64,000 nucleotides of DNA from Companilactobacillus farciminis KCTC 3681 = DSM 20184 (GTDB lineage Bacteria > Bacillota > Bacilli > Lactobacillales > Lactobacillaceae), in contig NZ_CP017702.1 in assembly GCF_002706745.1 (NCBI RefSeq), positions 930,001 to 994,000 on the forward strand, written 5' to 3'. The position numbers were made by a program, and so were the translations under genes. Positions 1-64,000 of the stretch are shown here, in pieces. Numbering within the stretch: the first letter of the stretch is position 1; each line of letters opens with the position of its first letter. The notes beneath the pieces were generated by a model. The model was not told the origin of the DNA, searched no databases, and saw nothing but the letters and a program-made list of their open reading frames with translations.

Positions 1-190
1 AGTTTATCCACAGCCTATCAATGCTGTAAATAGTCGTGATACTTTTGTTGGTCGTATTCGTCCAGATTTGGAAAATGATGGAGCTTTCAATATGTGGGTC
101 GTTTCTGACAACTTATTGAAGGGTGCCGCTTGGAATACAGTTCAAATTGCTGAAAGACTAGTTGCCGACGATTTGGTTCGTGTAAAGTAA
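1..190 (+). CDS. asd: Aspartate-semialdehyde dehydrogenase, C-terminal end (partial)
   Basis: Only the last 62 codons are in the window, reading in frame from base 2 to a TAA at 188-190. The peptide contains [24 protein letters not shown] and QIAERL, which is the conserved C-terminal end of aspartate-semialdehyde dehydrogenase (NADPH reduction of aspartyl phosphate in the lysine/threonine/methionine pathway). The catalytic Cys and the NADP-binding fold are upstream of the window. An intrinsic terminator follows directly, so this is the last gene of its transcript. Confidence 0.9.
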
Positions 191-199
191 ATAAAATCA

Positions 200-240
200 A
201 TATGGGATGCAGAAATAAGCCTGCGTTCCATATTTTTTTT
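200..240 (+). terminator. Intrinsic terminator after asd
   Basis: A 13-bp stem with two G-U pairs (arms 200-212 and 221-232) is followed by eight T. It sits 10 bases past the asd stop codon. Confidence 0.85.
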
Positions 241-290
241 GCTATTTCTGTTAAAATGTTAGGAGACATTTAATTTCAGGTGAGAAAAAA

Positions 291-1598
291 ATGAAGCGAA
301 TAATGAATGTATTTAATGAGGGCGTTTTAGACCTGTTGGCTAACGCTGGAGTTGCGATTCCGTATTTTTTCTGTTTGACGTTATATAACCAAAACAAAAA
401 TATTTTTGTCTTTGCGTTGCCATTTTTAATGCTCTATACTTTTAGAGCTTTGGGAATGCTATTGACGACTTTTATTACCTTGCCAGCTTCGACGATGCTA
501 TCGATGTCGAATCTGTTTGGTGTGATTGGCTCGCTTTGCATGCTAGGAGCTAGCAATCCAGTTTTTGGTATTATTGGTGGGGTGTTCTTAGGTCTAGCTT
601 CTAGTTGGATCTGGCCATATTATTTGACGGTTCGTTCTCGTGGCAAGATGGATAAAGAATTTAAATTCAATCGAATGCACACTTTGTCGATGGTTTTGAC
701 GATTATCTTATTGTTGATTGTTGAACTAATTGCTACGAAGACTAAGTTGTTGAACTTGTCATTTATTTTGTTAGCTTTCTTATTCTTTACTGCGATGGTC
801 GGTGGCATGAACGTTACGCACCGTTTGACCTTTTATCAAGGCTTAGAGAAGAAACCTAAGTTTAGAATCAATTCGTTTTTTAATTTGATCGTGTTAGCGA
901 GTTTGGTCATGTTGTTATTCATCATTCGCTATACGCGTCTAAAAGAAGTTTCCAATACGATTGATTTAGCAATCAGCATTGCTGCTATCGTCTTGTTCTT
1001 GATCCTCGCATACTATCAATTAGGGGTTCATAAAAAGATGTTCCCAGTCAGTTTGGTTGCCATCAATCGTGGGGTGGTCATGAACTACGTAATGCTGTAT
1101 GCCATCTTCGACAGTACGATTCGCTTCAAATTCAATACTTTGATGTTAGTTTATACGCTTTATCTGGTCGGTTTTGAATTAGGACCAGCTTTGTTGAAAA
1201 AACGTCAAAATTGGCGTTATCCTTTATTGTTGCTAGGTTTAGTTTTGGCATTGTTTAATTACACATACTTTGTTGGCTTGTTCTTATTAGCCGTATTTGT
1301 CGGAACCGATAATCGAATTTTGAATGACGCACTTTATACTGATCCTGATTTAGATTCCGAACGAGCTTTCTTGATCAAGTATCAGTTGTCTTGTGTTGGA
1401 AATGTATCGCAACAATTGATCTACATGACGACAATTTATTTCATCAGTTACTTTACTGATATTAATGCTTTAGGATTCTTCAATAACATTTCCAACGGCC
1501 CAACTAATTCGACGCTTTATGGAGTACATCTATTTATTACTGCTATCGTCTTTATTTATGCGGCAGTCACATTTTATTTTGCTCGTGAAAAAGAATGA
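291..1598 (+). CDS. Polytopic membrane protein, MFS-like, function unknown
   Basis: This 435-residue protein is very hydrophobic, with about 12 predicted membrane spans and short loops. The N-terminal part resembles major facilitator folds, with a short basic loop (VRSRGKMDKEF) after roughly the fourth span where MFS proteins carry their loop 2-3 motif, but I cannot name a substrate. The start ATG has a purine-rich GGTGAG site about 7 bases upstream. It stands alone between the asd terminator and the nrdDG promoter region. Identity as a transporter is inference from topology only. Confidence 0.75.
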   Translation: MKRIMNVFNEGVLDLLANAGVAIPYFFCLTLYNQNKNIFVFALPFLMLYTFRALGMLLTTFITLPASTMLSMSNLFGVIGSLCMLGASNPVFGIIGGVFLGLASSWIWPYYLTVRSRGKMDKEFKFNRMHTLSMVLTIILLLIVELIATKTKLLNLSFILLAFLFFTAMVGGMNVTHRLTFYQGLEKKPKFRINSFFNLIVLASLVMLLFIIRYTRLKEVSNTIDLAISIAAIVLFLILAYYQLGVHKKMFPVSLVAINRGVVMNYVMLYAIFDSTIRFKFNTLMLVYTLYLVGFELGPALLKKRQNWRYPLLLLGLVLALFNYTYFVGLFLLAVFVGTDNRILNDALYTDPDLDSERAFLIKYQLSCVGNVSQQLIYMTTIYFISYFTDINALGFFNNISNGPTNSTLYGVHLFITAIVFIYAAVTFYFAREKE

Positions 1599-1738
1599 TT
1601 TGAATCATTACAACGCTATGAGATTTATTTTATTGAAAATAGTTGAGCATAGAGAAATTCAGTACTGTTAAGTAAATTTGAAAGTTATAACGGCTGTTTG
1701 TGAAGTCGTTTCAATGATATTTTTTAGAAAACAAAAAT

Positions 1739-1805
1739 AAGACTACTATATATTGTATGCGTGTGTTATATAACACCTACATATGGTATTTGGTAGTCTT
1801 TTTTA
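1739..1805 (+). promoter_or_regulatory. NrdR-like box pair inside a long imperfect hairpin upstream of nrdD
   Basis: Two 16-base elements at 1743-1758 and 1774-1789 match the NrdR box (ACACWATATWTTGTGT-like) at about 13 and 11 of 16 positions. They lie 31 bases apart, the same-face spacing typical of tandem NrdR boxes. Between them is a perfect 14-bp palindrome, GTGTTATATAACAC (1763-1776). The whole block 1739-1800 can fold into one long imperfect hairpin followed by a T-rich stretch, so it may also act as a terminator or attenuator. NrdR is the known repressor of ribonucleotide reductase genes; the assignment here is by eye. Confidence 0.55.
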
Positions 1806-1858
1806 TTATTTAAAATTTTATAAAATGGTTGTATAGATTAAAGATTGGGGAGATATAA

Positions 1859-4069
1859 ATGACCACGCAATTAACTCAATTGATAGAAATCCCAGTTGAA
1901 AAAAGAAGTGGCTTCAAGACTAAGTTTTATCCATATAAAATTGAATTTGTGCTAGATAAGTTGGACTTGTCTCGAGTTCAACAAGATAATTTGATTGAGA
2001 ATTTTGTATCTGAATTCTTAACGGCTGATTTGATGACAACCAAACAAATTCGCCAGGTTATTACGGATAGTTTGATTGCTCAAAATTTGAATCAAGCTGC
2101 AAAATCTTATCAGGACTATTTTATAAGTGAACAGGAAAGATTTGCTCAAGCAACTAATGTGAAATTAAACATCGAGAAATTATTTAATCGCAATGAGCAA
2201 GTGGTGCATGAAAATGCCAATAAGGATAGCAATATCTTCAACACACAGCGTGATTTGGAGGCCGGTGTAGCAAGTAAAGCTTTAGGCTTAAAAATGTTGC
2301 CAGACATCGTAGCTAAGGCTCATTTGCGTGGCGATATCCATTGGCATGATTTGGACTATTCACCAGTGACGCCAGAGACTAATTGTTGTTTGATTGACTT
2401 TGATGAGATGTTAACTAATGGCTTTAAAATCGGTAATGCTTGGGTGTCTTCGCCCAAATCGATTCAAACGGCTACAGCGCAAATGTCACAGATCATCGCT
2501 AACGTTGCCTCGTTGCAATACGGTGGTTGTTCAGCTAATCGAATCGACCAATTACTGGCGCCTTATGCGAAGTTAAATTATCAAAAACACCTCAAGGATG
2601 CTCAAAAATGGATTGTCGAAGATAAGCAGATTGAATTTGCTAAAGAAAAGACGAAAAGAGACATTTACGACGCTATGCAAGCACTTGAATACGAAATCAA
2701 TACTCTTTATTCATCGCAAGGCCAAACGCCGTTTACGACGATAAATTTCGGTTTAGGAACGAGTTGGATCGAACGTACTATTCAAAAATCGATTCTAGAA
2801 ATTCGAATCAAGGGCTTAGGTAAGGAACATCGTACGGCAATTTTTCCTAAGCTGACGTTTACGATCAAACGAGGGTTGAATTTGAGTCCTGAAGATCCTA
2901 ATTACGATATAAAGCAATTGGCCTTGGAATGTTCTACTAAGAGAATGTATCCAGATCTTTTGATGTATGACAAAATTGTTGAAATCACTGGCAGTTTTAA
3001 GACGCCGATGGGATGTCGTTCATTTTTACAAGGATGGCAAGATGAAAATGGTCGAGAAGTTAATTCGGGTCGGATGAATTTAGGCGTTGTAACGGTCAAT
3101 TTACCACGAATTGCTTTGGAATCAAAAGGTGATATCAAGCTATTTTGGGAAATATTCGAAGAAAAAATGCAAATTTGCCATACTGCTTTAGAATATCGAA
3201 TCAAGCGAACTAAAGAGGCGAAACCTGAGAATGCACCGTTACTGTATATGTATGGTGCCTTTGGCAAACGTCTAAAAAAAGATGATTCAGTGGACGAATT
3301 ATTCAAGAATGGTCGAGCAACAGTATCGTTAGGATACATTGGCTTGTATGAAGTTTGTACACGATTCTTTGGCAATGATTGGGAACAAGATTCCAAGGCG
3401 CATGATTTTGCCGAAAGCATCACGAAAGCCTTGAATGAAAAATGCGCTAAATGGGCCAAAGAGAGTGGTTACCACTATAGTCTTTACTCGACGCCAGCAG
3501 AGTCATTGACTGATACTTTTTGTCGAGATGATTTAGAGAAGTTTGGTTCCATTCCCGATATTACAGCTAAAGAATACTATACAAATAGTTTTCACTTTGA
3601 CGTCAGAAAACATCCAAATCCTTTTGAGAAATTGACTTTTGAAGAAGTCTTTCCTAAATATGCTGCGGGTGGATTTATTCATTATTGCGAATATCCTAAT
3701 CTCCGTCAAAATCCTAAGGCTTTGGAAGCTGTGTGGGATTGGGCTTATGATCATGTAGGTTATTTAGGAACTAATACTTCAATTGATCACTGTTTTAAGT
3801 GTGGTTTTCAAGGAGAATTTAATGCGACTGCCAGAGGTTTTGCCTGTCCAGATTGTGGCAATAATAATCCGGAATTTTGTGATGTCGTAAAGAGAACTTG
3901 TGGATACTTGGGTAATCCTCAACAAAGACCGATGATTCACGGGCGACACATAGAAATTGCTTCACGGAAAAAGAATATGACTTCGGAGATGATTAAAAAT
4001 GCGGCTAAGCATGAGAGAACCAAACAATCCGACTCCCAAAGAATGGTTAAGCGCGGACCACAGTCTTAA
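1859..4069 (+). CDS. nrdD: Anaerobic ribonucleoside-triphosphate reductase
   Basis: This 736-residue protein is the oxygen-sensitive class III ribonucleotide reductase that makes dNTPs from NTPs in anaerobic cells. An ATP-cone domain occupies about residues 1-95. The C-terminus holds a zinc site with two Cys pairs (CFKCG near residue 650 and CPDCG) and the glycyl-radical loop RTCGYLG. GGGGAG lies 8 bases before the ATG. It overlaps the activase gene nrdG by 71 bases, so the two are co-transcribed and probably translationally coupled. The upstream NrdR-like boxes point to control by deoxynucleotide supply. Confidence 0.97.
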   Translation: MTTQLTQLIEIPVEKRSGFKTKFYPYKIEFVLDKLDLSRVQQDNLIENFVSEFLTADLMTTKQIRQVITDSLIAQNLNQAAKSYQDYFISEQERFAQATNVKLNIEKLFNRNEQVVHENANKDSNIFNTQRDLEAGVASKALGLKMLPDIVAKAHLRGDIHWHDLDYSPVTPETNCCLIDFDEMLTNGFKIGNAWVSSPKSIQTATAQMSQIIANVASLQYGGCSANRIDQLLAPYAKLNYQKHLKDAQKWIVEDKQIEFAKEKTKRDIYDAMQALEYEINTLYSSQGQTPFTTINFGLGTSWIERTIQKSILEIRIKGLGKEHRTAIFPKLTFTIKRGLNLSPEDPNYDIKQLALECSTKRMYPDLLMYDKIVEITGSFKTPMGCRSFLQGWQDENGREVNSGRMNLGVVTVNLPRIALESKGDIKLFWEIFEEKMQICHTALEYRIKRTKEAKPENAPLLYMYGAFGKRLKKDDSVDELFKNGRATVSLGYIGLYEVCTRFFGNDWEQDSKAHDFAESITKALNEKCAKWAKESGYHYSLYSTPAESLTDTFCRDDLEKFGSIPDITAKEYYTNSFHFDVRKHPNPFEKLTFEEVFPKYAAGGFIHYCEYPNLRQNPKALEAVWDWAYDHVGYLGTNTSIDHCFKCGFQGEFNATARGFACPDCGNNNPEFCDVVKRTCGYLGNPQQRPMIHGRHIEIASRKKNMTSEMIKNAAKHERTKQSDSQRMVKRGPQS

Positions 4070-4580
4070 AAGAATTGCAGACTATAAACCGTTTAATTTC
4101 GTCGATGGAGAAGGAGTCAGATGCAGTCTTTATGTATCAGGATGTCTTTTTCGATGTCCAGGGTGTTATAACGTTGCCGCTCAAGATTTTCGTTACGGTA
4201 AACCTTATACCAAAGAATTAGAAGACCAAATTATCAAAGATTTGAGTCAAAGTTATGTGCAAGGACTAACGTTGTTAGGTGGAGAACCTTTCTTGAATAC
4301 TGAAGTGTGTCTATCGTTATGCAAACGAATCAGAAGAGAATTCGGACATGACAAAGATATTTGGTCTTGGACAGGTTACTCTTGGGATGAGATGATGCAA
4401 GAATCTTCTGATAAATTAGAATTATTATCGCTGATCGATATCTTAGTTGACGGACGATTCTTACTCAGAAAAAAAGATCTATCGTTACAATTCAGAGGCT
4501 CATCCAATCAAAGAATCATTGATGTACCAAAGTCTTTGGCTAGTGGCAGCGTTGTGATCTGGGATAAATTAGTTAAATAA
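3999..4580 (+). CDS. nrdG: Anaerobic ribonucleotide reductase activating protein (radical SAM)
   Basis: This 193-residue radical-SAM enzyme makes the glycyl radical on NrdD. The cluster motif CLFRCPGC (CxxxCxxC) sits near residue 50, preceded by VDGEGVRCSLYVSGC, and LLGGEPF is present downstream. The start at 3999 is favoured because GGAG at 3985-3988 is ten bases upstream; an in-frame ATG at 4011 is the alternative. The start lies inside nrdD. A strong terminator follows. Confidence 0.95.
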   Translation: MRLSMREPNNPTPKEWLSADHSLKRIADYKPFNFVDGEGVRCSLYVSGCLFRCPGCYNVAAQDFRYGKPYTKELEDQIIKDLSQSYVQGLTLLGGEPFLNTEVCLSLCKRIRREFGHDKDIWSWTGYSWDEMMQESSDKLELLSLIDILVDGRFLLRKKDLSLQFRGSSNQRIIDVPKSLASGSVVIWDKLVK

Positions 4581-4594
4581 GATTATCAGTTGAT

Positions 4595-4638
4595 AAATAG
4601 CATCTATTTTAAAAGCAAATAGATGCTATTTTCTTTGC
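4595..4638 (+). terminator. Intrinsic terminator after nrdDG
   Basis: A 15-bp A/T-rich stem (AAATAGCATCTATTT at 4595-4609, paired with 4617-4631) is followed by a T-rich tail. Confidence 0.85.
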
Positions 4639-4745
4639 CTTTTTTGACCTAAATAAGACATAATATTAGCTAAATCAGTTTCTTTCCAGATTAATTTCAT
4701 GGCATGAAATCTACTCATGTAGCTTATTACAACTTTTTATTAAAA

Positions 4746-4808
4746 ATGATAATTAAATGAGAATCATTCCAGAAAAGCCTTTAAAAAACTTTTGAAAGCA
4801 GTTATAAT
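4746..4808 (+). promoter_or_regulatory. Promoter with upstream Fur/PerR-like site for the metal ATPase
   Basis: TTTAAA (4780-4785), a 17-base spacer and TATAAT (4803-4808) form a good sigma-A promoter. Just upstream, at 4746-4768, AATGAT and ATCATT flank GATAAT- and GAGAATC-type hexamers, as in Fur-family operators. In Bacillus the related iron-efflux pump gene pfeT is repressed by PerR and activated by Fur from an upstream site. A similar arrangement here is inference. Confidence 0.5.
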
Positions 4809-4843
4809 CTGGGTAAAGATAATAATCGGAGGGATGTGTTGTC

Positions 4844-6643
4844 ATGAACTCAGATAAAATAAAACTATATGGAACTTTGGCTATCGGTTTCATTGCGGCG
4901 GTTTTGGAATTTATCTTCCATTTGCCTAATTATGCCCAATTGATTATCAGTATCTTAGGTTTGTTATTAGCTTTGATTATGTTTATTGATATGATCAAAG
5001 TTTTGAAATCTGGTAACTTTGGGATTGATTTGTTAGCCATTACGGCTATTGTGGCTACAATTGTTTTAGGACAATACTGGGCCGGTTGGATCGTGTTGTT
5101 GATGCTAACAGGTGGCGATACCTTAGAAGAATATGCTGCCAATAAGGCCAAAAGTGAATTGAAATCACTCTTGGACAATACGCCATCAAAGGCACATCTT
5201 TTAAAAGACGGTAACGTTACTGATGTTGATATCGATGACGTCAAAGTAGGTTACAAGATTTTGGTCCGTCCTAAAGAACAAGTGCCAGTTGACGGATTAG
5301 TTATTGATGGACAGTCAGAAATTGATGAATCTTCATTGACAGGTGAATCGGTTCCGGTGAATGTTTCAGAAGGTAGTCACGTCATGTCTGGTTCCATTAA
5401 CGGTGAAAATCCTTTCCAAATTAAAGCGGAAAAGATTGCGGCCGACTCAGAGTATCAAGCAATCGTTAAATTAGTTAAGGAATCAGAAACTCATCCGGCT
5501 AAATTTGTTCGCTTGGCTGACCGTTATGCGGTACCGTTTACTTTAATTGCTTATATCATTGCCGGTGTAGCTTGGTACATATCAAAGGATCCAGTTAGAA
5601 TTGCTCAAGTTCTAGTTGTAGCTTCACCTTGTCCGTTGATTTTGGCAGCGCCAATTGCCTTTGTTTCAGGAATGAGTCGCACGAGTCGTAACGGTATCAT
5701 TATCAAATCTGGAACGGCTTTAGAGAAACTCAATTCAGCTAAAACGGTAGCTTTTGATAAAACTGGGACAATTACCAAAGGAAAATTAGTTGTCGACGAA
5801 TTTAGAACGACGAATTACTTTGATGAAAAAACTGTTATGTCATATGCTGCTTCAATTGAACAGAATTCAAGTCACGTTATGGCCGAAGCAATTGTAGATT
5901 ATGCTAGAAGCAATAATGTAGCTTTGAAAAAAACCGACGATTTGAAAGAGATCACGGCTGAAGGAATTGTTGGTAAGGTTGAAGGACATGTAGTAAAAGT
6001 CGGTCAAGCTAGTTTTGTTACCGAGGAAGCTGTCGATGAAGTCAAAGGTTCAGGGGTTTACGTATCTATTGATGATCAATATGCTGGTGTGTACAGTTTG
6101 CTTGACCAGATTCGTCCAGAATCGAAATCAACGATTGCCAAATTAAAAGATTTTGGTATCAAAAATATCTTAATGATTTCTGGGGACAAAAAAGAAGCAA
6201 CCGAGATGGTTGCTTCAGAAGTAGGTATTACAAAATCATATCCAACTAGTTTGCCAGCTGATAAAGTAAAAATTATCGATGGTCTAGATAAAGAGTATCA
6301 CCCAACTGTTATGGTTGGAGATGGTGTCAATGATGCTCCAGCACTAGCTTTAGCTGATGTCGGTATTGCTATGGGTTACAAGGGTGCCAATGCTGCTAGC
6401 GAATCAGCCGACGCGGTTATTTTGCAAGATGATTTGAGCAAGGTAAGTACGGCAGTTAAAATTGCCCATGATACGATGAAAGTCGCTCGTGAAGCAGTTT
6501 TGATCGGTATCTTTATTTGTATTGCTTTGATGCTAGTCGCAGCATTTGGCTTGATTCCTACTATTATTGGAGCCATGCTGCAAGAAGTAGTCGATACCGT
6601 AGCCATTCTTTATGCTCTTCGTGCTAGAAGCGATCGTTTATAG
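4844..6643 (+). CDS. P1B-type heavy-metal-efflux ATPase (PfeT/FrvA/ZosA-like)
   Basis: This 599-residue P-type ATPase lacks an N-terminal HMA metal-binding domain. It has the TGES actuator motif (SSLTGESVPV), a membrane SPCP metal motif (VVASPCPLILA), the phosphorylation site DKTGTITKG and the hinge GDGVNDAPAL. The SPC motif and missing HMA domain fit the P1B-4 group (Fe2+, Co2+ or Zn2+ export). The nucleotide-domain HP motif reads SSHVMAEAI, so the usual Pro is Val. The Fur/PerR-like upstream site supports an iron or oxidative-stress role. GGAGGG precedes the ATG. The 3' end overlaps the convergent glycosylase gene by 6 bases. Confidence 0.9.
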   Translation: MNSDKIKLYGTLAIGFIAAVLEFIFHLPNYAQLIISILGLLLALIMFIDMIKVLKSGNFGIDLLAITAIVATIVLGQYWAGWIVLLMLTGGDTLEEYAANKAKSELKSLLDNTPSKAHLLKDGNVTDVDIDDVKVGYKILVRPKEQVPVDGLVIDGQSEIDESSLTGESVPVNVSEGSHVMSGSINGENPFQIKAEKIAADSEYQAIVKLVKESETHPAKFVRLADRYAVPFTLIAYIIAGVAWYISKDPVRIAQVLVVASPCPLILAAPIAFVSGMSRTSRNGIIIKSGTALEKLNSAKTVAFDKTGTITKGKLVVDEFRTTNYFDEKTVMSYAASIEQNSSHVMAEAIVDYARSNNVALKKTDDLKEITAEGIVGKVEGHVVKVGQASFVTEEAVDEVKGSGVYVSIDDQYAGVYSLLDQIRPESKSTIAKLKDFGIKNILMISGDKKEATEMVASEVGITKSYPTSLPADKVKIIDGLDKEYHPTVMVGDGVNDAPALALADVGIAMGYKGANAASESADAVILQDDLSKVSTAVKIAHDTMKVAREAVLIGIFICIALMLVAAFGLIPTIIGAMLQEVVDTVAILYALRARSDRL

Positions 6644-7267
6644 CCAACCATAAGTATCTAGATTCATATCTCGTTTAGGCAATTTCGATACGTAAGGATT
6701 GCCTTCAACAATAAATCGCATATCTTTTGAAGTCCAGGGTTCCTTATTCTTCACGCCGATTCTAGGTGTTGCCAGAATATTCTTAGGAGTCTGGACTTTT
6801 TTGTCTGAAAAAATAAAGTTATCGGCATTTAAAGCAGTACCAGATAAAGTTTTGTCTTTGATTCCAAACGCTGCCATCCATTTTGCTGGACCATTAGTGG
6901 TTTCGAAATTAGTTTTGCCACGATTTTCTTCCATTAACTCAACGCCATCTAATGGTTGCAGGGCACGAATCAAAATTCCATTAGGTGTTCCAGCCTTTTG
7001 GACGCTGATATCCATATCTAACCAACTGTGGATCGAATAAATATAAATCGTGCCACCGGCTTGGTAGAGTGGGTCATTTGCTTTAGTATGGCGTCCATTG
7101 TAACTGTGAGCCGCCATGTCGATAGGTCCTAAGTAGGCTTCCGTTTCGACAATGATGCCAGAAAAGGTTCCTTGATCTGATTTATAAGTAAAAGTATGTC
7201 CTAACATATCTTTGGCAATATCGATTGTATCGCCGGTTTCAAAGTATTTTTGCACGTTCAAAGTCAA
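6638..7267 (-). CDS. 3-methyladenine DNA glycosylase (AAG/MPG family)
   Basis: This 209-residue protein removes alkylated purines from DNA as the first step of base-excision repair. Family motifs are VETEAYLGPIDMAAHSYNGR near the N-terminus (with the catalytic Glu), IYIYSIHSW, PNGILIRALQPL and the NGPAKW loop near the middle. Its length matches bacterial AAG proteins. An AGGAGG-type site precedes the start. It is convergent with the ATPase gene and stands as a single gene. Confidence 0.93.
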   Translation of the reverse strand: MTLNVQKYFETGDTIDIAKDMLGHTFTYKSDQGTFSGIIVETEAYLGPIDMAAHSYNGRHTKANDPLYQAGGTIYIYSIHSWLDMDISVQKAGTPNGILIRALQPLDGVELMEENRGKTNFETTNGPAKWMAAFGIKDKTLSGTALNADNFIFSDKKVQTPKNILATPRIGVKNKEPWTSKDMRFIVEGNPYVSKLPKRDMNLDTYGWL

Positions 7268-7314
7268 TTATCCTCCTAAATTTGAAAAAAATTCAAAAAA
7301 GTTTAAAAAAAAGC

Positions 7315-7343
7315 TTGCTACACCCCAATTATTATTGTATTAT
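7315..7343 (+). promoter_or_regulatory. Promoter of the tRNA-Glu/tRNA-Val operon
   Basis: TTGCTA (7315-7320), a 17-base spacer and TATTAT (7338-7343) lie 43 bases before the first tRNA. Confidence 0.65.
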
Positions 7344-7385
7344 ATTTCTTGTGCTTGAGAGAGCAATACATAAATAAATATTTAT

Positions 7386-7457
7386 GACCCGTTGGTCAAG
7401 TGGTTAAGACACCGCCCTTTCACGGCGGTAACATGAGTTCAAATCTCGTACGGGTCA
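7386..7457 (+). tRNA. tRNA-Glu (anticodon TTC)
   Basis: This is a 72-base cloverleaf with acceptor GACCCGT paired with ACGGGTC, anticodon loop CTTTCAC and T loop TTCAAAT. The CCA is not encoded. Confidence 0.97.
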
Positions 7458-7461
7458 TTTT

Positions 7462-7534
7462 GGAGGATTAGCTCAGCTGGGAGAGCATCTGCCTTACAAG
7501 CAGGAGGTCACAGGTTCGATCCCTGTATCCTCCA
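7462..7534 (+). tRNA. tRNA-Val (anticodon TAC)
   Basis: This is a 73-base cloverleaf with acceptor GGAGGAT paired with ATCCTCC, an anticodon loop with TAC and T loop TTCGATC. It starts four bases after tRNA-Glu, so both come from one transcript. Confidence 0.97.
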
Positions 7535-7548
7535 TTCCAAAAGATAAA

Positions 7549-7578
7549 ACATCTAACTTCGGTTAGGTGTTTTTTTTG
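7549..7578 (+). terminator. Terminator of the tRNA operon
   Basis: The stem ACATCTAAC / GTTAGGTGT with a TTCG tetraloop is followed by eight T. Confidence 0.9.
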
Positions 7579-7583
7579 TGCAA

Positions 7584-7611
7584 TTAAAAAAGGATTTTTC
7601 AGAAAATCCTT
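7584..7611 (-). terminator. Terminator of the minus-strand membrane-protein gene
   Basis: Read on the minus strand, AAGGATTTTC and GAAAAATCCTT pair and are followed by six T. The hairpin overlaps the stop codon of the gene it ends. Confidence 0.8.
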
Positions 7612-8284
7612 AAATAATTAAAATCAAATTTCCAATCACACGATAAACCAAATTAGGCTGATTGAAATTTTTGAAGAGTTTCAATAGTGACATGGAAACT
7701 ACGAAAATAACAATGATCAAAGCTGTCCAGAGACTGATATAGCCTAATAGGAATAAGACCAAACTTAATCCTGAAATTGCCACTAATTCAGCATAATCGA
7801 ATTTACTGCCTTCAAAATAATTGATAAGAACGGTTGCTAAGTTGACTAGCAGTAAAGGAACAACGAAAGTTACTGAAATGAAGTGCATATAAGTAAAAGC
7901 AATAGCGATGGACATAAAACTAGGTACGACAAAATTTTCTACTAGGGAAGTAAAGTTTTGACTGTTGGCTGGCAAATATCTCATTAAGTATAAAAAGGCT
8001 AGCTGGGCAAAAATCAAAACGATAACGAAAATATTTAACGATCTCAATGATAAGACTGCTAACAGTAGATAAATCGCACTATATAGGATGTGAAAATATC
8101 TATTAGGGTTCAATTTTAAGATGAATTCCTTGTACAGAGCTACCATGGCTACCATAATAATCAAAAATCCATGCAGTGAATAGTTGTGCAGATCATGCAT
8201 AAAAATAAAGATAAATGGAAAGATATGATAGCTAATAAATTCAATAAAAGTTGCAAGTAATTTTCTAGAGTTTAACTTATCCAT
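7610..8284 (-). CDS. Conserved-looking integral membrane protein, function unknown
   Basis: This 224-residue protein is almost entirely hydrophobic, with about 7 predicted spans and no catalytic or transport motif that I recognise. The start is preceded by AAAAGGAGT. It is monocistronic, divergent from metK, and ended by its own hairpin. No function can be proposed from sequence. Confidence 0.75.
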   Translation of the reverse strand: MDKLNSRKLLATFIEFISYHIFPFIFIFMHDLHNYSLHGFLIIMVAMVALYKEFILKLNPNRYFHILYSAIYLLLAVLSLRSLNIFVIVLIFAQLAFLYLMRYLPANSQNFTSLVENFVVPSFMSIAIAFTYMHFISVTFVVPLLLVNLATVLINYFEGSKFDYAELVAISGLSLVLFLLGYISLWTALIIVIFVVSMSLLKLFKNFNQPNLVYRVIGNLILII

Positions 8285-8385
8285 AGCGACTCCTTTTAGT
8301 TATAAAATCATATTAATGTAGAAAAACTTTATCGTCAAATTGATTTTTTTCATGAAAACCAATTAGTTTTGTGTTAACCTATTAA

Positions 8386-8447
8386 AAGGTTCCTGATGGG
8401 ATCCTTTTTTATTTTAAAGGAGAAGCCCTGTAACCGAAAAGGTGGAA
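8386..8447 (+). promoter_or_regulatory. S_MK box (SAM-III) riboswitch before metK
   Basis: The leader has the S_MK core elements in order: GGTTCCTGATGGGATCC, a variable hairpin arm (TCCTTT paired with AAAGGA) and GCCCTGTAACCGAAAAGG running into the metK ribosome binding site GGTGG. In this family SAM binding pairs the Shine-Dalgarno region with an upstream anti-SD and blocks translation. The family is known upstream of metK in Lactobacillales, which matches the downstream gene. Confidence 0.85.
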
Positions 8448-8452
8448 AAGAT

Positions 8453-9646
8453 ATGTCAAAAAATTATTTATTTACTTCTGAATCAGTTTCAGAAGGACAT
8501 CCAGACAAAGTTGCTGATCAAATCAGTGATTCAATTCTCGATGCAATTTTAACAAAGGATAAAGATGCACGTGTTGCCGTTGAAACTACTGTTACAACTG
8601 GTTTAGTTCTAGTTGTTGGTGAAGTTTCTACTTCTGCATACGTTGATATTCAATCAGTTGTTCGTAAGACAATTACAGATATCGGCTATGATGGAACAAA
8701 CCCTGGTTTCAATGGTAATAGCTGTGCCGTTTTAGTAGCACTAGATGAACAATCTCCTGATATTGCTCAAGGTGTTGACGATGCCTTAGAAGAACGTGGC
8801 AACAACGATAAAGACCCATTGGATCAAATCGGTGCCGGAGATCAAGGTTTCGTATTCGGATTTGCAACTAATGAAACTAAAGAATTTATGCCTTTACCAA
8901 TCTCTCTAGCTCACAAGTTAATGAGAAAAACTGCTGAAGTTAGAAAGAACCATACTATCCCTTACTTGATGCCTGACGCTAAGTCACAAGTAACAATCGA
9001 ATATGATGAAAATGATCATCCTGTTCGCGTGGATACAATTGTTTTAAGTACTCAACACAAAGCTGAGGCTAGTTTGGAACAAGTTCAAAAAGATATCAAG
9101 AAGTATGTTATCGACGAAGTTGTTCCTGCAAACATGATGGACGACAAGACTAAGATTTTGATCAATCCTACAGGTCGTTTCGTTATTGGTGGACCAGAAG
9201 GAGATTCCGGTCTTACAGGACGTAAAGTCATCGTTGATACATACGGTGGTTTTGCACGTCACGGTGGTGGTGCCTTTTCAGGTAAAGATGCTACTAAAGT
9301 TGACCGTTCAGCAAGTTACGCTGCTAGATACATCGCTAAAAACCTTGTAGCTGCTGGCGTTGCTGAAAAAGTTGAAATCCAAATTGCTTACGCTATTGGT
9401 GTGGCAAAACCAGTGTCAATTCACGTTGATACTTTTGGTACTAGTGATTTTGACGAAGAAAAAATTGAAGAAGTTATCAATAAATTCTTCGACCTTCGTC
9501 CACTAGGAATTATTAAAATGTTGGATCTACAAAGACCAATCTATAAGAAGACGGCCGCATACGGTCACTTCGGACGTACAGATATCGATTTACCTTGGGA
9601 AAAACTTGATAAAGTTAATGATATTAAGGAATTCTTGAATATTTAA
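8453..9646 (+). CDS. metK: S-adenosylmethionine synthetase
   Basis: This 397-residue enzyme makes SAM from methionine and ATP. It shows [13 protein letters not shown] at the N-terminus, [12 protein letters not shown], and the P-loop-like [17 protein letters not shown] near residue 260. The start MSKNYLF is chosen because it follows the GGTGG site that the riboswitch sequesters; an earlier in-frame ATG at 8396 lies inside the riboswitch and is rejected. A terminator follows. Confidence 0.98.
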
Positions 9647-9657
9647 TCGGCGATTAC

Positions 9658-9701
9658 AGAGGCGTTCTTAAAGGCAAACTTTAGGAAGCGTCTCTTTTTT
9701 T
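9658..9701 (+). terminator. Terminator after metK
   Basis: AGAGGCGTTCTTAAAG pairs with CTTTAGGAAGCGTCTCT (some wobble) and is followed by seven T. Confidence 0.85.
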
Positions 9702-9718
9702 ATGGGAGGAATTATTTA

Positions 9719-11212
9719 ATGGCACAGAATAAACAATCAAATGTCGTAATTGTCACGATTGCGGTTTTCATTGCAACGTTCATGACAGCGATTGAGGGAA
9801 CAATCGTTTCGACAGCTATGCCAACGATTATCGGTAGTTTGCATGGGGTTAGTTTGATGAATTGGGTTTTCTCGATTTATTTACTGATGACTGCCGTAGC
9901 AACGCCAATTTATGGAAAATTATCAGATATTGTCGGTCGCAAGCCGATTCTTCTGATTGGATTAGTTATCTTCGTAATTGGATCAACGCTTTGTGCGATG
10001 TCTAATTCGATGTTGACCTTGATCTTGGCTCGTGTGATTCAGGGTATTGGCTCAGGAGCAATTCAGCCTTTAACTTTTACGATTATTGCTGATATTTATC
10101 CACTTGAAAAAAGAGCTCGTATCTTAGGGTTAAACGGATCAGCTTGGGGAATCGCCGCCGTTATTGCACCGTTATTAGGTGGCTTCATTGTTGAAAAGTT
10201 AAGTTGGCATTGGATTTTCTTGATCAATTTGCCAGTAGGATTGTTAACCATGGCTTTGATTTGGTTCTTCTTTAAGGAAGAAAAAAGAGAGCATAAGAAA
10301 ATTAAGATTGATTATGTAGGGACAGTTTTATTGATACTGATTTTGTTGCCTTTGATGTTAGCTCTACAAAATATCGGCAGTAATAATGTTTTCTTGCCAC
10401 TTGGATTGGTGGCCATTTCTGTTATTTCTATTTTTGCTTTCATTAAAGTTGAAAGACATGTCAGTGATCCGATTTTGCCGTTAGACCTATTTAAGAATAA
10501 AACCTTTGTTATTCAAAATTTAATGGCTTTATTAGTCAGTGGTTTCTTAATTAGTTTTGAAGCTTATATTCCAACTTGGATGCAAGGAATTTTAGGATTG
10601 AGTCCATCCATGGGTGGATTTGCTGTGACACCTAGTTCAATTGTTTGGATTTTTGGATCATTTTGGGCTGGAACGTTAATCAAAAAAATGGCACCTAATC
10701 GTGTCATTTATGTTAGTTTATTCTTCTTGTTTGTTGGTAATGGATTATTGTTATTGGCAAGTCCAACGACACCATTCTGGTACTTCTGTATGCTAGCTGG
10801 GATCTTAGGTTGTGGTTTTGGATTGACAATCACTACTACAACGGTAACTTCACAAACAGTTGTTGAGCCGGAAAATGTTGGGGTTGCTACTAGTTTTAAT
10901 ACTTTAGTTAGAACTATTGGTCAATCGATGATGGTTTCTGTCTGTGGTATCGTTTTGAATACGGCTTTGGCTAAAGGTGCGGCAGAAAATAGCAATATTT
11001 CGGTTGATATGATGAATAAATTGATCGATCCGCAAACTGCAAGTTCCTTGCCACATCAGCTTTTACCCAAAATGCGACAAATTCTTTTTTCAGGATTGCA
11101 CAATATTTACGTAGCGGGTCTTGTACTATTATTAGTAGGGTTAATTTTTAATGCCTTTGAGCTTAAGAATAAAAAAATTCTTGGTTCTGAACAAGAGAGT
11201 ATTGAAGGTTAG
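9719..11212 (+). CDS. MFS drug exporter, DHA2 (14-span) family
   Basis: This 497-residue protein has about 14 membrane spans. The N-terminal motif D1 appears as IEGTIVSTAMPTI, motif A as GKLSDIVGRKPIL and motif C near GIAAVIAPLLGG, all typical of EmrB/QacA-type proton-coupled drug exporters. GGGAGGA precedes the ATG. It has no regulator next to it. Its last 72 bases overlap the convergent PAP2 gene, an unusually long 3' overlap. Confidence 0.9.
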   Translation: MAQNKQSNVVIVTIAVFIATFMTAIEGTIVSTAMPTIIGSLHGVSLMNWVFSIYLLMTAVATPIYGKLSDIVGRKPILLIGLVIFVIGSTLCAMSNSMLTLILARVIQGIGSGAIQPLTFTIIADIYPLEKRARILGLNGSAWGIAAVIAPLLGGFIVEKLSWHWIFLINLPVGLLTMALIWFFFKEEKREHKKIKIDYVGTVLLILILLPLMLALQNIGSNNVFLPLGLVAISVISIFAFIKVERHVSDPILPLDLFKNKTFVIQNLMALLVSGFLISFEAYIPTWMQGILGLSPSMGGFAVTPSSIVWIFGSFWAGTLIKKMAPNRVIYVSLFFLFVGNGLLLLASPTTPFWYFCMLAGILGCGFGLTITTTTVTSQTVVEPENVGVATSFNTLVRTIGQSMMVSVCGIVLNTALAKGAAENSNISVDMMNKLIDPQTASSLPHQLLPKMRQILFSGLHNIYVAGLVLLLVGLIFNAFELKNKKILGSEQESIEG

Positions 11213-11791
11213 GATGGTCGCTGCCAAGAGATATCCACCAAAGACGTCACTTGGGTAATGGACACCTAAAAAGATTCGACTATATCCAATCAAGATAACT
11301 GTTAACAAACAAATTGTGCTAATGATGATTTTAGTACTGATTTTTTTAAAGATAACCAGGCTAATGATCAAAAGCGAAATGTATAGGGCAAATGAACTGG
11401 CTGAATGTCCACTTGGGAAACTGAAACCACCAGCTTCGACAAAATGATGGTGACTAGGACGTGGGCGTTTGACGGTAATTTTTATTAAGCTATTGACACC
11501 TGCAATGACTACTTTATTGAGAACGAGATAAATTCCAGCATAATAATACTTTTTGAGAATTAAAATCAGAAAGATGACGGCGGTTACAGCAATTGTTGGA
11601 AAAGTGTCGCCTAAATTCGTAATATTAGAAAAAAGACGAATCGTCAAATCATTGTGGTGATAAATTTGATTGATAAAGAAATTATCAAAATTGTTGATAA
11701 GAGTGGTTTTTGTAGCAACATTGATAGTCCAGAAAATAAATAAACCTAAAAGAAATAAATTTAAAACAGATATTTTTGCAGATATTTTCAT
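11141..11791 (-). CDS. PAP2-family membrane phosphatase
   Basis: This 216-residue protein has about 5-6 spans and the three phosphatase signatures: KITVKRPRP (KxxxxxxRP), FPSGHSAS (PSGH) and SRIFLGVHYPSDV (SRxxxxxHxxxD). Family members dephosphorylate lipid substrates such as undecaprenyl pyrophosphate or phosphatidylglycerol phosphate at the outer face of the membrane; which one applies here is not shown. The 3' end runs 72 bases into the MFS gene on the other strand. Confidence 0.92.
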   Translation of the reverse strand: MKISAKISVLNLFLLGLFIFWTINVATKTTLINNFDNFFINQIYHHNDLTIRLFSNITNLGDTFPTIAVTAVIFLILILKKYYYAGIYLVLNKVVIAGVNSLIKITVKRPRPSHHHFVEAGGFSFPSGHSASSFALYISLLIISLVIFKKISTKIIISTICLLTVILIGYSRIFLGVHYPSDVFGGYLLAATILTFNTLLFRTKNFFILKLKGIKN

Positions 11792-11869
11792 ATTTTTTGA
11801 TCTCTCTATTGTTTAAGTTTTTGTTAAGAAATATAATAAAGTATAAAGATTTTGAGGGAGAGCATATCT

Positions 11870-13108
11870 ATGGTTATTACACGTTATGAACGCAAACTCG
11901 AAGATAGCCGTTTGACTAGATTAAATAATAAAAAAGCTAAGAACGCAAACTTACGAAGAAATTTGACGATTCTTGGGTCAAGTATGTTCGTTGGTACCGC
12001 AGTAGCTGAAGTGGGCTTTTCGAAACCTACACCAGTTAAGGCCGAAGCGTTGTCTGTCAATAATTTGTTAAATCAAAATATTGCTGCACAAACATTGACA
12101 CCGGTTAGTTCAAAGGGAGTTGGCGATGAACAATTTATCGATTATATCGGTAATTCAGCTCGTAAATTAGCTTCTAATAATGATTTGTACGCTTCAGTGA
12201 TGATTGCCCAAGCTATGGTCGAAAGTGGCTGGGGAACTAGTGGCTTAGCTAGTGCGCCTAATTATAATCTCTTTGGAATAAAGGGCGATTATAACGGTGA
12301 ATCAGTGAATATGGGTACTCAAGAAGATGATGGATCAGGTAATTTGTATTCAATCAGTTCTAATTTCAGAAAGTATCCTTCTTACAAGGAATCTCTAGAA
12401 GACTACGTTTCATTACTTCGAGGTGGAACTAGTGGCGATTCACAAATTTATGCCGGTGCTTGGAAGAGCAATACTACATCATATAAAGATGCAACCAAGT
12501 ATTTAACAGGGCGTTATGCAACCGATACGACTTACGCTGACAAGCTCAATAGTATGATTGAAAAGTATAATTTGACTCAATTTGATGTCAATAATTCGGA
12601 TAAGGACCAAACTTATACTGTTGCTCAAGGCGATACTTTGCAATCGATTGCTGACAAATTTAATATGTCGACTGATACTTTGATGAACTTGAATGGTTTG
12701 AAGACTGATAATTATATTTATCCTGGTAAGACTTTGACTGTGACAAAGATCATTGGCAATGAAAATAATGTGGCAATGACTAATTTGTCTAATAAGACTA
12801 CAGATGATACTGGTAGTGTTGGCGATGCATACGGCGACCAACAAGCTCCAGTCTTTGTACAAGATGAACGTGATGGGGTTAAGAAGTATGTACCATCTAA
12901 CGATGATGATTCTTCTACGATCGATGTTCAAAATGATTACAGTTCAAATGATTCTGATAGTGGTAGTCAAAGTAAATCAGTAACCGTCCAAAATGGTGAT
13001 ACGATTGATTCCATTGCCACACAAGCTGGTACTTCAATCGACAACATTAAACAATTAAATAATCTAAATTCAGATTTATTGGTTGTCGGACAAACATTAT
13101 TGGTATAA
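11870..13108 (+). CDS. Secreted N-acetylglucosaminidase (GH73) with two LysM domains
   Basis: This 412-residue cell-wall hydrolase begins with a long basic leader and a hydrophobic stretch ending near PVKAEA, a probable signal peptide. The glucosaminidase domain (about residues 85-240) has AQAMVESGWGTSGLA and PNYNLFGIKGDY. LysM1 is around residues 245-295 (YTVAQGDTLQSIADKF). LysM2 is at the C-terminus (VTVQNGDTIDSIATQAG), after a Ser/Asp-rich linker. ATG 11870 follows GGGAG with good spacing; an upstream TTG at 11852 is rejected. Its end abuts the T-box leader. Confidence 0.92.
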   Translation: MVITRYERKLEDSRLTRLNNKKAKNANLRRNLTILGSSMFVGTAVAEVGFSKPTPVKAEALSVNNLLNQNIAAQTLTPVSSKGVGDEQFIDYIGNSARKLASNNDLYASVMIAQAMVESGWGTSGLASAPNYNLFGIKGDYNGESVNMGTQEDDGSGNLYSISSNFRKYPSYKESLEDYVSLLRGGTSGDSQIYAGAWKSNTTSYKDATKYLTGRYATDTTYADKLNSMIEKYNLTQFDVNNSDKDQTYTVAQGDTLQSIADKFNMSTDTLMNLNGLKTDNYIYPGKTLTVTKIIGNENNVAMTNLSNKTTDDTGSVGDAYGDQQAPVFVQDERDGVKKYVPSNDDDSSTIDVQNDYSSNDSDSGSQSKSVTVQNGDTIDSIATQAGTSIDNIKQLNNLNSDLLVVGQTLLV

Positions 13109-13116
13109 GATATAAA

Positions 13117-13349
13117 GCAACGGAAGTAGTAGATTATAAAAATACTTTTCAGAAAGCGCATGGGGATGTGAATGCGTAGGTTTTTATTTTCGAACTCATC
13201 CACTGATAATAGTTGCCGAACTTTTAGTAAGTGACTACGGTTAATCCTCGTTAAGGATTTCGAGAGTCACACGAAAGTGTGGAACTTAGGTGGTAACGCG
13301 ATAATTCGTCCTATGATTATATATTTATATAGTCATAGGACTTTTTTTA
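13117..13349 (+). promoter_or_regulatory. T-box leader of leuS (Leu, CUC specifier)
   Basis: Stem I closes with GCAAC near 13117 and GTTGC near 13212. The specifier loop reads GAA-CTC-A (CTC at 13195-13197), a leucine codon. The T-box proper AGGTGGTAACGCG is at 13288-13300. The terminator is GTCCTATGA / TCATAGGAC with seven T (13308-13349). Uncharged tRNA-Leu would stabilise the antiterminator. A likely promoter (TTGTCG, 17 bases, TAAGAT) lies in the end of the upstream gene. Confidence 0.93.
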
Positions 13350-13362
13350 TAGGAGGAAAAAT

Positions 13363-15777
13363 ATGTACAATCACAACACCGTCGAGAAGAAATGGCAAAA
13401 GTACTGGAAGGAACACGATACTTTTAGAACTACTGAGGATCCAAAGAAGAAGAACTTCTATGCTTTGGACATGTTCCCATACCCATCAGGACAAGGTCTT
13501 CACGTTGGACATCCTGAAGGATATACAGCTACTGATATCATTGCAAGAATGAAACGTGCTCAAGGATATAACGTTTTGCATCCAATGGGCTTTGATGCTT
13601 TTGGTCTACCAGCTGAACAATATGCTATTAATACTGGTCACAATCCTGCTGATTTTACTGAAAAGAACATTCAAAACTTCAAACGTCAAATCAATTCTCT
13701 TGGTTTTTCATATGACTGGGATCGTGAAGTTCAAACAACTGATCCTAAGTTTTACAAGTGGACACAATGGATCTTTGAACAAATGTATAAAAAAGGCTTG
13801 GCCTACGAATCAGAGACTTTGGTTAACTGGTCACCAGATTTAGGTACGGTTGTTGCTAACGAAGAAATCATCGATGGTAAAACAGAACGTGGTGGTTTCC
13901 CAGTTGTTAGAAAGCCAATGCGTCAATGGATGTTGAAGATCACAGCATACGCTGACAGATTGTTGGATGACCTTGATGATATCGATTGGCCAGAAAGTAT
14001 CAAGGAAATGCAAAGAAACTGGATTGGTCGTTCAGTAGGGGCACAAATTACTTTCAAAGTAGCCGACTCAGATGATTCAGTTAACGTCTTTACAACTCGT
14101 CCTGATACAATTTTTGGTGTTGAGTACATGACTTTAGCTCCAGAACACAAGTTGGTCGATAAGATTACAACTCCTGAACAAAAAGCTGCTGTTGAAGCTT
14201 ATAAGGAAGAAGTTTCTCACAAGTCAGATCTTGATAGAACTGATTTGAATGATGAAAAGACTGGTGTCTTCACTGGTGCTTACGCTATCAACCCTGTAAA
14301 CGGCAAGAGAATTCCTATTTGGATTTCTGATTATGTCTTAGTAACTTATGGTACTGGTGCCGTTATGGCTGTTCCTGCTCATGATGATCGTGACTTTGCC
14401 TTTGCTAAGAAATTCGACCTACCAATGACACAAGTTATTGAAGGAAACCTTGAAGATGGCGCTATTACTGGTGACGGTAAGCATATCAATTCTGATTTCT
14501 TAGATGGCTTGAATAAAGAAGATGCTATCAACCGTGCTGTTGAATACCTTGAAGATAAAGGTTACGGAGAAAAGAAAGTTAACTATCGTCTTCGTGATTG
14601 GGTCTTCTCTCGTCAAAGATACTGGGGTGAACCAATTCCCGTCATTCACTGGGAAGACGGTACAACTTCATTAGTTCCAGAAAATGAATTACCATTGAAA
14701 CTTCCTGAAGATTCAGATATTAAGCCTTCAGGTACAGGTGAGAGTCCATTAGCTAACTTGACAGACTGGGTCAATGTTGTTGATAAGAACGGTCGTAAAG
14801 GTCGTCGTGAAACTAACACAATGCCACAATGGGCCGGTTCATCATGGTACTACTTGAGATATATCGATCCACATAATGATGAAAAATTAGCTGACTATGA
14901 CTTGTTGAAACAATGGTTGCCAGTTGATCTATATATCGGTGGTGCTGAACACGCTGTACTTCACTTGTTGTATGCAAGATTCTGGCACAAGGTATTGTAT
15001 GACTTGGGTGTCGTACCAACTAAGGAACCATTCCAAAAATTATTCAACCAAGGTATGATCCTCGGTAAAGGTCACGAAAAGATGTCTAAATCAAAGGGGA
15101 ATGTTGTTAACCCTGATGATGTTGTTGAATCATATGGTGCCGATACTTTGAGAACTTACGAAATGTTCATGGGTCCTTTGGATGCTTCAATTGCTTGGTC
15201 TGAAAATGGCTTGTCCGGTTCAGCTAAGTTCTTGGATCGTGTTTGGAACTTGTTCATCAATGATGATGATTACAGCACGATTCGTGAAGGCTTCTTGACT
15301 GATACAAATGATGGTAAGTTGGACAAAGTTTACAATGAAACAGTTAAGAAAGTAACTGAAGACTTCGATGCTTTGCACTTCAATACTGCTATTTCACAAA
15401 TGATGGTCTTTGTTAATGAAGCTCATAAGGTTGATACAATGCCAAAGGCTTATGCTGAAGGACTTGTTCAATTATTAGCTCCAATTGCACCACATATGAT
15501 GGAAGAACTATGGAGCAAGTTTGGTCACAATGAATCAATTTCATACGCTAAATGGCCAACTTATGACGAAAGCAAGTTAGTTTCTGATACAGTTGAAATT
15601 ATCGTTCAAGTTAACGGTAAACTTCGTGATAAGCTTGAAGTTGCTACTGACACTGATAAAGCTAAATTGGAAGAATTAGCTAGAAATGATGAAAAAGTTC
15701 AAAAATTCATTGATGGTAAGAATATCGTCAAAGTAATCGTCATTCCTAATAAGATTGTTAATATCGTAGTTAAATAG
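13363..15777 (+). CDS. leuS: Leucyl-tRNA synthetase
   Basis: This 804-residue class I synthetase has the HIGH motif as [12 protein letters not shown] near residue 49 and KMSKSKGN near residue 575. The CP1 editing domain between them contains [14 protein letters not shown] and [13 protein letters not shown] precedes the ATG. It is controlled by the T-box leader and ends at a strong terminator. Confidence 0.98.
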
Positions 15778-15782
15778 AGCAA

Positions 15783-15960
15783 AAGAAAAAGGTTCCGGAA
15801 ATATTTCCGAAACCTTTTTTGTTGCAACGAAGAAGTAAGCTCTTTATTATCTTGTCTGAGATGATAAAAAATAATGAAAAATTTGTTTGATTGCTATGAA
15901 TAATTGCATGATGCAGAACTGTGGGTGAGTTGTATTAAAACGGCTTACTTCCGAAACAAC
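15783..15960 (-). ncRNA. Candidate structured small RNA (6S-like) antisense in the leuS-flippase gap
   Basis: The 346-base gap has no ORF. Read on the minus strand, an extended -10 (TGTTAGAAT, plus 15967-15972) is followed by about 170 bases whose two ends pair strongly: TTTGTTG...GGAAGTAAGC with GCTTACTTC...CAACAAA. The interior is loosely paired with small hairpins, and the leuS bidirectional terminator ends it. A long closing stem, open centre and about 180-base length resemble Firmicutes 6S RNA, but no central-bubble sequence is recognised with certainty. Confidence 0.4.
15789..15826. terminator. Bidirectional terminator: leuS and the antisense RNA
   Basis: AAAAAGGTTCCGGAAA and TTTCCGAAACCTTTTTT pair through 14-15 bases. 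The T tract is good on the plus strand and acceptable on the minus strand (TTTTTCTTTT). Confidence 0.85.
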
Positions 15961-16135
15961 AAATTCATTCTAACATGAATTAATCTCAAAAAAGCTTTAC
16001 AATTTATTCGTTCTGTAAAATTAGCAGTTCTTTTGTAAATTAATTTGCAATTTACGTAATTTAAGAGTAATTTAAAATTTTTAGGATAAGAACTTTGCTA
16101 TAATTAAATGGATAGTTTTTAAGGTGGTGCAAGTT

Positions 16136-17800
16136 TTGGGCGTAAATAAAAGCCAAGAAGAAGTAATGCCAGTTTTAAACCCTGAATCTTCGCAAGATAC
16201 GATGTTGAAAGGGTCAGCTTGGATGACAGCTGGTAGTATTTTTTCTCGTATTTTGGGAGCAATATACATTATCCCATGGATGGCCTGGATGGGGTCTGAT
16301 TATCCGGCAGCTAATGCGTTGTTTGCCAAAGGATACAATATCTATAGTTTATTCTTGATTGTCTCAACAGCGGGAATTCCTGGAGCAATCTCGAAACAGA
16401 TTTCGCATTATAATGCGCTAGATCAATATTCAACTGGGAATAAATTGTTCAAGCATGGTCTTAAAATTATGACTTTTATGGGAGTTATTTTTGGGGCTAT
16501 CATGTTCTTTGGAGCACCACTTTTGGCAGTTATGTTTACTGATGGTGATCCAAGAAGTATTCCAGTTATCAAATCGCTAGCGGTAGCCGTTTTGATCATT
16601 CCTATCTTGAGTATTCTAAGAGGGTACTTGCAAGGATATTCTGATATGGCGCCCTCAGCAATTTCACAGTTTATTGAACAAATTGCTCGTGTGATTTATA
16701 TGTTGATAGCAACTTATATGATCATGGTGATGAGTAAGGGTAGTTATATCAATGCGGTTGTTCAATCGACCTTTGCGGCTTTCATCGGTGCAGCAGTGGC
16801 GATTGTAATTTTAATTTTAGCAATTATAAAACGTTTGCCACGATTGAGGAGTTTGTCTCGTAATGGCAAGCCGGCTGCAGATGTTAATGAAAATAACTTC
16901 ACTCGTGAAATTTTCCAACAAGCTTTACCATTCATCATTTTGGATGCCGGAATAACATTTTTCAACTTGTATGATCAGTCGACCTTTAATCAATTTATGA
17001 GACTGTTTGTTAATGCAAGTGGGGCACAACTGGATAATTACTATTCATTATTTGGTTTTCAAGCTAACAAGTTGATTATGATCATTGTTTCATTATCGAC
17101 TGCTATGGCCGTTACGGCGGTACCAATCTTATCCGGATTGTATTCGAAGGGGAATAAGGAAAAAATTGAAAATCAGATTTCCAATACTTTGGAATTATTC
17201 TTCTTCATTATGATTCCTGCTTCATTAGGGATGTACGCAGTAGCACAGCCATTGTGGACAACATTTTATCGTTATGACGCTCTGGGCGTTTTGATGTTGC
17301 AATTCTCGGCGGTTATTTCAATATTATTGGGATTGTTTACCGTTTTATCAGCCGTTTTACAAGCGTTATATCGCAATCGACTAGCTATCAGATACTTCGT
17401 TTACGGATTTATTGTTAAAGTAGTCGTGCAGTTGCCAATGATTTGGCTATTCCATGAATTTGGACCTTTAGTAGCTACAAGTATCGGTATGGGTGTTGTT
17501 TGCTGGCTTATGTTGGCAAAACTTCATGCAATTTATCCATTCAATACTGGTCGAATTTCGAGAAGAATCAGTGGAATTATTCTGTTCTCCTTGATAATGT
17601 TTGTTTCAGTATTATTAGTAAATTGGATTGTCTTCCACTTTGTGGGCAATTCAGATCGAATTATCAGTGTGGTAGTGTTGATTTTGGAAGCAGGATTAGG
17701 TGGAGTTATTTATGGATACTTAGTCTTGAAGACATCTTTAGCTGATAAAATTGTTGGTTCAAGAGTCGATCGTATCAGACAAATTTTAAGAATGAAATAA
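16136..17800 (+). CDS. Polysaccharide/lipid flippase, MurJ-like MVF/MATE family
   Basis: This protein of about 554 residues has about 14 spans and the Firmicutes YtgP/SpoVB pattern: GSAWMTAGSIFSRILGAIYIIPW at the N-terminus, AGIPGAISKQISHYNA, and RGYLQGYSDMAPSAISQF. Such proteins move lipid-linked cell-wall precursors across the membrane. The start is uncertain: TTG at 16136 has AAGGTGG eight bases upstream and is preferred over GTG at 16124, which has no site. A TATAAT-type -10 is near 16099. A terminator follows. Confidence 0.85.
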   Translation: MGVNKSQEEVMPVLNPESSQDTMLKGSAWMTAGSIFSRILGAIYIIPWMAWMGSDYPAANALFAKGYNIYSLFLIVSTAGIPGAISKQISHYNALDQYSTGNKLFKHGLKIMTFMGVIFGAIMFFGAPLLAVMFTDGDPRSIPVIKSLAVAVLIIPILSILRGYLQGYSDMAPSAISQFIEQIARVIYMLIATYMIMVMSKGSYINAVVQSTFAAFIGAAVAIVILILAIIKRLPRLRSLSRNGKPAADVNENNFTREIFQQALPFIILDAGITFFNLYDQSTFNQFMRLFVNASGAQLDNYYSLFGFQANKLIMIIVSLSTAMAVTAVPILSGLYSKGNKEKIENQISNTLELFFFIMIPASLGMYAVAQPLWTTFYRYDALGVLMLQFSAVISILLGLFTVLSAVLQALYRNRLAIRYFVYGFIVKVVVQLPMIWLFHEFGPLVATSIGMGVVCWLMLAKLHAIYPFNTGRISRRISGIILFSLIMFVSVLLVNWIVFHFVGNSDRIISVVVLILEAGLGGVIYGYLVLKTSLADKIVGSRVDRIRQILRMK

Positions 17801-17832
17801 AAAAAGCGTGATTGAATTCACGCTTTTTATTT
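17799..17832. terminator. Bidirectional terminator between convergent genes
   Basis: AAAAAGCGTGA and TCACGCTTTTT pair with a short loop. The hairpin serves the flippase gene and overlaps the end of the NAD(P)HX dehydratase gene on the other strand. Confidence 0.85.
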
Positions 17833-18669
17833 GTCTCTAGAACTGAATTTAGCCATATACTTAGGGATTTTTTCAATAATTGAAGAAGGCAAGACAACAT
17901 AATTTTTCTCGTTTAATTTATCACCGATTTCACTGTGTAAAAATAAGGCTGCTTGAACTGTCTCTAAAGAGAAGCCAAATTGACCAACAAATCCAGCAAT
18001 GATGCCAGTTAAAGTATCTCCCATGCCGCCAGTTGCCATACCAGGATTTCCTACAGTAATTTTTGAAGCTTGGTCGTGATAGTAAATTTCTGATTGATGC
18101 TTTTTTAAAACCAATAATGCATCAGGATTCAATTCATGCAAATTAGTTTGATTGTTTAGTTCAATTTGTTCAGTGATTGCTAAGTTAGAAAGTCGTTGCC
18201 ATTCACCTTGGTGTGGTGTCAAAATAATGTTTGCTGTTGTTTGGAGTGGAATTTTTTCTTCAGCAATAATCGTTAAAGCAGAAGCATCGAGAATTACGGT
18301 TTGATCTGTTTTAGTATTGTTCAAGACGGCTTTGACTAAACCTTTAGCGATGTTTGAAGTTCCTAATCCTGGTCCAATAGCGATGACTTGATTGTTGATA
18401 ATGGCTGTTAATAAGGCCTTTTTGTCGTGATAGTCGATAGTCATGGCTTCAGGAATTTTGACATTGATAGCAGTAAATTTTTCAGGCGTTGTAGCGACGG
18501 TTACCAAACCAGCACCACTGTGAATAGCAGCACTACTACACATGATAGCTGCACCACCGAATTGAGTGGATCCGGCAATGATGAGAACTTTGCCATAATT
18601 TCCTTTATAGGATTCGGGTTCGCGTGGGGTAATGACTTGATTTAAAATATTTTTACTGATTTTTTCCAT
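17827..18669 (-). CDS. nnrD: ADP-dependent NAD(P)H-hydrate dehydratase
   Basis: This 280-residue ribokinase-fold enzyme repairs hydrated NAD(P)H. Motifs are GNYGKVLIIAGSTQFGGA at the N-terminus, IGPGLGTS, ILTPHQGEWQRL, and NPGMATGGMGDTLTGIIAGF with the catalytic Asp. It lacks the epimerase half found in some fused homologues. The start MEKISKN follows GGAGGTTG; an upstream in-frame ATG at 18702 is rejected. Confidence 0.93.
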   Translation of the reverse strand: MEKISKNILNQVITPREPESYKGNYGKVLIIAGSTQFGGAAIMCSSAAIHSGAGLVTVATTPEKFTAINVKIPEAMTIDYHDKKALLTAIINNQVIAIGPGLGTSNIAKGLVKAVLNNTKTDQTVILDASALTIIAEEKIPLQTTANIILTPHQGEWQRLSNLAITEQIELNNQTNLHELNPDALLVLKKHQSEIYYHDQASKITVGNPGMATGGMGDTLTGIIAGFVGQFGFSLETVQAALFLHSEIGDKLNEKNYVVLPSSIIEKIPKYMAKFSSRDK

Positions 18670-18735
18670 TGCAACAACCTCCATTTGTAGTATCATTTTC
18701 ATTGTAATCTAATTGAAGGATTATTTGTATTATTT

Positions 18736-18819
18736 GCCGCTGTGGCGGAATTGGCAGACGCGCAACGTTCAGGTCGTTGTATGGTTTTCCATGTATGGGT
18801 TCGAATCCCACCAGCGGTA
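18736..18819 (+). tRNA. tRNA-Leu (anticodon CAG)
   Basis: This is an 84-base class II tRNA with acceptor GCCGCTG paired with CAGCGGT (G-U at the end), anticodon loop TTCAGGT, a long variable arm and T loop TTCGAAT. The CCA is not encoded. Confidence 0.95.
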
Positions 18820-18825
18820 TAAAAA

Positions 18826-18865
18826 AAGAGCTAGGACTGCAATTAAACAGTTCTAGCTCTATTAT
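18826..18865. terminator. Bidirectional terminator after tRNA-Leu and after the oxidase gene
   Basis: AGAGCTAGGACTG pairs with CAGTTCTAGCTCT. The T run is stronger on the minus strand (seven T), so its main client is probably the oxidase gene. Confidence 0.8.
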
Positions 18866-18868
18866 TTT

Positions 18869-20242
18869 CTAGAAATCCTTTTCGCCTAAAGCATGTTGAG
18901 CAGCAATATTTAAGATACTCCATTGTCTGTCAAATCCAGGTTGGAAGAAGAAATCGGCATCGGCTAAATCCTCAACCGTTAACTTGTGTTGAATAGCTAA
19001 AGCCAAAACGTTTCCTTGAGCGGTAATGTCATAAGTCGAAAGAACGGCACCACCTAATAGAACGTGAGAGCTTGGATTGAAGAACAATTGAACACAAACT
19101 TCTGGATTGTCTTTTCCGGCAGGGACGTAGGCTGGTCTTAAACTGCCAGTATAGAATGATTTAGCAACTTCAACGTTAGAGCGTTTAGCAGTAAAGCTAT
19201 TGAGACCACTTTCTGTGAAGTGATAGTCAAAGACGCTCAAAGCTGAAGAACCAACGACACCACCAAATGGTAGGGCAGGTTGTTTTTCGAATAAGTGTTT
19301 TACGACGTATCTAGCTTCACGACGAGCTACAGTTGCCAAAGCGATTGGAACGTGATTGTCAGCGGGGATTGAATAAGCTAAAGTGGCATCTCCAATGGCG
19401 TAGACGTCAGGTAAGTTTGTTTGTAAATATTCATTAGTCTTGATCCAACCACGAGCATCAAGATCAACAGTGCCTTTAAGCCAGTCGGTATTTGGTTTAA
19501 CACCAGCAGCTTGGATAACGACATCGCTTGGAATTTCTTCTTTTTCAGTCTTAACAGCTGTCACTTTGTCAGAACCAACGTATTCTTTGATATTGGCACT
19601 AGTGATGACTTTAACACCTTTTTCTTCAAGATGTTTAGTTAAAATATCTGTCATTTCGTGGTCAAGATAAGTTCCCAGTGGACGATCGATTACATCCATT
19701 AAGGTAACGTTTTTACCAGCTTTGACACTAGCTTCAGCGGCTTCAATTCCGATGTAGCCAGCACCAACGATGGTGATATTTTTGACACTTGAATCTTCTA
19801 ATTTGTTTTTGATCTTAGTAGCCCAGTCATAGCCACGCATTAAGTAAACATTTTCTAAGTCGCTTCCGGGTACAGGAATTGATTTAGGTGTGACGCCAGA
19901 ACTTAAAATCAATTTATCATAAGGATATTCAGCTTGTTTGTTGTCCTTAGTATTGATGACTGTGACTGTCTTTTTATCGGCGTTTATCTTAGTAACTTGA
20001 TGATTATTCAAGATTGCGACATTTTCATTATCTTTGAAATCGCTAGGAGCAAAGTTACGAACATCATTCACGTCGGTAACGCTGTTTTCTAGATAGAGTT
20101 CCATCCCACAGGACATGAATGAAACAAAATCTCCAGCTTCGAATAACTTGATATCCACGTCATCGTAACGCTTCAATAGTTCCAAAATTGATTGATGGCC
20201 ACCATGTGAGGCACCAACAATTATTACATTAGTCTTTGACAT
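18869..20242 (-). CDS. FAD-dependent NADH oxidase / NADH peroxidase-type flavoprotein
   Basis: This 457-residue protein has an N-terminal FAD-binding motif (VIIVGASHGG), the redox-active Cys in FMSCGMELYL near residue 44, the second nucleotide-binding motif (ITIVGAGYIGIEAAE) and a second FAD motif (YAIGDATLAY). This pattern fits H2O-forming NADH oxidase (Nox), NADH peroxidase and CoA-disulfide reductase. His in GASHGG suits the Nox/Npr group. Which reaction it performs cannot be settled by eye. Confidence 0.9.
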   Translation of the reverse strand: MSKTNVIIVGASHGGHQSILELLKRYDDVDIKLFEAGDFVSFMSCGMELYLENSVTDVNDVRNFAPSDFKDNENVAILNNHQVTKINADKKTVTVINTKDNKQAEYPYDKLILSSGVTPKSIPVPGSDLENVYLMRGYDWATKIKNKLEDSSVKNITIVGAGYIGIEAAEASVKAGKNVTLMDVIDRPLGTYLDHEMTDILTKHLEEKGVKVITSANIKEYVGSDKVTAVKTEKEEIPSDVVIQAAGVKPNTDWLKGTVDLDARGWIKTNEYLQTNLPDVYAIGDATLAYSIPADNHVPIALATVARREARYVVKHLFEKQPALPFGGVVGSSALSVFDYHFTESGLNSFTAKRSNVEVAKSFYTGSLRPAYVPAGKDNPEVCVQLFFNPSSHVLLGGAVLSTYDITAQGNVLALAIQHKLTVEDLADADFFFQPGFDRQWSILNIAAQHALGEKDF

Positions 20243-20347
20243 AAAAAAACCTCCGTATTATTAGAAAACTTGTTACAAATACAGAGTAAGCTTTAATTTG
20301 GTAGGTGTCAAAAGTTAAGTTAATCGACAACTGTAAATAAGTTAGCC

Positions 20348-20737
20348 TTAACTAAAAATGAGCTTTGAAAGAATCTCAGTGAGGTTTTTAGCTGACATAA
20401 CGTGACCCTCTTGATTGAGAATCGATTCAATTTGTTGTTTGGTATCTTGTTCCTTGAGCTTTTTTAAATATTGAAACCCTAAAACTGTTAGGCCATTGAA
20501 TTTGATTAAAGTAACGTATTTTAGAGGACTAATCGTTGCTGAAATCAAATCATCATTGATCATATTCAAAGCCATTTCTTGAATATTTTGAATTAAAAAT
20601 GAATTAGGTTCGTCACTAGCAATGTAGTCTTTAACAATTTGATAGTGCTGTGATTCATCGAGTAAAGCTTGTAAGTCTTTGGGATTTTTATCAGCGATGA
20701 TTTCAAGAATCATTTTGTACATTTCAAAGTCGTTCAT
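20348..20737 (-). CDS. Small soluble protein of unknown function
   Basis: This 129-residue, mostly helical protein has no motif that I recognise. The start has a GGTTGTGAAC site upstream. It is monocistronic, between the oxidase gene and mscL. Confidence 0.65.
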   Translation of the reverse strand: MNDFEMYKMILEIIADKNPKDLQALLDESQHYQIVKDYIASDEPNSFLIQNIQEMALNMINDDLISATISPLKYVTLIKFNGLTVLGFQYLKKLKEQDTKQQIESILNQEGHVMSAKNLTEILSKLIFS

Positions 20738-20893
20738 GTGTTCACAACCTTTCTAATAGCATTATAAATTAAATTGTTAGTTAAAAGCAGTTGATTTTGA
20801 CGATTTGTACAGGAAAAATTGCTAAATAATTTGCACAAAAGACCCTAAAAACGCCATAATTAAAGGTAGAAATCAATTTAGGAGATTGGAATT

Positions 20894-21283
20894 ATGATAA
20901 AGGAATTCAAAGAATTTATTAGCCGCGGCAACGTTATGGACTTAGCCGTTGGTGTAATTATGGGTGCTGCTTTTACAGCCATTGTGCAATCTTTGGTAAG
21001 TAACTTGATCAATCCGTTGATTGGTTTGTTCTTAGGTAAGATTGACTTGAGTAGTTTAGTTTTCAAAGTAGGGGACGCAACCTTCAAATATGGGACGTTC
21101 ATTGAATCTATCATTAACTTCTTGATTATCGCCTTTGTAGTGTTCTTGTTAGTTAAAGTGATGAACAAAATTATCAAGAGTCGCGATGAAGAAGAAGCTG
21201 AACCAGAAGAAACTAAAGAAGACGAAATGGTCATGTATCTAAAGAAGATTTCTGAAGCTTTAGATGAAAAGAAAGATAATTAA
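20894..21283 (+). CDS. mscL: Large-conductance mechanosensitive channel
   Basis: This 129-residue protein has two spans. The first carries the conserved FISRGNVMDLAVGVIMGAAF with the gate residues, and the second is FLIIAFVVFLLVKVMNK. The charged C-terminal bundle follows. The channel opens under membrane tension to release solutes on osmotic downshock. TAGGAG lies nine bases before the ATG. Confidence 0.97.
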   Translation: MIKEFKEFISRGNVMDLAVGVIMGAAFTAIVQSLVSNLINPLIGLFLGKIDLSSLVFKVGDATFKYGTFIESIINFLIIAFVVFLLVKVMNKIIKSRDEEEAEPEETKEDEMVMYLKKISEALDEKKDN

Positions 21284-21285
21284 AA

Positions 21286-21322
21286 AGCGAAACTAGAGTG
21301 ATATCTAGTCTCGCTTTTTTTA
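21286..21322. terminator. Bidirectional terminator between mscL and the ASCH gene
   Basis: AAAAAGCGAAACTAGA pairs with TCTAGTCTCGCTTTTTT, one bulge. Confidence 0.85.
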
Positions 21323-21763
21323 GTAGATACGTTTGAAGACTTCGCACAAACAAGGAATTTCATCGTTGAATTCTTTGCCAGCAGCTTGGTATTCTTTTTT
21401 GAAAAAGTCAGTATGTACTTCACGCCAGTAGTCTAAAGTCTGGTCGCCTTCACCTTCATGATAAGCATGTTCAGCACTGACATATTTAAATGGAACAACT
21501 TCGGTTACCAATGTTTCAGTGATGCAAAGTGGGTTTTCATCGCCATCTAAAATGATATTGTAATCGCCGACTTGGGGCATGTATTCATTTGGTTCGTACA
21601 AATCATAGGCAGAAGTTGTAGCCGTTTTTACGCCATCATAAACTAAATGCGCTAATTTATCTGGTTCGCCACCAAAGGTTGTAATATCGCCTAATGGGTA
21701 GTAGAGCGAGTTTTTATCACGCAAAAAATTGAACCAATAATCTTGGATTTTTTCTTTATCCAT
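21320..21763 (-). CDS. ASCH-domain protein
   Basis: This 147-residue protein matches the ASCH domain family (PUA-like RNA-binding fold). Motifs are KLAHLVYDGVKTATTSAYDLY, the GDYNIILDGDENPLCITET strand block and the acidic segment GDQTLDYWREVH. The start MDKEKIQ is preferred over an upstream ATG because AGGTG lies before it. Cellular role unknown. Confidence 0.8.
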   Translation of the reverse strand: MDKEKIQDYWFNFLRDKNSLYYPLGDITTFGGEPDKLAHLVYDGVKTATTSAYDLYEPNEYMPQVGDYNIILDGDENPLCITETLVTEVVPFKYVSAEHAYHEGEGDQTLDYWREVHTDFFKKEYQAAGKEFNDEIPCLCEVFKRIY

Positions 21764-21813
21764 ACTTGGACACCTCATAATATCAGTATATTTTTATTAA
21801 AACATAATTTAAC

Positions 21814-21848
21814 AAAAAACCACAAATCCAATTTGAATTTGTGGTTAA
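21814..21848 (-). terminator. Terminator of the large secreted-protein gene
   Basis: On the minus strand AACCACAAAT pairs with ATTTGTGGTT and is followed by six T. Confidence 0.85.
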
Positions 21849-21851
21849 AAA

Positions 21852-24779
21852 TTATTGAACGGAATCGACAGTTTGCCAAGTCCAATGACTGACATATTTT
21901 CCACTCGAAGCGCCATTTTCACCAGATCTGAATCTGATTTTGAGGTTCTTTAAAACATCTTCAGTTAAATTAGTCTTGTATTCCCATTGAGGACCAGTTT
22001 TTTGTGCTGACTGGCCGATAATTAAATCATCGCCATTGATGAGTTTATCTTTCCAGTAAACATCGTGAACTAAAGCTTCTTTAGGAGATTCAGTTCGAGT
22101 TTCTTCATCAGGTGTGTCAATATTGGCTAAACTATCATCATCGTTTCCTTCATTGTGTTTCTCTTCTTTATAGAATTTGTCCATCTTTAAACTAACCGAG
22201 ATAGGAGGAGCATCTTGTTGACGGTAGTCGCCTAAGACAATATTTCCTTCTTTGATAGTTGGTTTGACTGGAGTACCACCTGTAGGAGAGACTGCCAAAG
22301 TTCCAAAGTCGATTTCTTCCGGTGCTGATAAGGTTAAACCTCCGGGAACGTGCTGGAAGTAGAAACTATCAGTACCAACGAGACCTTCTTCATCGACAAT
22401 TTTAAAGACGATTTTATTTTTGTCGAAGTTATTACAACAAGAAATATCTAAGCCATCAATATCGCCAATGTTTAGTTGTCCTAGGGTAGGATTGGCGATA
22501 TTTTCACGAACGATTTTTTCATCATGATTGTTGATTTGATAAGAAATGGACTTGATTTTTTTGCTATCTTTATCGGACCAGGTTCCTTTAATATCAATCG
22601 ATTCACCATAGACTTTATAAGGATTTTTAGAAGTTGCTCCTGGAGAAGTTACGTCAATTTGCGGTTCATTAGTAACTGGTTTACTGATTTTTAGGACGTG
22701 TTCTTGTGTTTGTGAACGGTGTCCTTCTTTATCGACCATATAGAATCGAATCGTGTGCATACCGGAATCTAAGCCTTTTAGAGGTAAGTTGACCTTGGTA
22801 ATGTCGTTGAGTTTACCATTAAAGGCATCGTTTGAGGACTGTGAGCGATTGAAGAGAATTTGATCATCTTCAGGATCTTCACTGTCAATTGAGTAGTACA
22901 TCGTAACGTCAGTACTATCGAAGTCATACCAAGTACCGGTAATTGGCAACTTGCCTTTGCGGTCTTGAAACTCCTTGTCGGAAATCACTTGGGGGTTGTC
23001 AGAGGTTCCGTGTAGATCTAATTCAAAGACGGGGTTAAAAGTCGTACCTTTGACGTCGATTTGTGATTCGTATTCTAGTTTAATGGTTTGACCAATCAAT
23101 AAGTCTCTAGGGGATGTTCGCATCGTTAAACCAGCATCCCAAGTCGGGTCATTTTCTTTAACTCCCAGACGACCGCCAACGTCTTTTCTTCCAAGATCAC
23201 CTTTGTCCCAATGATCTGAAAAAGCATTATAGAGTTTTTCTGCAACGTATGGTGAGCGATAACCAGGGATATCATCGTTGAAAAATTTTGTCGGTTTAGT
23301 ACCACCTATTAAGCTCCAAGTATGATCGTCTTTTCCAACTTTCCATGGGTAGTATCTTTCGTTAGAAGGGATAATTTCAATTAATCCAGGACTGTGCATG
23401 AATCCTTTGGTAGCAATGTAGGATTTACTTGAAGAACGACCGGCCCAGCCAGCGGGACCATTTTCACGGTTTAGATAGTAGGTAGTTCGGACTTGGTTGT
23501 CTCCAGATTGCATGTACATTCCGCGTTGATTTCCAAGAGCACGTAATTTCACGTAATTTCCAATGGCCTTACCACGGTTATCTCTAATTTCTTGATTATC
23601 TTTATTTAAAGAAAGGTCATGATTGGAAAGACCTACGAAGTTGCCGAAAGCATATTTTCCGGTATTTTTAAAAGCAATTTTTGTTTGTACGCGTCCAACT
23701 TTGTTGAAACTCAATTTAATAGTAGTGGTAATTTCTGGATTGTTACGACCTTTTTTATAGGCATAAAAAGCCTTTTGATGAAAAACCATTTTTTGTTCTT
23801 CAAAGCCAGTTTTGGGATTAGTTCGATAATAAAATTTGGGCGTATCTAACATAGCATAACTTTCACCAATTTTATTGGGACCACTAACACCAGGTACGCC
23901 TTTACCATCACTTTCAATTACGTAGTTATAAAGACTATTTGAAGTATAACTACGTGGAGAACCAATTGATCGATCTTCAACTCCACGGGGCTTCTCTTTT
24001 AATCCCATATTGATAACTGAGACCATATCGTAGTCATTTTCTTGATGATCACCGTAGTGGTCGGTATAAATGTGATTTCCTTTTGCCTTAGCACCGTCTT
24101 CGATTCGACTACCTTTGCTTGCATACAAGACAGCTGTTCCCGGAGTTGTTAAACTATCAATTCGAGAGTTTCCGCGGGGTCCAAAGGCATCACTGATCGA
24201 CATTCTTTGAATAGCATAGTTATAATCGCCAAAGTATAAAAGTGGGCGGGTACTGGAACCGTCACTGTGTTCGAGAATAGGGCCTTCACTGACTTTTAGC
24301 ATTTCTGAGAAGACCCAGCCAGATGCATCTTCCTCGTCATCAGTCGAAGTAACAACATCTCTAGTTTGATTTGTATCGTTGACATCGTAATTAAAAATCT
24401 CTTCACCATTTATTTTATGAACGGATAAAGTAAATGGTTTTTGATTATCAACGAGTAGTTTAAAAGAGATTTTGTTTGGATCTAATTTGACAATAGTTTC
24501 ATTTTTCTCTGAATCATCTAAAACGTTGTCTTCACCGAGTTCTTTTTTTAGAGCCTCGATATCGAGTACTTTTTTTTCAGTGGTTTTTAAAACTAATTCT
24601 TTTTGATCTTCTAAAACGTAGCTGACGATTATTTCGGTATTGTCCTTGTGCGGGAAAACTTGAGCAATGTCAGCGTCAGTCAGAGGAGTATCAGTTGTTT
24701 CTGCTTTAACAGAAGTAGTGCTGAATAATAACAAAAGACTACTGATTAAAATTAATAACAATAAACTTTTCTTTTTCAT
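21852..24779 (-). CDS. Large secreted surface protein with a WxL-like C-terminus
   Basis: This 975-residue protein has a clear signal peptide (MKKKSLLLLILISSLLLLF, cleavage near VKAET). Its middle is beta-rich with repeated strand blocks such as GTWYDFDSTDVTMYYSID and GTWSDKDSKKIKSISYQIN, which look like tandem Ig-like repeats. The last 160 residues resemble a WxL cell-wall-binding domain: a beta core and a terminal Y-V-S-H-W-T-W-Q motif, where canonical proteins have LTWTL after the Tyr. No LPxTG anchor is present. WxL proteins usually sit in clusters with DUF916 proteins; this one is alone. Confidence 0.7.
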   Translation of the reverse strand: MKKKSLLLLILISSLLLLFSTTSVKAETTDTPLTDADIAQVFPHKDNTEIIVSYVLEDQKELVLKTTEKKVLDIEALKKELGEDNVLDDSEKNETIVKLDPNKISFKLLVDNQKPFTLSVHKINGEEIFNYDVNDTNQTRDVVTSTDDEEDASGWVFSEMLKVSEGPILEHSDGSSTRPLLYFGDYNYAIQRMSISDAFGPRGNSRIDSLTTPGTAVLYASKGSRIEDGAKAKGNHIYTDHYGDHQENDYDMVSVINMGLKEKPRGVEDRSIGSPRSYTSNSLYNYVIESDGKGVPGVSGPNKIGESYAMLDTPKFYYRTNPKTGFEEQKMVFHQKAFYAYKKGRNNPEITTTIKLSFNKVGRVQTKIAFKNTGKYAFGNFVGLSNHDLSLNKDNQEIRDNRGKAIGNYVKLRALGNQRGMYMQSGDNQVRTTYYLNRENGPAGWAGRSSSKSYIATKGFMHSPGLIEIIPSNERYYPWKVGKDDHTWSLIGGTKPTKFFNDDIPGYRSPYVAEKLYNAFSDHWDKGDLGRKDVGGRLGVKENDPTWDAGLTMRTSPRDLLIGQTIKLEYESQIDVKGTTFNPVFELDLHGTSDNPQVISDKEFQDRKGKLPITGTWYDFDSTDVTMYYSIDSEDPEDDQILFNRSQSSNDAFNGKLNDITKVNLPLKGLDSGMHTIRFYMVDKEGHRSQTQEHVLKISKPVTNEPQIDVTSPGATSKNPYKVYGESIDIKGTWSDKDSKKIKSISYQINNHDEKIVRENIANPTLGQLNIGDIDGLDISCCNNFDKNKIVFKIVDEEGLVGTDSFYFQHVPGGLTLSAPEEIDFGTLAVSPTGGTPVKPTIKEGNIVLGDYRQQDAPPISVSLKMDKFYKEEKHNEGNDDDSLANIDTPDEETRTESPKEALVHDVYWKDKLINGDDLIIGQSAQKTGPQWEYKTNLTEDVLKNLKIRFRSGENGASSGKYVSHWTWQTVDSVQ

Positions 24780-24895
24780 AAGATTCCTCCCATATACAAC
24801 TTTGAAATCTTATCATTTTATTAAGAAGTGACTAATTCAAAAATTTAAAATTGAGTTTTTGAGAAATGAACTATGATTTATGAAAAAGAAAATAA

Positions 24896-24942
24896 AAAAT
24901 ATTAACCAATTATCCTATTTGAGATTGGTTAATATTTTTTTA
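24896..24942. terminator. Bidirectional terminator downstream of the histidine kinase
   Basis: AATATTAACCAAT and ATTGGTTAATATT form a 13-bp perfect stem flanked by A and T tracts. It ends the two-component operon on the minus strand. Confidence 0.85.
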
Positions 24943-24947
24943 GGTTT

Positions 24948-26282
24948 TTATTTATGCTTAATGGGTAGCTCAACGACGAATTCGCTGCCATGAGGAAGAT
25001 TGTCACGAACAAAGATATGTCCTTGGTGATTAGCAACGATTTGTTTGGCGATTGCTAGACCCAGTCCGTGGCCACCGCTACTTTGGTTTCTGGACTTGTC
25101 GACACGATAAAATCTACCAAAAATTTTCTTCTTGTCACTGTCTTTAATACCAACACCTGTATCAGAAATGATGAATTGATATTTAGAACCTTCGATTTGG
25201 TCATAAATTTTAATAGTGCCGTTTTTCGGAGTGTATTTAGTAGCGTTGTCTAACAAAATTATCAGTAATTGTTTAATTTTATTGCGGTCCAAATATAAAG
25301 TAGGTTGATGATTGAGGTTGATTTGAAAGACTTTTGACTGAGAATTGATAATATCTTTGAATGGCTCAATTGGATCTTTCAAAAATAATTGTGGCTCAGT
25401 ATATTCGAAATTCAATTTGGTCGTAGCCTGGTCAAAACGGGCTAGATCCAGAAGGTTGTTAGTTAAAGAATTGAGACGATTGACTTCATCGAGTGAGACA
25501 GAAATTGCTTCTGCTTCATCGATGATTTTTTTATTTGGCTTGGTCAACATGTACTCGAGTTTTCCTTGAATGATAGTCAAAGGAGTCCGCAATTCGTGGG
25601 CTGCATCGTTGACGAATTCAGTTTGTTGCTTCCAGGATTTGACGATTGGCAACATATTGATTCGAGCTAAGAAATAGGAAATTACCAAAGCTATGATCCA
25701 AAAGATGAAGAAAGTAAGAATCAAGATTTTCTCGAAATTCTCCATTGTCTGAATCTGAGTATCAATATTTTGCATGATCAAAACATAATGACCAGCATAC
25801 ATAGGATTATTATTTTTTTTGGAAACTTTTATTAAAACAGAACGGAAATTCATATTATGAACAACGATGGTTTGTTTCTTGTTAATATTTTTTTTATTTA
25901 AATTGATATTTTTCAAAGCCGAATAGCGATTACCTAAACTGCTTTTATTCAACAATTTACCGTTATCATCAAAAACTAAGATTGAAGCTTGAAAAGGCAT
26001 CTTCGGATTGGGTTTATTTTGTTGGACGGGATGGTCGGGTCCAGGATTGGAATCGTCTTGTTTTTGCATATTAGGTTGTTTTTTAACGGAAGCAATTTGT
26101 TCGCGCATATCTTTATCGATGCTTTTGTAAGTCGATGATTGAAACAAATTAAAGATAATGAGTCCTAAAGTTAAGAACAAAACGGCAAAGGAGGCCATGA
26201 TTGATAAGAATAATTTGAACTGTTGGCGGCGAGTGATTTTTGATTGTTTAGACTTCAGTTTCATCTTGGAAAATATACCCAA
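24948..26282 (-). CDS. Sensor histidine kinase
   Basis: This protein of about 444 residues has an N-terminal span (about 22-45), an extracellular loop of about 120 residues rich in Lys, Asn and Pro, a second span near 185, the HisKA motif (NDAAHELRTPLTI) and a HATPase domain (LLDNATKYTPKNG, DTGVGIK, GGHGLGLAIA). It overlaps the response-regulator gene. The first in-frame start is TTG at 26282; ATG at 26264 is an equally good start. The signal sensed is unknown. The divergent glycosyltransferase pair is the likely target. Confidence 0.93.
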   Translation of the reverse strand: MGIFSKMKLKSKQSKITRRQQFKLFLSIMASFAVLFLTLGLIIFNLFQSSTYKSIDKDMREQIASVKKQPNMQKQDDSNPGPDHPVQQNKPNPKMPFQASILVFDDNGKLLNKSSLGNRYSALKNINLNKKNINKKQTIVVHNMNFRSVLIKVSKKNNNPMYAGHYVLIMQNIDTQIQTMENFEKILILTFFIFWIIALVISYFLARINMLPIVKSWKQQTEFVNDAAHELRTPLTIIQGKLEYMLTKPNKKIIDEAEAISVSLDEVNRLNSLTNNLLDLARFDQATTKLNFEYTEPQLFLKDPIEPFKDIINSQSKVFQINLNHQPTLYLDRNKIKQLLIILLDNATKYTPKNGTIKIYDQIEGSKYQFIISDTGVGIKDSDKKKIFGRFYRVDKSRNQSSGGHGLGLAIAKQIVANHQGHIFVRDNLPHGSEFVVELPIKHK

Positions 26283-26940
26283 CGTTTCTGATAGTTTTAA
26301 TTAAATTATCGTTTTGAGATGGTCGTAGTTTTTTACGCAAATTACTCATATAAACTTCAACGACTGTGATGGAAGTGTCAGAGTCAAAGCCCCAAATACG
26401 TTCAAAGATTTGATCTTTAGTCAAAATAGTATTCTTATTTTGCAATAAGTAGACTAATAAATCATATTCTTTGCCGTTTAAAGCAATAGTTTTGCCGTCA
26501 CTAGTAGTTTCGTGAGTATTCAAATTAACTTCAAGATTTCTGATTCGTAAGATAGAATCATCCGCTAAAGTACCACTTCGTTTGAGAAGTGCTTTGACCC
26601 TAGCCAATAACTCTTCACGATGGAAAGGTTTAGTTAGATAGTCATCAGCACCGAGATTGAACCCATGAACCTTGTCATCGATATCGGCCTTGGCAGTCAA
26701 AATCAAAACCGGCGTGTTGATTTTATCTTTACGAATATTCTTTAAAACATCGTAGCCATTCATTTCGGGCAACATAATATCTAAGATTATCAAATCGTAG
26801 ACATCTTCGGTTGCAGCAAATTTACCACTCAAGCCATCACTTTCAATGTCGACTTGTGAAAAGTCACTTAAAAAGGCAGCAATATTATTAGCTAAGTTTC
26901 CATCGTCTTCAACTACTAAAATTCTTATACTATTTGACAT
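26248..26940 (-). CDS. OmpR-family response regulator
   Basis: This 230-residue protein has a receiver domain with DD near the N-terminus, the phospho-acceptor in IILDIMLPEMNG and Lys in TAKADIDDK/YLTKPF, followed by a winged-helix DNA-binding domain (VEVYMSNLRKKL, IRNVGYIF). AGGAGT lies before the ATG. It is divergent from the GT39 gene, with 10-bp direct repeats between them. Confidence 0.95.
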   Translation of the reverse strand: MSNSIRILVVEDDGNLANNIAAFLSDFSQVDIESDGLSGKFAATEDVYDLIILDIMLPEMNGYDVLKNIRKDKINTPVLILTAKADIDDKVHGFNLGADDYLTKPFHREELLARVKALLKRSGTLADDSILRIRNLEVNLNTHETTSDGKTIALNGKEYDLLVYLLQNKNTILTKDQIFERIWGFDSDTSITVVEVYMSNLRKKLRPSQNDNLIKTIRNVGYIFQDETEV

Positions 26941-26989
26941 TTTGTACTCCTCTTATTGATTCTGAATATAATTATAAAGCATATTTTTT

Positions 26990-27010
26990 AATTTAAGCTT
27001 AATTTAAGCT
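26990..27010. promoter_or_regulatory. Direct-repeat operator between the two-component system and the glycosyltransferases
   Basis: AATTTAAGCT occurs at 26990-26999 and 27001-27010, an 11-base period. OmpR/PhoB-type regulators bind as tandem dimers to such repeats. On the minus strand the repeats overlap the -35 region of a TATAAT promoter for the regulator gene. Confidence 0.55.
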
Positions 27011-27056
27011 ATTTTGGCTAATCTTGTCCTTGTCATAACGAAAGGAATTTGAGCAG

Positions 27057-27143
27057 ATGAAAAATAAATCACAATTAAAATCGATTTTATGTTCGATACT
27101 AGTTTATTCAATCATTTGTTTCTTTATAAATATTGTTTTCTAA
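27057..27143 (+). CDS. Small single-span membrane protein (28 residues)
   Basis: The ORF starts with ATG 16 bases after the start of AAAGGA and ends at TAA, 15 bases before the GT39 start. It encodes a short basic head (MKNKSQLKS) and one hydrophobic helix (ILCSILVYSIICFFINIVF). It is probably the first gene of the glycosyltransferase operon. No homologue is recognised. Confidence 0.5.
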   Translation: MKNKSQLKSILCSILVYSIICFFINIVF

Positions 27144-27158
27144 GATGGGAGAAGATAA

Positions 27159-29528
27159 ATGATGGAATCAAAAGATTTACGACGTGAAACAAGACGTCAA
27201 AATAAATTTTTCGATAAATTAAGAAATATTAAGTATGACTATTGGCTGATTGCCATTTTGATTTTAGCGGCGTTTCTGTATGCCTGGAATATTTGGGAAG
27301 CAGGAGAGGCTAATAATTTCTATACTGCGGCAATCGTTAGTATGACCAAGAGTTTCAAAAATTTCTGGTATGCCAGTTTTGATCCTGCCGGTTTTATTAC
27401 CGTTGATAAGCCACCGGTAGCTCTATGGTTTATGACGATCAGTGCCAAAATTTTTGGTGTTCATGGCTGGAGCGTTGTTTTACCATCAATTTTATTTGGA
27501 ATCGGGTCAGTTTACCTGATTTACAACTTGGTTTCGAAACGTTTTGGTAAAATTCCAGCACGAATTGCAGCATTAATTATGACTTTAACGCCAATCGTTG
27601 TAGCAGATTCTCGGACCAATAATATGGATGCAACTTTAGTTTTCTTCCTATTATTGTCAGTCTGGTTCGTTCAAAAGGCAGTTTTGAAGCAACAGCAACG
27701 CTTTTTGTGGATTGGTTTTGCCTTAGTTGGATTTTCGTTTAACATCAAAATGCTACAAGCTTTCATGATTTTACCAGCACTTTATCTTTACTATTGGTTA
27801 AGCGCTCAAGTTAACTGGAAAAAGAAAATAATGCATTTGTCGATTGCAACGGTCTTTTTAGCAGTTTTCACTTTGATTTGGCCATTGTCAGTTGACATGA
27901 CTAATTCTTCAAATCGCCCTTATGAAGGTGGTTCTGAAACTAACTCAGCTTTGGAACTAGCCTTTGGATATAACGGAACTCAACGACTCCTTGGTCAAAC
28001 GACCGGTACTGGTGGAGCTTTCCCAGGAATGGGTAATAAATCATCTAAGAGTTCTGAGTCGATGACGCCACCATCAAACAAGAGTACTAGTGGTAAAAAA
28101 TCAAGCAATAATGCTCCAACGCCACCTAGTGGGACTAAGAAAGCTAGTTCAAAAGGTAACCCACCTGCAAAGCCTAGTTCTAAAAAGGGCAATGCTCCAA
28201 GTATCCCTTCGGGTAATAAGAAACAAGGAACAATGACCGGTGGTGGCGGTGGTGGCGGCGGTGCCTTCAATATTGGTACTGCTGGACCATTCAGATTATT
28301 GCAAAAAGAATTAGGACCACAAATTAGTTGGTTAATGTTGTTAGCAGTCTTTGGTGTCATTTCTAGTTATGCCTATTTCAGAAATTCCAAGATGAAGAAA
28401 TGGTATGCTTTGACGCCACAAAGAAAAGAACTTTGGCTTTGGTTAGGCTGGCTAGTTCCCGTCGGAGGATTTTTCTCAGTAGCTAGTTTCTTCCATCCAT
28501 ACTATACGATTATGTTGGCTCCAGCGATGGCTGCTTTAGCCGGGATTGGAATCTATACAATGATCAAGCAATGGAGAGAAAAATCACTCTGGTCTATGCT
28601 TTTGCCGATTTCAATTCTAACGACAAGTATTTTACAAGCTTGGTACTTGAATGACTACTATCCAACTTTGAGCTGGATCTTATTGATTGCTGGGATCATC
28701 ATTTCAATTCCATTATTCGTTTTACCTTGGATTGCAATCAAGTTGAAGAATAAACGAGTTTGGCCAATTACAGCTTTAATAATTGTTATGTTAGCTCCAA
28801 CTTGGTGGTCATTGACCCCAACCTTAGCTGGTTCTAGTGACGGAATTCCAAGTGCTGGACCATCATTGCTTTCTTCAGTAGGCGGTGGTGGCGGCATGGG
28901 TAATTCTCAAGTCGATACAACGCTTTTGAAGTATTTACAAAAACATCAAGGTAACGCTGAGTACTTATTTGCTACTGATGACTCAAGTACTGCTGCTCCA
29001 TACATTATTAAAACTGGTGAAGCAGTCATGGCTATGGGTGGCTTTAACGGAACTGATAAAGCTATCACCTTGAAACAATTTAAGAAATTAGTCAAAGAAG
29101 GCAAGGTCAAATATTACTATTCTGGTGGCAAGACTGGCGGTTCCAATAATCAAATTGTAAATTGGATCAAGAAACACGCCAAAAAGGTCACTTTAAGCAG
29201 TAGTAATATCCAAACTAATAATTCTAGTTCGGTGACAGTTGTTTCAAAGACTAAATCTAATGGTCAAATGTCAGGTGGTTCAACAAATCCACCATCAAAT
29301 CCTAGTTCTTCAAGTAACACTGGCAGTGCTCCAGGAGGCAATGCGCCAAGTGGAGGACCAAATGGCAATTTGCAAAAGCCAACTGGTAAGAAGAAATTGA
29401 CTAAGAAACAATTGAAGAAAATGAAGAAATCTATGAAGAATGGTCAACCTGGACAAGGACAAAACTCAGGTCAAGGTGGACCCGGACAATCAGGAACGCT
29501 TTATGATTTATCAAGTATTTATAAATAA
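27159..29528 (+). CDS. GT39-type membrane glycosyltransferase (YkcB-like) with low-complexity inserts
   Basis: This 789-residue protein has about 11-13 spans. The first extracellular loop carries DKPPVALW, typical of the PMT/ArnT superfamily that uses polyprenyl-phosphate sugars, and DSRTNNMD follows. An insert of about 85 residues between spans is rich in Ser, Pro, Gly and Lys and contains eight consecutive Gly. The C-terminal extracellular domain of about 200 residues ends in another Gly/Pro/Lys-rich tail. With the next gene it forms the pair seen as ykcB-ykcC in Bacillus. Both low-complexity segments are probably outside the cell. Confidence 0.88.
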   Translation: MMESKDLRRETRRQNKFFDKLRNIKYDYWLIAILILAAFLYAWNIWEAGEANNFYTAAIVSMTKSFKNFWYASFDPAGFITVDKPPVALWFMTISAKIFGVHGWSVVLPSILFGIGSVYLIYNLVSKRFGKIPARIAALIMTLTPIVVADSRTNNMDATLVFFLLLSVWFVQKAVLKQQQRFLWIGFALVGFSFNIKMLQAFMILPALYLYYWLSAQVNWKKKIMHLSIATVFLAVFTLIWPLSVDMTNSSNRPYEGGSETNSALELAFGYNGTQRLLGQTTGTGGAFPGMGNKSSKSSESMTPPSNKSTSGKKSSNNAPTPPSGTKKASSKGNPPAKPSSKKGNAPSIPSGNKKQGTMTGGGGGGGGAFNIGTAGPFRLLQKELGPQISWLMLLAVFGVISSYAYFRNSKMKKWYALTPQRKELWLWLGWLVPVGGFFSVASFFHPYYTIMLAPAMAALAGIGIYTMIKQWREKSLWSMLLPISILTTSILQAWYLNDYYPTLSWILLIAGIIISIPLFVLPWIAIKLKNKRVWPITALIIVMLAPTWWSLTPTLAGSSDGIPSAGPSLLSSVGGGGGMGNSQVDTTLLKYLQKHQGNAEYLFATDDSSTAAPYIIKTGEAVMAMGGFNGTDKAITLKQFKKLVKEGKVKYYYSGGKTGGSNNQIVNWIKKHAKKVTLSSSNIQTNNSSSVTVVSKTKSNGQMSGGSTNPPSNPSSSSNTGSAPGGNAPSGGPNGNLQKPTGKKKLTKKQLKKMKKSMKNGQPGQGQNSGQGGPGQSGTLYDLSSIYK

Positions 29529-29548
29529 TCAATGAAAGGAATGTTCTC

Positions 29549-30517
29549 ATGAAAAATCAATTGATCTCAATCGTTTTACCGGTTTTCAATGAAGAAGCTG
29601 GTATTCAGGCTACGATTGATACGTTATTAAATTATATTGAACAGCAAGAAGAAAATTATGAACTGATTTTTGTTGATGATGGTTCAAAAGATAAATCAGT
29701 AGAAATTATCAAACGAGCTTTGGCTCAAAATGATCACATCAAACTAGTTGAGTTCTCACGTAATTTTGGACACCAATTGGCTATTACGGCCGGTTTGGAA
29801 TACACCAAAGGGGATGCAGTCGTGGTTATGGATGCTGATTTGCAAGATCCACCTGAAGTGATTCCCCAGATGATAAAAAAATGGCGCGAAGGTTATCAGA
29901 TAGTTTATGGTAAAAGAATGCAAAGAGATGGCGAAACGATTTTTAAAAAGTTCACCGCCAAAATGTTTTACCGAACTTTCCAAAAATTAGCAACAATCAA
30001 CATGCCTTTGGATACAGGTGATTTTCGTTTAATGGATCGACGTGCCGTCCAACAGTTACTAAAATTGCATGAAAAAGATCCTTTTGTTCGTGGACAAGTG
30101 ACATGGATTGGTTTCAAACAAACGAGTGTTTTGTATCATCGTCAAGAACGAATTGCCGGTGAAACGAAATATCCTTTGTCAAAAATGATTAAATTAGCAG
30201 TTGATGGGATCACATCGTTTTCCATGAAACCATTGCACTTCGTTAATTTATTTTCAGTTGTGCCCTTGACCAGTGGAGTATTCTCATTGGGATATCTAAT
30301 TGCGACAAGTAATTACAGCTTTGCATCAATTGGTATAACAGTGTTATTATTCACCTTGGGTCTATTGATGCTATCAATTGGTATACTCGGTAGTTATTTA
30401 GGCAGAGTCTTGGATCAAGTAAATAATCGTCCACGATTTATTGTTAGCAAGACTGAAGGATTTGAAGAGAGAAATAAAGGAATTCATCATTTTTCGGCTC
30501 GACAAATTAATAATTAA
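29549..30517 (+). CDS. GT2 polyprenyl-phosphate glycosyltransferase (YkcC-like)
   Basis: This 322-residue protein has a GT-A domain with FVDDGSKDKSVEI, VVMDADLQDPPEVI and LDTGDFRLMDR, then two C-terminal spans (about 230-255 and 265-290). It belongs to the DPM1/GtrB type that loads a sugar onto undecaprenyl phosphate. It lies 20 bases after the GT39 gene with AAAGGAATG upstream, so the pair probably makes and uses one lipid-linked sugar. Confidence 0.92.
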   Translation: MKNQLISIVLPVFNEEAGIQATIDTLLNYIEQQEENYELIFVDDGSKDKSVEIIKRALAQNDHIKLVEFSRNFGHQLAITAGLEYTKGDAVVVMDADLQDPPEVIPQMIKKWREGYQIVYGKRMQRDGETIFKKFTAKMFYRTFQKLATINMPLDTGDFRLMDRRAVQQLLKLHEKDPFVRGQVTWIGFKQTSVLYHRQERIAGETKYPLSKMIKLAVDGITSFSMKPLHFVNLFSVVPLTSGVFSLGYLIATSNYSFASIGITVLLFTLGLLMLSIGILGSYLGRVLDQVNNRPRFIVSKTEGFEERNKGIHHFSARQINN

Positions 30518-30667
30518 ATAAAAATAGAAATAGTCTTTTATACCTTAAAAGCTTTCATGCTTTTTAATTCCCAATTTATGTGTTACAGTAATGTTAAATT
30601 TGATAGTTATTAAGTTGTTTGATGGACAACGATTCTTATCAAATTGAACATGAACTATCCCATTCAT

Positions 30668-30712
30668 AAAAAAGAAGCTAACGAACACCCAGTCGTCAGC
30701 TTCTTTTTTTTA
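30668..30712. terminator. Bidirectional terminator between the GT2 gene and guaC
   Basis: AAAAAAGAAGCTAACGA and TCGTCAGCTTCTTTTTT pair with one mismatch. The 150 bases before it (30518-30667) hold no ORF or structure that I can support. Confidence 0.85.
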
Positions 30713-30724
30713 TGGATTAATAAA

Positions 30725-31702
30725 TTAATATACATCACCATTGTAAATTGAATTTTTAACAATTACATAATCAACTTTGCGTAGGGAACTTAAGTCTTTT
30801 CCTCCCGCATAAGAGATCGATGATTGTAAGTCTTGTTTCATTTCAGTTAAGGTGTCCATGATCTCGCCCTTGTAAGGTACGAGCATTCTTTTACCCTCAA
30901 CGTTTTTGTATTCGCCTTTTTGGTATTGAGATGCGGAACCAAAGTAAGCTTTATATTTTTGACCATCTTTTTCGATGATCTTACCAGGGGATTCTTTGTG
31001 CCCAGCAAGTAAGGAACCGATCATGACCATATCGGCACCGAAACGAACTGATTTGGCAATATCACCGTCGTTTCTAACGCCACCGTCAGCGATAATAGGT
31101 TTGCTAGCAGCTTTGGCACAAAGTCTTAGAGCAGCTAATTGCCAACCACCAGTACCAAAACCGGTTTTTAATTTAGTGATGCAGACCTTGCCTGGTCCAA
31201 TTCCGACTTTAGTAGCATCGGCACCAGCATTTTCCAATTCACGGACGGCTTCAGGAGTACCAACGTTACCGGCGATAAGGAAAGTGTCTGGTAATTTGTT
31301 TTTGATGTATTTGATCATATCGATGACGCGGTCACTGTGTCCGTGGGCAACGTCGATCGTAATGTAATCAGGCTTTAAGTGTTCGGAAACTACTTGGTCA
31401 ATGAAGGTATATTCGTCTTTTTTAATACCAACACTGATAGAAGTAAATAAGTCTTTTTGGTTCATCGTTTTGATGAAGTCTATTCTAGTTTCAGGTTCGA
31501 AACGGTGCATAACGTAGAAGTAACCATTGGTAGCTAACTTTTCGGCGAGATTTTCATCAATGATCGTTTGCATGTTAGCAGGGACTACCGGAATTTTAAA
31601 TGTTTTCGGACCAAATTTGATAGTGGTATCGCATTCAGAACGGCTGTCGACGATACATTTATTCGGAATTAGTTGAATATCTTCGTAATCAAAAACTTGC
31701 AT
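30725..31702 (-). CDS. guaC: GMP reductase
   Basis: This 325-residue TIM-barrel enzyme converts GMP to IMP. Motifs are [13 protein letters not shown] at the N-terminus, the active-site Cys loop [17 protein letters not shown] and [15 protein letters not shown]. It has no CBS domains, which separates it from IMP dehydrogenase. The gene is monocistronic with a PurBox-like pair upstream. Confidence 0.95.
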
Positions 31703-31719
31703 TTATTATCCACTCCATT

Positions 31720-31764
31720 AATAACGAACAATTATTATTTTTATATTCCATTTCGTTCGTATCT
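31720..31764 (-). promoter_or_regulatory. PurBox-like inverted pair upstream of guaC
   Basis: AATAACGAACAAT (31720-31732) matches the Firmicutes PurBox (AWWWCCGAACWWT) at 12 of 13 positions. A weaker GTTCG-core copy lies inverted at 31755-31759, 25 bases from core to core. A probable -10 (TATAGAT on the minus strand) lies next to the distal copy. PurR control would fit the gene, but the second box is poor. Confidence 0.45.
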
Positions 31765-31895
31765 ATAATTTAACTGGAAAATCGAAAGAAGTCAATCGAA
31801 ATCTGTTAATAAAGTTATTTATTGTGATAGAATTTTCGTATATGATTATTTTGTTATTTAATATTGGAATTTATTGAAAATTTAAATGAAAATAT

Positions 31896-31961
31896 TTGAC
31901 ACTGATAAACGTAATTGGTAGTATCATCATATTGTTAATGAAACGCTATGATGATGGCGTT
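31896..31961 (+). promoter_or_regulatory. glnA promoter and leader hairpin
   Basis: TTGACA (31896-31901), exactly 17 bases, then TAGTAT (31919-31924) gives a near-consensus promoter. The transcript would begin near 31931, and its first bases fold into AAACGC / GGCGTTT. No convincing GlnR box (TGTNAN7TNACA) was found nearby. Confidence 0.65.
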
Positions 31962-32009
31962 TATTGGCGACCTTCAAAAAATCGGTATATACAATAGGAG
32001 TGGTTAAAA

Positions 32010-33338
32010 GTGCAACAGTATACTGCAGAAGATATTACAAAAATGGTAAAAGATGAAAACGTTGAGTTTATTTGTCTGATGTTTACAGATATCAACGGAA
32101 TCATCAAGAACGTTGAAGTTCCAGTATCACAATTGGATAAAGTTTTAGCAAATAAGATTACTTTCGACGGTTCATCAATCGATGGTTTTACTCGTATTGA
32201 AGAAAGTGACATGCTTTTGCATCCCGATTTATCAACTTGGTTGATTTTCCCATGGGGAGAAGAACACGGTAAGGTAGCTCGTTTGATCTGTGATATTTAC
32301 AAGACCGATGGAACACCTTTTGAAGGAGATCCACGTGTTAACTTAAAACGTATCATCAAAAAGATGCATGATATGGGTTACACTCATTTCAATATTGGAC
32401 CAGAGCCAGAATTCTTCTTGTTCAATACAGATGAACATGGCAATCCAACTTTGCATCTAAACGATGATGGTAGTTATTTCGACTTCTCACCAGTTGATTT
32501 GGGTGTGAATGTTCGTAAGGATATTGTTTTAGGATTAGAAAAGATGGGCTTTGAAGTTGAAGCTAGTCACCACGAAGTTGCACCGGGCCAACAAGAAATC
32601 GACTTCAAGTATCAAGATGCTATTTCTGCCGCCGACAGTATCGAAACTTTCAAATTGGTAGTTAAAACAATCGCTAAAGAACACGGCTTGTATGCAACCT
32701 TCATGCCAAAACCTGTTCAAGGTATCAATGGTTCAGGTATGCATATCAATATGTCACTATTTAATGGTGATGATAATATCTTTGACGATGCCAATGATAT
32801 GCTTTCACCAACTGCTAAGAAATTTATGAGTGGTTTATTGAAACATGCACGTGCATTAACAGCTGTCAATAATCCAACTGTTAACTCATACAAACGTTTG
32901 GTTCCTGGCTATGAAGCACCAACTTACATTGCTTGGTCAAGTAAGAACCGTTCACCATTGATTCGAGTACCAGCAGCTAAAGGTAAGTCAAAACGTATCG
33001 AAATGAGAAGTGTGGATCCTACAACTAATCCATACCTCGCTATTGCATGTATCCTCGATGCAGGTCTTGACGGTATTGCTAGTGGCTACGATCTAATGCC
33101 AGAAGTAAAAGATAATATTTATGAAATGTCAGAAGAAAAACGTCGTGAGGAAGGTATCGTTGATTTGCCATCAACTTTGCACAACTCCTTGAAAGCACTT
33201 CGCAAAGATGAATACGTTCAACAATCACTAGGCAAGGGACTAAGTAATAGTTTCTTCGCTGCTAAGAATGCTGAATGGGCAAGATATCAACAAACTGTTT
33301 CCCAATGGGAAAGAGATACTTACATGTCTCAATATTAA
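32010..33338 (+). CDS. glnA: Glutamine synthetase type I
   Basis: This 442-residue enzyme makes glutamine from glutamate, ammonia and ATP. Motifs are FDGSSIDGF, the ATP-binding [14 protein letters not shown], and NRSPLIRVP. The short length and lack of the adenylylation Tyr context match the Firmicutes GlnA group under feedback/GlnR control. Translation starts at GTG, with GGAG 11 bases upstream. The usual glnR partner gene is absent. Confidence 0.97.
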
Positions 33339-33345
33339 AAATTAG

Positions 33346-33374
33346 AAGCTTGATCGAAAGGTCGAGCTTTTTTT
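33346..33374 (+). terminator. Terminator after glnA
   Basis: AGCTTGATC, a GAAA loop and GGTCGAGCT, then seven T. Confidence 0.9.
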
Positions 33375-33530
33375 GATGCAATCGTGTGAAATCGCCTTCA
33401 AAAGCCTATTGATTCAATGTTTAACTAAATATTTTTATATAGGCTAATCACTGGTATTTGCCAAAATTTAATGTTAAGATTTGGCGTAATCAAAATTCTG
33501 ATTACTGCTTTCCCCCCAGAGAGCATAAAG

Positions 33531-33562
33531 ACCTCAACCAACTTTGGCTGAGGTCTTTTTTT
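33531..33562. terminator. Orphan terminator 190 bases past glnA
   Basis: AGACCTCAACCA pairs with TGGCTGAGGTCT around a short loop and is followed by eight T on the plus strand. It lies downstream of the minus-strand gene at 33569 but its T tract points the other way, so a short plus-strand RNA may end here. Confidence 0.7.
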
Positions 33563-33568
33563 TAAAAT

Positions 33569-33850
33569 TTAATCTCTAGTAATACTTAAAATAGCGGTTG
33601 TCTTTAAAGAATTCTTGTTATCTTTGCCAATCGTGATCCAATCAGCAGCGCTGATCAAACCTTCAAGTTTGTTTTCTTCATCCTGTTCAGAAACTTTGCC
33701 ATCTTCGAAGTTACCCTTAAAGATGCAATCCAAGTAATAATGGTCATCGTTACTTGCCATTAATGATGATTGATATTTCCATGCAATAATATACGTATCT
33801 TCAGTAATTTCAATGCTAGTACCGTCTACCAAATTTATCTTAATAGCCAT
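33569..33850 (-). CDS. Small acidic protein of unknown function
   Basis: This 93-residue protein shows a run of beta strands (IKINLVDGTSIEITEDTYI) and no known catalytic motif. GGGAGG lies before the start and a TATAAT is about 35 bases upstream. It is divergent from the GH8-like lipoprotein gene. Confidence 0.7.
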   Translation of the reverse strand: MAIKINLVDGTSIEITEDTYIIAWKYQSSLMASNDDHYYLDCIFKGNFEDGKVSEQDEENKLEGLISAADWITIGKDNKNSLKTTAILSITRD

Positions 33851-33884
33851 GATACCGCCTCCCTTAGCTTTTATTATAGCAAAA

Positions 33885-33896
33885 GTAAGGCCTTAC
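33885..33896. promoter_or_regulatory. 12-bp perfect palindrome between divergent genes
   Basis: GTAAGGCCTTAC lies in the 71-base gap between the two start codons, beside the minus-strand -10 (TATAAT). It is a possible operator for an unknown regulator. Confidence 0.3.
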
Positions 33897-33921
33897 AAAT
33901 CATTTTTTAAGGAGATGACCC

Positions 33922-35010
33922 GTGAAAAAATTTTCATTATTAATTATTTTATTGATAGGAATGACTATCGTCGGATGTGCCAATTCTGTTTCGAATAAAC
34001 AAAGCGATTTAATGCCAAGAAATAATTATGGTCACTATGAGACTAAAGAGAAAAAACTAAAGAAATTTGTTTCACAAAAAATGGTAACTACGCAAGGTAT
34101 TTTAACCAATTATCAAAAACAAGGCTTCCAAAACAAGGCTGCAACAGGTCACGAATTATTGTCCGAGTCATCGGGCTTATGGTTGGAATATTTGGCTTAC
34201 ACGAAGCAATATGGCCAATTTAAACGATTCTATCAGGTCACTAAGGACACTTTTGACCAAAAAGTCCAGTTCAGCTATCGTTATATTCCTGAGACTGATA
34301 AAAAATATAACGTCAACGCCACTTTGGATGATTTGAGAATCATTAAAGCTTTGCAGATTTTTTCAGAAAAAACTGGCAATCAGGAGTATCGAAAAGAAGC
34401 TCAAGCTAGATTTGATAGATTGAAAAAAAATACTATTGATGGTGCCAAAGTTGCTGATTTTTATGATGTGGAATCTAAAACAGCCAGTTCAAATAGTTCC
34501 TTAGCGTATTATGATTTGCCGACATTAAAATACTTCGAAGATAAGGGAATTTACCAAAAACAATTATCGCTTGTGGAAAAAGGCTATTTAAATGATGCGT
34601 TGCCTCTATATGCTAGTAGTTTTAACTGGCAAAATAAGGAGTATTCACAAAAGGATCTTAATACTTCTGAAGCGTTGATAACTTTATTGCATTTATCGCA
34701 AGTAAAGGCTATTAAAAACGAGTCTTTAGATTGGTTACAAAAGCGAGTTGAGACCAAGACCCTTTATAATGGTTACTCGATGACAGGGAAGGTGACTGAT
34801 TACAATCAATCAGCGGCTAATTACGCAATCAGTGCGATGATTTTTTCAGAAGCTGGACAAAAAAAGATGTATCGATTAGCAATGAATACGATGTGGCAAA
34901 GCCAAGTGAATGATAAGGATTCAGCGATTTACGGTGGTATCGGTTTGGAAAAACAAGCTTCGGCCTATTCGTTCAATAATTTATTAGCTTTGTTGGCGAC
35001 AAAATATTAA
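33922..35010 (+). CDS. Lipoprotein with a GH8-like (alpha/alpha)6 fold
   Basis: This 362-residue protein starts at GTG, with AAGGAG eight bases upstream. The signal peptide ends in a lipobox (TIVGC), so it should be lipid-anchored outside the membrane. The body has SESSGLWLEYLAY with an acidic residue at the usual GH8 catalytic-acid position, NATLDDLRIIKAL and repeating helical blocks. This resembles distant GH8 family lipoproteins of lactobacilli. Enzyme activity is not certain. Confidence 0.7.
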   Translation: MKKFSLLIILLIGMTIVGCANSVSNKQSDLMPRNNYGHYETKEKKLKKFVSQKMVTTQGILTNYQKQGFQNKAATGHELLSESSGLWLEYLAYTKQYGQFKRFYQVTKDTFDQKVQFSYRYIPETDKKYNVNATLDDLRIIKALQIFSEKTGNQEYRKEAQARFDRLKKNTIDGAKVADFYDVESKTASSNSSLAYYDLPTLKYFEDKGIYQKQLSLVEKGYLNDALPLYASSFNWQNKEYSQKDLNTSEALITLLHLSQVKAIKNESLDWLQKRVETKTLYNGYSMTGKVTDYNQSAANYAISAMIFSEAGQKKMYRLAMNTMWQSQVNDKDSAIYGGIGLEKQASAYSFNNLLALLATKY

Positions 35011-35014
35011 AACA

Positions 35015-35050
35015 AAAAGGACTTTGAATAAAAATATTCAAAGTCCTTTA
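35015..35050. terminator. Bidirectional terminator
   Basis: AAAGGACTTTGAATA and TATTCAAAGTCCTTT pair perfectly through 15 bases. It serves the lipoprotein gene and the small minus-strand ORF that ends four bases further on. Confidence 0.9.
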
Positions 35051-35053
35051 CTT

Positions 35054-35209
35054 TTAACGAGTTATGATAATTAAAAAAATCGCAAAAAAGATAACATCCA
35101 GAATGGCCGACCATTCGTACCATTTATCTGGCTTATTAAACTCTACTGTGTTATGCCCTCTTCTATGAGGGTACCACGACGGATATTCTTTTTTGGACAT
35201 ATTCTTCAT
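35054..35209 (-). CDS. Small single-span membrane protein (51 residues)
   Basis: The ORF reads MKNMSKKEYPSWYPHRRGH, then NTVEFNKPDKWYEWSA and a hydrophobic C-terminal helix (ILDVIFFAIFLIIITR). GGAG lies ten bases before the ATG and a strong terminator follows the stop. It looks like a genuine small tail-anchored protein; no function known. Confidence 0.65.
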   Translation of the reverse strand: MKNMSKKEYPSWYPHRRGHNTVEFNKPDKWYEWSAILDVIFFAIFLIIITR

Positions 35210-35307
35210 TTTGCATCTTCTCCTTATTATCTAAATCCATTATATCGAGAATGCTTAAATTATGCCACCAAAAAACGAAATTGCAAGTTTTATTAAAAAG
35301 AAAGGGC

Positions 35308-35335
35308 TTGCATTTTAATAAATAAAGAATATAAT
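35308..35335 (+). promoter_or_regulatory. Promoter of the 40-residue ORF
   Basis: TTGCAT, 16 bases, TATAAT. Confidence 0.6.
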
Positions 35336-35386
35336 TTCATTTATTATCCGTTGAGCAATATAAGAATAAATGATGGAGGTAGACAA

Positions 35387-35509
35387 ATGAAATATCGTGT
35401 AATGCTAAATATTGACTCTCAATTGTTTACTGTTGAAGATAAAGATAAACATGTTTCTGCAGACGGTAAAACAATTGAAGAAGCTGTAAGTAAGCTTAAA
35501 ACCGCTTAA
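35387..35509 (+). CDS. Small soluble protein (40 residues)
   Basis: The ORF begins MKYRVMLNIDSQLFTVEDK and ends EEAVSKLKTA. GGAGG lies seven bases before the ATG, a promoter lies 50 bases upstream and a terminator lies downstream, so it forms a complete transcription unit. No homologue is recognised. Confidence 0.65.
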   Translation: MKYRVMLNIDSQLFTVEDKDKHVSADGKTIEEAVSKLKTA

Positions 35510-35536
35510 TATGGGGACGGTTTTTAAATCAATCAA

Positions 35537-35586
35537 AAAAAGTTAGGTCATCTATTTTTACTAGAATAGGTGGCCTAACTTTTTAT
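35537..35586 (+). terminator. Terminator after the 40-residue ORF
   Basis: AAAAGTTAGGTCATCTA and TAGGTGGCCTAACTTTTT pair with one mismatch. Confidence 0.85.
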
Positions 35587-35710
35587 ATTGGAATTGATTG
35601 GGATTTATAAAAATCTTTGGTATTTTTTAATTCAAAATTGAAGTTGAATCGCTCCCAAAAATATCAGACAATGTAGAAATTAAATTAGGACCGAGTGTGA
35701 GGGAGTTTTT

Positions 35711-36268
35711 ATGGATCAGAATTTAAAAATTCAAGCGGCCTTTTTAGAATTGCTGGAACATGAACCAATTGCAGAAATTACTATTTTTGAGATAGCTGAT
35801 AAGTGTCAAATTGCCCGCAGAACTATTTTTGAAAAATATAGCGATAAATATCAAATTTTGCAGGCGATTGAAGATGATATCTTTTCACAATTGAGTAGTA
35901 CTAAAAAGGACACCTATCGAGTTGATACACAAGAATTTGATGGGGATGATAGAATCTTGAAGATTCTTAAATTGGTGTATGAAAATAAAAAAGTGATAAG
36001 TCTCTTGTTGGGAGATTACGGCGATCCACGTTTTCATGAGCGTTTTATTACTTATTTGGCACAAAAGGGTCTCAAGGTAATTGAGAATTCTAGTGAATTT
36101 AATGATTTAGATCAGCGCCAAAAGGAGTTGTTGATACAATACATTTCGTCTGCCTTGGTTGGATTGATAGCGTATTGGGTCAAGCATCCAGAAATGACGG
36201 TCGAGGAACTGCATAGCTTTTTTGAAAAGTTATTTTTAAACGGCATTACTAGTTTGACGGCAAAATAA
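35711..36268 (+). CDS. TetR-family transcriptional regulator
   Basis: This 185-residue protein has an N-terminal helix-turn-helix (IAEITIFEIADKCQIARRTIFEKYSDKYQI), followed by an all-helical ligand domain with ISSALVGLIAYWVKHPEMT, seen in many Firmicutes TetR/DhaS-type proteins. GGGAG lies before the ATG. No obvious target gene is adjacent on this side, because the prophage begins just downstream. Confidence 0.88.
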   Translation: MDQNLKIQAAFLELLEHEPIAEITIFEIADKCQIARRTIFEKYSDKYQILQAIEDDIFSQLSSTKKDTYRVDTQEFDGDDRILKILKLVYENKKVISLLLGDYGDPRFHERFITYLAQKGLKVIENSSEFNDLDQRQKELLIQYISSALVGLIAYWVKHPEMTVEELHSFFEKLFLNGITSLTAK

Positions 36269-36417
36269 AAACCGCTAGTCAAAGGACTAACGGCTTAAAA
36301 GACTTATATAAAGCGAACTACGAGGACTATACCCTCAATGGTCAAAATGCCTTAATAGCAATAGGTACAAGGGCTACAGCCTGTTAAAATATATCCGTGA
36401 CACACTCGTGACACACT
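36269..36417. other. Probable prophage left junction (attL region)
   Basis: The stretch between the TetR stop and the integrase stop holds a hairpin (CCGCTAGTC / GACTAACGG, T tract on the minus strand, so it may end the integrase transcript). It also holds a perfect tandem repeat of CGTGACACACT at 36396-36406 and 36407-36417, abutting the integrase stop codon. Such repeats next to int are candidates for arm-type binding sites. The core att sequence cannot be named because attR is outside the window. Confidence 0.45.
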
Positions 36418-37593
36418 TTAAAAATTAACGAATTTAGCTAGGTTGTTAACCGTATCTAATTGTGTTTTAGTAGAGATGTGCCAATAGACTTTCATTATCT
36501 GAGATGTATCAGAATGTCCAAGTTGAAGTTGAACAGCCTTGATACTTGATCCAGATTCAAGCATAAGCGAGCATGCTGTATGTCTGATTCCGTGGACGTT
36601 AATACGTTTCAACTCATCTTTATGAGTTTTATTGTATTCATCGATAATGAACTGTAGCCATTTGTTGATTTTAGTTAAGCTAAGTGATTTATTTTCTGTG
36701 TTGGGAAATAATAGCTGGTTAGGTTCAGTATCGATATTATATCCACGAGCAAGCATGTCTTTTCTTAGAAATGAAATCCAAGATTTAAGAATCTTCAAAG
36801 TTTGCTCATCAAGTCCAATGGTTCTAATTGAAGTCTTAGTTTTTGGCGTGTCAATGATTGGTACATTGTCAATGCCACGACTAACGGACTTATTGATTGA
36901 TAAAGTCTTATTCTTAAAATCGATATCAGAAACTTGCAAGGCTAACAATTCACCTTTACGCATTCCGGTAAAGAAAAGTACGCGAAATGCTGCAATAGCT
37001 TTCTGGTTATGATCAGAATATGTCTTATAGAGTTGGTCAAAGAATTTAGCCGTTTCTTCTTTAGTCCAAAAATTTAAGGGCTTATCATCAATCTTAGCTT
37101 TCTTCCTTGGCATAACAATTAGATCCATTGGATTCTCGAAAATGATTCTTAACCGAACTGCTTCTTTAAATACCATGCTTGCGTAGTATTTAATCATCTT
37201 AAACGATGAGAACTTTAAAGACCACTGGTTAACCGCTTCCTGACACATAGGAGTGGTTATTTTTTTTATCTCATACTTTCCCAGAGAAGGGATGATATGG
37301 TGCTTAAAAAGCCCCTCAACACGATTTAGCGTGCTTTCCTTAACCGTGTTCTTGTACGAATCAAAAAAGTAGCCATAAACATCTTTATACCTTAGATTTT
37401 CATTACTAGAATATCCGTGATTATCAATTTCTGATAATTTAGCGTTAAGAAATTTTTGACATTCGGCTTTAGTTTTAAAGCCACGTTTAGTTGTTCTCTT
37501 AACTTTGTTAGTTAATGGGTCAATGCTACCAGGGTAGACACATCTCCACAATTCTTTACCTGATTTGATTTTATATTTTGTAATTGTTGCCAT
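36418..37593 (-). CDS. int: Phage tyrosine integrase
   Basis: This 391-residue protein has an AP2-like arm-binding domain (about 1-60), a SAM-like core-binding domain and a C-terminal catalytic domain with Arg in FFTGMRKGELLAL, HGIRHTACSLML (HxxR) and the Tyr in IMKVYWHIS. GGAGG lies before the ATG. It faces the left junction, as expected for a temperate phage. Confidence 0.96.
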   Translation of the reverse strand: MATITKYKIKSGKELWRCVYPGSIDPLTNKVKRTTKRGFKTKAECQKFLNAKLSEIDNHGYSSNENLRYKDVYGYFFDSYKNTVKESTLNRVEGLFKHHIIPSLGKYEIKKITTPMCQEAVNQWSLKFSSFKMIKYYASMVFKEAVRLRIIFENPMDLIVMPRKKAKIDDKPLNFWTKEETAKFFDQLYKTYSDHNQKAIAAFRVLFFTGMRKGELLALQVSDIDFKNKTLSINKSVSRGIDNVPIIDTPKTKTSIRTIGLDEQTLKILKSWISFLRKDMLARGYNIDTEPNQLLFPNTENKSLSLTKINKWLQFIIDEYNKTHKDELKRINVHGIRHTACSLMLESGSSIKAVQLQLGHSDTSQIMKVYWHISTKTQLDTVNNLAKFVNF

Positions 37594-37733
37594 TTTTAAT
37601 CCTCCAAATTTAGCGTGGGAGCATAAATTTTAGAGTTTAAACAGGCATCACCTCCTTAAATTTGATATTAAGTATACACAATCACTATGCTATACGTGAT
37701 ATAATATTATATAGGATATATTAGGAGGGCTAT

Positions 37734-38345
37734 ATGAATTTAACATCTCTAGTATCATCACTTATAGTTTCTGGTAGTTTAGGGTATTTAAATTTTGTTA
37801 TTCTACTCAAACAAGGAACCATAAATTATTATAAAAATAATAACGACGAGAAGAAGATACTACTGGTCTTCTTTGGTGGAATGAACTATTTTTTGTATTT
37901 GTTAATAGGTAGTTTTAATTCAAATGTAAGACAAGGTGATTATTTAGCGATATCACTGAATATCTTATATGTGGCTTTAGTAAGTCTTTTAATTTCTTTT
38001 GCAATTGCCCCATGGATTGTTCGGCTTGCTAATTATATTATAAATAAAATTAGAGATAGAAAGGGTATCGGTGAAATAGACACCCTTTCAGCTAATGATT
38101 ATTTCTTCCAGTCTAGTGAGGTTCAAAGAATTTATGTATTTAATTTAAAAAATGAATTAGTAACATGTGGATACTTGGAGTATTCTCCTAGTACAGATTT
38201 CTCAGAAAATAGTTTGGTATTGGTTCCTTTTGAAAATGAAGATTATGAAAAGAATTATGCTGAAGTAAAAAGGGATGCTAGAAAGTATAAATCGAGAGAG
38301 CTATTTAATGCCGACCTTGGACTAAAAATAATAGATTTGTATTAG
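37734..38345 (+). CDS. Lysogeny-module membrane protein, unknown function
   Basis: This 203-residue protein has about three N-terminal spans (within residues 1-100) and a soluble C-terminal domain of about 90 residues (VQRIYVFNLKNELVTCGYLEY). It is on the opposite strand from its neighbours with its own TATAAT promoter, AGGAGG site and terminator, so it is probably expressed in the lysogen. A role in superinfection exclusion or host benefit is inference. Confidence 0.7.
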   Translation: MNLTSLVSSLIVSGSLGYLNFVILLKQGTINYYKNNNDEKKILLVFFGGMNYFLYLLIGSFNSNVRQGDYLAISLNILYVALVSLLISFAIAPWIVRLANYIINKIRDRKGIGEIDTLSANDYFFQSSEVQRIYVFNLKNELVTCGYLEYSPSTDFSENSLVLVPFENEDYEKNYAEVKRDARKYKSRELFNADLGLKIIDLY

Positions 38346-38485
38346 TCCTTTTTCTTTGGATCATTGATACTTGGTTTATTTTTTACGTTATCTGGTACCT
38401 TGCTTTTGATACCAAAGTTAGCTCTTTTCTCCACATCGTCGTGGCGAGTATTCATATCTTTTCTTAATTTATTATTATCGCTCAT
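38342..38485 (-). CDS. Small hydrophilic phage protein (47 residues)
   Basis: The ORF begins MSDNNKLRKDMNTRHDDVEK and is Lys/Asp-rich. AAGGACT lies before the ATG. It overlaps the end of the convergent membrane-protein gene by four bases. Function unknown. Confidence 0.6.
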   Translation of the reverse strand: MSDNNKLRKDMNTRHDDVEKRANFGIKSKVPDNVKNKPSINDPKKKD

Positions 38486-38500
38486 AATAGAGTCCTTCTA

Positions 38501-38527
38501 GTCACGCTTAATTGCGTGGCTTTTTTA
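38501..38527 (+). terminator. Terminator of the lysogeny membrane-protein gene
   Basis: GTCACGC pairs with GCGTGGC and is followed by six T. Confidence 0.75.
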
Positions 38528-38578
38528 ATTTTGGTAAAAATAAATAAGCCTACGGTGAGACTTAGTTTATTTTTTTAG

Positions 38579-39064
38579 TTACTTAACAATACGACCGTTC
38601 TTATTAACAAGCGCAACTGTATTTGCTTGATCAGTATCAATATCATAATCGATTGAAATTGTATCATTGCCTTTTAACTCACTGTGGAATTTGTCAGCAA
38701 TTTCCTTGATACCCTCAGTAAATAATTGATCATCAGATTGTTCATCGTCTTTCAATTTGTCGATTACATCTTTATCAGTAATCTTAGCTATGATGTCCTG
38801 ATGAGCAATCATGTTACCATCTTTATCCTTCTTGGATTGGTCATCAACTACTTCGGGTTCTACTTTTACAGTCGCAACTTTGCCGTCCTTATTAATTTCT
38901 TTGGATAGCTCACTTGCAATTTTCTTATTAGTAGAAGTAGCAACTTTCTTAGTTTGCTCGGTCTTAGTTTTTGAACTAGTAGAATCTTTGGTGCTATTTC
39001 CTCCACACGCTGTCATGAGTGTAGCTGATGCTAATAGTGTCATTCCAAGTGCTAGTTTTTTCAT
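38579..39064 (-). CDS. Phage-encoded lipoprotein
   Basis: This 161-residue protein has a signal peptide and a lipobox (LMTACGG), a Ser/Thr/Lys-rich linker and a small acidic domain. The start MKKLALG follows GGGGGAAATT; an earlier in-frame ATG at 39076 is rejected. Between integrase and repressor, surface lipoproteins in related temperate phages act in superinfection exclusion (Ltp/Sie type). That role here is inference. Confidence 0.7.
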   Translation of the reverse strand: MKKLALGMTLLASATLMTACGGNSTKDSTSSKTKTEQTKKVATSTNKKIASELSKEINKDGKVATVKVEPEVVDDQSKKDKDGNMIAHQDIIAKITDKDVIDKLKDDEQSDDQLFTEGIKEIADKFHSELKGNDTISIDYDIDTDQANTVALVNKNGRIVK

Positions 39065-39118
39065 AATTTCCCCCATAAATATATATTTAATCAGTATAAG
39101 TATATCAGAAAGGATATA

Positions 39119-40225
39119 CTAAATAGCCTTTAGTTTTGAATCTGATTCCGAATTAAACTCCTCAGTATAATCTGACAAAACATCTTGTAAGTAAAAGGTA
39201 GACATACAACCACATTGAGTACAGTATCTAGCATTACTTGGAAGAAGCATATTGCATCCATTTGGAGACTCTAAACACGCATATTTAATATCGTCGATAT
39301 CATCAAATTCTGAAGTTACAGAGCAACCAGAACATTTATTAATCAAATAAGTTCCACATATTGGACATATTGGACCATTCGTAATTTCTTCATTACCACA
39401 CACGGGACAAATAATTGCTTTTCCACCTTTATCGAGTCTGCAAGGTTTTTTATAATTCATTAAGTTATTCCTCCAACTTTTGCTCAAAAATAAGTAATTA
39501 ATATATTGGGGATTTTGTTTAGTCCCACATATTGGACAAATGACAGTATCTTTAAGAAGTAAATAATTGCATGTTTTACACGTAGTCGTTTTTGCTAATC
39601 CGAAATTTAAAAGATCAAACTGATTTGTTAATTTTGTTTTGACTCCATGTAAGCCATATTGCTTACGTCTATTTAAATCGTCAATGATATGACCACTTAC
39701 TGAAAAACTGACATTGAATATTGACTCGATATCAAACTGATCAATTCTATAATTATTATACGAAAGAAAGCCATCTATTACTGGGATTGGGGCCAAAAAT
39801 CGTTTTGCAAAGTAATTTGCTTCTCGCTCATAGATTCGATATTTTCCTTCTGGAAGCAAATATCTAGAAACGATTGTTTCGTTAGATTCTTCATTATGTC
39901 TGAGAATATAGTGTCCTAATTCATGGGCTAGTGTAAATCGAATTCTTTCTTTGGAATCAATTTTTGCATTATAGAAAATAATATAATCATTGTCATCAGC
40001 GTTATACCATAATGCTCCATCATCGCTTTGTAATAATTTAGCAACTTCTTGCTCAGAACATTGCAAGCTTTTTGCATATTGGTCATATCTTTGTAAATGC
40101 AAATTGGGAAATACTCTAATAACTTTTTTAACTGAAATAGGTAAATTGCTTATTCCTAAAGTTTCCAAGAGATCATATGCAGATTTTTGGGCAAGAGCAT
40201 AGTTTGCATCTCTATAAGTCGTCAT
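39119..40225 (-). CDS. ImmA/IrrE-type metallopeptidase with zinc-ribbon tail
   Basis: This protein of about 368 residues has the HELGHYIL zinc-protease motif near residue 107, in an ImmA/IrrE domain that typically cleaves the phage repressor on DNA damage. The C-terminal 170 residues hold about six CxxC knuckles (CKTCN, CPICG, CPVCG, CPICG, CSGC, CTQCG) in what look like tandem zinc ribbons, which is larger than a usual ImmA. The start at 40225 is chosen for GAGG eight bases upstream. It overlaps the repressor gene, so they are coupled. Confidence 0.85.
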   Translation of the reverse strand: MTTYRDANYALAQKSAYDLLETLGISNLPISVKKVIRVFPNLHLQRYDQYAKSLQCSEQEVAKLLQSDDGALWYNADDNDYIIFYNAKIDSKERIRFTLAHELGHYILRHNEESNETIVSRYLLPEGKYRIYEREANYFAKRFLAPIPVIDGFLSYNNYRIDQFDIESIFNVSFSVSGHIIDDLNRRKQYGLHGVKTKLTNQFDLLNFGLAKTTTCKTCNYLLLKDTVICPICGTKQNPQYINYLFLSKSWRNNLMNYKKPCRLDKGGKAIICPVCGNEEITNGPICPICGTYLINKCSGCSVTSEFDDIDDIKYACLESPNGCNMLLPSNARYCTQCGCMSTFYLQDVLSDYTEEFNSESDSKLKAI

Positions 40226-40586
40226 CACTGTCATCCTCATCGAAATTATTATTGTCTAATTTATCAAATGTAATTTTCATCATCTTAATTAATTTTTCTT
40301 GATCGGATTTAGATAATTGACGAGCTCCACGTTGAATTGCACGTAATTCGGGGGTAGAGTCTTGAGGTTCATTACTAGATGTTAGTATTTGGCTTTTTAA
40401 GATATTCCAGTGTTCGGCCAACTTTTCAATCGAGCCAGCTCTAGGCATCTTATTTCCATTTTCCCAATTGCTAACAGCACTTTGAGCAACTCCGATAGAT
40501 TCAGCAAGTTCAGATGTTGTTTCATTATGCAATTCACGATACTTTTTGATATTTTTTCCAATAATATTTTTTAAGTCTTCAGTCAT
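40212..40586 (-). CDS. CI-like phage repressor (HTH-XRE)
   Basis: This 124-residue protein has an N-terminal HTH (TSELAESIGVAQSAVSNWENGNKMPRAG). It is short for CI and has no S24 peptidase domain, consistent with inactivation by the adjacent ImmA-like protease. The leader carries only a weak ribosome binding site. It faces away from the Cro-like gene. Confidence 0.88.
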   Translation of the reverse strand: MTEDLKNIIGKNIKKYRELHNETTSELAESIGVAQSAVSNWENGNKMPRAGSIEKLAEHWNILKSQILTSSNEPQDSTPELRAIQRGARQLSKSDQEKLIKMMKITFDKLDNNNFDEDDSDDDL

Positions 40587-40626
40587 GATTTTTATTTTTT
40601 TCTTTCTACTTAATATTTATAAATTT

Positions 40627-40724
40627 AGTATATCACTTAAAGTCATATAATCAACACAAAAAGCCACCTTTATATCCCCAGAAGAGAATTAAATGTTGCA
40701 TTATCTCTTTTAGGGATATATACT
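40627..40724. promoter_or_regulatory. Genetic switch: divergent promoters and operators O1 and O2
   Basis: Rightward promoter: TTGCAT (40696-40701), 17 bases, TATACT (40719-40724). Leftward promoter: TTGATT/TATACT on the minus strand (plus 40649-40654 and 40627-40632, 16 apart). Two copies of the operator TATCYCT-N3-AGRGATA lie at O1 40672-40690 and O2 40701-40719, 29 bases centre to centre. O2 fills the rightward spacer. The copies form a larger inverted repeat. Confidence 0.75.
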
Positions 40725-40750
40725 AATCTATGTTGAAAGGAGGTGACATA

Positions 40751-40999
40751 ATGCCACTTGAACAAATGATGACTTTAAAAGCTTTACGAGTAAGAAAAGG
40801 ATTAACACAGAATGATGTTGCAAATATCATGGGAGTCAATCGAATGACAATAATTAAATGGGAAAAAGATGCTGGTAATATGCCTATTAAATATATGTCT
40901 CGATTCTCTGAATTATATAAATATCCGATGAATGCTATTTTTTTTGGAAGTGTTATCTCTTTTAGAGATAAATTGAACGTAGAAGAAGGAAGAAAGTAA
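40751..40999 (+). CDS. Cro-like HTH protein
   Basis: This 82-residue HTH-XRE protein (LTQNDVANIMGVNRMTIIKWEKDAGNMP) starts at ATG 40751 after a perfect AAAGGAGGTGA; an upstream start is rejected. It is the first rightward gene after the switch. A third operator copy lies inside its 3' end. Confidence 0.85.
   Translation: MPLEQMMTLKALRVRKGLTQNDVANIMGVNRMTIIKWEKDAGNMPIKYMSRFSELYKYPMNAIFFGSVISFRDKLNVEEGRK
40953..40971. promoter_or_regulatory. Third switch operator, inside cro
   Basis: TTATCTCT-TTT-AGAGATAA is a perfect 8-3-8 inverted repeat and the best of the three copies. It lies about 245 bases from O2 and within coding sequence. Confidence 0.65.
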
Positions 41000-41793
41000 T
41001 GAATAATTTAAAAGTAATTGGTAAAGAGAAAATTGGATCAATTGAATTTATAGGAATTGAAGGCGGCTTCGGTAAAGATAAAAAAGCAATGTTAGTTAAA
41101 GATATTGCAAAGATTCATGGTACAACTGTTGGACGTATCAATGAATTAATAAATAGAAACATTAAAAGGTTTAAGAAAGGCATTGATCTTATCGATTTAA
41201 AAACTGGTAATTTCGCTATCGTTTTAAACGAGAGCGGATTTAGTCAAAATCAAATTAATGCCACAAAGAATATTTATCTATTATCTGAGCGTGGTTATAG
41301 CAAATTACTTAAATTACTTGAAGATGATAAAGCTTGGGAACTGTATGACCAATTGGTTGATAACTACTTCAATATGCGAGTTGCAATTAAAGAAAATAAT
41401 CCAGCTATTGTAAAAGACAAACGTTTGGAAATTATGGAGAAGAATGCAGCTACTAGAAAAGCAAATTTAATGTACCGAATTGCTATGGCAACTGAATCTA
41501 ATTCTTCGAAGCAATCATTACTAGCTAATGCAGCTAAAGAGTTAACTGGAGAAATGACTATTCCAGTCATGAAAAAAAAGGAGTATTCAGCGACCGATGT
41601 TGGAAATCAAGTTGGGCTTACCGCTAATAAGGTTGGTCGTATTGCCAACAAATTTGGAATCAAAGCAAAACAACCTGGTCAGAACAAATATGGTCGTTGG
41701 TCAAACAGTAAGTCACAACATTCTGATAAGGAAGTTCCGCAGTGGTTGTACTTTGATGAAGGTCTGAAATTTATCAAAGACAATGTGCAATAA
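40999..41793 (+). CDS. Phage antirepressor with ORF6N-type domain
   Basis: In this 264-residue protein the N-terminal part (MLVKDIAKIHGTTVGRINELINRNIKRFKKGIDLI... LLSERGYSKLLKLL) matches the ORF6N DNA-binding domain. The C-terminal part carries an HTH-like segment (YSATDVGNQVGLTANKVGRIANKFG). It starts in the overlap with the cro stop, so the two are coupled. Confidence 0.82.
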   Translation: MNNLKVIGKEKIGSIEFIGIEGGFGKDKKAMLVKDIAKIHGTTVGRINELINRNIKRFKKGIDLIDLKTGNFAIVLNESGFSQNQINATKNIYLLSERGYSKLLKLLEDDKAWELYDQLVDNYFNMRVAIKENNPAIVKDKRLEIMEKNAATRKANLMYRIAMATESNSSKQSLLANAAKELTGEMTIPVMKKKEYSATDVGNQVGLTANKVGRIANKFGIKAKQPGQNKYGRWSNSKSQHSDKEVPQWLYFDEGLKFIKDNVQ

Positions 41794-41829
41794 CTTGATG
41801 AAAAAATAACAGTAAGGGAGGTAGGAAAT

Positions 41830-42021
41830 ATGGATATTAGAAAAGCGGTTAAAGGATATCAGAGCAAACAAAAAGGTATCACACGTATGAAGTGGATGCC
41901 CTATGCAGCAACGATAATTCCAACTAATACTTCATCATGTTTCATTTTGGTTCCATTTGATGAAGACGATCGGATTGGTCGAAGATGGAACCCAACGATC
42001 AATGAACTTAAAGATATTTGA
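41830..42021 (+). CDS. DUF2829/Tad2-like protein (candidate Thoeris anti-defence), short form
   Basis: This 63-residue protein has the pattern GITRMKWMPYA...IPTNTSSCFILVPF...RRWNPTINEL, which resembles short Tad2-like proteins that bind the Thoeris signal molecule. The usual ending DW plus a few residues is missing: TGA falls right after KDI, about where the conserved Trp is expected. AGGGAGG precedes the ATG. Its 3' end overlaps the next small ORF by 20 bases. Family assignment is from memory of the consensus. Confidence 0.5.
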   Translation: MDIRKAVKGYQSKQKGITRMKWMPYAATIIPTNTSSCFILVPFDEDDRIGRRWNPTINELKDI

Positions 42022-42136
42022 AATAAAAGAACGTACCTACAGCAACCCGGATGGTTCTGTAAGAGTGACTAAAACTCCTAAAGTTACTGGAAAAGGTCAA
42101 ACATATTTTGTTAATAAATTTTTAAAGGAGATATAG
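42002..42136 (+). CDS. Detached antirepressor C-terminal tail (44 residues)
   Basis: The ORF starts with ATG inside the previous gene and contains KERTYSNPDGSVRVTKTPKV and GQTYFVNKFL, the typical C-terminal end of phage KilAC/Ant antirepressors, but no DNA-binding domain. It is either a real small protein translated by coupling or a remnant left by recombination in the antirepressor gene. Confidence 0.55.
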   Translation: MNLKIFEIKERTYSNPDGSVRVTKTPKVTGKGQTYFVNKFLKEI

Positions 42137-42138
42137 CC

Positions 42139-42330
42139 TTGGAAAATCATGAGTACGTTTACTTTTATAAGGATGGTAATGACAGAATACCTATTCTTAC
42201 TGGTGGAACAAGTAGGTTTAGTATGATTTTTTTCATTGATGAGGCAGAAAAAAAATCCTTGTCGAAGCTGTTACCTTCGAACAAGAATCTTTATGTAATG
42301 GTTGATGGACATATATTTAAAATACTATAG
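42139..42330 (+). CDS. Small phage protein of unknown function
   Basis: This 63-residue ORF starts at TTG; AAGGAG nine bases upstream decides the start. The content (VYFYKDGNDRIPILTGG) suggests a small beta fold. Convergent with, and six bases into, the DUF2513 gene. Confidence 0.55.
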   Translation: MENHEYVYFYKDGNDRIPILTGGTSRFSMIFFIDEAEKKSLSKLLPSNKNLYVMVDGHIFKIL

Positions 42331-42702
42331 TCCAAGTTTTTGTTTAGCAATTGCGGTTGCCAAAGCAGTTATTACAGAGAATGAGGCAGTGACACCTTTA
42401 TCGATGAGTTTTTGTTTGGTTTCTTTCCAAATGGATGGATTTCTTATGGAATTCAAATATTGATTACAATCCCAGGTTAAATTACCTATAAGGATGACAT
42501 ATGGACCCTCACCACTATAGGTCACTTTACCTGTGATGAATCCAGCTTCCTCCATTTTGTCAATTGTAAATGCTAGTTCATTTAAGGAAACATGATTTTC
42601 ATCAGCAAAATTACGGATTTCCTTATTAGTTGGTCCCTGTAAATGTTCACTTTCTGCACATTCAATTAAAGTTTTTCTAACAAAATCGTAGTCTAGTTCC
42701 AT
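42325..42702 (-). CDS. DUF2513 protein
   Basis: This 125-residue protein matches DUF2513: MELDYDFVRKTLIECAES, ...IRNPSIWKETKQKLIDKG and an Ala-rich C-terminal helix. GAGGTGATAATA precedes the ATG. It faces against the early transcript and may be a lysogen-expressed accessory gene. Function unknown. Confidence 0.75.
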   Translation of the reverse strand: MELDYDFVRKTLIECAESEHLQGPTNKEIRNFADENHVSLNELAFTIDKMEEAGFITGKVTYSGEGPYVILIGNLTWDCNQYLNSIRNPSIWKETKQKLIDKGVTASFSVITALATAIAKQKLGL

Positions 42703-42763
42703 TATTATCACCTCGAATATATATGAATTAATCAAATTATAACAATAGAAAGGAGCTGATTAC

Positions 42764-42967
42764 ATGCCAGAACAACAATTCGCAAAGGTAGCATATGACA
42801 TTGAACGTTCAATTAAGATCGCATTGCTTAATCGAGATATGACTCAAAAAGAGTTAGCCGAATTGATTCATGCTAATCCACAGCAACTAAATAGAGCCAT
42901 TAAAGGCGACATGACACCTAAATCACATAAACTACGTGAACAAGTAGCACGAGTTTTAAATCTATAA
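42764..42967 (+). CDS. Small HTH protein
   Basis: This 67-residue protein has an XRE-like helix-turn-helix (MTQKELAELIHANPQQLNRAIKGD). GGAGCTGA precedes the ATG. It may be a second Cro-like regulator or an excisionase-type protein. Confidence 0.7.
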   Translation: MPEQQFAKVAYDIERSIKIALLNRDMTQKELAELIHANPQQLNRAIKGDMTPKSHKLREQVARVLNL

Positions 42968-42985
42968 GAAAGAAGGTAAGAAGTA

Positions 42986-43762
42986 ATGAACAATTTACAA
43001 GAATTTAATTTTAAAGGAAACAATGTACGAACAGTACAAATTGACAGCAAACCTTATTTTGTGGGTAAAGACGTGGCTGACATTCTTGGCTATAAAAATG
43101 GAAGCCGAGATATAAATAAACATGTAGATGATGACGATAAGCTGAAGTACCAAATCAGTACCGCAGGTCAATTACGTGAACAAACAATTATTAATGAATC
43201 AGGACTTTACAGTTTAATTCTTTCTAGTAAATTACCAGCCGCAAAAGAATTCAAACGTTGGGTAACATCAGAAGTTCTACCAACAATACGAAAACATGGT
43301 GCTTACTTAACTGATTCAGCAATTGAGCAAACGTTAACTGATCCAGATTATCTAATTAAGCTAGCTACACAGCTTAAAACGGAACGTGAGGGTAGGTTGA
43401 TTGCTGAACAACAAGTGGCAGAGGACAGACCAAAAGTTACTTATTATGACAAAGTTCTTTCCAATCCGTCTTTAGTAACGATCACAATTATCGCTAAAGA
43501 TTACGGGATGAGTGGTAGAGAAATGAACGCTAAACTTCATGAACTTGGAATTCAATATAAACAAGGTAAAACATGGTTGCTTTATTCTAAATATCAACAT
43601 AATGGTTGGACTCATTCAGATACAACGATGGTTAGACGAAAAGATGGAACTGAAAAGGCTGTTTTAAACACTAAGTGGACTCAAAAAGGTCGTTTAGGAT
43701 TATATGAAATCCTTAAGCAGCACAGTATTTATCCGATGATTGAGAAATTACTGGAGGATTAA
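42986..43762 (+). CDS. Phage antirepressor (BRO-N plus KilAC)
   Basis: This 258-residue protein has an N-terminal BRO/Ant domain (YFVGKDVADILGYKNGSRD, NESGLYSLILSSKLPAAKEFKRWV) and a C-terminal KilAC domain (LVTITIIAKDYGMSGREMNAKLHELG). It is the second and complete antirepressor of this phage. It does not end in the tail motif carried by the small ORF at 42002. Confidence 0.92.
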   Translation: MNNLQEFNFKGNNVRTVQIDSKPYFVGKDVADILGYKNGSRDINKHVDDDDKLKYQISTAGQLREQTIINESGLYSLILSSKLPAAKEFKRWVTSEVLPTIRKHGAYLTDSAIEQTLTDPDYLIKLATQLKTEREGRLIAEQQVAEDRPKVTYYDKVLSNPSLVTITIIAKDYGMSGREMNAKLHELGIQYKQGKTWLLYSKYQHNGWTHSDTTMVRRKDGTEKAVLNTKWTQKGRLGLYEILKQHSIYPMIEKLLED

Positions 43763-43765
43763 TCA

Positions 43766-43975
43766 ATGTTAAACGATGAACAGTTCAATGAATTAAAAAC
43801 TGTATTACTAGCAGCTACTAATAAACGTTGGTTAAGAACCAAAGACCTACCAGGCTATTTAAATATGGCTGATAGCACAATTAGAGAGAACCTACCAGAT
43901 TTACCGTTTCACATAGTTGGTGGAACGAAATTATATGATCCACAGGAAATAGACGATTTTATTAGAAACAAATAA
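43766..43975 (+). CDS. Small DNA-binding protein (excisionase-like HTH)
   Basis: This 69-residue protein has WLRTKDLPGYLNMADSTIRENLPDLPFHIVGGTKLYDPQEID, the winged HTH layout of helix-turn-helix domain 17/Xis proteins. GGAGG precedes the ATG. Confidence 0.75.
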   Translation: MLNDEQFNELKTVLLAATNKRWLRTKDLPGYLNMADSTIRENLPDLPFHIVGGTKLYDPQEIDDFIRNK

Positions 43976-43999
43976 AAACAAGCGTGGGAGCAAAGTTTT

Positions 44000-44125
44000 A
44001 TGAGAAGTATTCCAGTACCAACGATTATATGGTTACCAATCTTAGTCTGGTTCGTGACTTACCAGCTTACTAAGACTGGTGGATTAAAAAACTGGTTAAA
44101 GAAGTATACAGATTTCTATATGTAA
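44000..44125 (+). CDS. Small single-span phage protein (41 residues)
   Basis: The ORF begins MRSIPVPTIIWLPILVWFV and has a basic C-terminus. GGGAG lies 11 bases before the ATG. Function unknown. Confidence 0.55.
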   Translation: MRSIPVPTIIWLPILVWFVTYQLTKTGGLKNWLKKYTDFYM

Positions 44126-44137
44126 AGGAGAGATGTT

Positions 44138-44305
44138 ATGAGTGCATTAAAAAAAGCCATCTCATGTGGTGATGAGATAACTTTAAAAAACGTAAGGTTC
44201 AAAGGTTCAATTATTTCTGGTCAAACATCGATTCCTTTAAACCATAATGTTCTGCAACTTGTTTACAAGAATCTAAGTAAAATTCTTCATGCAATGAAGC
44301 TTTGA
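44138..44305 (+). CDS. Possible small phage protein (55 residues)
   Basis: The ORF starts after AAAGGAGAG and begins MSALKKAISCGDEITLKN. Its 3' half is antisense to the gene at 44211-44495, so it may be a truncated remnant. Weak support. Confidence 0.35.
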   Translation: MSALKKAISCGDEITLKNVRFKGSIISGQTSIPLNHNVLQLVYKNLSKILHAMKL

Positions 44306-44495
44306 AATTATCTAAAAGTAAAGAAGTTAGGGCATCGGAATTAACTTTTAAAAACTTATCAATTAGTTCTGTTGCAGTCGGATTAACTAATTGATGATCT
44401 GTTTCATTGAACTTAAATTCTCTTAATGTTTTAGACATTGCAGTGTCTAATGCTTTCTGAGCGTTCACATTGTTATTAATAGGAATATTTTCCAT
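44211..44495 (-). CDS. Phage protein of unknown function, reverse strand
   Basis: This 94-residue acidic helical protein starts MENIPINNN after AAGGAAGTGATAATA. This leader is almost the same as that of the DUF2513 gene, and both face against the early operon. No family is recognised. Confidence 0.6.
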   Translation of the reverse strand: MENIPINNNVNAQKALDTAMSKTLREFKFNETDHQLVNPTATELIDKFLKVNSDALTSLLLDNFKASLHEEFYLDSCKQVAEHYGLKESMFDQK

Positions 44496-44547
44496 TATTA
44501 TCACTTCCTTTCTCAAGGAAGATTATATCAAAGAAGGAGAAATTTAA

Positions 44548-44661
44548 ATGGACAACTTAGAAATTAAAACTGACACCGATTATGATCCAAACGGTGATTG
44601 TGAGCCTTATGACACAATGATTGACGATAAATTAACAGGAGATGAGCCACGTGAATTCTAA
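44548..44661 (+). CDS. Small acidic phage protein (37 residues)
   Basis: The ORF begins MDNLEIKTDTDYDPNGDCEP after AAGGAGAA. It overlaps the next gene. Function unknown. Confidence 0.55.
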   Translation: MDNLEIKTDTDYDPNGDCEPYDTMIDDKLTGDEPREF

Positions 44662-44902
44662 AGAGTTTAGTGAATTACTATCCGAACACAAAAAGATGAA
44701 TAGAACGATTAAATACACTGAAACCTTAATCGATGAACAAAGACAGCTCCAGGCTAATGCTGAGAGTCGAGACGATGAGAAGGCATACAGCAATTGTATT
44801 TTAAGACTGCAAGTCACGAACAGCCGTTATAAATCTGAGAATGATGACATTGAAAGTAAGCTAATTAAAGCGTTCCAGGAGGCTAAAAATGGCAATCAAT
44901 AA
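44651..44902 (+). CDS. Small coiled-coil phage protein
   Basis: This helical, highly charged protein has about 83 residues (KTSEH-type heptads such as ELLSEHKKMNRTIKYTE). GTG 44651 is nine bases after AGGAG and is preferred; ATG 44642 directly abuts the site. Confidence 0.6.
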   Translation: MNSKEFSELLSEHKKMNRTIKYTETLIDEQRQLQANAESRDDEKAYSNCILRLQVTNSRYKSENDDIESKLIKAFQEAKNGNQ

Positions 44903-45146
44903 AGACGTGGTAGCGATTGAGAATGCTTTAGATGAGTTCGTGCGAATTGGTGAAGAGATTGGACGTAAGTCTGAGCAAATCGAAGCATACGAGGCTAGAA
45001 AGTATGTGGAAAGTATGCAAGGGATTGATAATCAATCATTAACCTATCACATTGAGCGTTTAAAGCATTATCGGGATGACTTGATGATTGATAAGGCTAG
45101 AGCCGAAACAGATGTTAGAAATGCGTTTGAACACTACTACGCTTGA
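44889..45146 (+). CDS. Small helical phage protein
   Basis: This 85-residue charged helical protein overlaps its neighbour by 14 bases, with CAGGAGG upstream. Function unknown. Confidence 0.6.
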   Translation: MAINKDVVAIENALDEFVRIGEEIGRKSEQIEAYEARKYVESMQGIDNQSLTYHIERLKHYRDDLMIDKARAETDVRNAFEHYYA

Positions 45147-45160
45147 GAGGAGATGAGGAT

Positions 45161-45349
45161 GTGACAATCAGTGAGCAGCTAAACAGATTGATTGAGCTGG
45201 CTATGAAGTATAGGAGTAAACAACTCTGGTTTAGATTCATTTCATCTGAACACAATCGCAACAAATATATTTCAGCAGCTAACGATTTGGAGAAACAAAA
45301 AAAGTCCATCCTGACGGCAATCAGAACGGACAATCAATATATTAATTAA
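45161..45349 (+). CDS. Small basic phage protein
   Basis: This protein of about 62 residues starts at GTG, eight bases after AGGAG; ATG 45143 is too close to its site. Function unknown. Confidence 0.55.
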   Translation: MTISEQLNRLIELAMKYRSKQLWFRFISSEHNRNKYISAANDLEKQKKSILTAIRTDNQYIN

Positions 45350-45384
45350 CAATTTAAGTATACCACGAGAGGGGAATGAGTTTA

Positions 45385-45864
45385 ATGGCAACTTTATATG
45401 ATCTAACAGGCAAGTATCTACAGTTAGCTGAGCTTGCGGAAGAAACAGACCCACAACTATTCAGCGACACGATGGACAGTATCACAGATGCAATCGAAGA
45501 CAAAGCAGTCGGATATGCAAAAGTCGATAAAGAGTTAGCAAAAGATGAGAAAGCTCTTAAAGAAGAGGCTAAACGCCTAACTGATAGAGCTGCATCGATT
45601 GCTAGAAACAGAAAGAATTTAAAAGGCAATCTGCAAGAAGCAATGGAATCAACCGGACAATCAAAAATTAAAACTCCTGAGTTTACTATTTACATCCAAA
45701 ATAATACACCAGCATTAAGAATTTTCGACGAGAGTGAGATTCCGGCGTATTTGGGAAAGACTACTACAGTGCCCGATAAGTCGAGAATCAAAAAAATGCT
45801 AAAGGAAGGAAAAGATGTTCCAGGTGCGGAGTTAATTCAAGGTTCATCTTTACGGTATAGATAG
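45385..45864 (+). CDS. Gp157-family phage protein
   Basis: This protein of about 159 residues matches siphovirus Gp157: an N-terminal MATLYDLTGKYLQL, a central coiled coil (AKDEKALKEEAKRLTDRAAS) and a C-terminal VPDKSRIKKMLKEGKDVPGAEL. Genes of this family usually open the recombination/replication module, as here. GAGGGG lies ten bases before ATG 45385. Confidence 0.85.
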   Translation: MATLYDLTGKYLQLAELAEETDPQLFSDTMDSITDAIEDKAVGYAKVDKELAKDEKALKEEAKRLTDRAASIARNRKNLKGNLQEAMESTGQSKIKTPEFTIYIQNNTPALRIFDESEIPAYLGKTTTVPDKSRIKKMLKEGKDVPGAELIQGSSLRYR

Positions 45865-46557
45865 ATGGCATTACATTCAATGAAAGATGTTTCTAAAACG
45901 GATAAATTTCGAGTCGCAATTTACGGCAAGCCTGGAACGGGTAAGACATCGACAGCTAAATATTTAACAGGTAAATCGATCATTGTCCCGTTTGATAATT
46001 CTGAAAAAGTCCTGGGTGGTTTAGATAATATCGAAGCAGAAACGTTTGATAAATCGATTCCTACTAAGGAACTAGCGAGACTAGCAACAGAACTACCTAA
46101 GGAATTAACGGGATTCAATAACTTGATTTTAGATAATGTATCAGCCTTGGAAAAAGCTTGGTTCATTGAACAAGGTCGAAACTCAAAAAGCGGTATTAGA
46201 AACGAGTTACAAGATTATTCGGGATGGACAAATTTCTTCATTCGTGTGATTGATTCATTTTATAAGCTACCTATTAATATCCTAGTAACCGCTTGGGAAA
46301 CTCAAAATGATTTCACTTCCATGACTGGGCAAACATTCGACCAATATAGTCCACAGCTAAGAGATTCAGTTAGAGATACATTCATGGGATTAACTGATGT
46401 AGTTGGTCGTGTGATGGTCAATCCTGATACAGGAAAGCGTGGTGTGATTCTTGAAGGAAATGACGGTATATATGCTAAAAACAGATTAGATTCACGTAAA
46501 GCTTGTGCCGTTGAGGATTTATTTAATTGGGAAACTAAACCAGCTGATAAGAAATGA
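45865..46557 (+). CDS. RecA-like phage ATPase (Sak4-type single-strand annealing protein)
   Basis: This 230-residue protein has Walker A (AIYGKPGTGKTSTAKYL) and Walker B (FNNLILDNVSAL), and the layout of AAA_24/Sak4 phage recombinases. The neighbours (Gp157, helicase, DUF669) match the usual gene order. ATG directly follows the previous stop, and ATGA overlaps the helicase start. Confidence 0.82.
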   Translation: MALHSMKDVSKTDKFRVAIYGKPGTGKTSTAKYLTGKSIIVPFDNSEKVLGGLDNIEAETFDKSIPTKELARLATELPKELTGFNNLILDNVSALEKAWFIEQGRNSKSGIRNELQDYSGWTNFFIRVIDSFYKLPINILVTAWETQNDFTSMTGQTFDQYSPQLRDSVRDTFMGLTDVVGRVMVNPDTGKRGVILEGNDGIYAKNRLDSRKACAVEDLFNWETKPADKK

Positions 46558-47897
46558 CATTTGTTCTTAGAGATTATCAGAATAAACTGATTAGTGATCT
46601 TAAACATTCGATGGTGTCTGGAAATCACAACGTTGTCGTTCAATCACCAGCTGGCTCAGGTAAGACAGTAACAATGGCTGCTATTGCTAAGAGTGCTACT
46701 GACAAGCACAACAACGTATTATTCATTGTTCATAGGCGAGAAATTGTTGAACAAGTTAAACAGACTTTTAAAGCATACGGAGTTGATATGACTCTTTGCT
46801 ATGTGGGTATGGTCCAAACGGTAACGAGAAGACTGGAAAAATTAGACAAACCGCAGTTAATTCTTGTTGATGAATGTCACCATGCACTAGCTAAATCATA
46901 CACTCGAATATTTGATTATTTTAAGCAAGCTAACGTTGTGGGATTCACAGCTACACCTATTAGATTATCCGGACAAGGATTATCAAAAGTGTTTGATGAT
47001 CTAATACTAGGTCCACAGATTGATTGGTTAATTGATAATAATTTCTTGGCACCTTATGAATATTACTCGGTCAAGCTGATTGATGATAAGAAATTGAAGA
47101 AAAATTCAACTGGCGATTTTAGTTCCAAATCTATGGATAGTGCATCCAAGAACATCATCTATGGGGATGTCATTAAAACATATAAGCGAGTCGCTAGTAA
47201 TACTAAAACTATCATCTATACACACAACGTTGAATCAAGTATCAAGGTCGCAAAGGAATTTAATGATGCTGGTTTTAAAGCATTACAAGTTGATGGTAAG
47301 ACACCAAAAGATAAACGCAAGCAAGTCATGGATGATTTTAGAAATGGCAAAGTAACAATCCTGGTCAATGCTGAGCTGTACGGTGAAGGTGTGGACGTTC
47401 CAGATTGTCAAACAGTAATAATGCTACGTCCTACCGAGTCACTATCGTTATTCATTCAGCAATCAATGCGTTGTATGAGATATCGGCCAAATAAGACAGC
47501 AACAATTATTGATCACGTCGCTAATTACACAAGATTTGGATTACCTGATTCAGAGCATAAATGGAATTTGGAAGGCGGCAAGAAATCAAAAAAGAAAGCT
47601 AACACAGATTCCATTTCTATACGGCAATGTTCTAAATGCTTTGGGGTTTTTAGAGCCAATTTAAAGATTTGCCCATACTGTGGTGCAAAGTATGAAGTTA
47701 AAGAGCAAGAAGTGGAAGTAAAAAAAGATGTTGAACTACAAGAAATAAAGAAAGTAATGAAATATAACACCGATTACATCTTAACTAAAAAAGTGTCAGA
47801 GCTTAACACGATGGCCGAGCTTAAGGCCTATCAAAAAGCTAAGAATTATAAGAATGGCTGGACTTATTACCAAGCCAAATTGAAAGGAATTATATAA
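46554..47897 (+). CDS. DEAD/DEAH helicase (superfamily 2)
   Basis: This 447-residue protein has motif I SPAGSGKTVTMAAIA, motif II VDECHHA, motif III GFTATPIR and motif VI QQSMRCMRYRP. A C-terminal zinc ribbon (CSKCFGVFRANLKICPYCG) follows. It acts in phage DNA replication or recombination. Confidence 0.93.
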   Translation: MTFVLRDYQNKLISDLKHSMVSGNHNVVVQSPAGSGKTVTMAAIAKSATDKHNNVLFIVHRREIVEQVKQTFKAYGVDMTLCYVGMVQTVTRRLEKLDKPQLILVDECHHALAKSYTRIFDYFKQANVVGFTATPIRLSGQGLSKVFDDLILGPQIDWLIDNNFLAPYEYYSVKLIDDKKLKKNSTGDFSSKSMDSASKNIIYGDVIKTYKRVASNTKTIIYTHNVESSIKVAKEFNDAGFKALQVDGKTPKDKRKQVMDDFRNGKVTILVNAELYGEGVDVPDCQTVIMLRPTESLSLFIQQSMRCMRYRPNKTATIIDHVANYTRFGLPDSEHKWNLEGGKKSKKKANTDSISIRQCSKCFGVFRANLKICPYCGAKYEVKEQEVEVKKDVELQEIKKVMKYNTDYILTKKVSELNTMAELKAYQKAKNYKNGWTYYQAKLKGII

Positions 47898-47899
47898 AC

Positions 47900-48412
47900 A
47901 TGAAATTTACAGCAGACTATTCAAAAATGACAGAATCAAACGGAAATAATGATCCTATTCCAAAGGGAACTTATGAAGCAAAAATATTGGATGTTATTGA
48001 TGGGCAACCAACTCCTAACGGTAAAGAAAAGATTCAAGTACACTTGGAAATTCGTGATGACTTAGATACCGCATTACCTAAAACGAATGGCAAGCAACAT
48101 AGACGTCAAATTTGGGGAGATATTTGGTTTAAAGACAAGAAAGATAAATATGGATACATGTTGCAACCTGAAGACTGTTTAAATTTATTAAAAGCAGCTG
48201 GTTATCCTGATGGAACACCATTTGAAAATACCGCCCAAAGCCTAGACACGCTAGTAGGTGGCAAAGCAGTAAAGATTAATATTGGAATCAATGAATATAA
48301 TGGCAAAAAACAAAATCAGATTGCATTTTGGGATTACTACAAAACTGACTATCCTATGGATCCTAACCAATCTAAGCCAGTTGACGTTAAAGAATCAGAC
48401 CTTCCATTTTAA
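47900..48412 (+). CDS. DUF669 protein (SSB-like)
   Basis: This 170-residue protein starts with DYSKMTESNGNNDPIPKGTYEAKI and has the DUF669 beta-barrel layout, ending in an acidic tail (ESDLPF) like many single-strand DNA-binding proteins. Confidence 0.82.
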   Translation: MKFTADYSKMTESNGNNDPIPKGTYEAKILDVIDGQPTPNGKEKIQVHLEIRDDLDTALPKTNGKQHRRQIWGDIWFKDKKDKYGYMLQPEDCLNLLKAAGYPDGTPFENTAQSLDTLVGGKAVKINIGINEYNGKKQNQIAFWDYYKTDYPMDPNQSKPVDVKESDLPF

Positions 48413-48433
48413 TTGTTTGTGAGGTGATTTGAG

Positions 48434-49225
48434 ATGACTAATTTAGTCAATTATGCCTTAGCTTATGCAAAAAAAGGTATGAGCGTTTTGCCAATGCACA
48501 ACAAACAACCGCTTATAAAATTTGCTGACAAACCTCCATTGACTCAAGAAGAAATCAAACGTATATGGAGTAGATATCCCGATGCGCAGTTGGCTTTAAG
48601 AACAATTAATTTCTTCGTTATTGATATTGATGAGCATGAAGGAGGGGCAGATGGATTCAAATCTATTAATGAATTTAGTCATAAAAATTTGCTAATCCTG
48701 ACACTCTCTCAAAAAACAGCAGGAGGCGGACGACAACTATTTTATTTAAAACGTGATGATATCGGTGTTAGGCAAAATATTGGCTGGTTACCAGGCGTTG
48801 ATGTAAAAGCCCACCCTAACAATTATGTAGTAGTAGCACCATCAGAACGAAATTCAAAGTTCTATGAGTGGGAGAATCATAATCCTATCGTTACAGCTAG
48901 TAGAGAGTTAATTCAACTTATTAACCAAAGGGATGGCAGTTCTGAATACGATCCCTCAAAAATAAATTTGAATGGCAAGAAGACATTAACTACTGATTTG
49001 TTTGAAACTATCGTAAATGGTTTTGGATCAAAGGGTAGCAGAAATAACGATTTAACTAGTTTTGTGGGTGGTTTGCTGTTCAGAAACGTTGATGCTAGTG
49101 TTACTTATCAATTGGCAATGCAAGCTAATGAGAATACAGATGAGCCTTTACCAGATAAAGAATTTAATAGAACGTTTGAGTCGATTTTAAATAAGGAACT
49201 CAGAAGAAGGGGGGCAAATGTTTGA
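48434..49225 (+). CDS. Bifunctional primase-polymerase (Prim-Pol)
   Basis: This 263-residue protein has the DxD metal motif in FFVIDIDEHEGG, SQKTAGGGRQLFYL and a His-bearing GVDVKAHPNNYVVVAPS, typical of archaeo-eukaryotic-type primases on phages and plasmids. It overlaps the VapE gene start by four bases. Confidence 0.88.
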   Translation: MTNLVNYALAYAKKGMSVLPMHNKQPLIKFADKPPLTQEEIKRIWSRYPDAQLALRTINFFVIDIDEHEGGADGFKSINEFSHKNLLILTLSQKTAGGGRQLFYLKRDDIGVRQNIGWLPGVDVKAHPNNYVVVAPSERNSKFYEWENHNPIVTASRELIQLINQRDGSSEYDPSKINLNGKKTLTTDLFETIVNGFGSKGSRNNDLTSFVGGLLFRNVDASVTYQLAMQANENTDEPLPDKEFNRTFESILNKELRRRGANV

Positions 49226-50493
49226 GTGTTGAAGAAAAGGTTAAGAAACTCCAAAAGGTTCAAGAAGAAGAAGAAAAGGTAACATCATTCCCTTATCCAT
49301 TCCTGCTTAATCAGTACAGTAAGCCTAAAGCAAACAGCTTGAAAAATGTCGGTTTAATTCTTGAACGTGATCCAATGCTTAAAGGCACATTTGCCTTCAA
49401 TGAATTTACTCATGAAATCGAAATTCAAAAAGACGTTAAACAATTAAATATTGAAAAGGGTCAGATGAAGGACGATTATACACCAGCTTTAATGTGGTAC
49501 ATGGAAAGTAAATTTGAGGTTCTATTTCCTAAGAATTTAACTGAAATGGCAGTTATTAATGAAGCTAGAAGTCATAGCTACAATCCGGTTAAAGATTACT
49601 TAGAGGATTGCTACTCAAACTGGGATAAGAAACCACGTATTGCAGATTTTTTACCAACGTTTTTAGGAGTTGAAAAGTCGGACGTTACCACCCTCCAAAC
49701 TAAGTTATTTTTAGTTGGAGCCGTGACAAAGGTTTTTAATCCTAAAGCTAAATTTGATTATGTTTTAGATTTAGCTGGTGGGCAAGGTGCTGGTAAAACA
49801 ACCTTACTTAAAAAGTTAGCTAACGGCTGGTATACAGATCAGTTTTCAGATTTTAAAGATAAAGATTCTTACGTAAATATGCTGAGAGCGTGGATTGTTA
49901 ATGATGATGAAATGACTGCTACAGCAAGGAGTAGTTTTGAGGATTTAAAGAAGTTCGCCAGTGCGGAGAAGCTTGAGTTTCGTAAAGCATACGGTCGACA
50001 TACTACTAATGAATATAAGAACTTTGTTTTAGCTCGGACTACTAACCAAGTTCAATACCTAAAGGATAAAACAGGTTCACGTAGGTTTTTGCCAAACCTG
50101 GTTGATAAGTCAAAGCAAACATTTCATCCAGTAGAATATTTAGATCAGAACGAGGTTGATCAAGTTTGGGGTGAAGCAATGGACTTATTCCGTGATGGAT
50201 TCAGTTTTAATTTATCAGCAGCAGAAGAAAAAATGCTTGATGAGCATCGAGAACAGTTTGTTTATATCGAACCGTTTGAAGAACAAATTGATAAGTTCTT
50301 GGAAAGTTCAGATGTGGAATTCATTACCAGCTTTGATATTGCGGACCAAGCTTTGGATATAAGTAATTTAGCAACTAATCCCAAGATGGCAAAAAAAATC
50401 AAATATGTCATGGATAACAAAGAAGGTTGGGAGTACAAAAGAAAGACAATTAAGGGAATAAAGCGACGTGGATACGTAAAAGTGGACCACTAG
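49222..50493 (+). CDS. VapE-family phage helicase/primase ATPase
   Basis: This 423-residue protein starts at TTG with AAGGGGGG upstream. Walker A is in LAGGQGAGKTTLLKKLANGW and Walker B in AWIVNDDEM. RRFLPNLVDK near residue 290 matches the arginine-finger region of virulence-associated E proteins. Together with Prim-Pol it should load at the origin, which probably lies just downstream. Confidence 0.9.
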   Translation: MSVEEKVKKLQKVQEEEEKVTSFPYPFLLNQYSKPKANSLKNVGLILERDPMLKGTFAFNEFTHEIEIQKDVKQLNIEKGQMKDDYTPALMWYMESKFEVLFPKNLTEMAVINEARSHSYNPVKDYLEDCYSNWDKKPRIADFLPTFLGVEKSDVTTLQTKLFLVGAVTKVFNPKAKFDYVLDLAGGQGAGKTTLLKKLANGWYTDQFSDFKDKDSYVNMLRAWIVNDDEMTATARSSFEDLKKFASAEKLEFRKAYGRHTTNEYKNFVLARTTNQVQYLKDKTGSRRFLPNLVDKSKQTFHPVEYLDQNEVDQVWGEAMDLFRDGFSFNLSAAEEKMLDEHREQFVYIEPFEEQIDKFLESSDVEFITSFDIADQALDISNLATNPKMAKKIKYVMDNKEGWEYKRKTIKGIKRRGYVKVDH

Positions 50494-50734
50494 GACCACT
50501 AAAGGACCACGTACGTGGTCCACTTGAAAGCCTATCATACCAGTGATTTGACCCCTAAAGGACCACTAGACCACGTTTTTCTACTAAAACTTTTATAGTG
50601 TGTTAATTATTTAAGGGTGGCGGAGGGACACATGCCAAAAGTTTGAAACCTAGTGGTCCAGTGGTCCATGAGGGTTAAATCTTAGAGCGACATAGGATTA
50701 CCCTGGACCAGCTTAGTGGTCCTTAGTGGTCCAC
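50484..50734. repeat. GTGGTCC/GGACCAC repeat field, candidate phage origin
   Basis: Nine exact copies of GTGGTCC or its complement lie in 250 bases: GGACCAC at 50484, 50493, 50504 and 50560; GTGGTCC at 50515, 50653, 50661, 50716 and 50726. A near copy, GGACCAG, is at 50705 and a degenerate AGACCAC follows 50566. Copies 50504 and 50515 form the perfect 18-bp palindrome GGACCACGTACGTGGTCC. An A/T-rich stretch without copies lies at about 50575-50616. No ORF fills the gap between VapE and VRR-NUC. Iteron-like repeats flanking an A/T-rich block after a replication ATPase fit an origin of replication. Confidence 0.65.
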
Positions 50735-51097
50735 TTGAGGAGTGATTTTATCGAAAAACAATCAGAACATGATATCCAATCACGAATAATGATTGAGGTA
50801 AGTAAGCATAATTGCACCATTTTCCGAACGAATGTGGGAATGGTAAGAATGTCAGATGGAAGATGGTTTGACACAGGGTTGCCCAAAGGTCATCCGGATT
50901 TGTATGGATTTAAACATAGTAACGGAAAAGTATTTTATATAGAAGTTAAAAATAAAACTGGACGTGCTCGTGAAGATCAAATTCAATTTCATTACATGCT
51001 ATCGAACCACAATATTATCCACGGCATAGCACGAAGTCCAGAGGACGCTTTAAAAATAATTGATGAGGAGTTGGTGGGATATGGATTTGAACAGTAA
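50726..51097 (+). CDS. VRR-NUC domain nuclease, start uncertain
   Basis: This protein of up to 123 residues has SEHDIQSRIMIEVSKH, GLPKGHPDLYGF and FYIEVKNKTGRAREDQ, the PD-(D/E)xK core of VRR-NUC nucleases that resolve branched DNA. The start is odd: the open frame runs back to GTG 50726, which is itself the last repeat copy and has no ribosome binding site. The good site GAGGAG (near 50736) is followed at proper spacing only by ATC (50750). Confidence 0.85.
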   Translation: MVHLRSDFIEKQSEHDIQSRIMIEVSKHNCTIFRTNVGMVRMSDGRWFDTGLPKGHPDLYGFKHSNGKVFYIEVKNKTGRAREDQIQFHYMLSNHNIIHGIARSPEDALKIIDEELVGYGFEQ

Positions 51098-51263
51098 TAA
51101 GCAAGGACAATACAAGGAATTAGTTGAAGAACTAAGCTACGTTAAGGATTTAATCAATTCGGGGGAAGTATGGATATCAAGAGATGAGAATGCGGACTTA
51201 CTAGTAGCAGCAGCTATATTAGTTGCGAGTGAACACGCAGAAAATAAACCCAGTAATTATTAA
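51081..51263 (+). CDS. Small acidic phage protein
   Basis: This 60-residue protein starts MDLNSNKQGQYKELVEELSYV. It overlaps the nuclease gene by 17 bases. Function unknown. Confidence 0.6.
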   Translation: MDLNSNKQGQYKELVEELSYVKDLINSGEVWISRDENADLLVAAAILVASEHAENKPSNY

Positions 51264-51279
51264 ATAAGGAAGTTAAATC

Positions 51280-51672
51280 ATGCGAAATCTAATAAATTGG
51301 ACTGAGGAACAACAAACGGCAATTAAACAATTAGTTAAAATTAAAACTTATTATCATAGGGATCCGATTCAGCTATTCAACGACATAGCAAGCGCTAAGC
51401 ATGTTATTTCAATTTCATCATTGCCTATTGATAATCAATACAATTATTCATTTAAGCTGTATCGAGATAAATATGGCATTGAATACACCGAGACTAAAAG
51501 GAAGAAAAAAAGTAACGAAGCAAAGCAGGCAACAGTTAAGCAATTTAACGATTCAATCGATATTTTGCACGATAAATATGTTAAATCGAAAGACAACAAC
51601 TTCGATGAAACCACAAGAAAATTAACTAAAGATATTATGGCATTCCTGGAAGGCGAATCAGAATTCGTATAG
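51280..51672 (+). CDS. Phage protein of unknown function
   Basis: This 130-residue basic protein starts MRNLINWTEEQQTAIKQL; the C-terminal half is helical and rich in Lys and Asp. GGAAG lies before the ATG. Confidence 0.65.
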   Translation: MRNLINWTEEQQTAIKQLVKIKTYYHRDPIQLFNDIASAKHVISISSLPIDNQYNYSFKLYRDKYGIEYTETKRKKKSNEAKQATVKQFNDSIDILHDKYVKSKDNNFDETTRKLTKDIMAFLEGESEFV

Positions 51673-51734
51673 GAATAGCTTTAAAAACATACCGCATCAC
51701 AAATATACGTCATGACATATAGAGGAGAAAAACT

Positions 51735-52010
51735 ATGGATTATAAAACATCGAAAAATGAAGAAACACTATGGGAATTTACTAAGAGAGAATTAGAAGCA
51801 GAAGGCTTTAATCCAGTAATGTGGAGAATAAAAGAAGTTCCACTAGATGAAATTTTTACGATTTGTAACATTTATGATAATACCGAATTTGCAGTTTATT
51901 ACGAAAACAGTAAATATCACTTTGGATATTATGCGGAATCAAGAAACGGTGCTTATGAATTGTTAGAAGCAGAAAAAATTACAACAGCAATCGAGTCAAG
52001 TGAGGAGTAA
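51735..52010 (+). CDS. Phage protein of unknown function
   Basis: This 91-residue acidic protein has aromatic-rich strands (EFAVYYENSKYHFGYYAES). GAGGAG precedes the ATG. Confidence 0.65.
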   Translation: MDYKTSKNEETLWEFTKRELEAEGFNPVMWRIKEVPLDEIFTICNIYDNTEFAVYYENSKYHFGYYAESRNGAYELLEAEKITTAIESSEE

Positions 52011-52012
52011 TT

Positions 52013-52270
52013 ATGAATATTTACATTGATCTAGATAAAGTTAGCAATACTATCCTAGACATTTTAGTTGCAAAGATGAGATTTATTGACCCGGATATAA
52101 AACTGTCTGATAAGAACCGCAAAGAAATTATTTTACTAATTAAAGAATATTACAACGTTGATCCAGAAGATTTAGCAGACACGCTCGAAAACTTGTTGGT
52201 TCACAATTTTAACAAAAAAGTAGACCCAGAAATTGCAGGATTCGTAAAACTATTCAGAGGAGAAAATTAA
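52013..52270 (+). CDS. Phage protein of unknown function
   Basis: This 85-residue helical acidic protein starts two bases after the previous stop, with GAGGAG upstream. Confidence 0.65.
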   Translation: MNIYIDLDKVSNTILDILVAKMRFIDPDIKLSDKNRKEIILLIKEYYNVDPEDLADTLENLLVHNFNKKVDPEIAGFVKLFRGEN

Positions 52271-52271
52271 T

Positions 52272-52721
52272 ATGAAACGTAAATTAGATAGTAAATATAA
52301 AGAGTTGGTCGATTATGTAACAAATCGTCAAGGAGGATTGTACTTAAGCACTATAATCGGAGATTTTATAAACGGTGATACTCTACCTAATCAAATACTA
52401 CATGATTTAATTACAGACAATTCTTCATATATAGATGAATTAGATGAGGTAGTTCAAATCATCGTAGATATCTACAACGACAATTATGAACTTAATGAAC
52501 CACTATATAGCTTTCGACTAAAAGGCGCTAAAGATTCTAATTCTCATAGTTTGTATTTAGGTGTTGGCTTAAAAAGAAGTAAATACAGTAGCTGTTGGAC
52601 AAAATATTCATACATCAGCCCAGGTGTAATGTCTATGACGGAAAAATACTTCTTAGAAAATCTACCCGAAGAAATGAGTCCCGACCAATTCGAAAAGGAA
52701 AGGGTTGATAGTGATGACTAA
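52272..52721 (+). CDS. Phage protein of unknown function
   Basis: This 149-residue protein has an acidic helical N-half and a strand-rich middle (LYLGVGLKRSKYSS). It overlaps the next gene by eight bases and has AGAGGAG upstream. Confidence 0.65.
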   Translation: MKRKLDSKYKELVDYVTNRQGGLYLSTIIGDFINGDTLPNQILHDLITDNSSYIDELDEVVQIIVDIYNDNYELNEPLYSFRLKGAKDSNSHSLYLGVGLKRSKYSSCWTKYSYISPGVMSMTEKYFLENLPEEMSPDQFEKERVDSDD

Positions 52722-53190
52722 TCCCGAATTAATCAAGCTAGTTCAGTCAATCGAACGAGACTATGGAACGGTCAACTGTAAGGAAGCTGCTAACGATTCC
52801 AGACTTAAATACATGCATAGTATGTACCCGTCCGAATCCAAACAACCAGAAGTTGCCAGGAATAAAACAAAAATGAAACAGGCTCAACACTTGCTTGATA
52901 CGCTGAACGAACCTAAATACAAAATTGCAAAAATGGTACATGTGAATTCAAATACTTTCTCACAGTTGTGCTCGAGTGGATTACTAGACGATGAACTGTG
53001 GTTAGCACACAGACAGCATAGGTTCCAATATCGCTATTATCGTGGAGATAAATTGATTGCTAAAGGCACTATTAAGCAGATTGCTAATAAAACCGGCAAA
53101 ACTGAAAGACAAATTAGATATTGTCAACTATCGACTTATAGAAAGTATGCACACGCTGAAAAATATCAATTGATCAGAGTGAGGAGTTAA
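52714..53190 (+). CDS. Phage protein with C-terminal HTH-like segment
   Basis: This 158-residue basic protein starts MTNPELIKL; the C-terminus KGTIKQIANKTGKTERQIRY resembles a helix-turn-helix. An upstream in-frame start at 52705 is rejected on spacing. It may be a regulator. Confidence 0.6.
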   Translation: MTNPELIKLVQSIERDYGTVNCKEAANDSRLKYMHSMYPSESKQPEVARNKTKMKQAQHLLDTLNEPKYKIAKMVHVNSNTFSQLCSSGLLDDELWLAHRQHRFQYRYYRGDKLIAKGTIKQIANKTGKTERQIRYCQLSTYRKYAHAEKYQLIRVRS

Positions 53191-53192
53191 TT

Positions 53193-53720
53193 ATGGATGA
53201 TATCAGAGATGTGATGGTGAAGATTGATATTAATTCTTCAATTTTAGAACGAAAAATAAAACGACTAGCAAAGGAATTGGATGATATGGCAGACGATAGA
53301 CGAATTATTAAAGGTTGGACTGATGAAGAACGTAGGGAATTAGAAGAATGTAAAAGTGGTTTAGGAAACTCTTTTGACGTAGTTAACGGAATCATAAACA
53401 CTAGCTTAAATTGTAGACAGCTTAGTAGAAAATATTGGAATAACAATTCTGATAAAGAAGACAATCAAATGTTTAAAGACATTGCTGACTATTTCAATGA
53501 CGATGCTAAATTTCCAGAAGAAAAATGGTATGTACATTTGATTAATGGAAACGATGAAAGCTATTTGAATCGTGGTGTTGAAAGTAAAAATATATATCCT
53601 GGCAGCAAAAAGCAAACGAATAATTTTCAAACTCAATTCACTAAACAGGAAGTAGAAAATATCAATCCTGACTATCTACTATTTCTTGAAAAAGTTCCTG
53701 TTGAAGAATTGGAGGACTAG
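53193..53720 (+). CDS. Phage protein of unknown function
   Basis: This 175-residue charged helical protein (about residues 1-65 look coiled-coil) has an acidic end. GAGGAG precedes the ATG. Confidence 0.65.
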   Translation: MDDIRDVMVKIDINSSILERKIKRLAKELDDMADDRRIIKGWTDEERRELEECKSGLGNSFDVVNGIINTSLNCRQLSRKYWNNNSDKEDNQMFKDIADYFNDDAKFPEEKWYVHLINGNDESYLNRGVESKNIYPGSKKQTNNFQTQFTKQEVENINPDYLLFLEKVPVEELED

Positions 53721-53723
53721 AAC

Positions 53724-54068
53724 ATGGGATTAACAATAGCAGCCGTTAAATATGGTAAAGAATTTGATCACTTTAAAATTGGATATTTAGATTTTAAAGA
53801 TATGCGTGAAGAGATTGCCCCATTAGTGGGCTACGAGTATAGAGAGGGTGACAATCCATTTTCTATACAACTATATTGCACAAAAGAAAAAGACTTTTTA
53901 ACGAGATTCTTTTCACACTCAGATTGTGATGGAAAAATTATGCAAGCTGATTTAAAGAAACTATATGAAGAGTTCAAACAAATTGAACTTAAACAAGGTA
54001 GCTTCAAAGAGTTTTTAGAATTTTTGAAATTATCTGTTAATCAAAAATGGCACTGGGAATTTTACTAG
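53724..54068 (+). CDS. Phage protein of unknown function
   Basis: This 114-residue protein starts MGLTIAAVKYGKEFDHFKIGY; it resembles small early genes seen in other Lactobacillus phages, with no known motif. GGAGG lies upstream. Confidence 0.65.
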   Translation: MGLTIAAVKYGKEFDHFKIGYLDFKDMREEIAPLVGYEYREGDNPFSIQLYCTKEKDFLTRFFSHSDCDGKIMQADLKKLYEEFKQIELKQGSFKEFLEFLKLSVNQKWHWEFY

Positions 54069-54079
54069 GAGGACTAACT

Positions 54080-54277
54080 ATGAAATTACATTTAGCAGCT
54101 TTCAATGACGGTCGTGGATGGCAACCGATTAGAAAGAAAGGTAAGAAAAACCATACAAATTTATGTGTCTATGATAACTATGACAGTGCCGTTAGAGCTA
54201 TAAGAAAACTTAAATACAGATATCCAGAAGAAACAGAATTTAATGTATTCACGTTTGGAGTTGAGAAATTTGGATAA
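54080..54277 (+). CDS. Small basic phage protein
   Basis: This 65-residue protein starts MKLHLAAFNDGRGWQPIRKK; TAGGAGG upstream decides the start over an earlier ATG at 54047. Function unknown. Confidence 0.65.
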   Translation: MKLHLAAFNDGRGWQPIRKKGKKNHTNLCVYDNYDSAVRAIRKLKYRYPEETEFNVFTFGVEKFG

Positions 54278-54491
54278 GCAAAGAATTATGGAACTGGCTC
54301 AAGAACTAGCAAGTGTTCCAGACAATGACACAGGTTACGCTAAGCACTACATACTCGAGGATATTGAGAATGAATTGGATGCAAAACCAATAATGCCACA
54401 AGTGTTCGATGATTTTGCTAAGAACTTCAATTATGATTCAAAATCTAAATTAGTAGCCGGAAAAATTGATAAGGATGGTGATAGTGAATGA
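54270..54491 (+). CDS. Small acidic phage protein
   Basis: This protein of about 73 residues starts at TTG 54270 (GGAG eight bases upstream) inside the previous gene and reads MDKQRIMELAQELASVPDND. A longer form from ATG 54243 is less likely. Confidence 0.6.
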   Translation: MDKQRIMELAQELASVPDNDTGYAKHYILEDIENELDAKPIMPQVFDDFAKNFNYDSKSKLVAGKIDKDGDSE

Positions 54492-54850
54492 GTTTAATAT
54501 CATCAATTTTGATTGGAGCACTTGGAGGAATTGCAACGGTTCTTTTATTAAATGCTTTTGATAATAAAAAGCATAATGTAAAAACCTCCGAAAAAAATCT
54601 CGGTAGAATTCCTAGCCGAGACGAGGCAAAGCTATCGTCGGTAGCTGTAATTAAACCAGCATTATTCATTCAAACCACGACAGACAAAGCTATATTTAGT
54701 AAAGAAGATTCGCCGTCGATTACTATCTATAAGCAGTCTGGAATTGTTGAAGTCAATACTAATAAAGAAAGTATTATTTTTAGCATGATTAATATTGAAA
54801 GAATCGACTATGATCCAGATAAATGTAATGTCTATTTTGAGGGAGAGTGA
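54488..54850 (+). CDS. Phage protein with N-terminal membrane span
   Basis: This 120-residue protein has one span (LISSILIGALGGIATVLLL) and a beta-rich soluble domain. It overlaps both neighbours by four bases. Function unknown. Confidence 0.65.
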   Translation: MSLISSILIGALGGIATVLLLNAFDNKKHNVKTSEKNLGRIPSRDEAKLSSVAVIKPALFIQTTTDKAIFSKEDSPSITIYKQSGIVEVNTNKESIIFSMINIERIDYDPDKCNVYFEGE

Positions 54851-55284
54851 GCATTATTAAATTAAGACCAGATATACGAAGCAGATGTGAAAGTATTCTT
54901 AGAGATTATCCTAGCGTTGATGGCTATATTTTAGATAGAAAACGTGAGCTTGCTTGCCAACCTCATGAGGACGATGAAAACGTTGGAGGTGGGAAGAGTT
55001 CTAAGATATCACGCCCACAAGAAACGTACGTTATTACGCTAGACCAGGATATGCGTTTAAGAATGCTAGAGAATCAGAAGAAAGTAGTGACTGACTGCTA
55101 CTTAGAAACTGACGAGGACACGAGGACTATTATTAGAGAATTGTATTTCAAGAAACATCCGACGTATACGATCAGTGGATTGTCGATTAATCAAAAAGTT
55201 AACGTGTCGATAGCAACCGCTAAACGTTTGAGAACTAGATTTTTAATTGAACTATCTGAAAAGCTAGGTATGTTTGAACCTTAA
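54847..55284 (+). CDS. Late-gene transcriptional regulator (RinA/ArpU type)
   Basis: This 145-residue protein starts at GTG (GAGGGAGA upstream). The C-terminal part (TYTISGLSINQKVNVSIATAKRLRTRFLIELSEKLG) is an HTH seen in phage late activators. Its place between the early genes and the packaging genes supports the role. Confidence 0.75.
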   Translation: MSIIKLRPDIRSRCESILRDYPSVDGYILDRKRELACQPHEDDENVGGGKSSKISRPQETYVITLDQDMRLRMLENQKKVVTDCYLETDEDTRTIIRELYFKKHPTYTISGLSINQKVNVSIATAKRLRTRFLIELSEKLGMFEP

Positions 55285-55425
55285 TGCTTTAAATTGAGCC
55301 AAACGTGAGCTTTTCGACGGTACTTTAAGAGTTAAATTAGTAGTATAGAAAGTTAGCAGGAAGTTAGCTTTCTTACCTCATAAATTAACGACGACATAAA
55401 CATACCCGGAAAATATGTTTATGGT

Positions 55426-55482
55426 GCAGGCAATCTGGCCAAGCTATTCAATAGTTTTCGAGTTCAAATCTCGATGCCTGTA
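55426..55482 (+). tRNA. tRNA-like element A (D-armless, anticodon UCA)
   Basis: Acceptor GCAGGCA pairs with TGCCTGT (one G-U), and T arm TCGAG-TTCAAAT-CTCGA is perfect. The anticodon arm AAGCT-ATTCAAT-AGTTT (55441-55457) has a 5-bp stem and a 7-base loop with U33, UCA and A37. The D arm is replaced by about 8 bases and there is no variable loop, total 57 bases. Anticodon UCA reads UGA. It may be inactive or a specialised RNA. Confidence 0.5.
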
Positions 55483-55536
55483 TACGAGAGTTAGACCACT
55501 CTCGTGAGATACACAATCCTCTGAAACAAAAAAGGT

Positions 55537-55617
55537 TGGATGGTGACTAGAGCGGTAATTAGTAGTAGAAATTAGTGTAGCGATTCTACGTCGGTGGTTC
55601 GATTCCACCTCATCCAA
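55537..55617 (+). tRNA. tRNA-like element B (expanded anticodon loop)
   Basis: Acceptor TGGATGG/TCATCCA, U8, a good D arm (ACTA-GAGCGGTAAT-TAGT with GG) and T arm GGTGG-TTCGATT-CCACC are present. The anticodon stem GTAGA/TCTAC encloses about 15 bases in place of 7, so no anticodon can be assigned safely. Total 81 bases. Confidence 0.55.
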
Positions 55618-55717
55618 GTGGCTAGCGGAAAACAGCCTAAACTAAAGGGTGTCTATACCCTTTTAAAAAACAACAACAAGCGTATGAATGAGGTAGCGAT
55701 GCTAATTCATATACTGG

Positions 55718-55785
55718 TAGCTAGTGGCGCAACGGGTAACGCTAAATATTAATGATGCTGCATGGTTCGACTCCATGCCTAGCTA
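55718..55785 (+). tRNA. tRNA-like element C (no anticodon stem)
   Basis: Acceptor TAGCTAG/CTAGCTA, U8, a perfect D arm (GCG-CAACGGGTAA-CGC) and T arm CATGG-TTCGACT-CCATG are present. The 16-17 bases where the anticodon arm should be (near 55743-55760) do not pair, and there is no variable loop. The acceptor-T stack is 13 bp by perfect pairing, one more than normal. Confidence 0.5.
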
Positions 55786-55860
55786 TTGTGGAAGTATTTC
55801 CACAGTGTATGAAATAAAAGTTTAATACTAATCGAAGTGAGGTTGTCTCCCTCACTCTGG

Positions 55861-55928
55861 TAGCGTGAATGGTTGGGAAGCTAAGAGATCATATCTCTTG
55901 CGTTCAGGTTCGAACCCTGGACACGCTA
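55861..55928 (+). tRNA. tRNA-like element D (anticodon CAT)
   Basis: Acceptor TAGCGTG/CACGCTA and T arm TCAGG-TTCGAAC-CCTGG are present, with a perfect anticodon arm AAGAG-ATCATAT-CTCTT (U33, CAU, A37). The D arm is short, with at most 2 bp. It would decode Met (or Ile AUA if modified). As in element C, the acceptor-T stack pairs through 13 bp. It is the best tRNA candidate of the set. Confidence 0.6.
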
Positions 55929-55963
55929 TATTAAAAAAAATGAACGCGTACTTAGTACGCCAC

Positions 55964-55997
55964 TAGCTGATAGATATTTAATCTATCAGCTTTTTAT
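55964..55997 (+). terminator. Terminator ending the tRNA-like array
   Basis: AGCTGATAGAT pairs with ATCTATCAGCT and is followed by a T tract. Confidence 0.88.
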
Positions 55998-56012
55998 TTT
56001 GGGGGAGAGAGT

Positions 56013-56210
56013 ATGAAAGTAATTATCGAACCTGGTAAAGTACCCGAAATATATGACGATGACGGTCAACGGATTGACGGGATAGTTAGCTTTAATTATG
56101 GCTATGTTACAAGAGATTCAAAAGACATAGGCAAGAACGAGATGAATGTGAATTACTATTCATTACAAAGAAATGTGGTAATGCACAAAGGATGGAAGTT
56201 ATATGAATAA
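56013..56210 (+). CDS. Small phage protein of unknown function
   Basis: This 65-residue protein begins MKVIIEPGKVPEIYDDDGQR. GGGGGAGAG precedes the ATG. Confidence 0.65.
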   Translation: MKVIIEPGKVPEIYDDDGQRIDGIVSFNYGYVTRDSKDIGKNEMNVNYYSLQRNVVMHKGWKLYE

Positions 56211-56319
56211 TAACAGCTCACGCTTTCTTCAACTACTCACTCTCATCCTCGTGGTGGCTAGCAGTATTAGTAATCATCAGCTTATAGATTCATCGGTTGG
56301 TAGGTTGGTATCTCATTAG
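56203..56319 (+). CDS. Possible small hydrophobic phage peptide (38 residues)
   Basis: The ORF overlaps the previous stop and reads MNNNSSRFLQLLTLILVVAS, a likely single span. Its 3' part overlaps the 5' acceptor and D region of tRNA-like element E. Confidence 0.35.
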   Translation: MNNNSSRFLQLLTLILVVASSISNHQLIDSSVGRLVSH

Positions 56320-56360
56320 TTCCCTTAGCTAAGAAAGTTGGTTCGATTCCAGCAACCGAA
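56293..56360 (+). tRNA. tRNA-like element E (anticodon unclear)
   Basis: Acceptor TCGGTT/AACCGA is 6 bp and T arm GTTGG-TTCGATT-CCAGC is present. D loop TTGGTA has the GG pair but only a 2-bp stem. The anticodon arm TTAGT/GCTAA encloses TCCCTTA, which lacks U33 and a purine at 37. It stands apart from the array, 20 bases before the next gene. Confidence 0.45.
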
Positions 56361-56380
56361 ATAGATTGGAGGTGTGTCAT

Positions 56381-56677
56381 ATGAATAGATTCCAAAAGAA
56401 ACATATCAAGGAATACCTTGATGATAATAAGATGAGCCTGGACGAAATACAACAAGCGTTCTTAGATTCGTTCACGATGAACCAGGTATCTAATGAGGAG
56501 GCTGCTGCACTGTTCGTATCACTGATTCGCAACATGATGGTGATGCCACACAATGCACAACAGTTAAAGGACTTGGGTATCGATCCTACTAAGCTAAGCA
56601 TTGATACAGCTACAGAGCTAATCAATGTGTGGGCAAAGCAGTATGTTAAGGACATGCCTAAGGATAGTGATGAGTAG
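56381..56677 (+). CDS. Small helical phage protein before HNH
   Basis: This 98-residue protein starts MNRFQKKHIKEYLDDNKMSL; GGAGGTG upstream decides the start over 56366. It lies directly before the HNH gene, where many phages carry small packaging-region genes. Function unknown. Confidence 0.65.
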   Translation: MNRFQKKHIKEYLDDNKMSLDEIQQAFLDSFTMNQVSNEEAAALFVSLIRNMMVMPHNAQQLKDLGIDPTKLSIDTATELINVWAKQYVKDMPKDSDE

Positions 56678-56679
56678 CT

Positions 56680-57009
56680 ATGAACTTAATGACTGATAGT
56701 ATGTTGCATAAGCTAAGAGACTGGATAGCTAATGATGATGTGATTAAGTTCTATCACACAAACGAATGGCGCAAGGTTAGAGCCAAGCGACTCAAGCTAG
56801 ACCACTATGAGTGCCAGGTATGCAAGGCACAAGGCAAGCATACTCATGCCACTACTGTGCACCACATCAAACACGTTAGAGACTATCCAATGCAAGCATT
56901 AAATTTAAATAATACTGAGACTATATGCAAGGTACACCATAATCAAGAACATCCAGAAAAACTGGAACAGTTTCATAAAGATAAATTTGAAAATGAAGAA
57001 CGCTGGTGA
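56680..57009 (+). CDS. HNH endonuclease
   Basis: This 109-residue protein has CQVCKAQGK (first zinc knuckle), TTVHHIKHVRDYP (catalytic HH) and NTETICKVHHNQEH (N and H). In cos phages HNH proteins next to the terminase assist DNA cutting at cos. Confidence 0.93.
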   Translation: MNLMTDSMLHKLRDWIANDDVIKFYHTNEWRKVRAKRLKLDHYECQVCKAQGKHTHATTVHHIKHVRDYPMQALNLNNTETICKVHHNQEHPEKLEQFHKDKFENEERW

Positions 57010-57122
57010 GCAATCCCCCCGGTCAAACCAAATGGGCAATCCCTTAGGGAACCGAACAACGGGGAAGGATAAAGACTCAACAAAAATATCAATTCTTACA
57101 TGAGAGGGGGTTTTATTAAAAT
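57010..57122. other. Candidate cos region
   Basis: The 113-base gap between HNH and the small terminase holds CCCCCCGG and the 11-base palindrome TCCCTTAGGGA. Position and G/C-rich clusters fit a cos site, as in other HNH-terminase phages; the cut site cannot be fixed by eye. Confidence 0.45.
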
Positions 57123-57446
57123 ATGGCAAGAAAGAAGACGATAACAGCCAAAAGCCTAAAGGAATCGCTATTAAAGCAACTTAAAACTATGGGTGCCGAT
57201 ACACCGCAATTTGAAGATTTAGTTAACGATTATGTGAGTTTTTATGAGATCAAGAACAAGCTAATTCTCGATATTGCGGCTCGTGGCGTAAGTATTGAGT
57301 GGCGAAACGGCGAGAAGTCTCATGGCTACAAGAAGAATGATTCTATTGCTGAATTAGTTAAAGTTAACGCTCAAATGCTTAAGATTCTGCAACAGTTGCA
57401 TATTGAAACGATTGAAGGCGAAGTTGAAGACGATGACGATTTCTAA
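57123..57446 (+). CDS. terS: Terminase small subunit (P27 family)
   Basis: This 107-residue protein has a central helical segment (YEIKNKLILDIAARGVSIEW...KNDSIAELVKVNAQMLKIL) typical of P27-type small terminases and an acidic end. GAGAGGGGG precedes the ATG. Confidence 0.9.
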   Translation: MARKKTITAKSLKESLLKQLKTMGADTPQFEDLVNDYVSFYEIKNKLILDIAARGVSIEWRNGEKSHGYKKNDSIAELVKVNAQMLKILQQLHIETIEGEVEDDDDF

Positions 57447-59079
57447 AGTTAAATATCATCCAGCAATTGACGAGTATATGAATGGTGTTTTATCTGGAAA
57501 AATCATCGCTTGTAAAGAACAAGTTCAATTGATGCACTTTCTAATCGATAAGTTAAATGATCCACACGCAGTCTTAAGAACTGACTTAATAGACGAGGCT
57601 TTGGAGAATATTCAAAAGCATTTCGTGTGGAAGTTGTTACCTTGGGAGAAATTCATCCTGGCATTTATCCACGGTGCTTTCTACGACGATGGCAGTTTGA
57701 TGTTTGACGAGTTCTTAGTGCTTCTTGGTCGTGGAGGTGGTAAGACTGGTTTCATGTCTGTAGAAGAGTGGCTACTAGCTAGTAAGCAAGGTATCAGAGA
57801 TTATGATATTGATATCGTGGCTACATCAGAGGAACAAGCTACTACTTCATTCAATGAGATTCACGATTTACTTGATAGTAAAGAGAAATATTATAAGAAA
57901 TACTTTCAATGGACTAAGAAATTGATTCGATACAAGAAAACTAATTCTAAAATTAGATACCGTACAAGTAATGCTAATACCAAAGATGGTGGCAGACCTG
58001 GTGCGGTATTTTTCGATGAAATTCACGCCTACAAGAACGAAGAAACTATTAACGTATTCACATCTGGATTAGGTAAGAAACCACTCCCACGGCGTTTCTA
58101 CATGACCACAGACGGATATAATCGTGAGGGCTTCTTGGATAATCTAAAAGAGGAAAGCAAGATGGTACTTGCTGGTGAAAGACCTAAACGTCGAATGTTT
58201 CCGTTTATTTGTAAGCTAGATAGTCCCGATGAATGGGAAGACGAGCAAATGTGGGAGAAGGCTAATCCATCGTTGATTTACTTTCCAAATCTAAAACATG
58301 AAATGGAATCAGAATTCGAGAAAGCTCATGATCGTGACCAGGCTCGTATCGAGTTTATGACTAAACGGATGAATATCCCAGCAACTAAAGCACAATCCCC
58401 AGTTGCTAAGTGGGAAGATATCAAGGCTACTAATCAACCCACTCCCTCACTGCTTGGTAGAAGTTGCGTAGTCGGAATTGATTTCTCGGACACAATGGAC
58501 TTTTGTGGAATTGGATTATTGTTCAAAATCGATGATAAATATTATTGGAAACATCATTCACTCATCAATTACAAAGCGTTGCAACATAGAAAGTACAAAG
58601 TTCCTTTAGATGTCGCGAAAGAACGCGGATTAATTAAAATTATCGACGATGAAACCAACCAACCTAAATATGTTGTTGACTGGATTTTAGAGCAAGCCAA
58701 AAAGTACGACATTAAAGGTGTTGCAGCCGATACTTTTAGACGTAATTACCTGGAACAGGAATTCAAAAATAACGGTTTTGATGACTTGCTACAAGCTAGA
58801 ACGGGTATCAAGACACATACAGAACTAGAGAATACCATCGATGATTTATTCGCCTATCACAAGCTCGTATATACAGACGATGATTTCATGATGCGTTGGT
58901 ACACAAATAACGTTTATAAAGATCGTGATGAGCGTGGGAATATTGAATACAAAAAAATTGAGCCTAAGTTGCGAAAGACTGATGGCTTTTTTGCTTTCCT
59001 GAATGCTTTCCAATTTAGAGAATTGCTAGATATTCCAGTTGCGACATATCACAGAACTTTGAGAACACACACTTATTAG
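57433..59079 (+). CDS. terL: Terminase large subunit
   Basis: This protein of about 548 residues has ATPase Walker A FLVLLGRGGGKTGF and Walker B GAVFFDEIHAY, then a RNase H-like nuclease domain with VVGIDFSDTMD, and Asp residues near VAADTFRR and NTIDDLFAY. It overlaps terS by 14 bases. The start MTISKVKYHP is preferred over an in-frame start 30 bases earlier. Confidence 0.95.
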   Translation: MTISKVKYHPAIDEYMNGVLSGKIIACKEQVQLMHFLIDKLNDPHAVLRTDLIDEALENIQKHFVWKLLPWEKFILAFIHGAFYDDGSLMFDEFLVLLGRGGGKTGFMSVEEWLLASKQGIRDYDIDIVATSEEQATTSFNEIHDLLDSKEKYYKKYFQWTKKLIRYKKTNSKIRYRTSNANTKDGGRPGAVFFDEIHAYKNEETINVFTSGLGKKPLPRRFYMTTDGYNREGFLDNLKEESKMVLAGERPKRRMFPFICKLDSPDEWEDEQMWEKANPSLIYFPNLKHEMESEFEKAHDRDQARIEFMTKRMNIPATKAQSPVAKWEDIKATNQPTPSLLGRSCVVGIDFSDTMDFCGIGLLFKIDDKYYWKHHSLINYKALQHRKYKVPLDVAKERGLIKIIDDETNQPKYVVDWILEQAKKYDIKGVAADTFRRNYLEQEFKNNGFDDLLQARTGIKTHTELENTIDDLFAYHKLVYTDDDFMMRWYTNNVYKDRDERGNIEYKKIEPKLRKTDGFFAFLNAFQFRELLDIPVATYHRTLRTHTY

Positions 59080-59094
59080 AAAGGAGGTGAGCGG

Positions 59095-60411
59095 TTGGGA
59101 TTTCTTGATATTTTTAAAAGTAACGAACCGGTAAGAGTCACAGAATCAGAACAAGCTAAAGAATTAAGAAAAAAGCAGTATCAGTTGTTTGAGAATTACA
59201 TCCAGTCCTCAACTACTAATACTGCTTTTAAACTATATGCGATTCAGTTATGTATCAATCGAATTTCTAATGCCTTAACTAAATGCGATTTTCAAACATT
59301 AAAAAAGGGCGAGAGATTTCAGGGTGACACTTGGTACCAATTAAACGTTGAACCTAATCAAAATCAGAACGCTGCTGATTTCTGGAACAAGGTTATCTAT
59401 CAAATGGTCATGAATGAAGACGGAGCTTTAATAATTCAATCAAGAGTTACAGGCGAGTTACTAGTTGCTGATGATTTTATTATTCACGAATTTGCTTTTA
59501 AGCCGAACGTGTATTCAAACATTATGATTAGTAATTACTCAATGAATACCAGTTTTATTGAAAGCGAAGTGCTTCATTTAAAACTCAATAATTCAAAGGT
59601 TAAGTCTTTATTTGATGGAATATTCGAACAGTATGGATCGCTGTTGAACGGTGCAATTAAAAACTACAACCGTAGCAATGCTATTAAATACGCACTGAAT
59701 ATCGATTCAACATTCGACCAATTAAAGTCACGTCCAGTTGTTGACGAAAATGGTAATCAAGTGACTGATGAGAGCGGTATCCCATTAACTGAATACGATA
59801 CAGTCATTGATGACTTATTCGGAGAAAGATTGAAGGGCGTGTTTAGTGATAAAGATTCAGTCACTCCACTCGAATCTGGATTAACTTTGAATGATTTGAA
59901 CGCTACCGGTAATAGTAAGTCATCCGGGAGTGCTGCTAATAAGACTACTAGAGATATTTCAGCAATGGTCAGCGATATCGTGGATATGTCAGCAGATGCT
60001 TTCATGATTCCACGTGGATTATTAAAAGGCGATACAGCCGATATTGACGGTATGACCGATAACTTTATTTCATTTTGTATCAATCCAATTGCTGAACAAA
60101 TTGAAGACGAAATTAATCGCAAAATGTTTGGTAAGAACAATGTTATTAAACATACATATTGCAAGATCAGAACCGATAAGATTCGAAACTACGATCTAAC
60201 TAAGATTGCTAATTCAGCTGAGTTAATCAGTCGTATTGGTGTCTGGTCAATCAATGATATTTTGGACTTTATGGATTATGAACCAATCGATGAGGACTGG
60301 GCAGACAAACACGTGATCAGTAAGAATTATAGTCTGGTAGAAGACCAGGACGATGATAATTTGAAGGGTGGTGAGAATGACAATGGAGATGGAGAAAATG
60401 AAGAAAATTAA
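59095..60411 (+). CDS. Phage portal protein
   Basis: This 438-residue protein starts at TTG after AAGGAGGTGAGCGG. HK97-type portal features are IQLCINRISNALTKCDFQ, MNEDGALIIQSR and a C-terminal domain (RGLLKGDTADIDGMTDNFISFCINPIAEQIEDEI). It forms the ring through which DNA enters the head. Confidence 0.92.
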   Translation: MGFLDIFKSNEPVRVTESEQAKELRKKQYQLFENYIQSSTTNTAFKLYAIQLCINRISNALTKCDFQTLKKGERFQGDTWYQLNVEPNQNQNAADFWNKVIYQMVMNEDGALIIQSRVTGELLVADDFIIHEFAFKPNVYSNIMISNYSMNTSFIESEVLHLKLNNSKVKSLFDGIFEQYGSLLNGAIKNYNRSNAIKYALNIDSTFDQLKSRPVVDENGNQVTDESGIPLTEYDTVIDDLFGERLKGVFSDKDSVTPLESGLTLNDLNATGNSKSSGSAANKTTRDISAMVSDIVDMSADAFMIPRGLLKGDTADIDGMTDNFISFCINPIAEQIEDEINRKMFGKNNVIKHTYCKIRTDKIRNYDLTKIANSAELISRIGVWSINDILDFMDYEPIDEDWADKHVISKNYSLVEDQDDDNLKGGENDNGDGENEEN

Positions 60412-61141
60412 AACAGTATTTAATGTAGTTGATGCTACCGATGATAAGCCAGCCAGAATGAATTTATATGGATTTATTGGTTCATCTGCTTCGTTTTGGG
60501 ATAATGATGCTCAAGACATTACTACTAAAGGTGTTACCAAATCGCTAGACGAAATTGAAGGCGACACGTTAGATGTCCACATCAATTCAACTGGTGGAGA
60601 TGCCTTTGAAGGTATTGGGATTTACAACGCTTTAAAACAATCGGATAAAACAATCAATGTTTATATTGATGCGTTAGCTGCAAGTGCCGCATCTGTCATT
60701 GCTATGGCAGGCGACACTATTTTTATGCCAAAAAATGCACAAATGATGGTTCATCATGCTGCAACATTTGAGTACGGAAACGTTCAAGACTTTGAACAAG
60801 TCATCAAAATGCTTAATAAGATGGATAATTCTTTGATTGCATCTTATGAAAGCCGATTTAAAGGAACTAGCCAAGAGCTTACTGACTTGCTAGACGCTGA
60901 AACATTCTTAAATGCTGACGAGGCAGTAGCATTCGGGTTTGCGGACAAGATTCTTGATTACTCTGACGATAAAGACGAGGACAAGGAACAAGATAATATC
61001 AAATCCTCATTATTCGCTAAATACGGAGATAACAAGATTGTTGCTAATGCTAACAACCCCGAACCGGTTAAAGAACCAATCAATAAATCAACAAACTTAG
61101 CTGATAGATTAGCTAATTTAATTGCGAAAGAAGGAAATTAA
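60398..61141 (+). CDS. ClpP-like head maturation protease
   Basis: This protein of about 247 residues starts MKKIKTVFNV after GGAGA. The ClpP fold shows HINSTGGDAFEGIGIYNAL, the catalytic Ser in ALAASAASVIAMAGD and His in MMVHHAATF. The C-terminal part is probably a scaffold-like linker. It overlaps the portal gene by 14 bases. Confidence 0.92.
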   Translation: MKKIKTVFNVVDATDDKPARMNLYGFIGSSASFWDNDAQDITTKGVTKSLDEIEGDTLDVHINSTGGDAFEGIGIYNALKQSDKTINVYIDALAASAASVIAMAGDTIFMPKNAQMMVHHAATFEYGNVQDFEQVIKMLNKMDNSLIASYESRFKGTSQELTDLLDAETFLNADEAVAFGFADKILDYSDDKDEDKEQDNIKSSLFAKYGDNKIVANANNPEPVKEPINKSTNLADRLANLIAKEGN

Positions 61142-61144
61142 TAA

Positions 61145-62338
61145 ATGAAAAATTTAGATTTAGATAATGAAAAACTAAAAGACTCACGAGTGGCTATGTT
61201 TAATGCCTTGCGTGATGGAGACGAAAAGGCTCAAGAAGAGGCATTTGGTAACTTTGCTCAATCACTCCAAGACACAATCAGTGCTGACGCATTCAAGCAA
61301 GTTAAAGAAATGAATACTGAAATGAATGATGAAAAGGTACTTGAAGCTCGTGGAATTCGTAGACCGATGACGTCATCCGAAAGAAAGTTCTTTGCTGACG
61401 CAGCTAAGAAACAATCATTCGAAAACTTAGATGAAGTCCTACCCGAAACAGTCATTGAAGATGTTCTATCACGTATTACAGAAGAACACCCACTGCTTGC
61501 CGCTATTGATACTCAACCGGTTACAGCTTTGATGAAACTTATCTACGCTGATCCAACTAAGAAGACTGCCTTCTGGGGTAAGGTTCCAGACGATATCAAA
61601 CAAATCGTCGAAGATGGTTTCAAGCCATTGTCATTAGAATCAAGCAAACTATCTGGATTCATGGCAGTTCCAAAAGGTTTCTTTAAATTAGGCCCATCAT
61701 ATTTGGCACAATATGTAATCACATTCTTAGAAGAAACAATGAGCGCAACACTTGAAACTGCTGTTGTTTCTGGTGATGGTAACTTGCAACCAATCGGTAT
61801 GACTAAGAAACTTTCTGGTTCTACTGATGGTGTATATCCTGACAAACCAGCTATTAAATTGAATGATTTGAAACCATTGTCATTAGCTGGAATCCACGCA
61901 GCTTTGACTAAAGCTAAGACTGCTAATGGTCCAATCAGTGCCATCGTTAACCCTATGTCCTACTGGGCTAAGTTGTTCCCACAACTAGCTGTTAACGACG
62001 CTGACAACAACTGGCACTTAATTGCATTGCCAACTGGCGATACTATCATCCAATCTTATGCCGTGCCAGAAGACAAAATCGTGTTTGGTTTCACTAAAAA
62101 CTACATTCTAGGTGTCTCTGGTGCTGTGGAACTTAAGGAATACGATCAAACACTAGCAATCGAAGACATGGACTTATACATTGCTAAATTCTTCGGTATG
62201 GGTGTTGCTAAGAATCAAAACGCATTCTTCGTGGCTGACATCTCTGGTATGGAAGGTGCAACTATTCCTGAACTTGAAGGCGCTCCTGACGTTAAGAGAG
62301 CCGGCAAGATTGGCGATGTGAGTGAAGAGTCAAAATAG
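61145..62338 (+). CDS. Major capsid protein (HK97 fold)
   Basis: This 397-residue protein has an N-terminal helical delta-like region (about 1-85) and then the HK97-type core (SGFMAVPKGFFKLGPSYLAQYV, AVVSGDGNLQPIGMTKKL, FGFTKNYILGV). ATG is preceded by AAGGAA. A probable -1 frameshift site lies at its last codons. Confidence 0.93.
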   Translation: MKNLDLDNEKLKDSRVAMFNALRDGDEKAQEEAFGNFAQSLQDTISADAFKQVKEMNTEMNDEKVLEARGIRRPMTSSERKFFADAAKKQSFENLDEVLPETVIEDVLSRITEEHPLLAAIDTQPVTALMKLIYADPTKKTAFWGKVPDDIKQIVEDGFKPLSLESSKLSGFMAVPKGFFKLGPSYLAQYVITFLEETMSATLETAVVSGDGNLQPIGMTKKLSGSTDGVYPDKPAIKLNDLKPLSLAGIHAALTKAKTANGPISAIVNPMSYWAKLFPQLAVNDADNNWHLIALPTGDTIIQSYAVPEDKIVFGFTKNYILGVSGAVELKEYDQTLAIEDMDLYIAKFFGMGVAKNQNAFFVADISGMEGATIPELEGAPDVKRAGKIGDVSEESK

Positions 62339-62502
62339 AAACGCCATCCGAAAAAGATGGCGCCTTTGATACAGCTGGGACGGTTAAGCCTACAGCTGAA
62401 CAGACAGTAGCCGAAATTAAAGCTTGGTTAGACAATCAAAAGATTGACTATACCGGCAAGACTACTAAAGACGACCTACTAGCATTAGTGCCTACAGAAT
62501 AG
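62330..62502 (+). CDS. Probable -1 frameshift extension of the capsid protein (HeH-like tail)
   Basis: After the last sense codon AAA (62333-62335) the -1 frame runs on from 62335 for 55 codons to TAG at 62500-62502. It contains TVAEIKAWLDNQKIDYTGKT and TKDDLLALV, which resembles the HeH/LEM small DNA-binding fold. This frame has a stop at 62322-62324 and no ATG, GTG or TTG before the domain. The shift site G-TCA-AAA is followed by 6 bases and a 7-bp stem (CGCCATC 62342-62348 with GATGGCG 62356-62362). Confidence 0.65.
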
Positions 62503-62512
62503 AGGTTAATAA

Positions 62513-62830
62513 ATGAAATACGAGGTTAGTGACGAGCTGTTAACGCAAGTTAAAAGTGAGCTTCAAATTTCTTTTAACGAACGTGACAACAGTTTGAAAA
62601 AAGCTATTAAACGCGGCATGGCATTCATCACCAGTAGAGCAGGACCAATCAACTTTGCTGGTGAATCAGAAGCATCGATAGTCGCTAATGATTTACTAAT
62701 GAACTACTGTCGCTATTACTGGGACGGCTACAGGCAGATGTTCCCTGTGGACTATCAAAGTGACATCCTACATTTACAAATCGTTAACGGGGTAGCTAGG
62801 AGGTCTATTGATGAAAAGACGACTGACTAA
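62513..62830 (+). CDS. Head-tail connector (gp6-like)
   Basis: This 105-residue protein has the layout of gp6-type connectors: LLTQVKSELQISFNERDNSLKKAIKRGMAFI and YYWDGYRQMFPVDY. AGAGGTT precedes the ATG. Confidence 0.8.
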   Translation: MKYEVSDELLTQVKSELQISFNERDNSLKKAIKRGMAFITSRAGPINFAGESEASIVANDLLMNYCRYYWDGYRQMFPVDYQSDILHLQIVNGVARRSIDEKTTD

Positions 62831-63158
62831 CTATACTGACGGAGTTTTAAGATATGGAACTATTAAAACTAAACGTAATGAATTTAAAGAGAAAATTGGG
62901 TTTGAATTAAACGAATCAGGCTTTCTCTTTTTTAATTACAAACAAATTCGACAACAGGATGAGGATATCTTTAGCAGTGGTAAAGATCAGTCATCCAATT
63001 TAAAAGTTGAAACTTATTACGTCCCAGGTATCGATAAGCAGATTCACAAAGCTGTTATTAACGGCAATTACTACGAGATTGAATATATCGACTTATCGAC
63101 CGATAGGAAAAATATGTTTTGGTATCTCACTAAAGAAGGTGTATTGAATGAAGTTTAA
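62811..63158 (+). CDS. Head closure / head-tail joining protein
   Basis: This 115-residue beta-rich protein starts at ATG after AGGAGG. By position between gp6-like and tail genes it is the stopper. It overlaps both neighbours. Confidence 0.65.
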   Translation: MKRRLTNYTDGVLRYGTIKTKRNEFKEKIGFELNESGFLFFNYKQIRQQDEDIFSSGKDQSSNLKVETYYVPGIDKQIHKAVINGNYYEIEYIDLSTDRKNMFWYLTKEGVLNEV

Positions 63159-63519
63159 AGATTCTTTAAAACTCGATAAGTTCATCGAAATCATGGACGG
63201 AGAAGATTATCCACTGTTTGATACGTCAATTGAAAAGGATGAAATTACGGCTAACAAATCGTTTTTTATTTATTCAAAAGACGGTGAGATTACACCAGCG
63301 CAAGAGAATCATAATCAATTCTTGCAGAAGTTCGTTCTATCTTTTATTACTCGCAACAACTCTCAAATCGATGTTTTAAAGCTTGCAGACAAGCTGACTA
63401 AGGCACGTCTCAGATTTACAGGTTCAGAGATTGACGACGGTAAATTCACTGATACAAACGAAGATGCCAAGATGATCACTTTGAACTTCGTTCATGTGAT
63501 TAAAGCAGGTGACTGGTAA
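63148..63519 (+). CDS. Head-tail junction protein (possible tail terminator)
   Basis: This 123-residue protein of mixed fold ends in TLNFVHVIKAGDW. By position it is a tail completion or terminator protein, but tail terminators often follow the gp10-like gene, so the role is uncertain. Confidence 0.6.
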   Translation: MKFKDSLKLDKFIEIMDGEDYPLFDTSIEKDEITANKSFFIYSKDGEITPAQENHNQFLQKFVLSFITRNNSQIDVLKLADKLTKARLRFTGSEIDDGKFTDTNEDAKMITLNFVHVIKAGDW

Positions 63520-63926
63520 TGGCTGAATTCTTTTTAAACTATGACAGTTCAAAAGCCATTCAAAATGAAATGGCTAAGGTTCCTGATCGTGCCGAAGATG
63601 CTGTTAATAAAGTTTTACATACATATGGCGCTAAACAAGCAATTCAACAAATCGTTAAGTTTATGCCTATGTCAAATAGAAACAAAAAACACGCTAAAAA
63701 TTCTAATCCACTTAAATCAGATATGATGAACTTGGGATTTAGAGTTTATGCACGCGGTGGAGCAGCGAAGAACAAGGGTAGTTTCGGTTACCTGGTGTTT
63801 CCAAATGATGGTATTGGACCACATAACCTTATTGATCAAAGGTTCTTTGAACAAGGTGGGGAAGCTGCTTCAAATCCAATTTTTAGAAAAGTTATGGAAG
63901 CGTTAGAAGACGCAATGAAATTATAA
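63519..63926 (+). CDS. HK97 gp10-like tail component
   Basis: This 135-residue protein has the gp10 pattern: an N-terminal helix (NEMAKVPDRAEDAVNKVLHTYG) and a basic strand region (GSFGYLVFPNDGIGPHNLIDQRFFEQG). It overlaps the previous stop by one base. Confidence 0.82.
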   Translation: MAEFFLNYDSSKAIQNEMAKVPDRAEDAVNKVLHTYGAKQAIQQIVKFMPMSNRNKKHAKNSNPLKSDMMNLGFRVYARGGAAKNKGSFGYLVFPNDGIGPHNLIDQRFFEQGGEAASNPIFRKVMEALEDAMKL

Positions 63927-63940
63927 AAGGAGAAATATAT

Positions 63941-64000
63941 ATGGCTGAAGAATTTACAACGTTTGACGAATACAAAGTTACAGATGCCGGTATTAAATGG
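63941..64000 (+). CDS. Major tail protein, N-terminal start (partial)
   Basis: The ORF starts MAEEFTTFDEYKVTDAGIKW after AAAGGAGAA and is cut by the window edge. Position after gp10-like fits the major tail (tube) protein. Only 20 residues are visible. Confidence 0.55.
   Translation, partial: MAEEFTTFDEYKVTDAGIKW

Follow-up and report, generated by a model that had tools for sequence, protein, structure and literature searches.

The tRNA-like domain of tmRNA consists of an acceptor stem and a T arm, lacks a D stem, has a helix in place of the anticodon arm and carries a G3-U70 pair, and the prophages of lactobacilli contain, near tRNAs, a large non-coding RNA known as GOLLD. Other RNAs are processed by the enzymes that mature the ends of tRNAs. 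According to the available text of one report (PMC4919922), mascRNA and menRNA, which originate from MALAT1 and MEN-beta, are cut by RNase P and RNase Z, PRORP cuts a t-element, and bacterial RNase P "tolerates extensive truncations". For phages, the accessible portion of another (PMC11143913) presents the M3 RNA, the C4 antisense RNA and the T4 gene 32 mRNA as RNase P-processed, and the excerpted text of a third (PMC10688831) describes, in L. curvatus prophages, three tRNAs with a non-assignable isotype and a faulty cloverleaf prediction. The array described here, found in a Companilactobacillus prophage and made of elements whose decoding end is mostly missing or modified, suggests, together with similar "headless" tRNAs of other phages, that such elements are kept for excision by tRNA-processing enzymes or for tRNA mimicry, and not for translation.

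The window, by which we mean the whole stretch of 64,000 nucleotides that was analyzed, belongs to a genome made of a single contig of 2.55 Mb. Its right part is a prophage comprising an integrase gene (36418-37593, an ORF whose identity was judged from the sequence), replication genes, a late regulator (54847..55284, + strand), the array, an HNH endonuclease (56680..57009, + strand) and the small and large terminase subunits (57123..57446 and 57403..59079, both + strand), the last three recognized by profile matches. The gene upstream of the array had been taken for a late regulator in the initial annotation, and hmmscan agrees, as the PHROG profiles matched (phrog_36 and phrog_2198) are those of a transcriptional regulator and an Alt-like activator. 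The placement of four tRNA-like elements, A to D (55426-55928), between this gene and the packaging genes was confirmed as well. The window also contains a small gene (52705-53190) that weakly matches PHROG 803, "host nuclease inhibitor" (E 4e-8), an ordinary T-box leader (13107-13316) ahead of a leucyl-tRNA synthetase-like gene and a SAM-III riboswitch (8377-8455) ahead of an S-adenosylmethionine synthetase-like gene, the two latter gene names being judged from the sequence.

Elements A to D, and a fifth one, E, located past the terminator, all lie on the + strand, and all fit a 7-bp acceptor (at most one mismatch) combined with a 5-bp T arm with a TTCRA-type loop. Element A (55426..55482) has a 7-bp acceptor, no D stem, an 8-nt loop with GG and a 5-bp T arm, and the anticodon-arm position is taken by a 7-bp stem that is closed by a 3-nt loop and directly adjoins the T arm; in its relatives L059 and L070, a basal stem of 6 bp bears an apical part of 39 nt. 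The absence of a D stem, pointed out in the initial annotation, stands, but a stem does occupy the anticodon position. A resembles the tmRNA domain in that it combines an acceptor with a T arm, lacks a D stem and has a helix instead of the anticodon arm. However, a tmRNA identity was rejected because the third acceptor pair is A3-U70, not G3-U70, and ARAGORN made no tmRNA call; against the Rfam tmRNA model, A aligned through its T arm only (15 nt, 8.8 bits). Element B (55537..55617) combines a perfect acceptor and T arm with a weak D arm and an anticodon stem whose loop measures, as had been stated, 15 nt. Sequence comparison gives 15, 24 or 31 nt for this loop in relatives, with the acceptor, the stem and the T arm kept, and on these lengths, judging from the sequence, the idea of a tRNA with an intron was discarded. 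Element C (55719..55785) has a 6-bp acceptor, a 3-bp D stem with covariation, a 6-bp T stem and no anticodon arm, an absence that holds both in the sequence and in relatives. In D (55862..55928), a T arm accompanies the reduced D arm and the intact CAU anticodon arm reported before, and D is the only one among A-D with a 5-bp anticodon stem and a 7-nt loop; it is identical in L059 and L065 and so yields no covariation information. Element E (56292..56361) is tRNA-Arg(CCU)-like, with related elements in L067 and L080. The 13-bp acceptor-T stack attributed to C and D had to be given up, since it counts U(-1):A73 as a pair, and this pair is not kept in C: among its relatives, position -1 is C in one of nine sequences, whereas all ten aligned sequences have A at position 73. 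For C, a stack of 12 bp that leaves the discriminator unpaired is therefore the better fit. By the tests applied, A, B and C qualify neither as canonical tRNAs nor as tmRNA.

On the + strand of 55285-56400, a scanner that seeks a T arm (5-bp stem, TTC loop) and then seven bases pairing upstream found five acceptor-plus-T-arm elements, whereas 2000 dinucleotide shuffles gave 0.004 on average, the limits of the scanner having been fixed after the elements had been seen; by these shuffles, a chance origin was ruled out. The folding of this 1.1-kb stretch gave z = -6.4, a value from 20 shuffles only. ARAGORN, run on the window as a check, called B, D and E and left A and C uncalled. At Rfam gathering scores none of A-E was reported; in a relaxed search, the best that B attained was 25.9 bits with the tRNA-Sec model, and E had 17 bits with that of tRNA, both under the cut-off, and the array of the window lies below the 29 bits of the RF00005 gathering score.

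Upstream of A, a core (ACTTTAAGAGTTAAATTAGTAGTATAGA, 55322..55349, + strand) is taken as a putative late promoter on account of its recurrence in relatives. Read by eye, the core TAAATTAGTA was present between the regulator and the first element in 15 of 21 Companilactobacillus gaps (the window included), and a TAAATTGRTA core in all seven rows of other phages; in L. brevis-type phages, the core ends about 18 nt upstream of the element. Of the other Companilactobacillus rows, four had a variant, and L067 and L090 showed nothing clear. A sigma-70 consensus scan gave no match at the proposed promoter. Downstream, and also on the + strand, a leader hairpin (GAAAGTTAGC-AGGAA-GTTAGCTTTC, 55348..55372) can be read in the sequence, the block 55324-55395 has matches in other prophages, and a perfect 10-bp hairpin (55395..55423) ends 2 nt before A. 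A hairpin with a 9-bp stem and a TAGACC loop (55483..55506) lies directly after the discriminator of A; L002, L003 and L004 retain the loop and have changed stems. The spacer between B and C contains a 4-bp hairpin 2 nt after B (55620..55637), with the GCGGAAAA loop kept and the stems altered in relatives, a second hairpin supported by sequence and fold (55644..55663) and, preceding C, a third with the inner part GGTAGCGATGCTA (55681..55714), recognized from the sequence and from the relatives L068 and L073. Another hairpin directly follows the discriminator of C (55786..55805) and is not a common feature of the C-type relatives (1 of 9), and an AGTGAGG/CCTCACT hairpin (55836..55856) precedes D, all of them on the + strand. 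The GCGTAC-TTA-GTACGC hairpin (55946..55960) is terminator-like on the - strand, and an intrinsic terminator (55965..55998, + strand), with a stem at 55965-55991 and then a T run, closes the array, bearing out the strong terminator described earlier; sequence resembling it also follows the arrays of L068, L073 and L074.

The hairpins after A, B and C of the window begin 0-2 nt past the discriminator. The alternation of elements with hairpins, which had been put forward as a property of the array, holds in the window; in relatives, flush hairpins belong mainly to A- and B-type elements. A hairpin 0-3 nt past the discriminator was present in 39 of 129 rows, against 8.6 expected from mononucleotide shuffles; these rows, kept from 166 sequences after likely coding or chance rows had been dropped by hand, include canonical tRNAs and related sequences, and the window's own 4-bp stem after B falls under the cut-off of the count. 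Over the hand-defined families also used for position +74 below, flush hairpins were seen in 18 of 20 A- and B-type elements and in only 7 of 61 outside those families, and were thus rejected as a general feature.

The DNA of the region has matches in 23 of 60 genomes searched (its own counted), all of them Companilactobacillus, and the regulator protein in 21 of the 36 genomes of the genus; the relatives of this protein found upstream of similar arrays are 26-97% identical to it (alignment A1), and 99% in G003. When named phages were searched by distant blastn with the whole region, no match was obtained. According to the scanner combined with an anticodon-arm test, one or more non-canonical elements occur in 22 of 28 regulator-anchored Companilactobacillus loci, a figure that uses only the regulator-picked regions among the 39 scanned in the genus (11 were chosen by array similarity) and in which L062, L075 and L080 rest on a TGGGATG element, with ARAGORN giving tRNA-Arg in L005 and L022. 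Two of the remaining six loci, L071 and L073, were zero by the scanner and, on reading, contain elements with a changed T arm. Where several types occur, an A-type element usually comes first; true tRNAs (Gln TTG, Asn GTT, Thr TGT, Tyr GTA), which certain prophages have, precede C-type elements, and these are followed by elements with an AGTGTG acceptor and either a 6-nt anticodon loop or a linker with ATACTAGT, and by a terminator. Arrays have up to seven elements, tRNAs included (L067). In 12 hand-picked A-type sequences there is no D stem, a long stem abuts the T arm and the preceding loop always has GG; the arm stem was better than shuffles at <=0.05 in six of them (worst, 0.21). A second prophage of the same genome (L085, G000:C1:893000-898600) has an array of its own, made of a 110-nt A-type element, a C-type one, another odd element and a tRNA with a CAU anticodon.

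Evidence for selection came from the alignment of C, a family without an anticodon arm, in which 98.7% of cells were paired (10 prophage sequences), against at most 36.7% when the partner strand was slid. In four pairs both members had changed, the acceptor contributing two of these pairs and the D and T stems one each; none of 500 shuffles reached the covariation score or the double-changed cells, while 78 reached the number of double-changed pairs alone. For the L. plantarum-type element (14 sequences), 99.6% were paired, slid versions attained at most 46%, and two pairs were double-changed, a number present in 55 of 500 shuffles, with the score attained in 10 of 500. Shuffle controls of covariation can be inflated by relatedness; the slid controls and the spread of the changes over three helices argue for a real structure. 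Furthermore, the identity of C exceeded that of the regulator-gene DNA in 20 of 21 pairs from seven prophages (mean, 88% vs. 67%). Selection on the structure of the elements is well supported by these comparisons, and the result named in advance as contrary to it, that is, no covariation and no structure in relatives, did not occur, the stems of C being compensated. The covariation in C, and the B loop that varies while the T arm stays, speak for the part of the initial annotation that invoked selection for processing or mimicry, either of which is consistent with the sequence; its exclusion of decoding is less general, because D, with an intact CAU arm that is identical in relatives, may still decode. 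Likewise, the proposal that the acceptor/T half was spared did not go far enough: since the elements usually retain a D arm or a GG loop as well, the tRNA elbow is spared too.

Several features bear on processing. Position +74, after the discriminator, is T in 20.0 of 21 hand-defined families, family-weighted, these families being defined by first letters and exclusive of the TGATTG/TGGTTG family and of the L155 and L180/L181 elements; in four of five sequences, B has G, not T, at this position. CCA is encoded in 2 of 156 rows. RNase P often prefers U(-1), a base that is not universal among the elements. Because canonical tRNAs are expected to share U74, it indicates processing competence and not purpose. 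The acceptor-T stack, the discriminator followed by U and the absence of an encoded CCA that characterize excised elements were all found. C also has the acceptor, D arm, short linker and T arm of the armless class, from which A, B, D and E depart in other ways.

Beyond the genus, at least one element was found within 3 kb downstream of the regulator in 46 of 80 viral loci (the best 80 of 213). These same best 80 loci of 213 held 72 elements, true tRNAs among them, against 1.2 in shuffles, which were simple two-base-block ones, five per locus, and several of the contigs are again Companilactobacillus prophages. Two families consist purely of anticodon-arm-less tRNAs, 58 nt long in L. brevis-type phages and 60 nt long in L. 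plantarum-type phages, and their elements, unlike those of the window, pass the Rfam tRNA cut-off, with 41-48 bits (L137, L140, L149, L159, L202, L203). LBR48 has an unannotated armless element 82 nt after a "putative transcription regulator" gene, Sha1 another, equally unannotated, 96 nt after a RinA gene, 3-SAC12 one after a "DNA binding protein", annotated as pseudo tRNA-OTHER, and phiJL-1 one at 36458-36516, after small hypothetical genes. In 3-SAC12, moreover, a "tRNA-OTHER" whose anticodon stem has 5 bp and whose anticodon loop has 4 nt (L202:2620-2688) adjoins an armless element and a tRNA-Met, and a second armless element is found at L202:4064-4120. The TGATTG/TGGTTG family (L139, L140, L143, L149, L169, L173 and other viral loci) has G-C, A-U or G-U at positions -1 and 73, a pairing that would make a 13-bp acceptor-T stack, and in some members a long hairpin replaces the D arm.

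A wider class emerged when viral contigs were searched for a D arm and then a T arm. With a gap of 7-16, this first pattern gave at least 119 stretches; a stricter one (gap 8-14) gave, in a complete listing, 118, against 0 when its T arm was reversed, and this control ruled out chance. Among 96 unique sequences, 71 had at least six acceptor pairs and 58 the full 7-bp acceptor, both sets being counted over loci from L205 on and including two from outside viral contigs (L326, L327). The gap is 11-12 in 42 of these 58, and the last base of the linker, before the T stem and where C48 would be, is C in 44; the linker ends in GTC in 25 and in GGTC in 12, a resemblance to ordinary tRNAs, whose variable loop often has such an ending. 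The notion that GGTC is kept in linkers was dropped, since it holds for those 12 of 58 only. When matches to a further pattern (gap 16-22) were pooled with these, full acceptors were, among the matches listed, most frequent at gaps of 11-12, with a second peak at 22. Also among the matches listed, 20 of 34 unique sequences with a gap of 17-22 and a full acceptor have a hairpin with a 3- or 4-nt loop in the anticodon-arm place, and such a tri- or tetraloop hairpin would be a second way to lose the anticodon. Phage tRNAs armed in this manner include L329, L336, L344, L422 and L436.

As for their position, the armless element of L225 lies between major head and tail genes (PHROG), L226 and L308 having the same element and equal ORF lengths, that of L214 between SSB and DNA polymerase genes, and that of L303 ahead of the small terminase, while in the Polaribacter phage Danklef_1 the element, annotated Undet, is 1.8 kb before the small terminase gene. 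No canonical tRNA was present within 1 kb of 48 of 69 unique elements; by naive gene calls, 27 of the 69 lie between co-directional ORFs and 10 overlap a predicted ORF. A large phage (L234, an IMGVR contig of 180 kb) has three armless elements with related acceptors. The first pattern had three matches across 395 Lactobacillales genomes, figures that do not measure how often the class occurs in bacteria, as this pattern misses the window's elements (0 in G000); the single match with a full acceptor belongs to a prophage, where a transcriptional activator precedes it and HNH and terminase genes follow.

Regarding their origin, an intact tRNA-Phe(GAA) of the Streptococcus phage Javan565 has a T/acceptor half and an upstream sequence nearly equal to those of the L303 element, though the neighboring genes differ (large terminase and portal on either side in Javan565, small terminase downstream in L303), and it is this similarity that indicates that armless elements can arise from tRNAs. 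In phiJH1301-1, the same T/acceptor half lies between a phrog_36 regulator and the small terminase, and the 5' half forms no good acceptor and looks decayed, so some such elements seem to decay. Between them, the streptococcal phages L303, L507 and L508 thus have an armless form, an intact tRNA-Phe and a more decayed form with a common T/acceptor half.

We tentatively favor, with somewhat less than even confidence, a reading in which the array consists of units that host RNase P and RNase Z would excise from the beginning of late transcripts. The late promoter beside the regulator would produce an RNA beginning with tRNA-like elements that keep what tRNA end-processing enzymes recognize, namely the 12-bp acceptor-T stack, the T loop, usually the GG loop that serves the elbow, and a discriminator followed by U, and whose anticodon arm would have been lost, replaced or enlarged because decoding is not selected. 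The host enzymes would then cut the elements out, and hairpins abutting the cut sites would shield the new ends of the RNA that remains between the elements and downstream of them. The elements would act as cut-out punctuation, like plant-mitochondrial t-elements or mascRNA. The model builds on structure, conservation, covariation, position, U74 and, in part of the families, abutting hairpins, all of them apparent from the sequences, and from these we infer promoter activity, cleavage, end protection and a benefit for the phage. Since four elements with no gene between them need no repeated punctuation, the released RNAs themselves may matter, and, given the terminator between the array and the packaging genes, any processing of late mRNA would need read-through. 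It may also be, with rather more doubt, that tailed phages generally carry purpose-built non-decoding tRNAs, in which elbow and acceptor are kept for host maturation enzymes and the anticodon arm is either missing or closed off as a hairpin with a tri- or tetraloop; host enzymes would either cut phage transcripts at chosen points or be themselves engaged, and the arrays of lactobacilli would be the most elaborate form, cut by RNase P and RNase Z and releasing hairpin RNAs. Engineered tRNA-spaced guide-RNA arrays would be the counterpart of such natural arrays.

The processed RNAs could, alternatively, act in trans, as elbow-and-acceptor mimics occupying a tRNA-attacking defense or toxin or a host factor (RNase P, RNase Z, the CCA-adding enzyme, EF-Tu or tRNA modifiers), with the missing anticodon keeping them out of translation. 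This agrees with a constant shape whose acceptor and T sequences vary between families, with arrays of up to seven elements and with the 48 of 69 environmental elements that stand alone, but it names no target, a decoy would require tRNA-like abundance, and lone elements between structural or replication genes equally suit processing in cis; on balance, we consider it unlikely. It is more improbable still that we are dealing with degenerating phage tRNAs, that is, ordinary genes shortened by deletion and drift. Intact Gln, Asn, Thr and Tyr tRNAs do share the arrays, the Javan565 tRNA-Phe has its near-equal armless form in L303, and phiJH1301-1 has kept the T arm next to a poor 5' half. However, decay would favor no half, gap length or place, whereas double changes restore pairs, C is conserved above the neighboring gene, one linker length is preferred, the same locus recurs in several phage lineages and U74 is retained, and decay is for this reason disfavored. 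That the elements are scaffolds of regulatory RNAs, with the linker or the enlarged arm pairing with host or phage RNA, would fit linkers that are conserved within families, such as AATGATG or GATGATG in most of C and ATACTAGT in the AGTGTG family; since they differ from family to family and the length of the B loop varies freely, we give this little credence. Least probable of all, to the point of being very hard to sustain, is that they are odd but functional decoding tRNAs, D, for instance, being an Ile2 or Met(CAU) tRNA: the ARAGORN calls and the 5-bp CAU arm with its 7-nt loop in D are set against A and C, which have no anticodon, a B loop of 15, 24 or 31 nt, and the lack of any window element at the Rfam gathering score.

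Phage tRNAs are usually explained by codon supply, and a recurrent class unable to read codons, located at late promoters or between phage genes, would need another reason, such as RNA processing, control of transcript ends or tRNA mimicry. Such a class could be tested in LBR48 and 3-SAC12 (L. brevis), phiJL-1 (L. plantarum), Sha1 and the Polaribacter phage Danklef. It would account for part of the tRNAs entered as "undetermined" or "pseudo" in phage annotations and provide tRNA-finding programs with a new shape to seek.

In comparison with described systems, GOLLD is, like the array, a non-coding RNA of lactobacilli phages located near tRNAs, and no GOLLD match at the gathering score was obtained in the window or in the 12 loci searched. 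M3, C4 and T4 gene 32 RNAs are, by the portion of their description available, phage non-tRNA substrates of RNase P, as the array would be, a likeness of description only; we know of no array and no late-promoter position for them. The "tRNA-OTHER" and "Undet" annotations of 3-SAC12 and Danklef fall on elements of the present kind, and the non-assignable tRNAs of L. curvatus, likened by the available description only, may belong to it too. As far as the sources at hand go, such annotations came without analysis, whereas here structure, place and covariation were tested. In the literature searched, which covers subscription papers and bioRxiv in part, no description of phage tRNA-like elements without an anticodon arm was found. 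The mascRNA, menRNA and t-elements are, in the available account, tRNA-like structures within longer RNAs, as the elements of the array would be, but they are eukaryotic or organellar, while those reported here are phage-encoded, occur in arrays or alone, and have D and T loops and a missing anticodon arm. Thus, tRNA-like elements cut by tRNA enzymes are already known, and what appears to be new is a phage form, presumably cut in the same way, in which the decoding end is missing.
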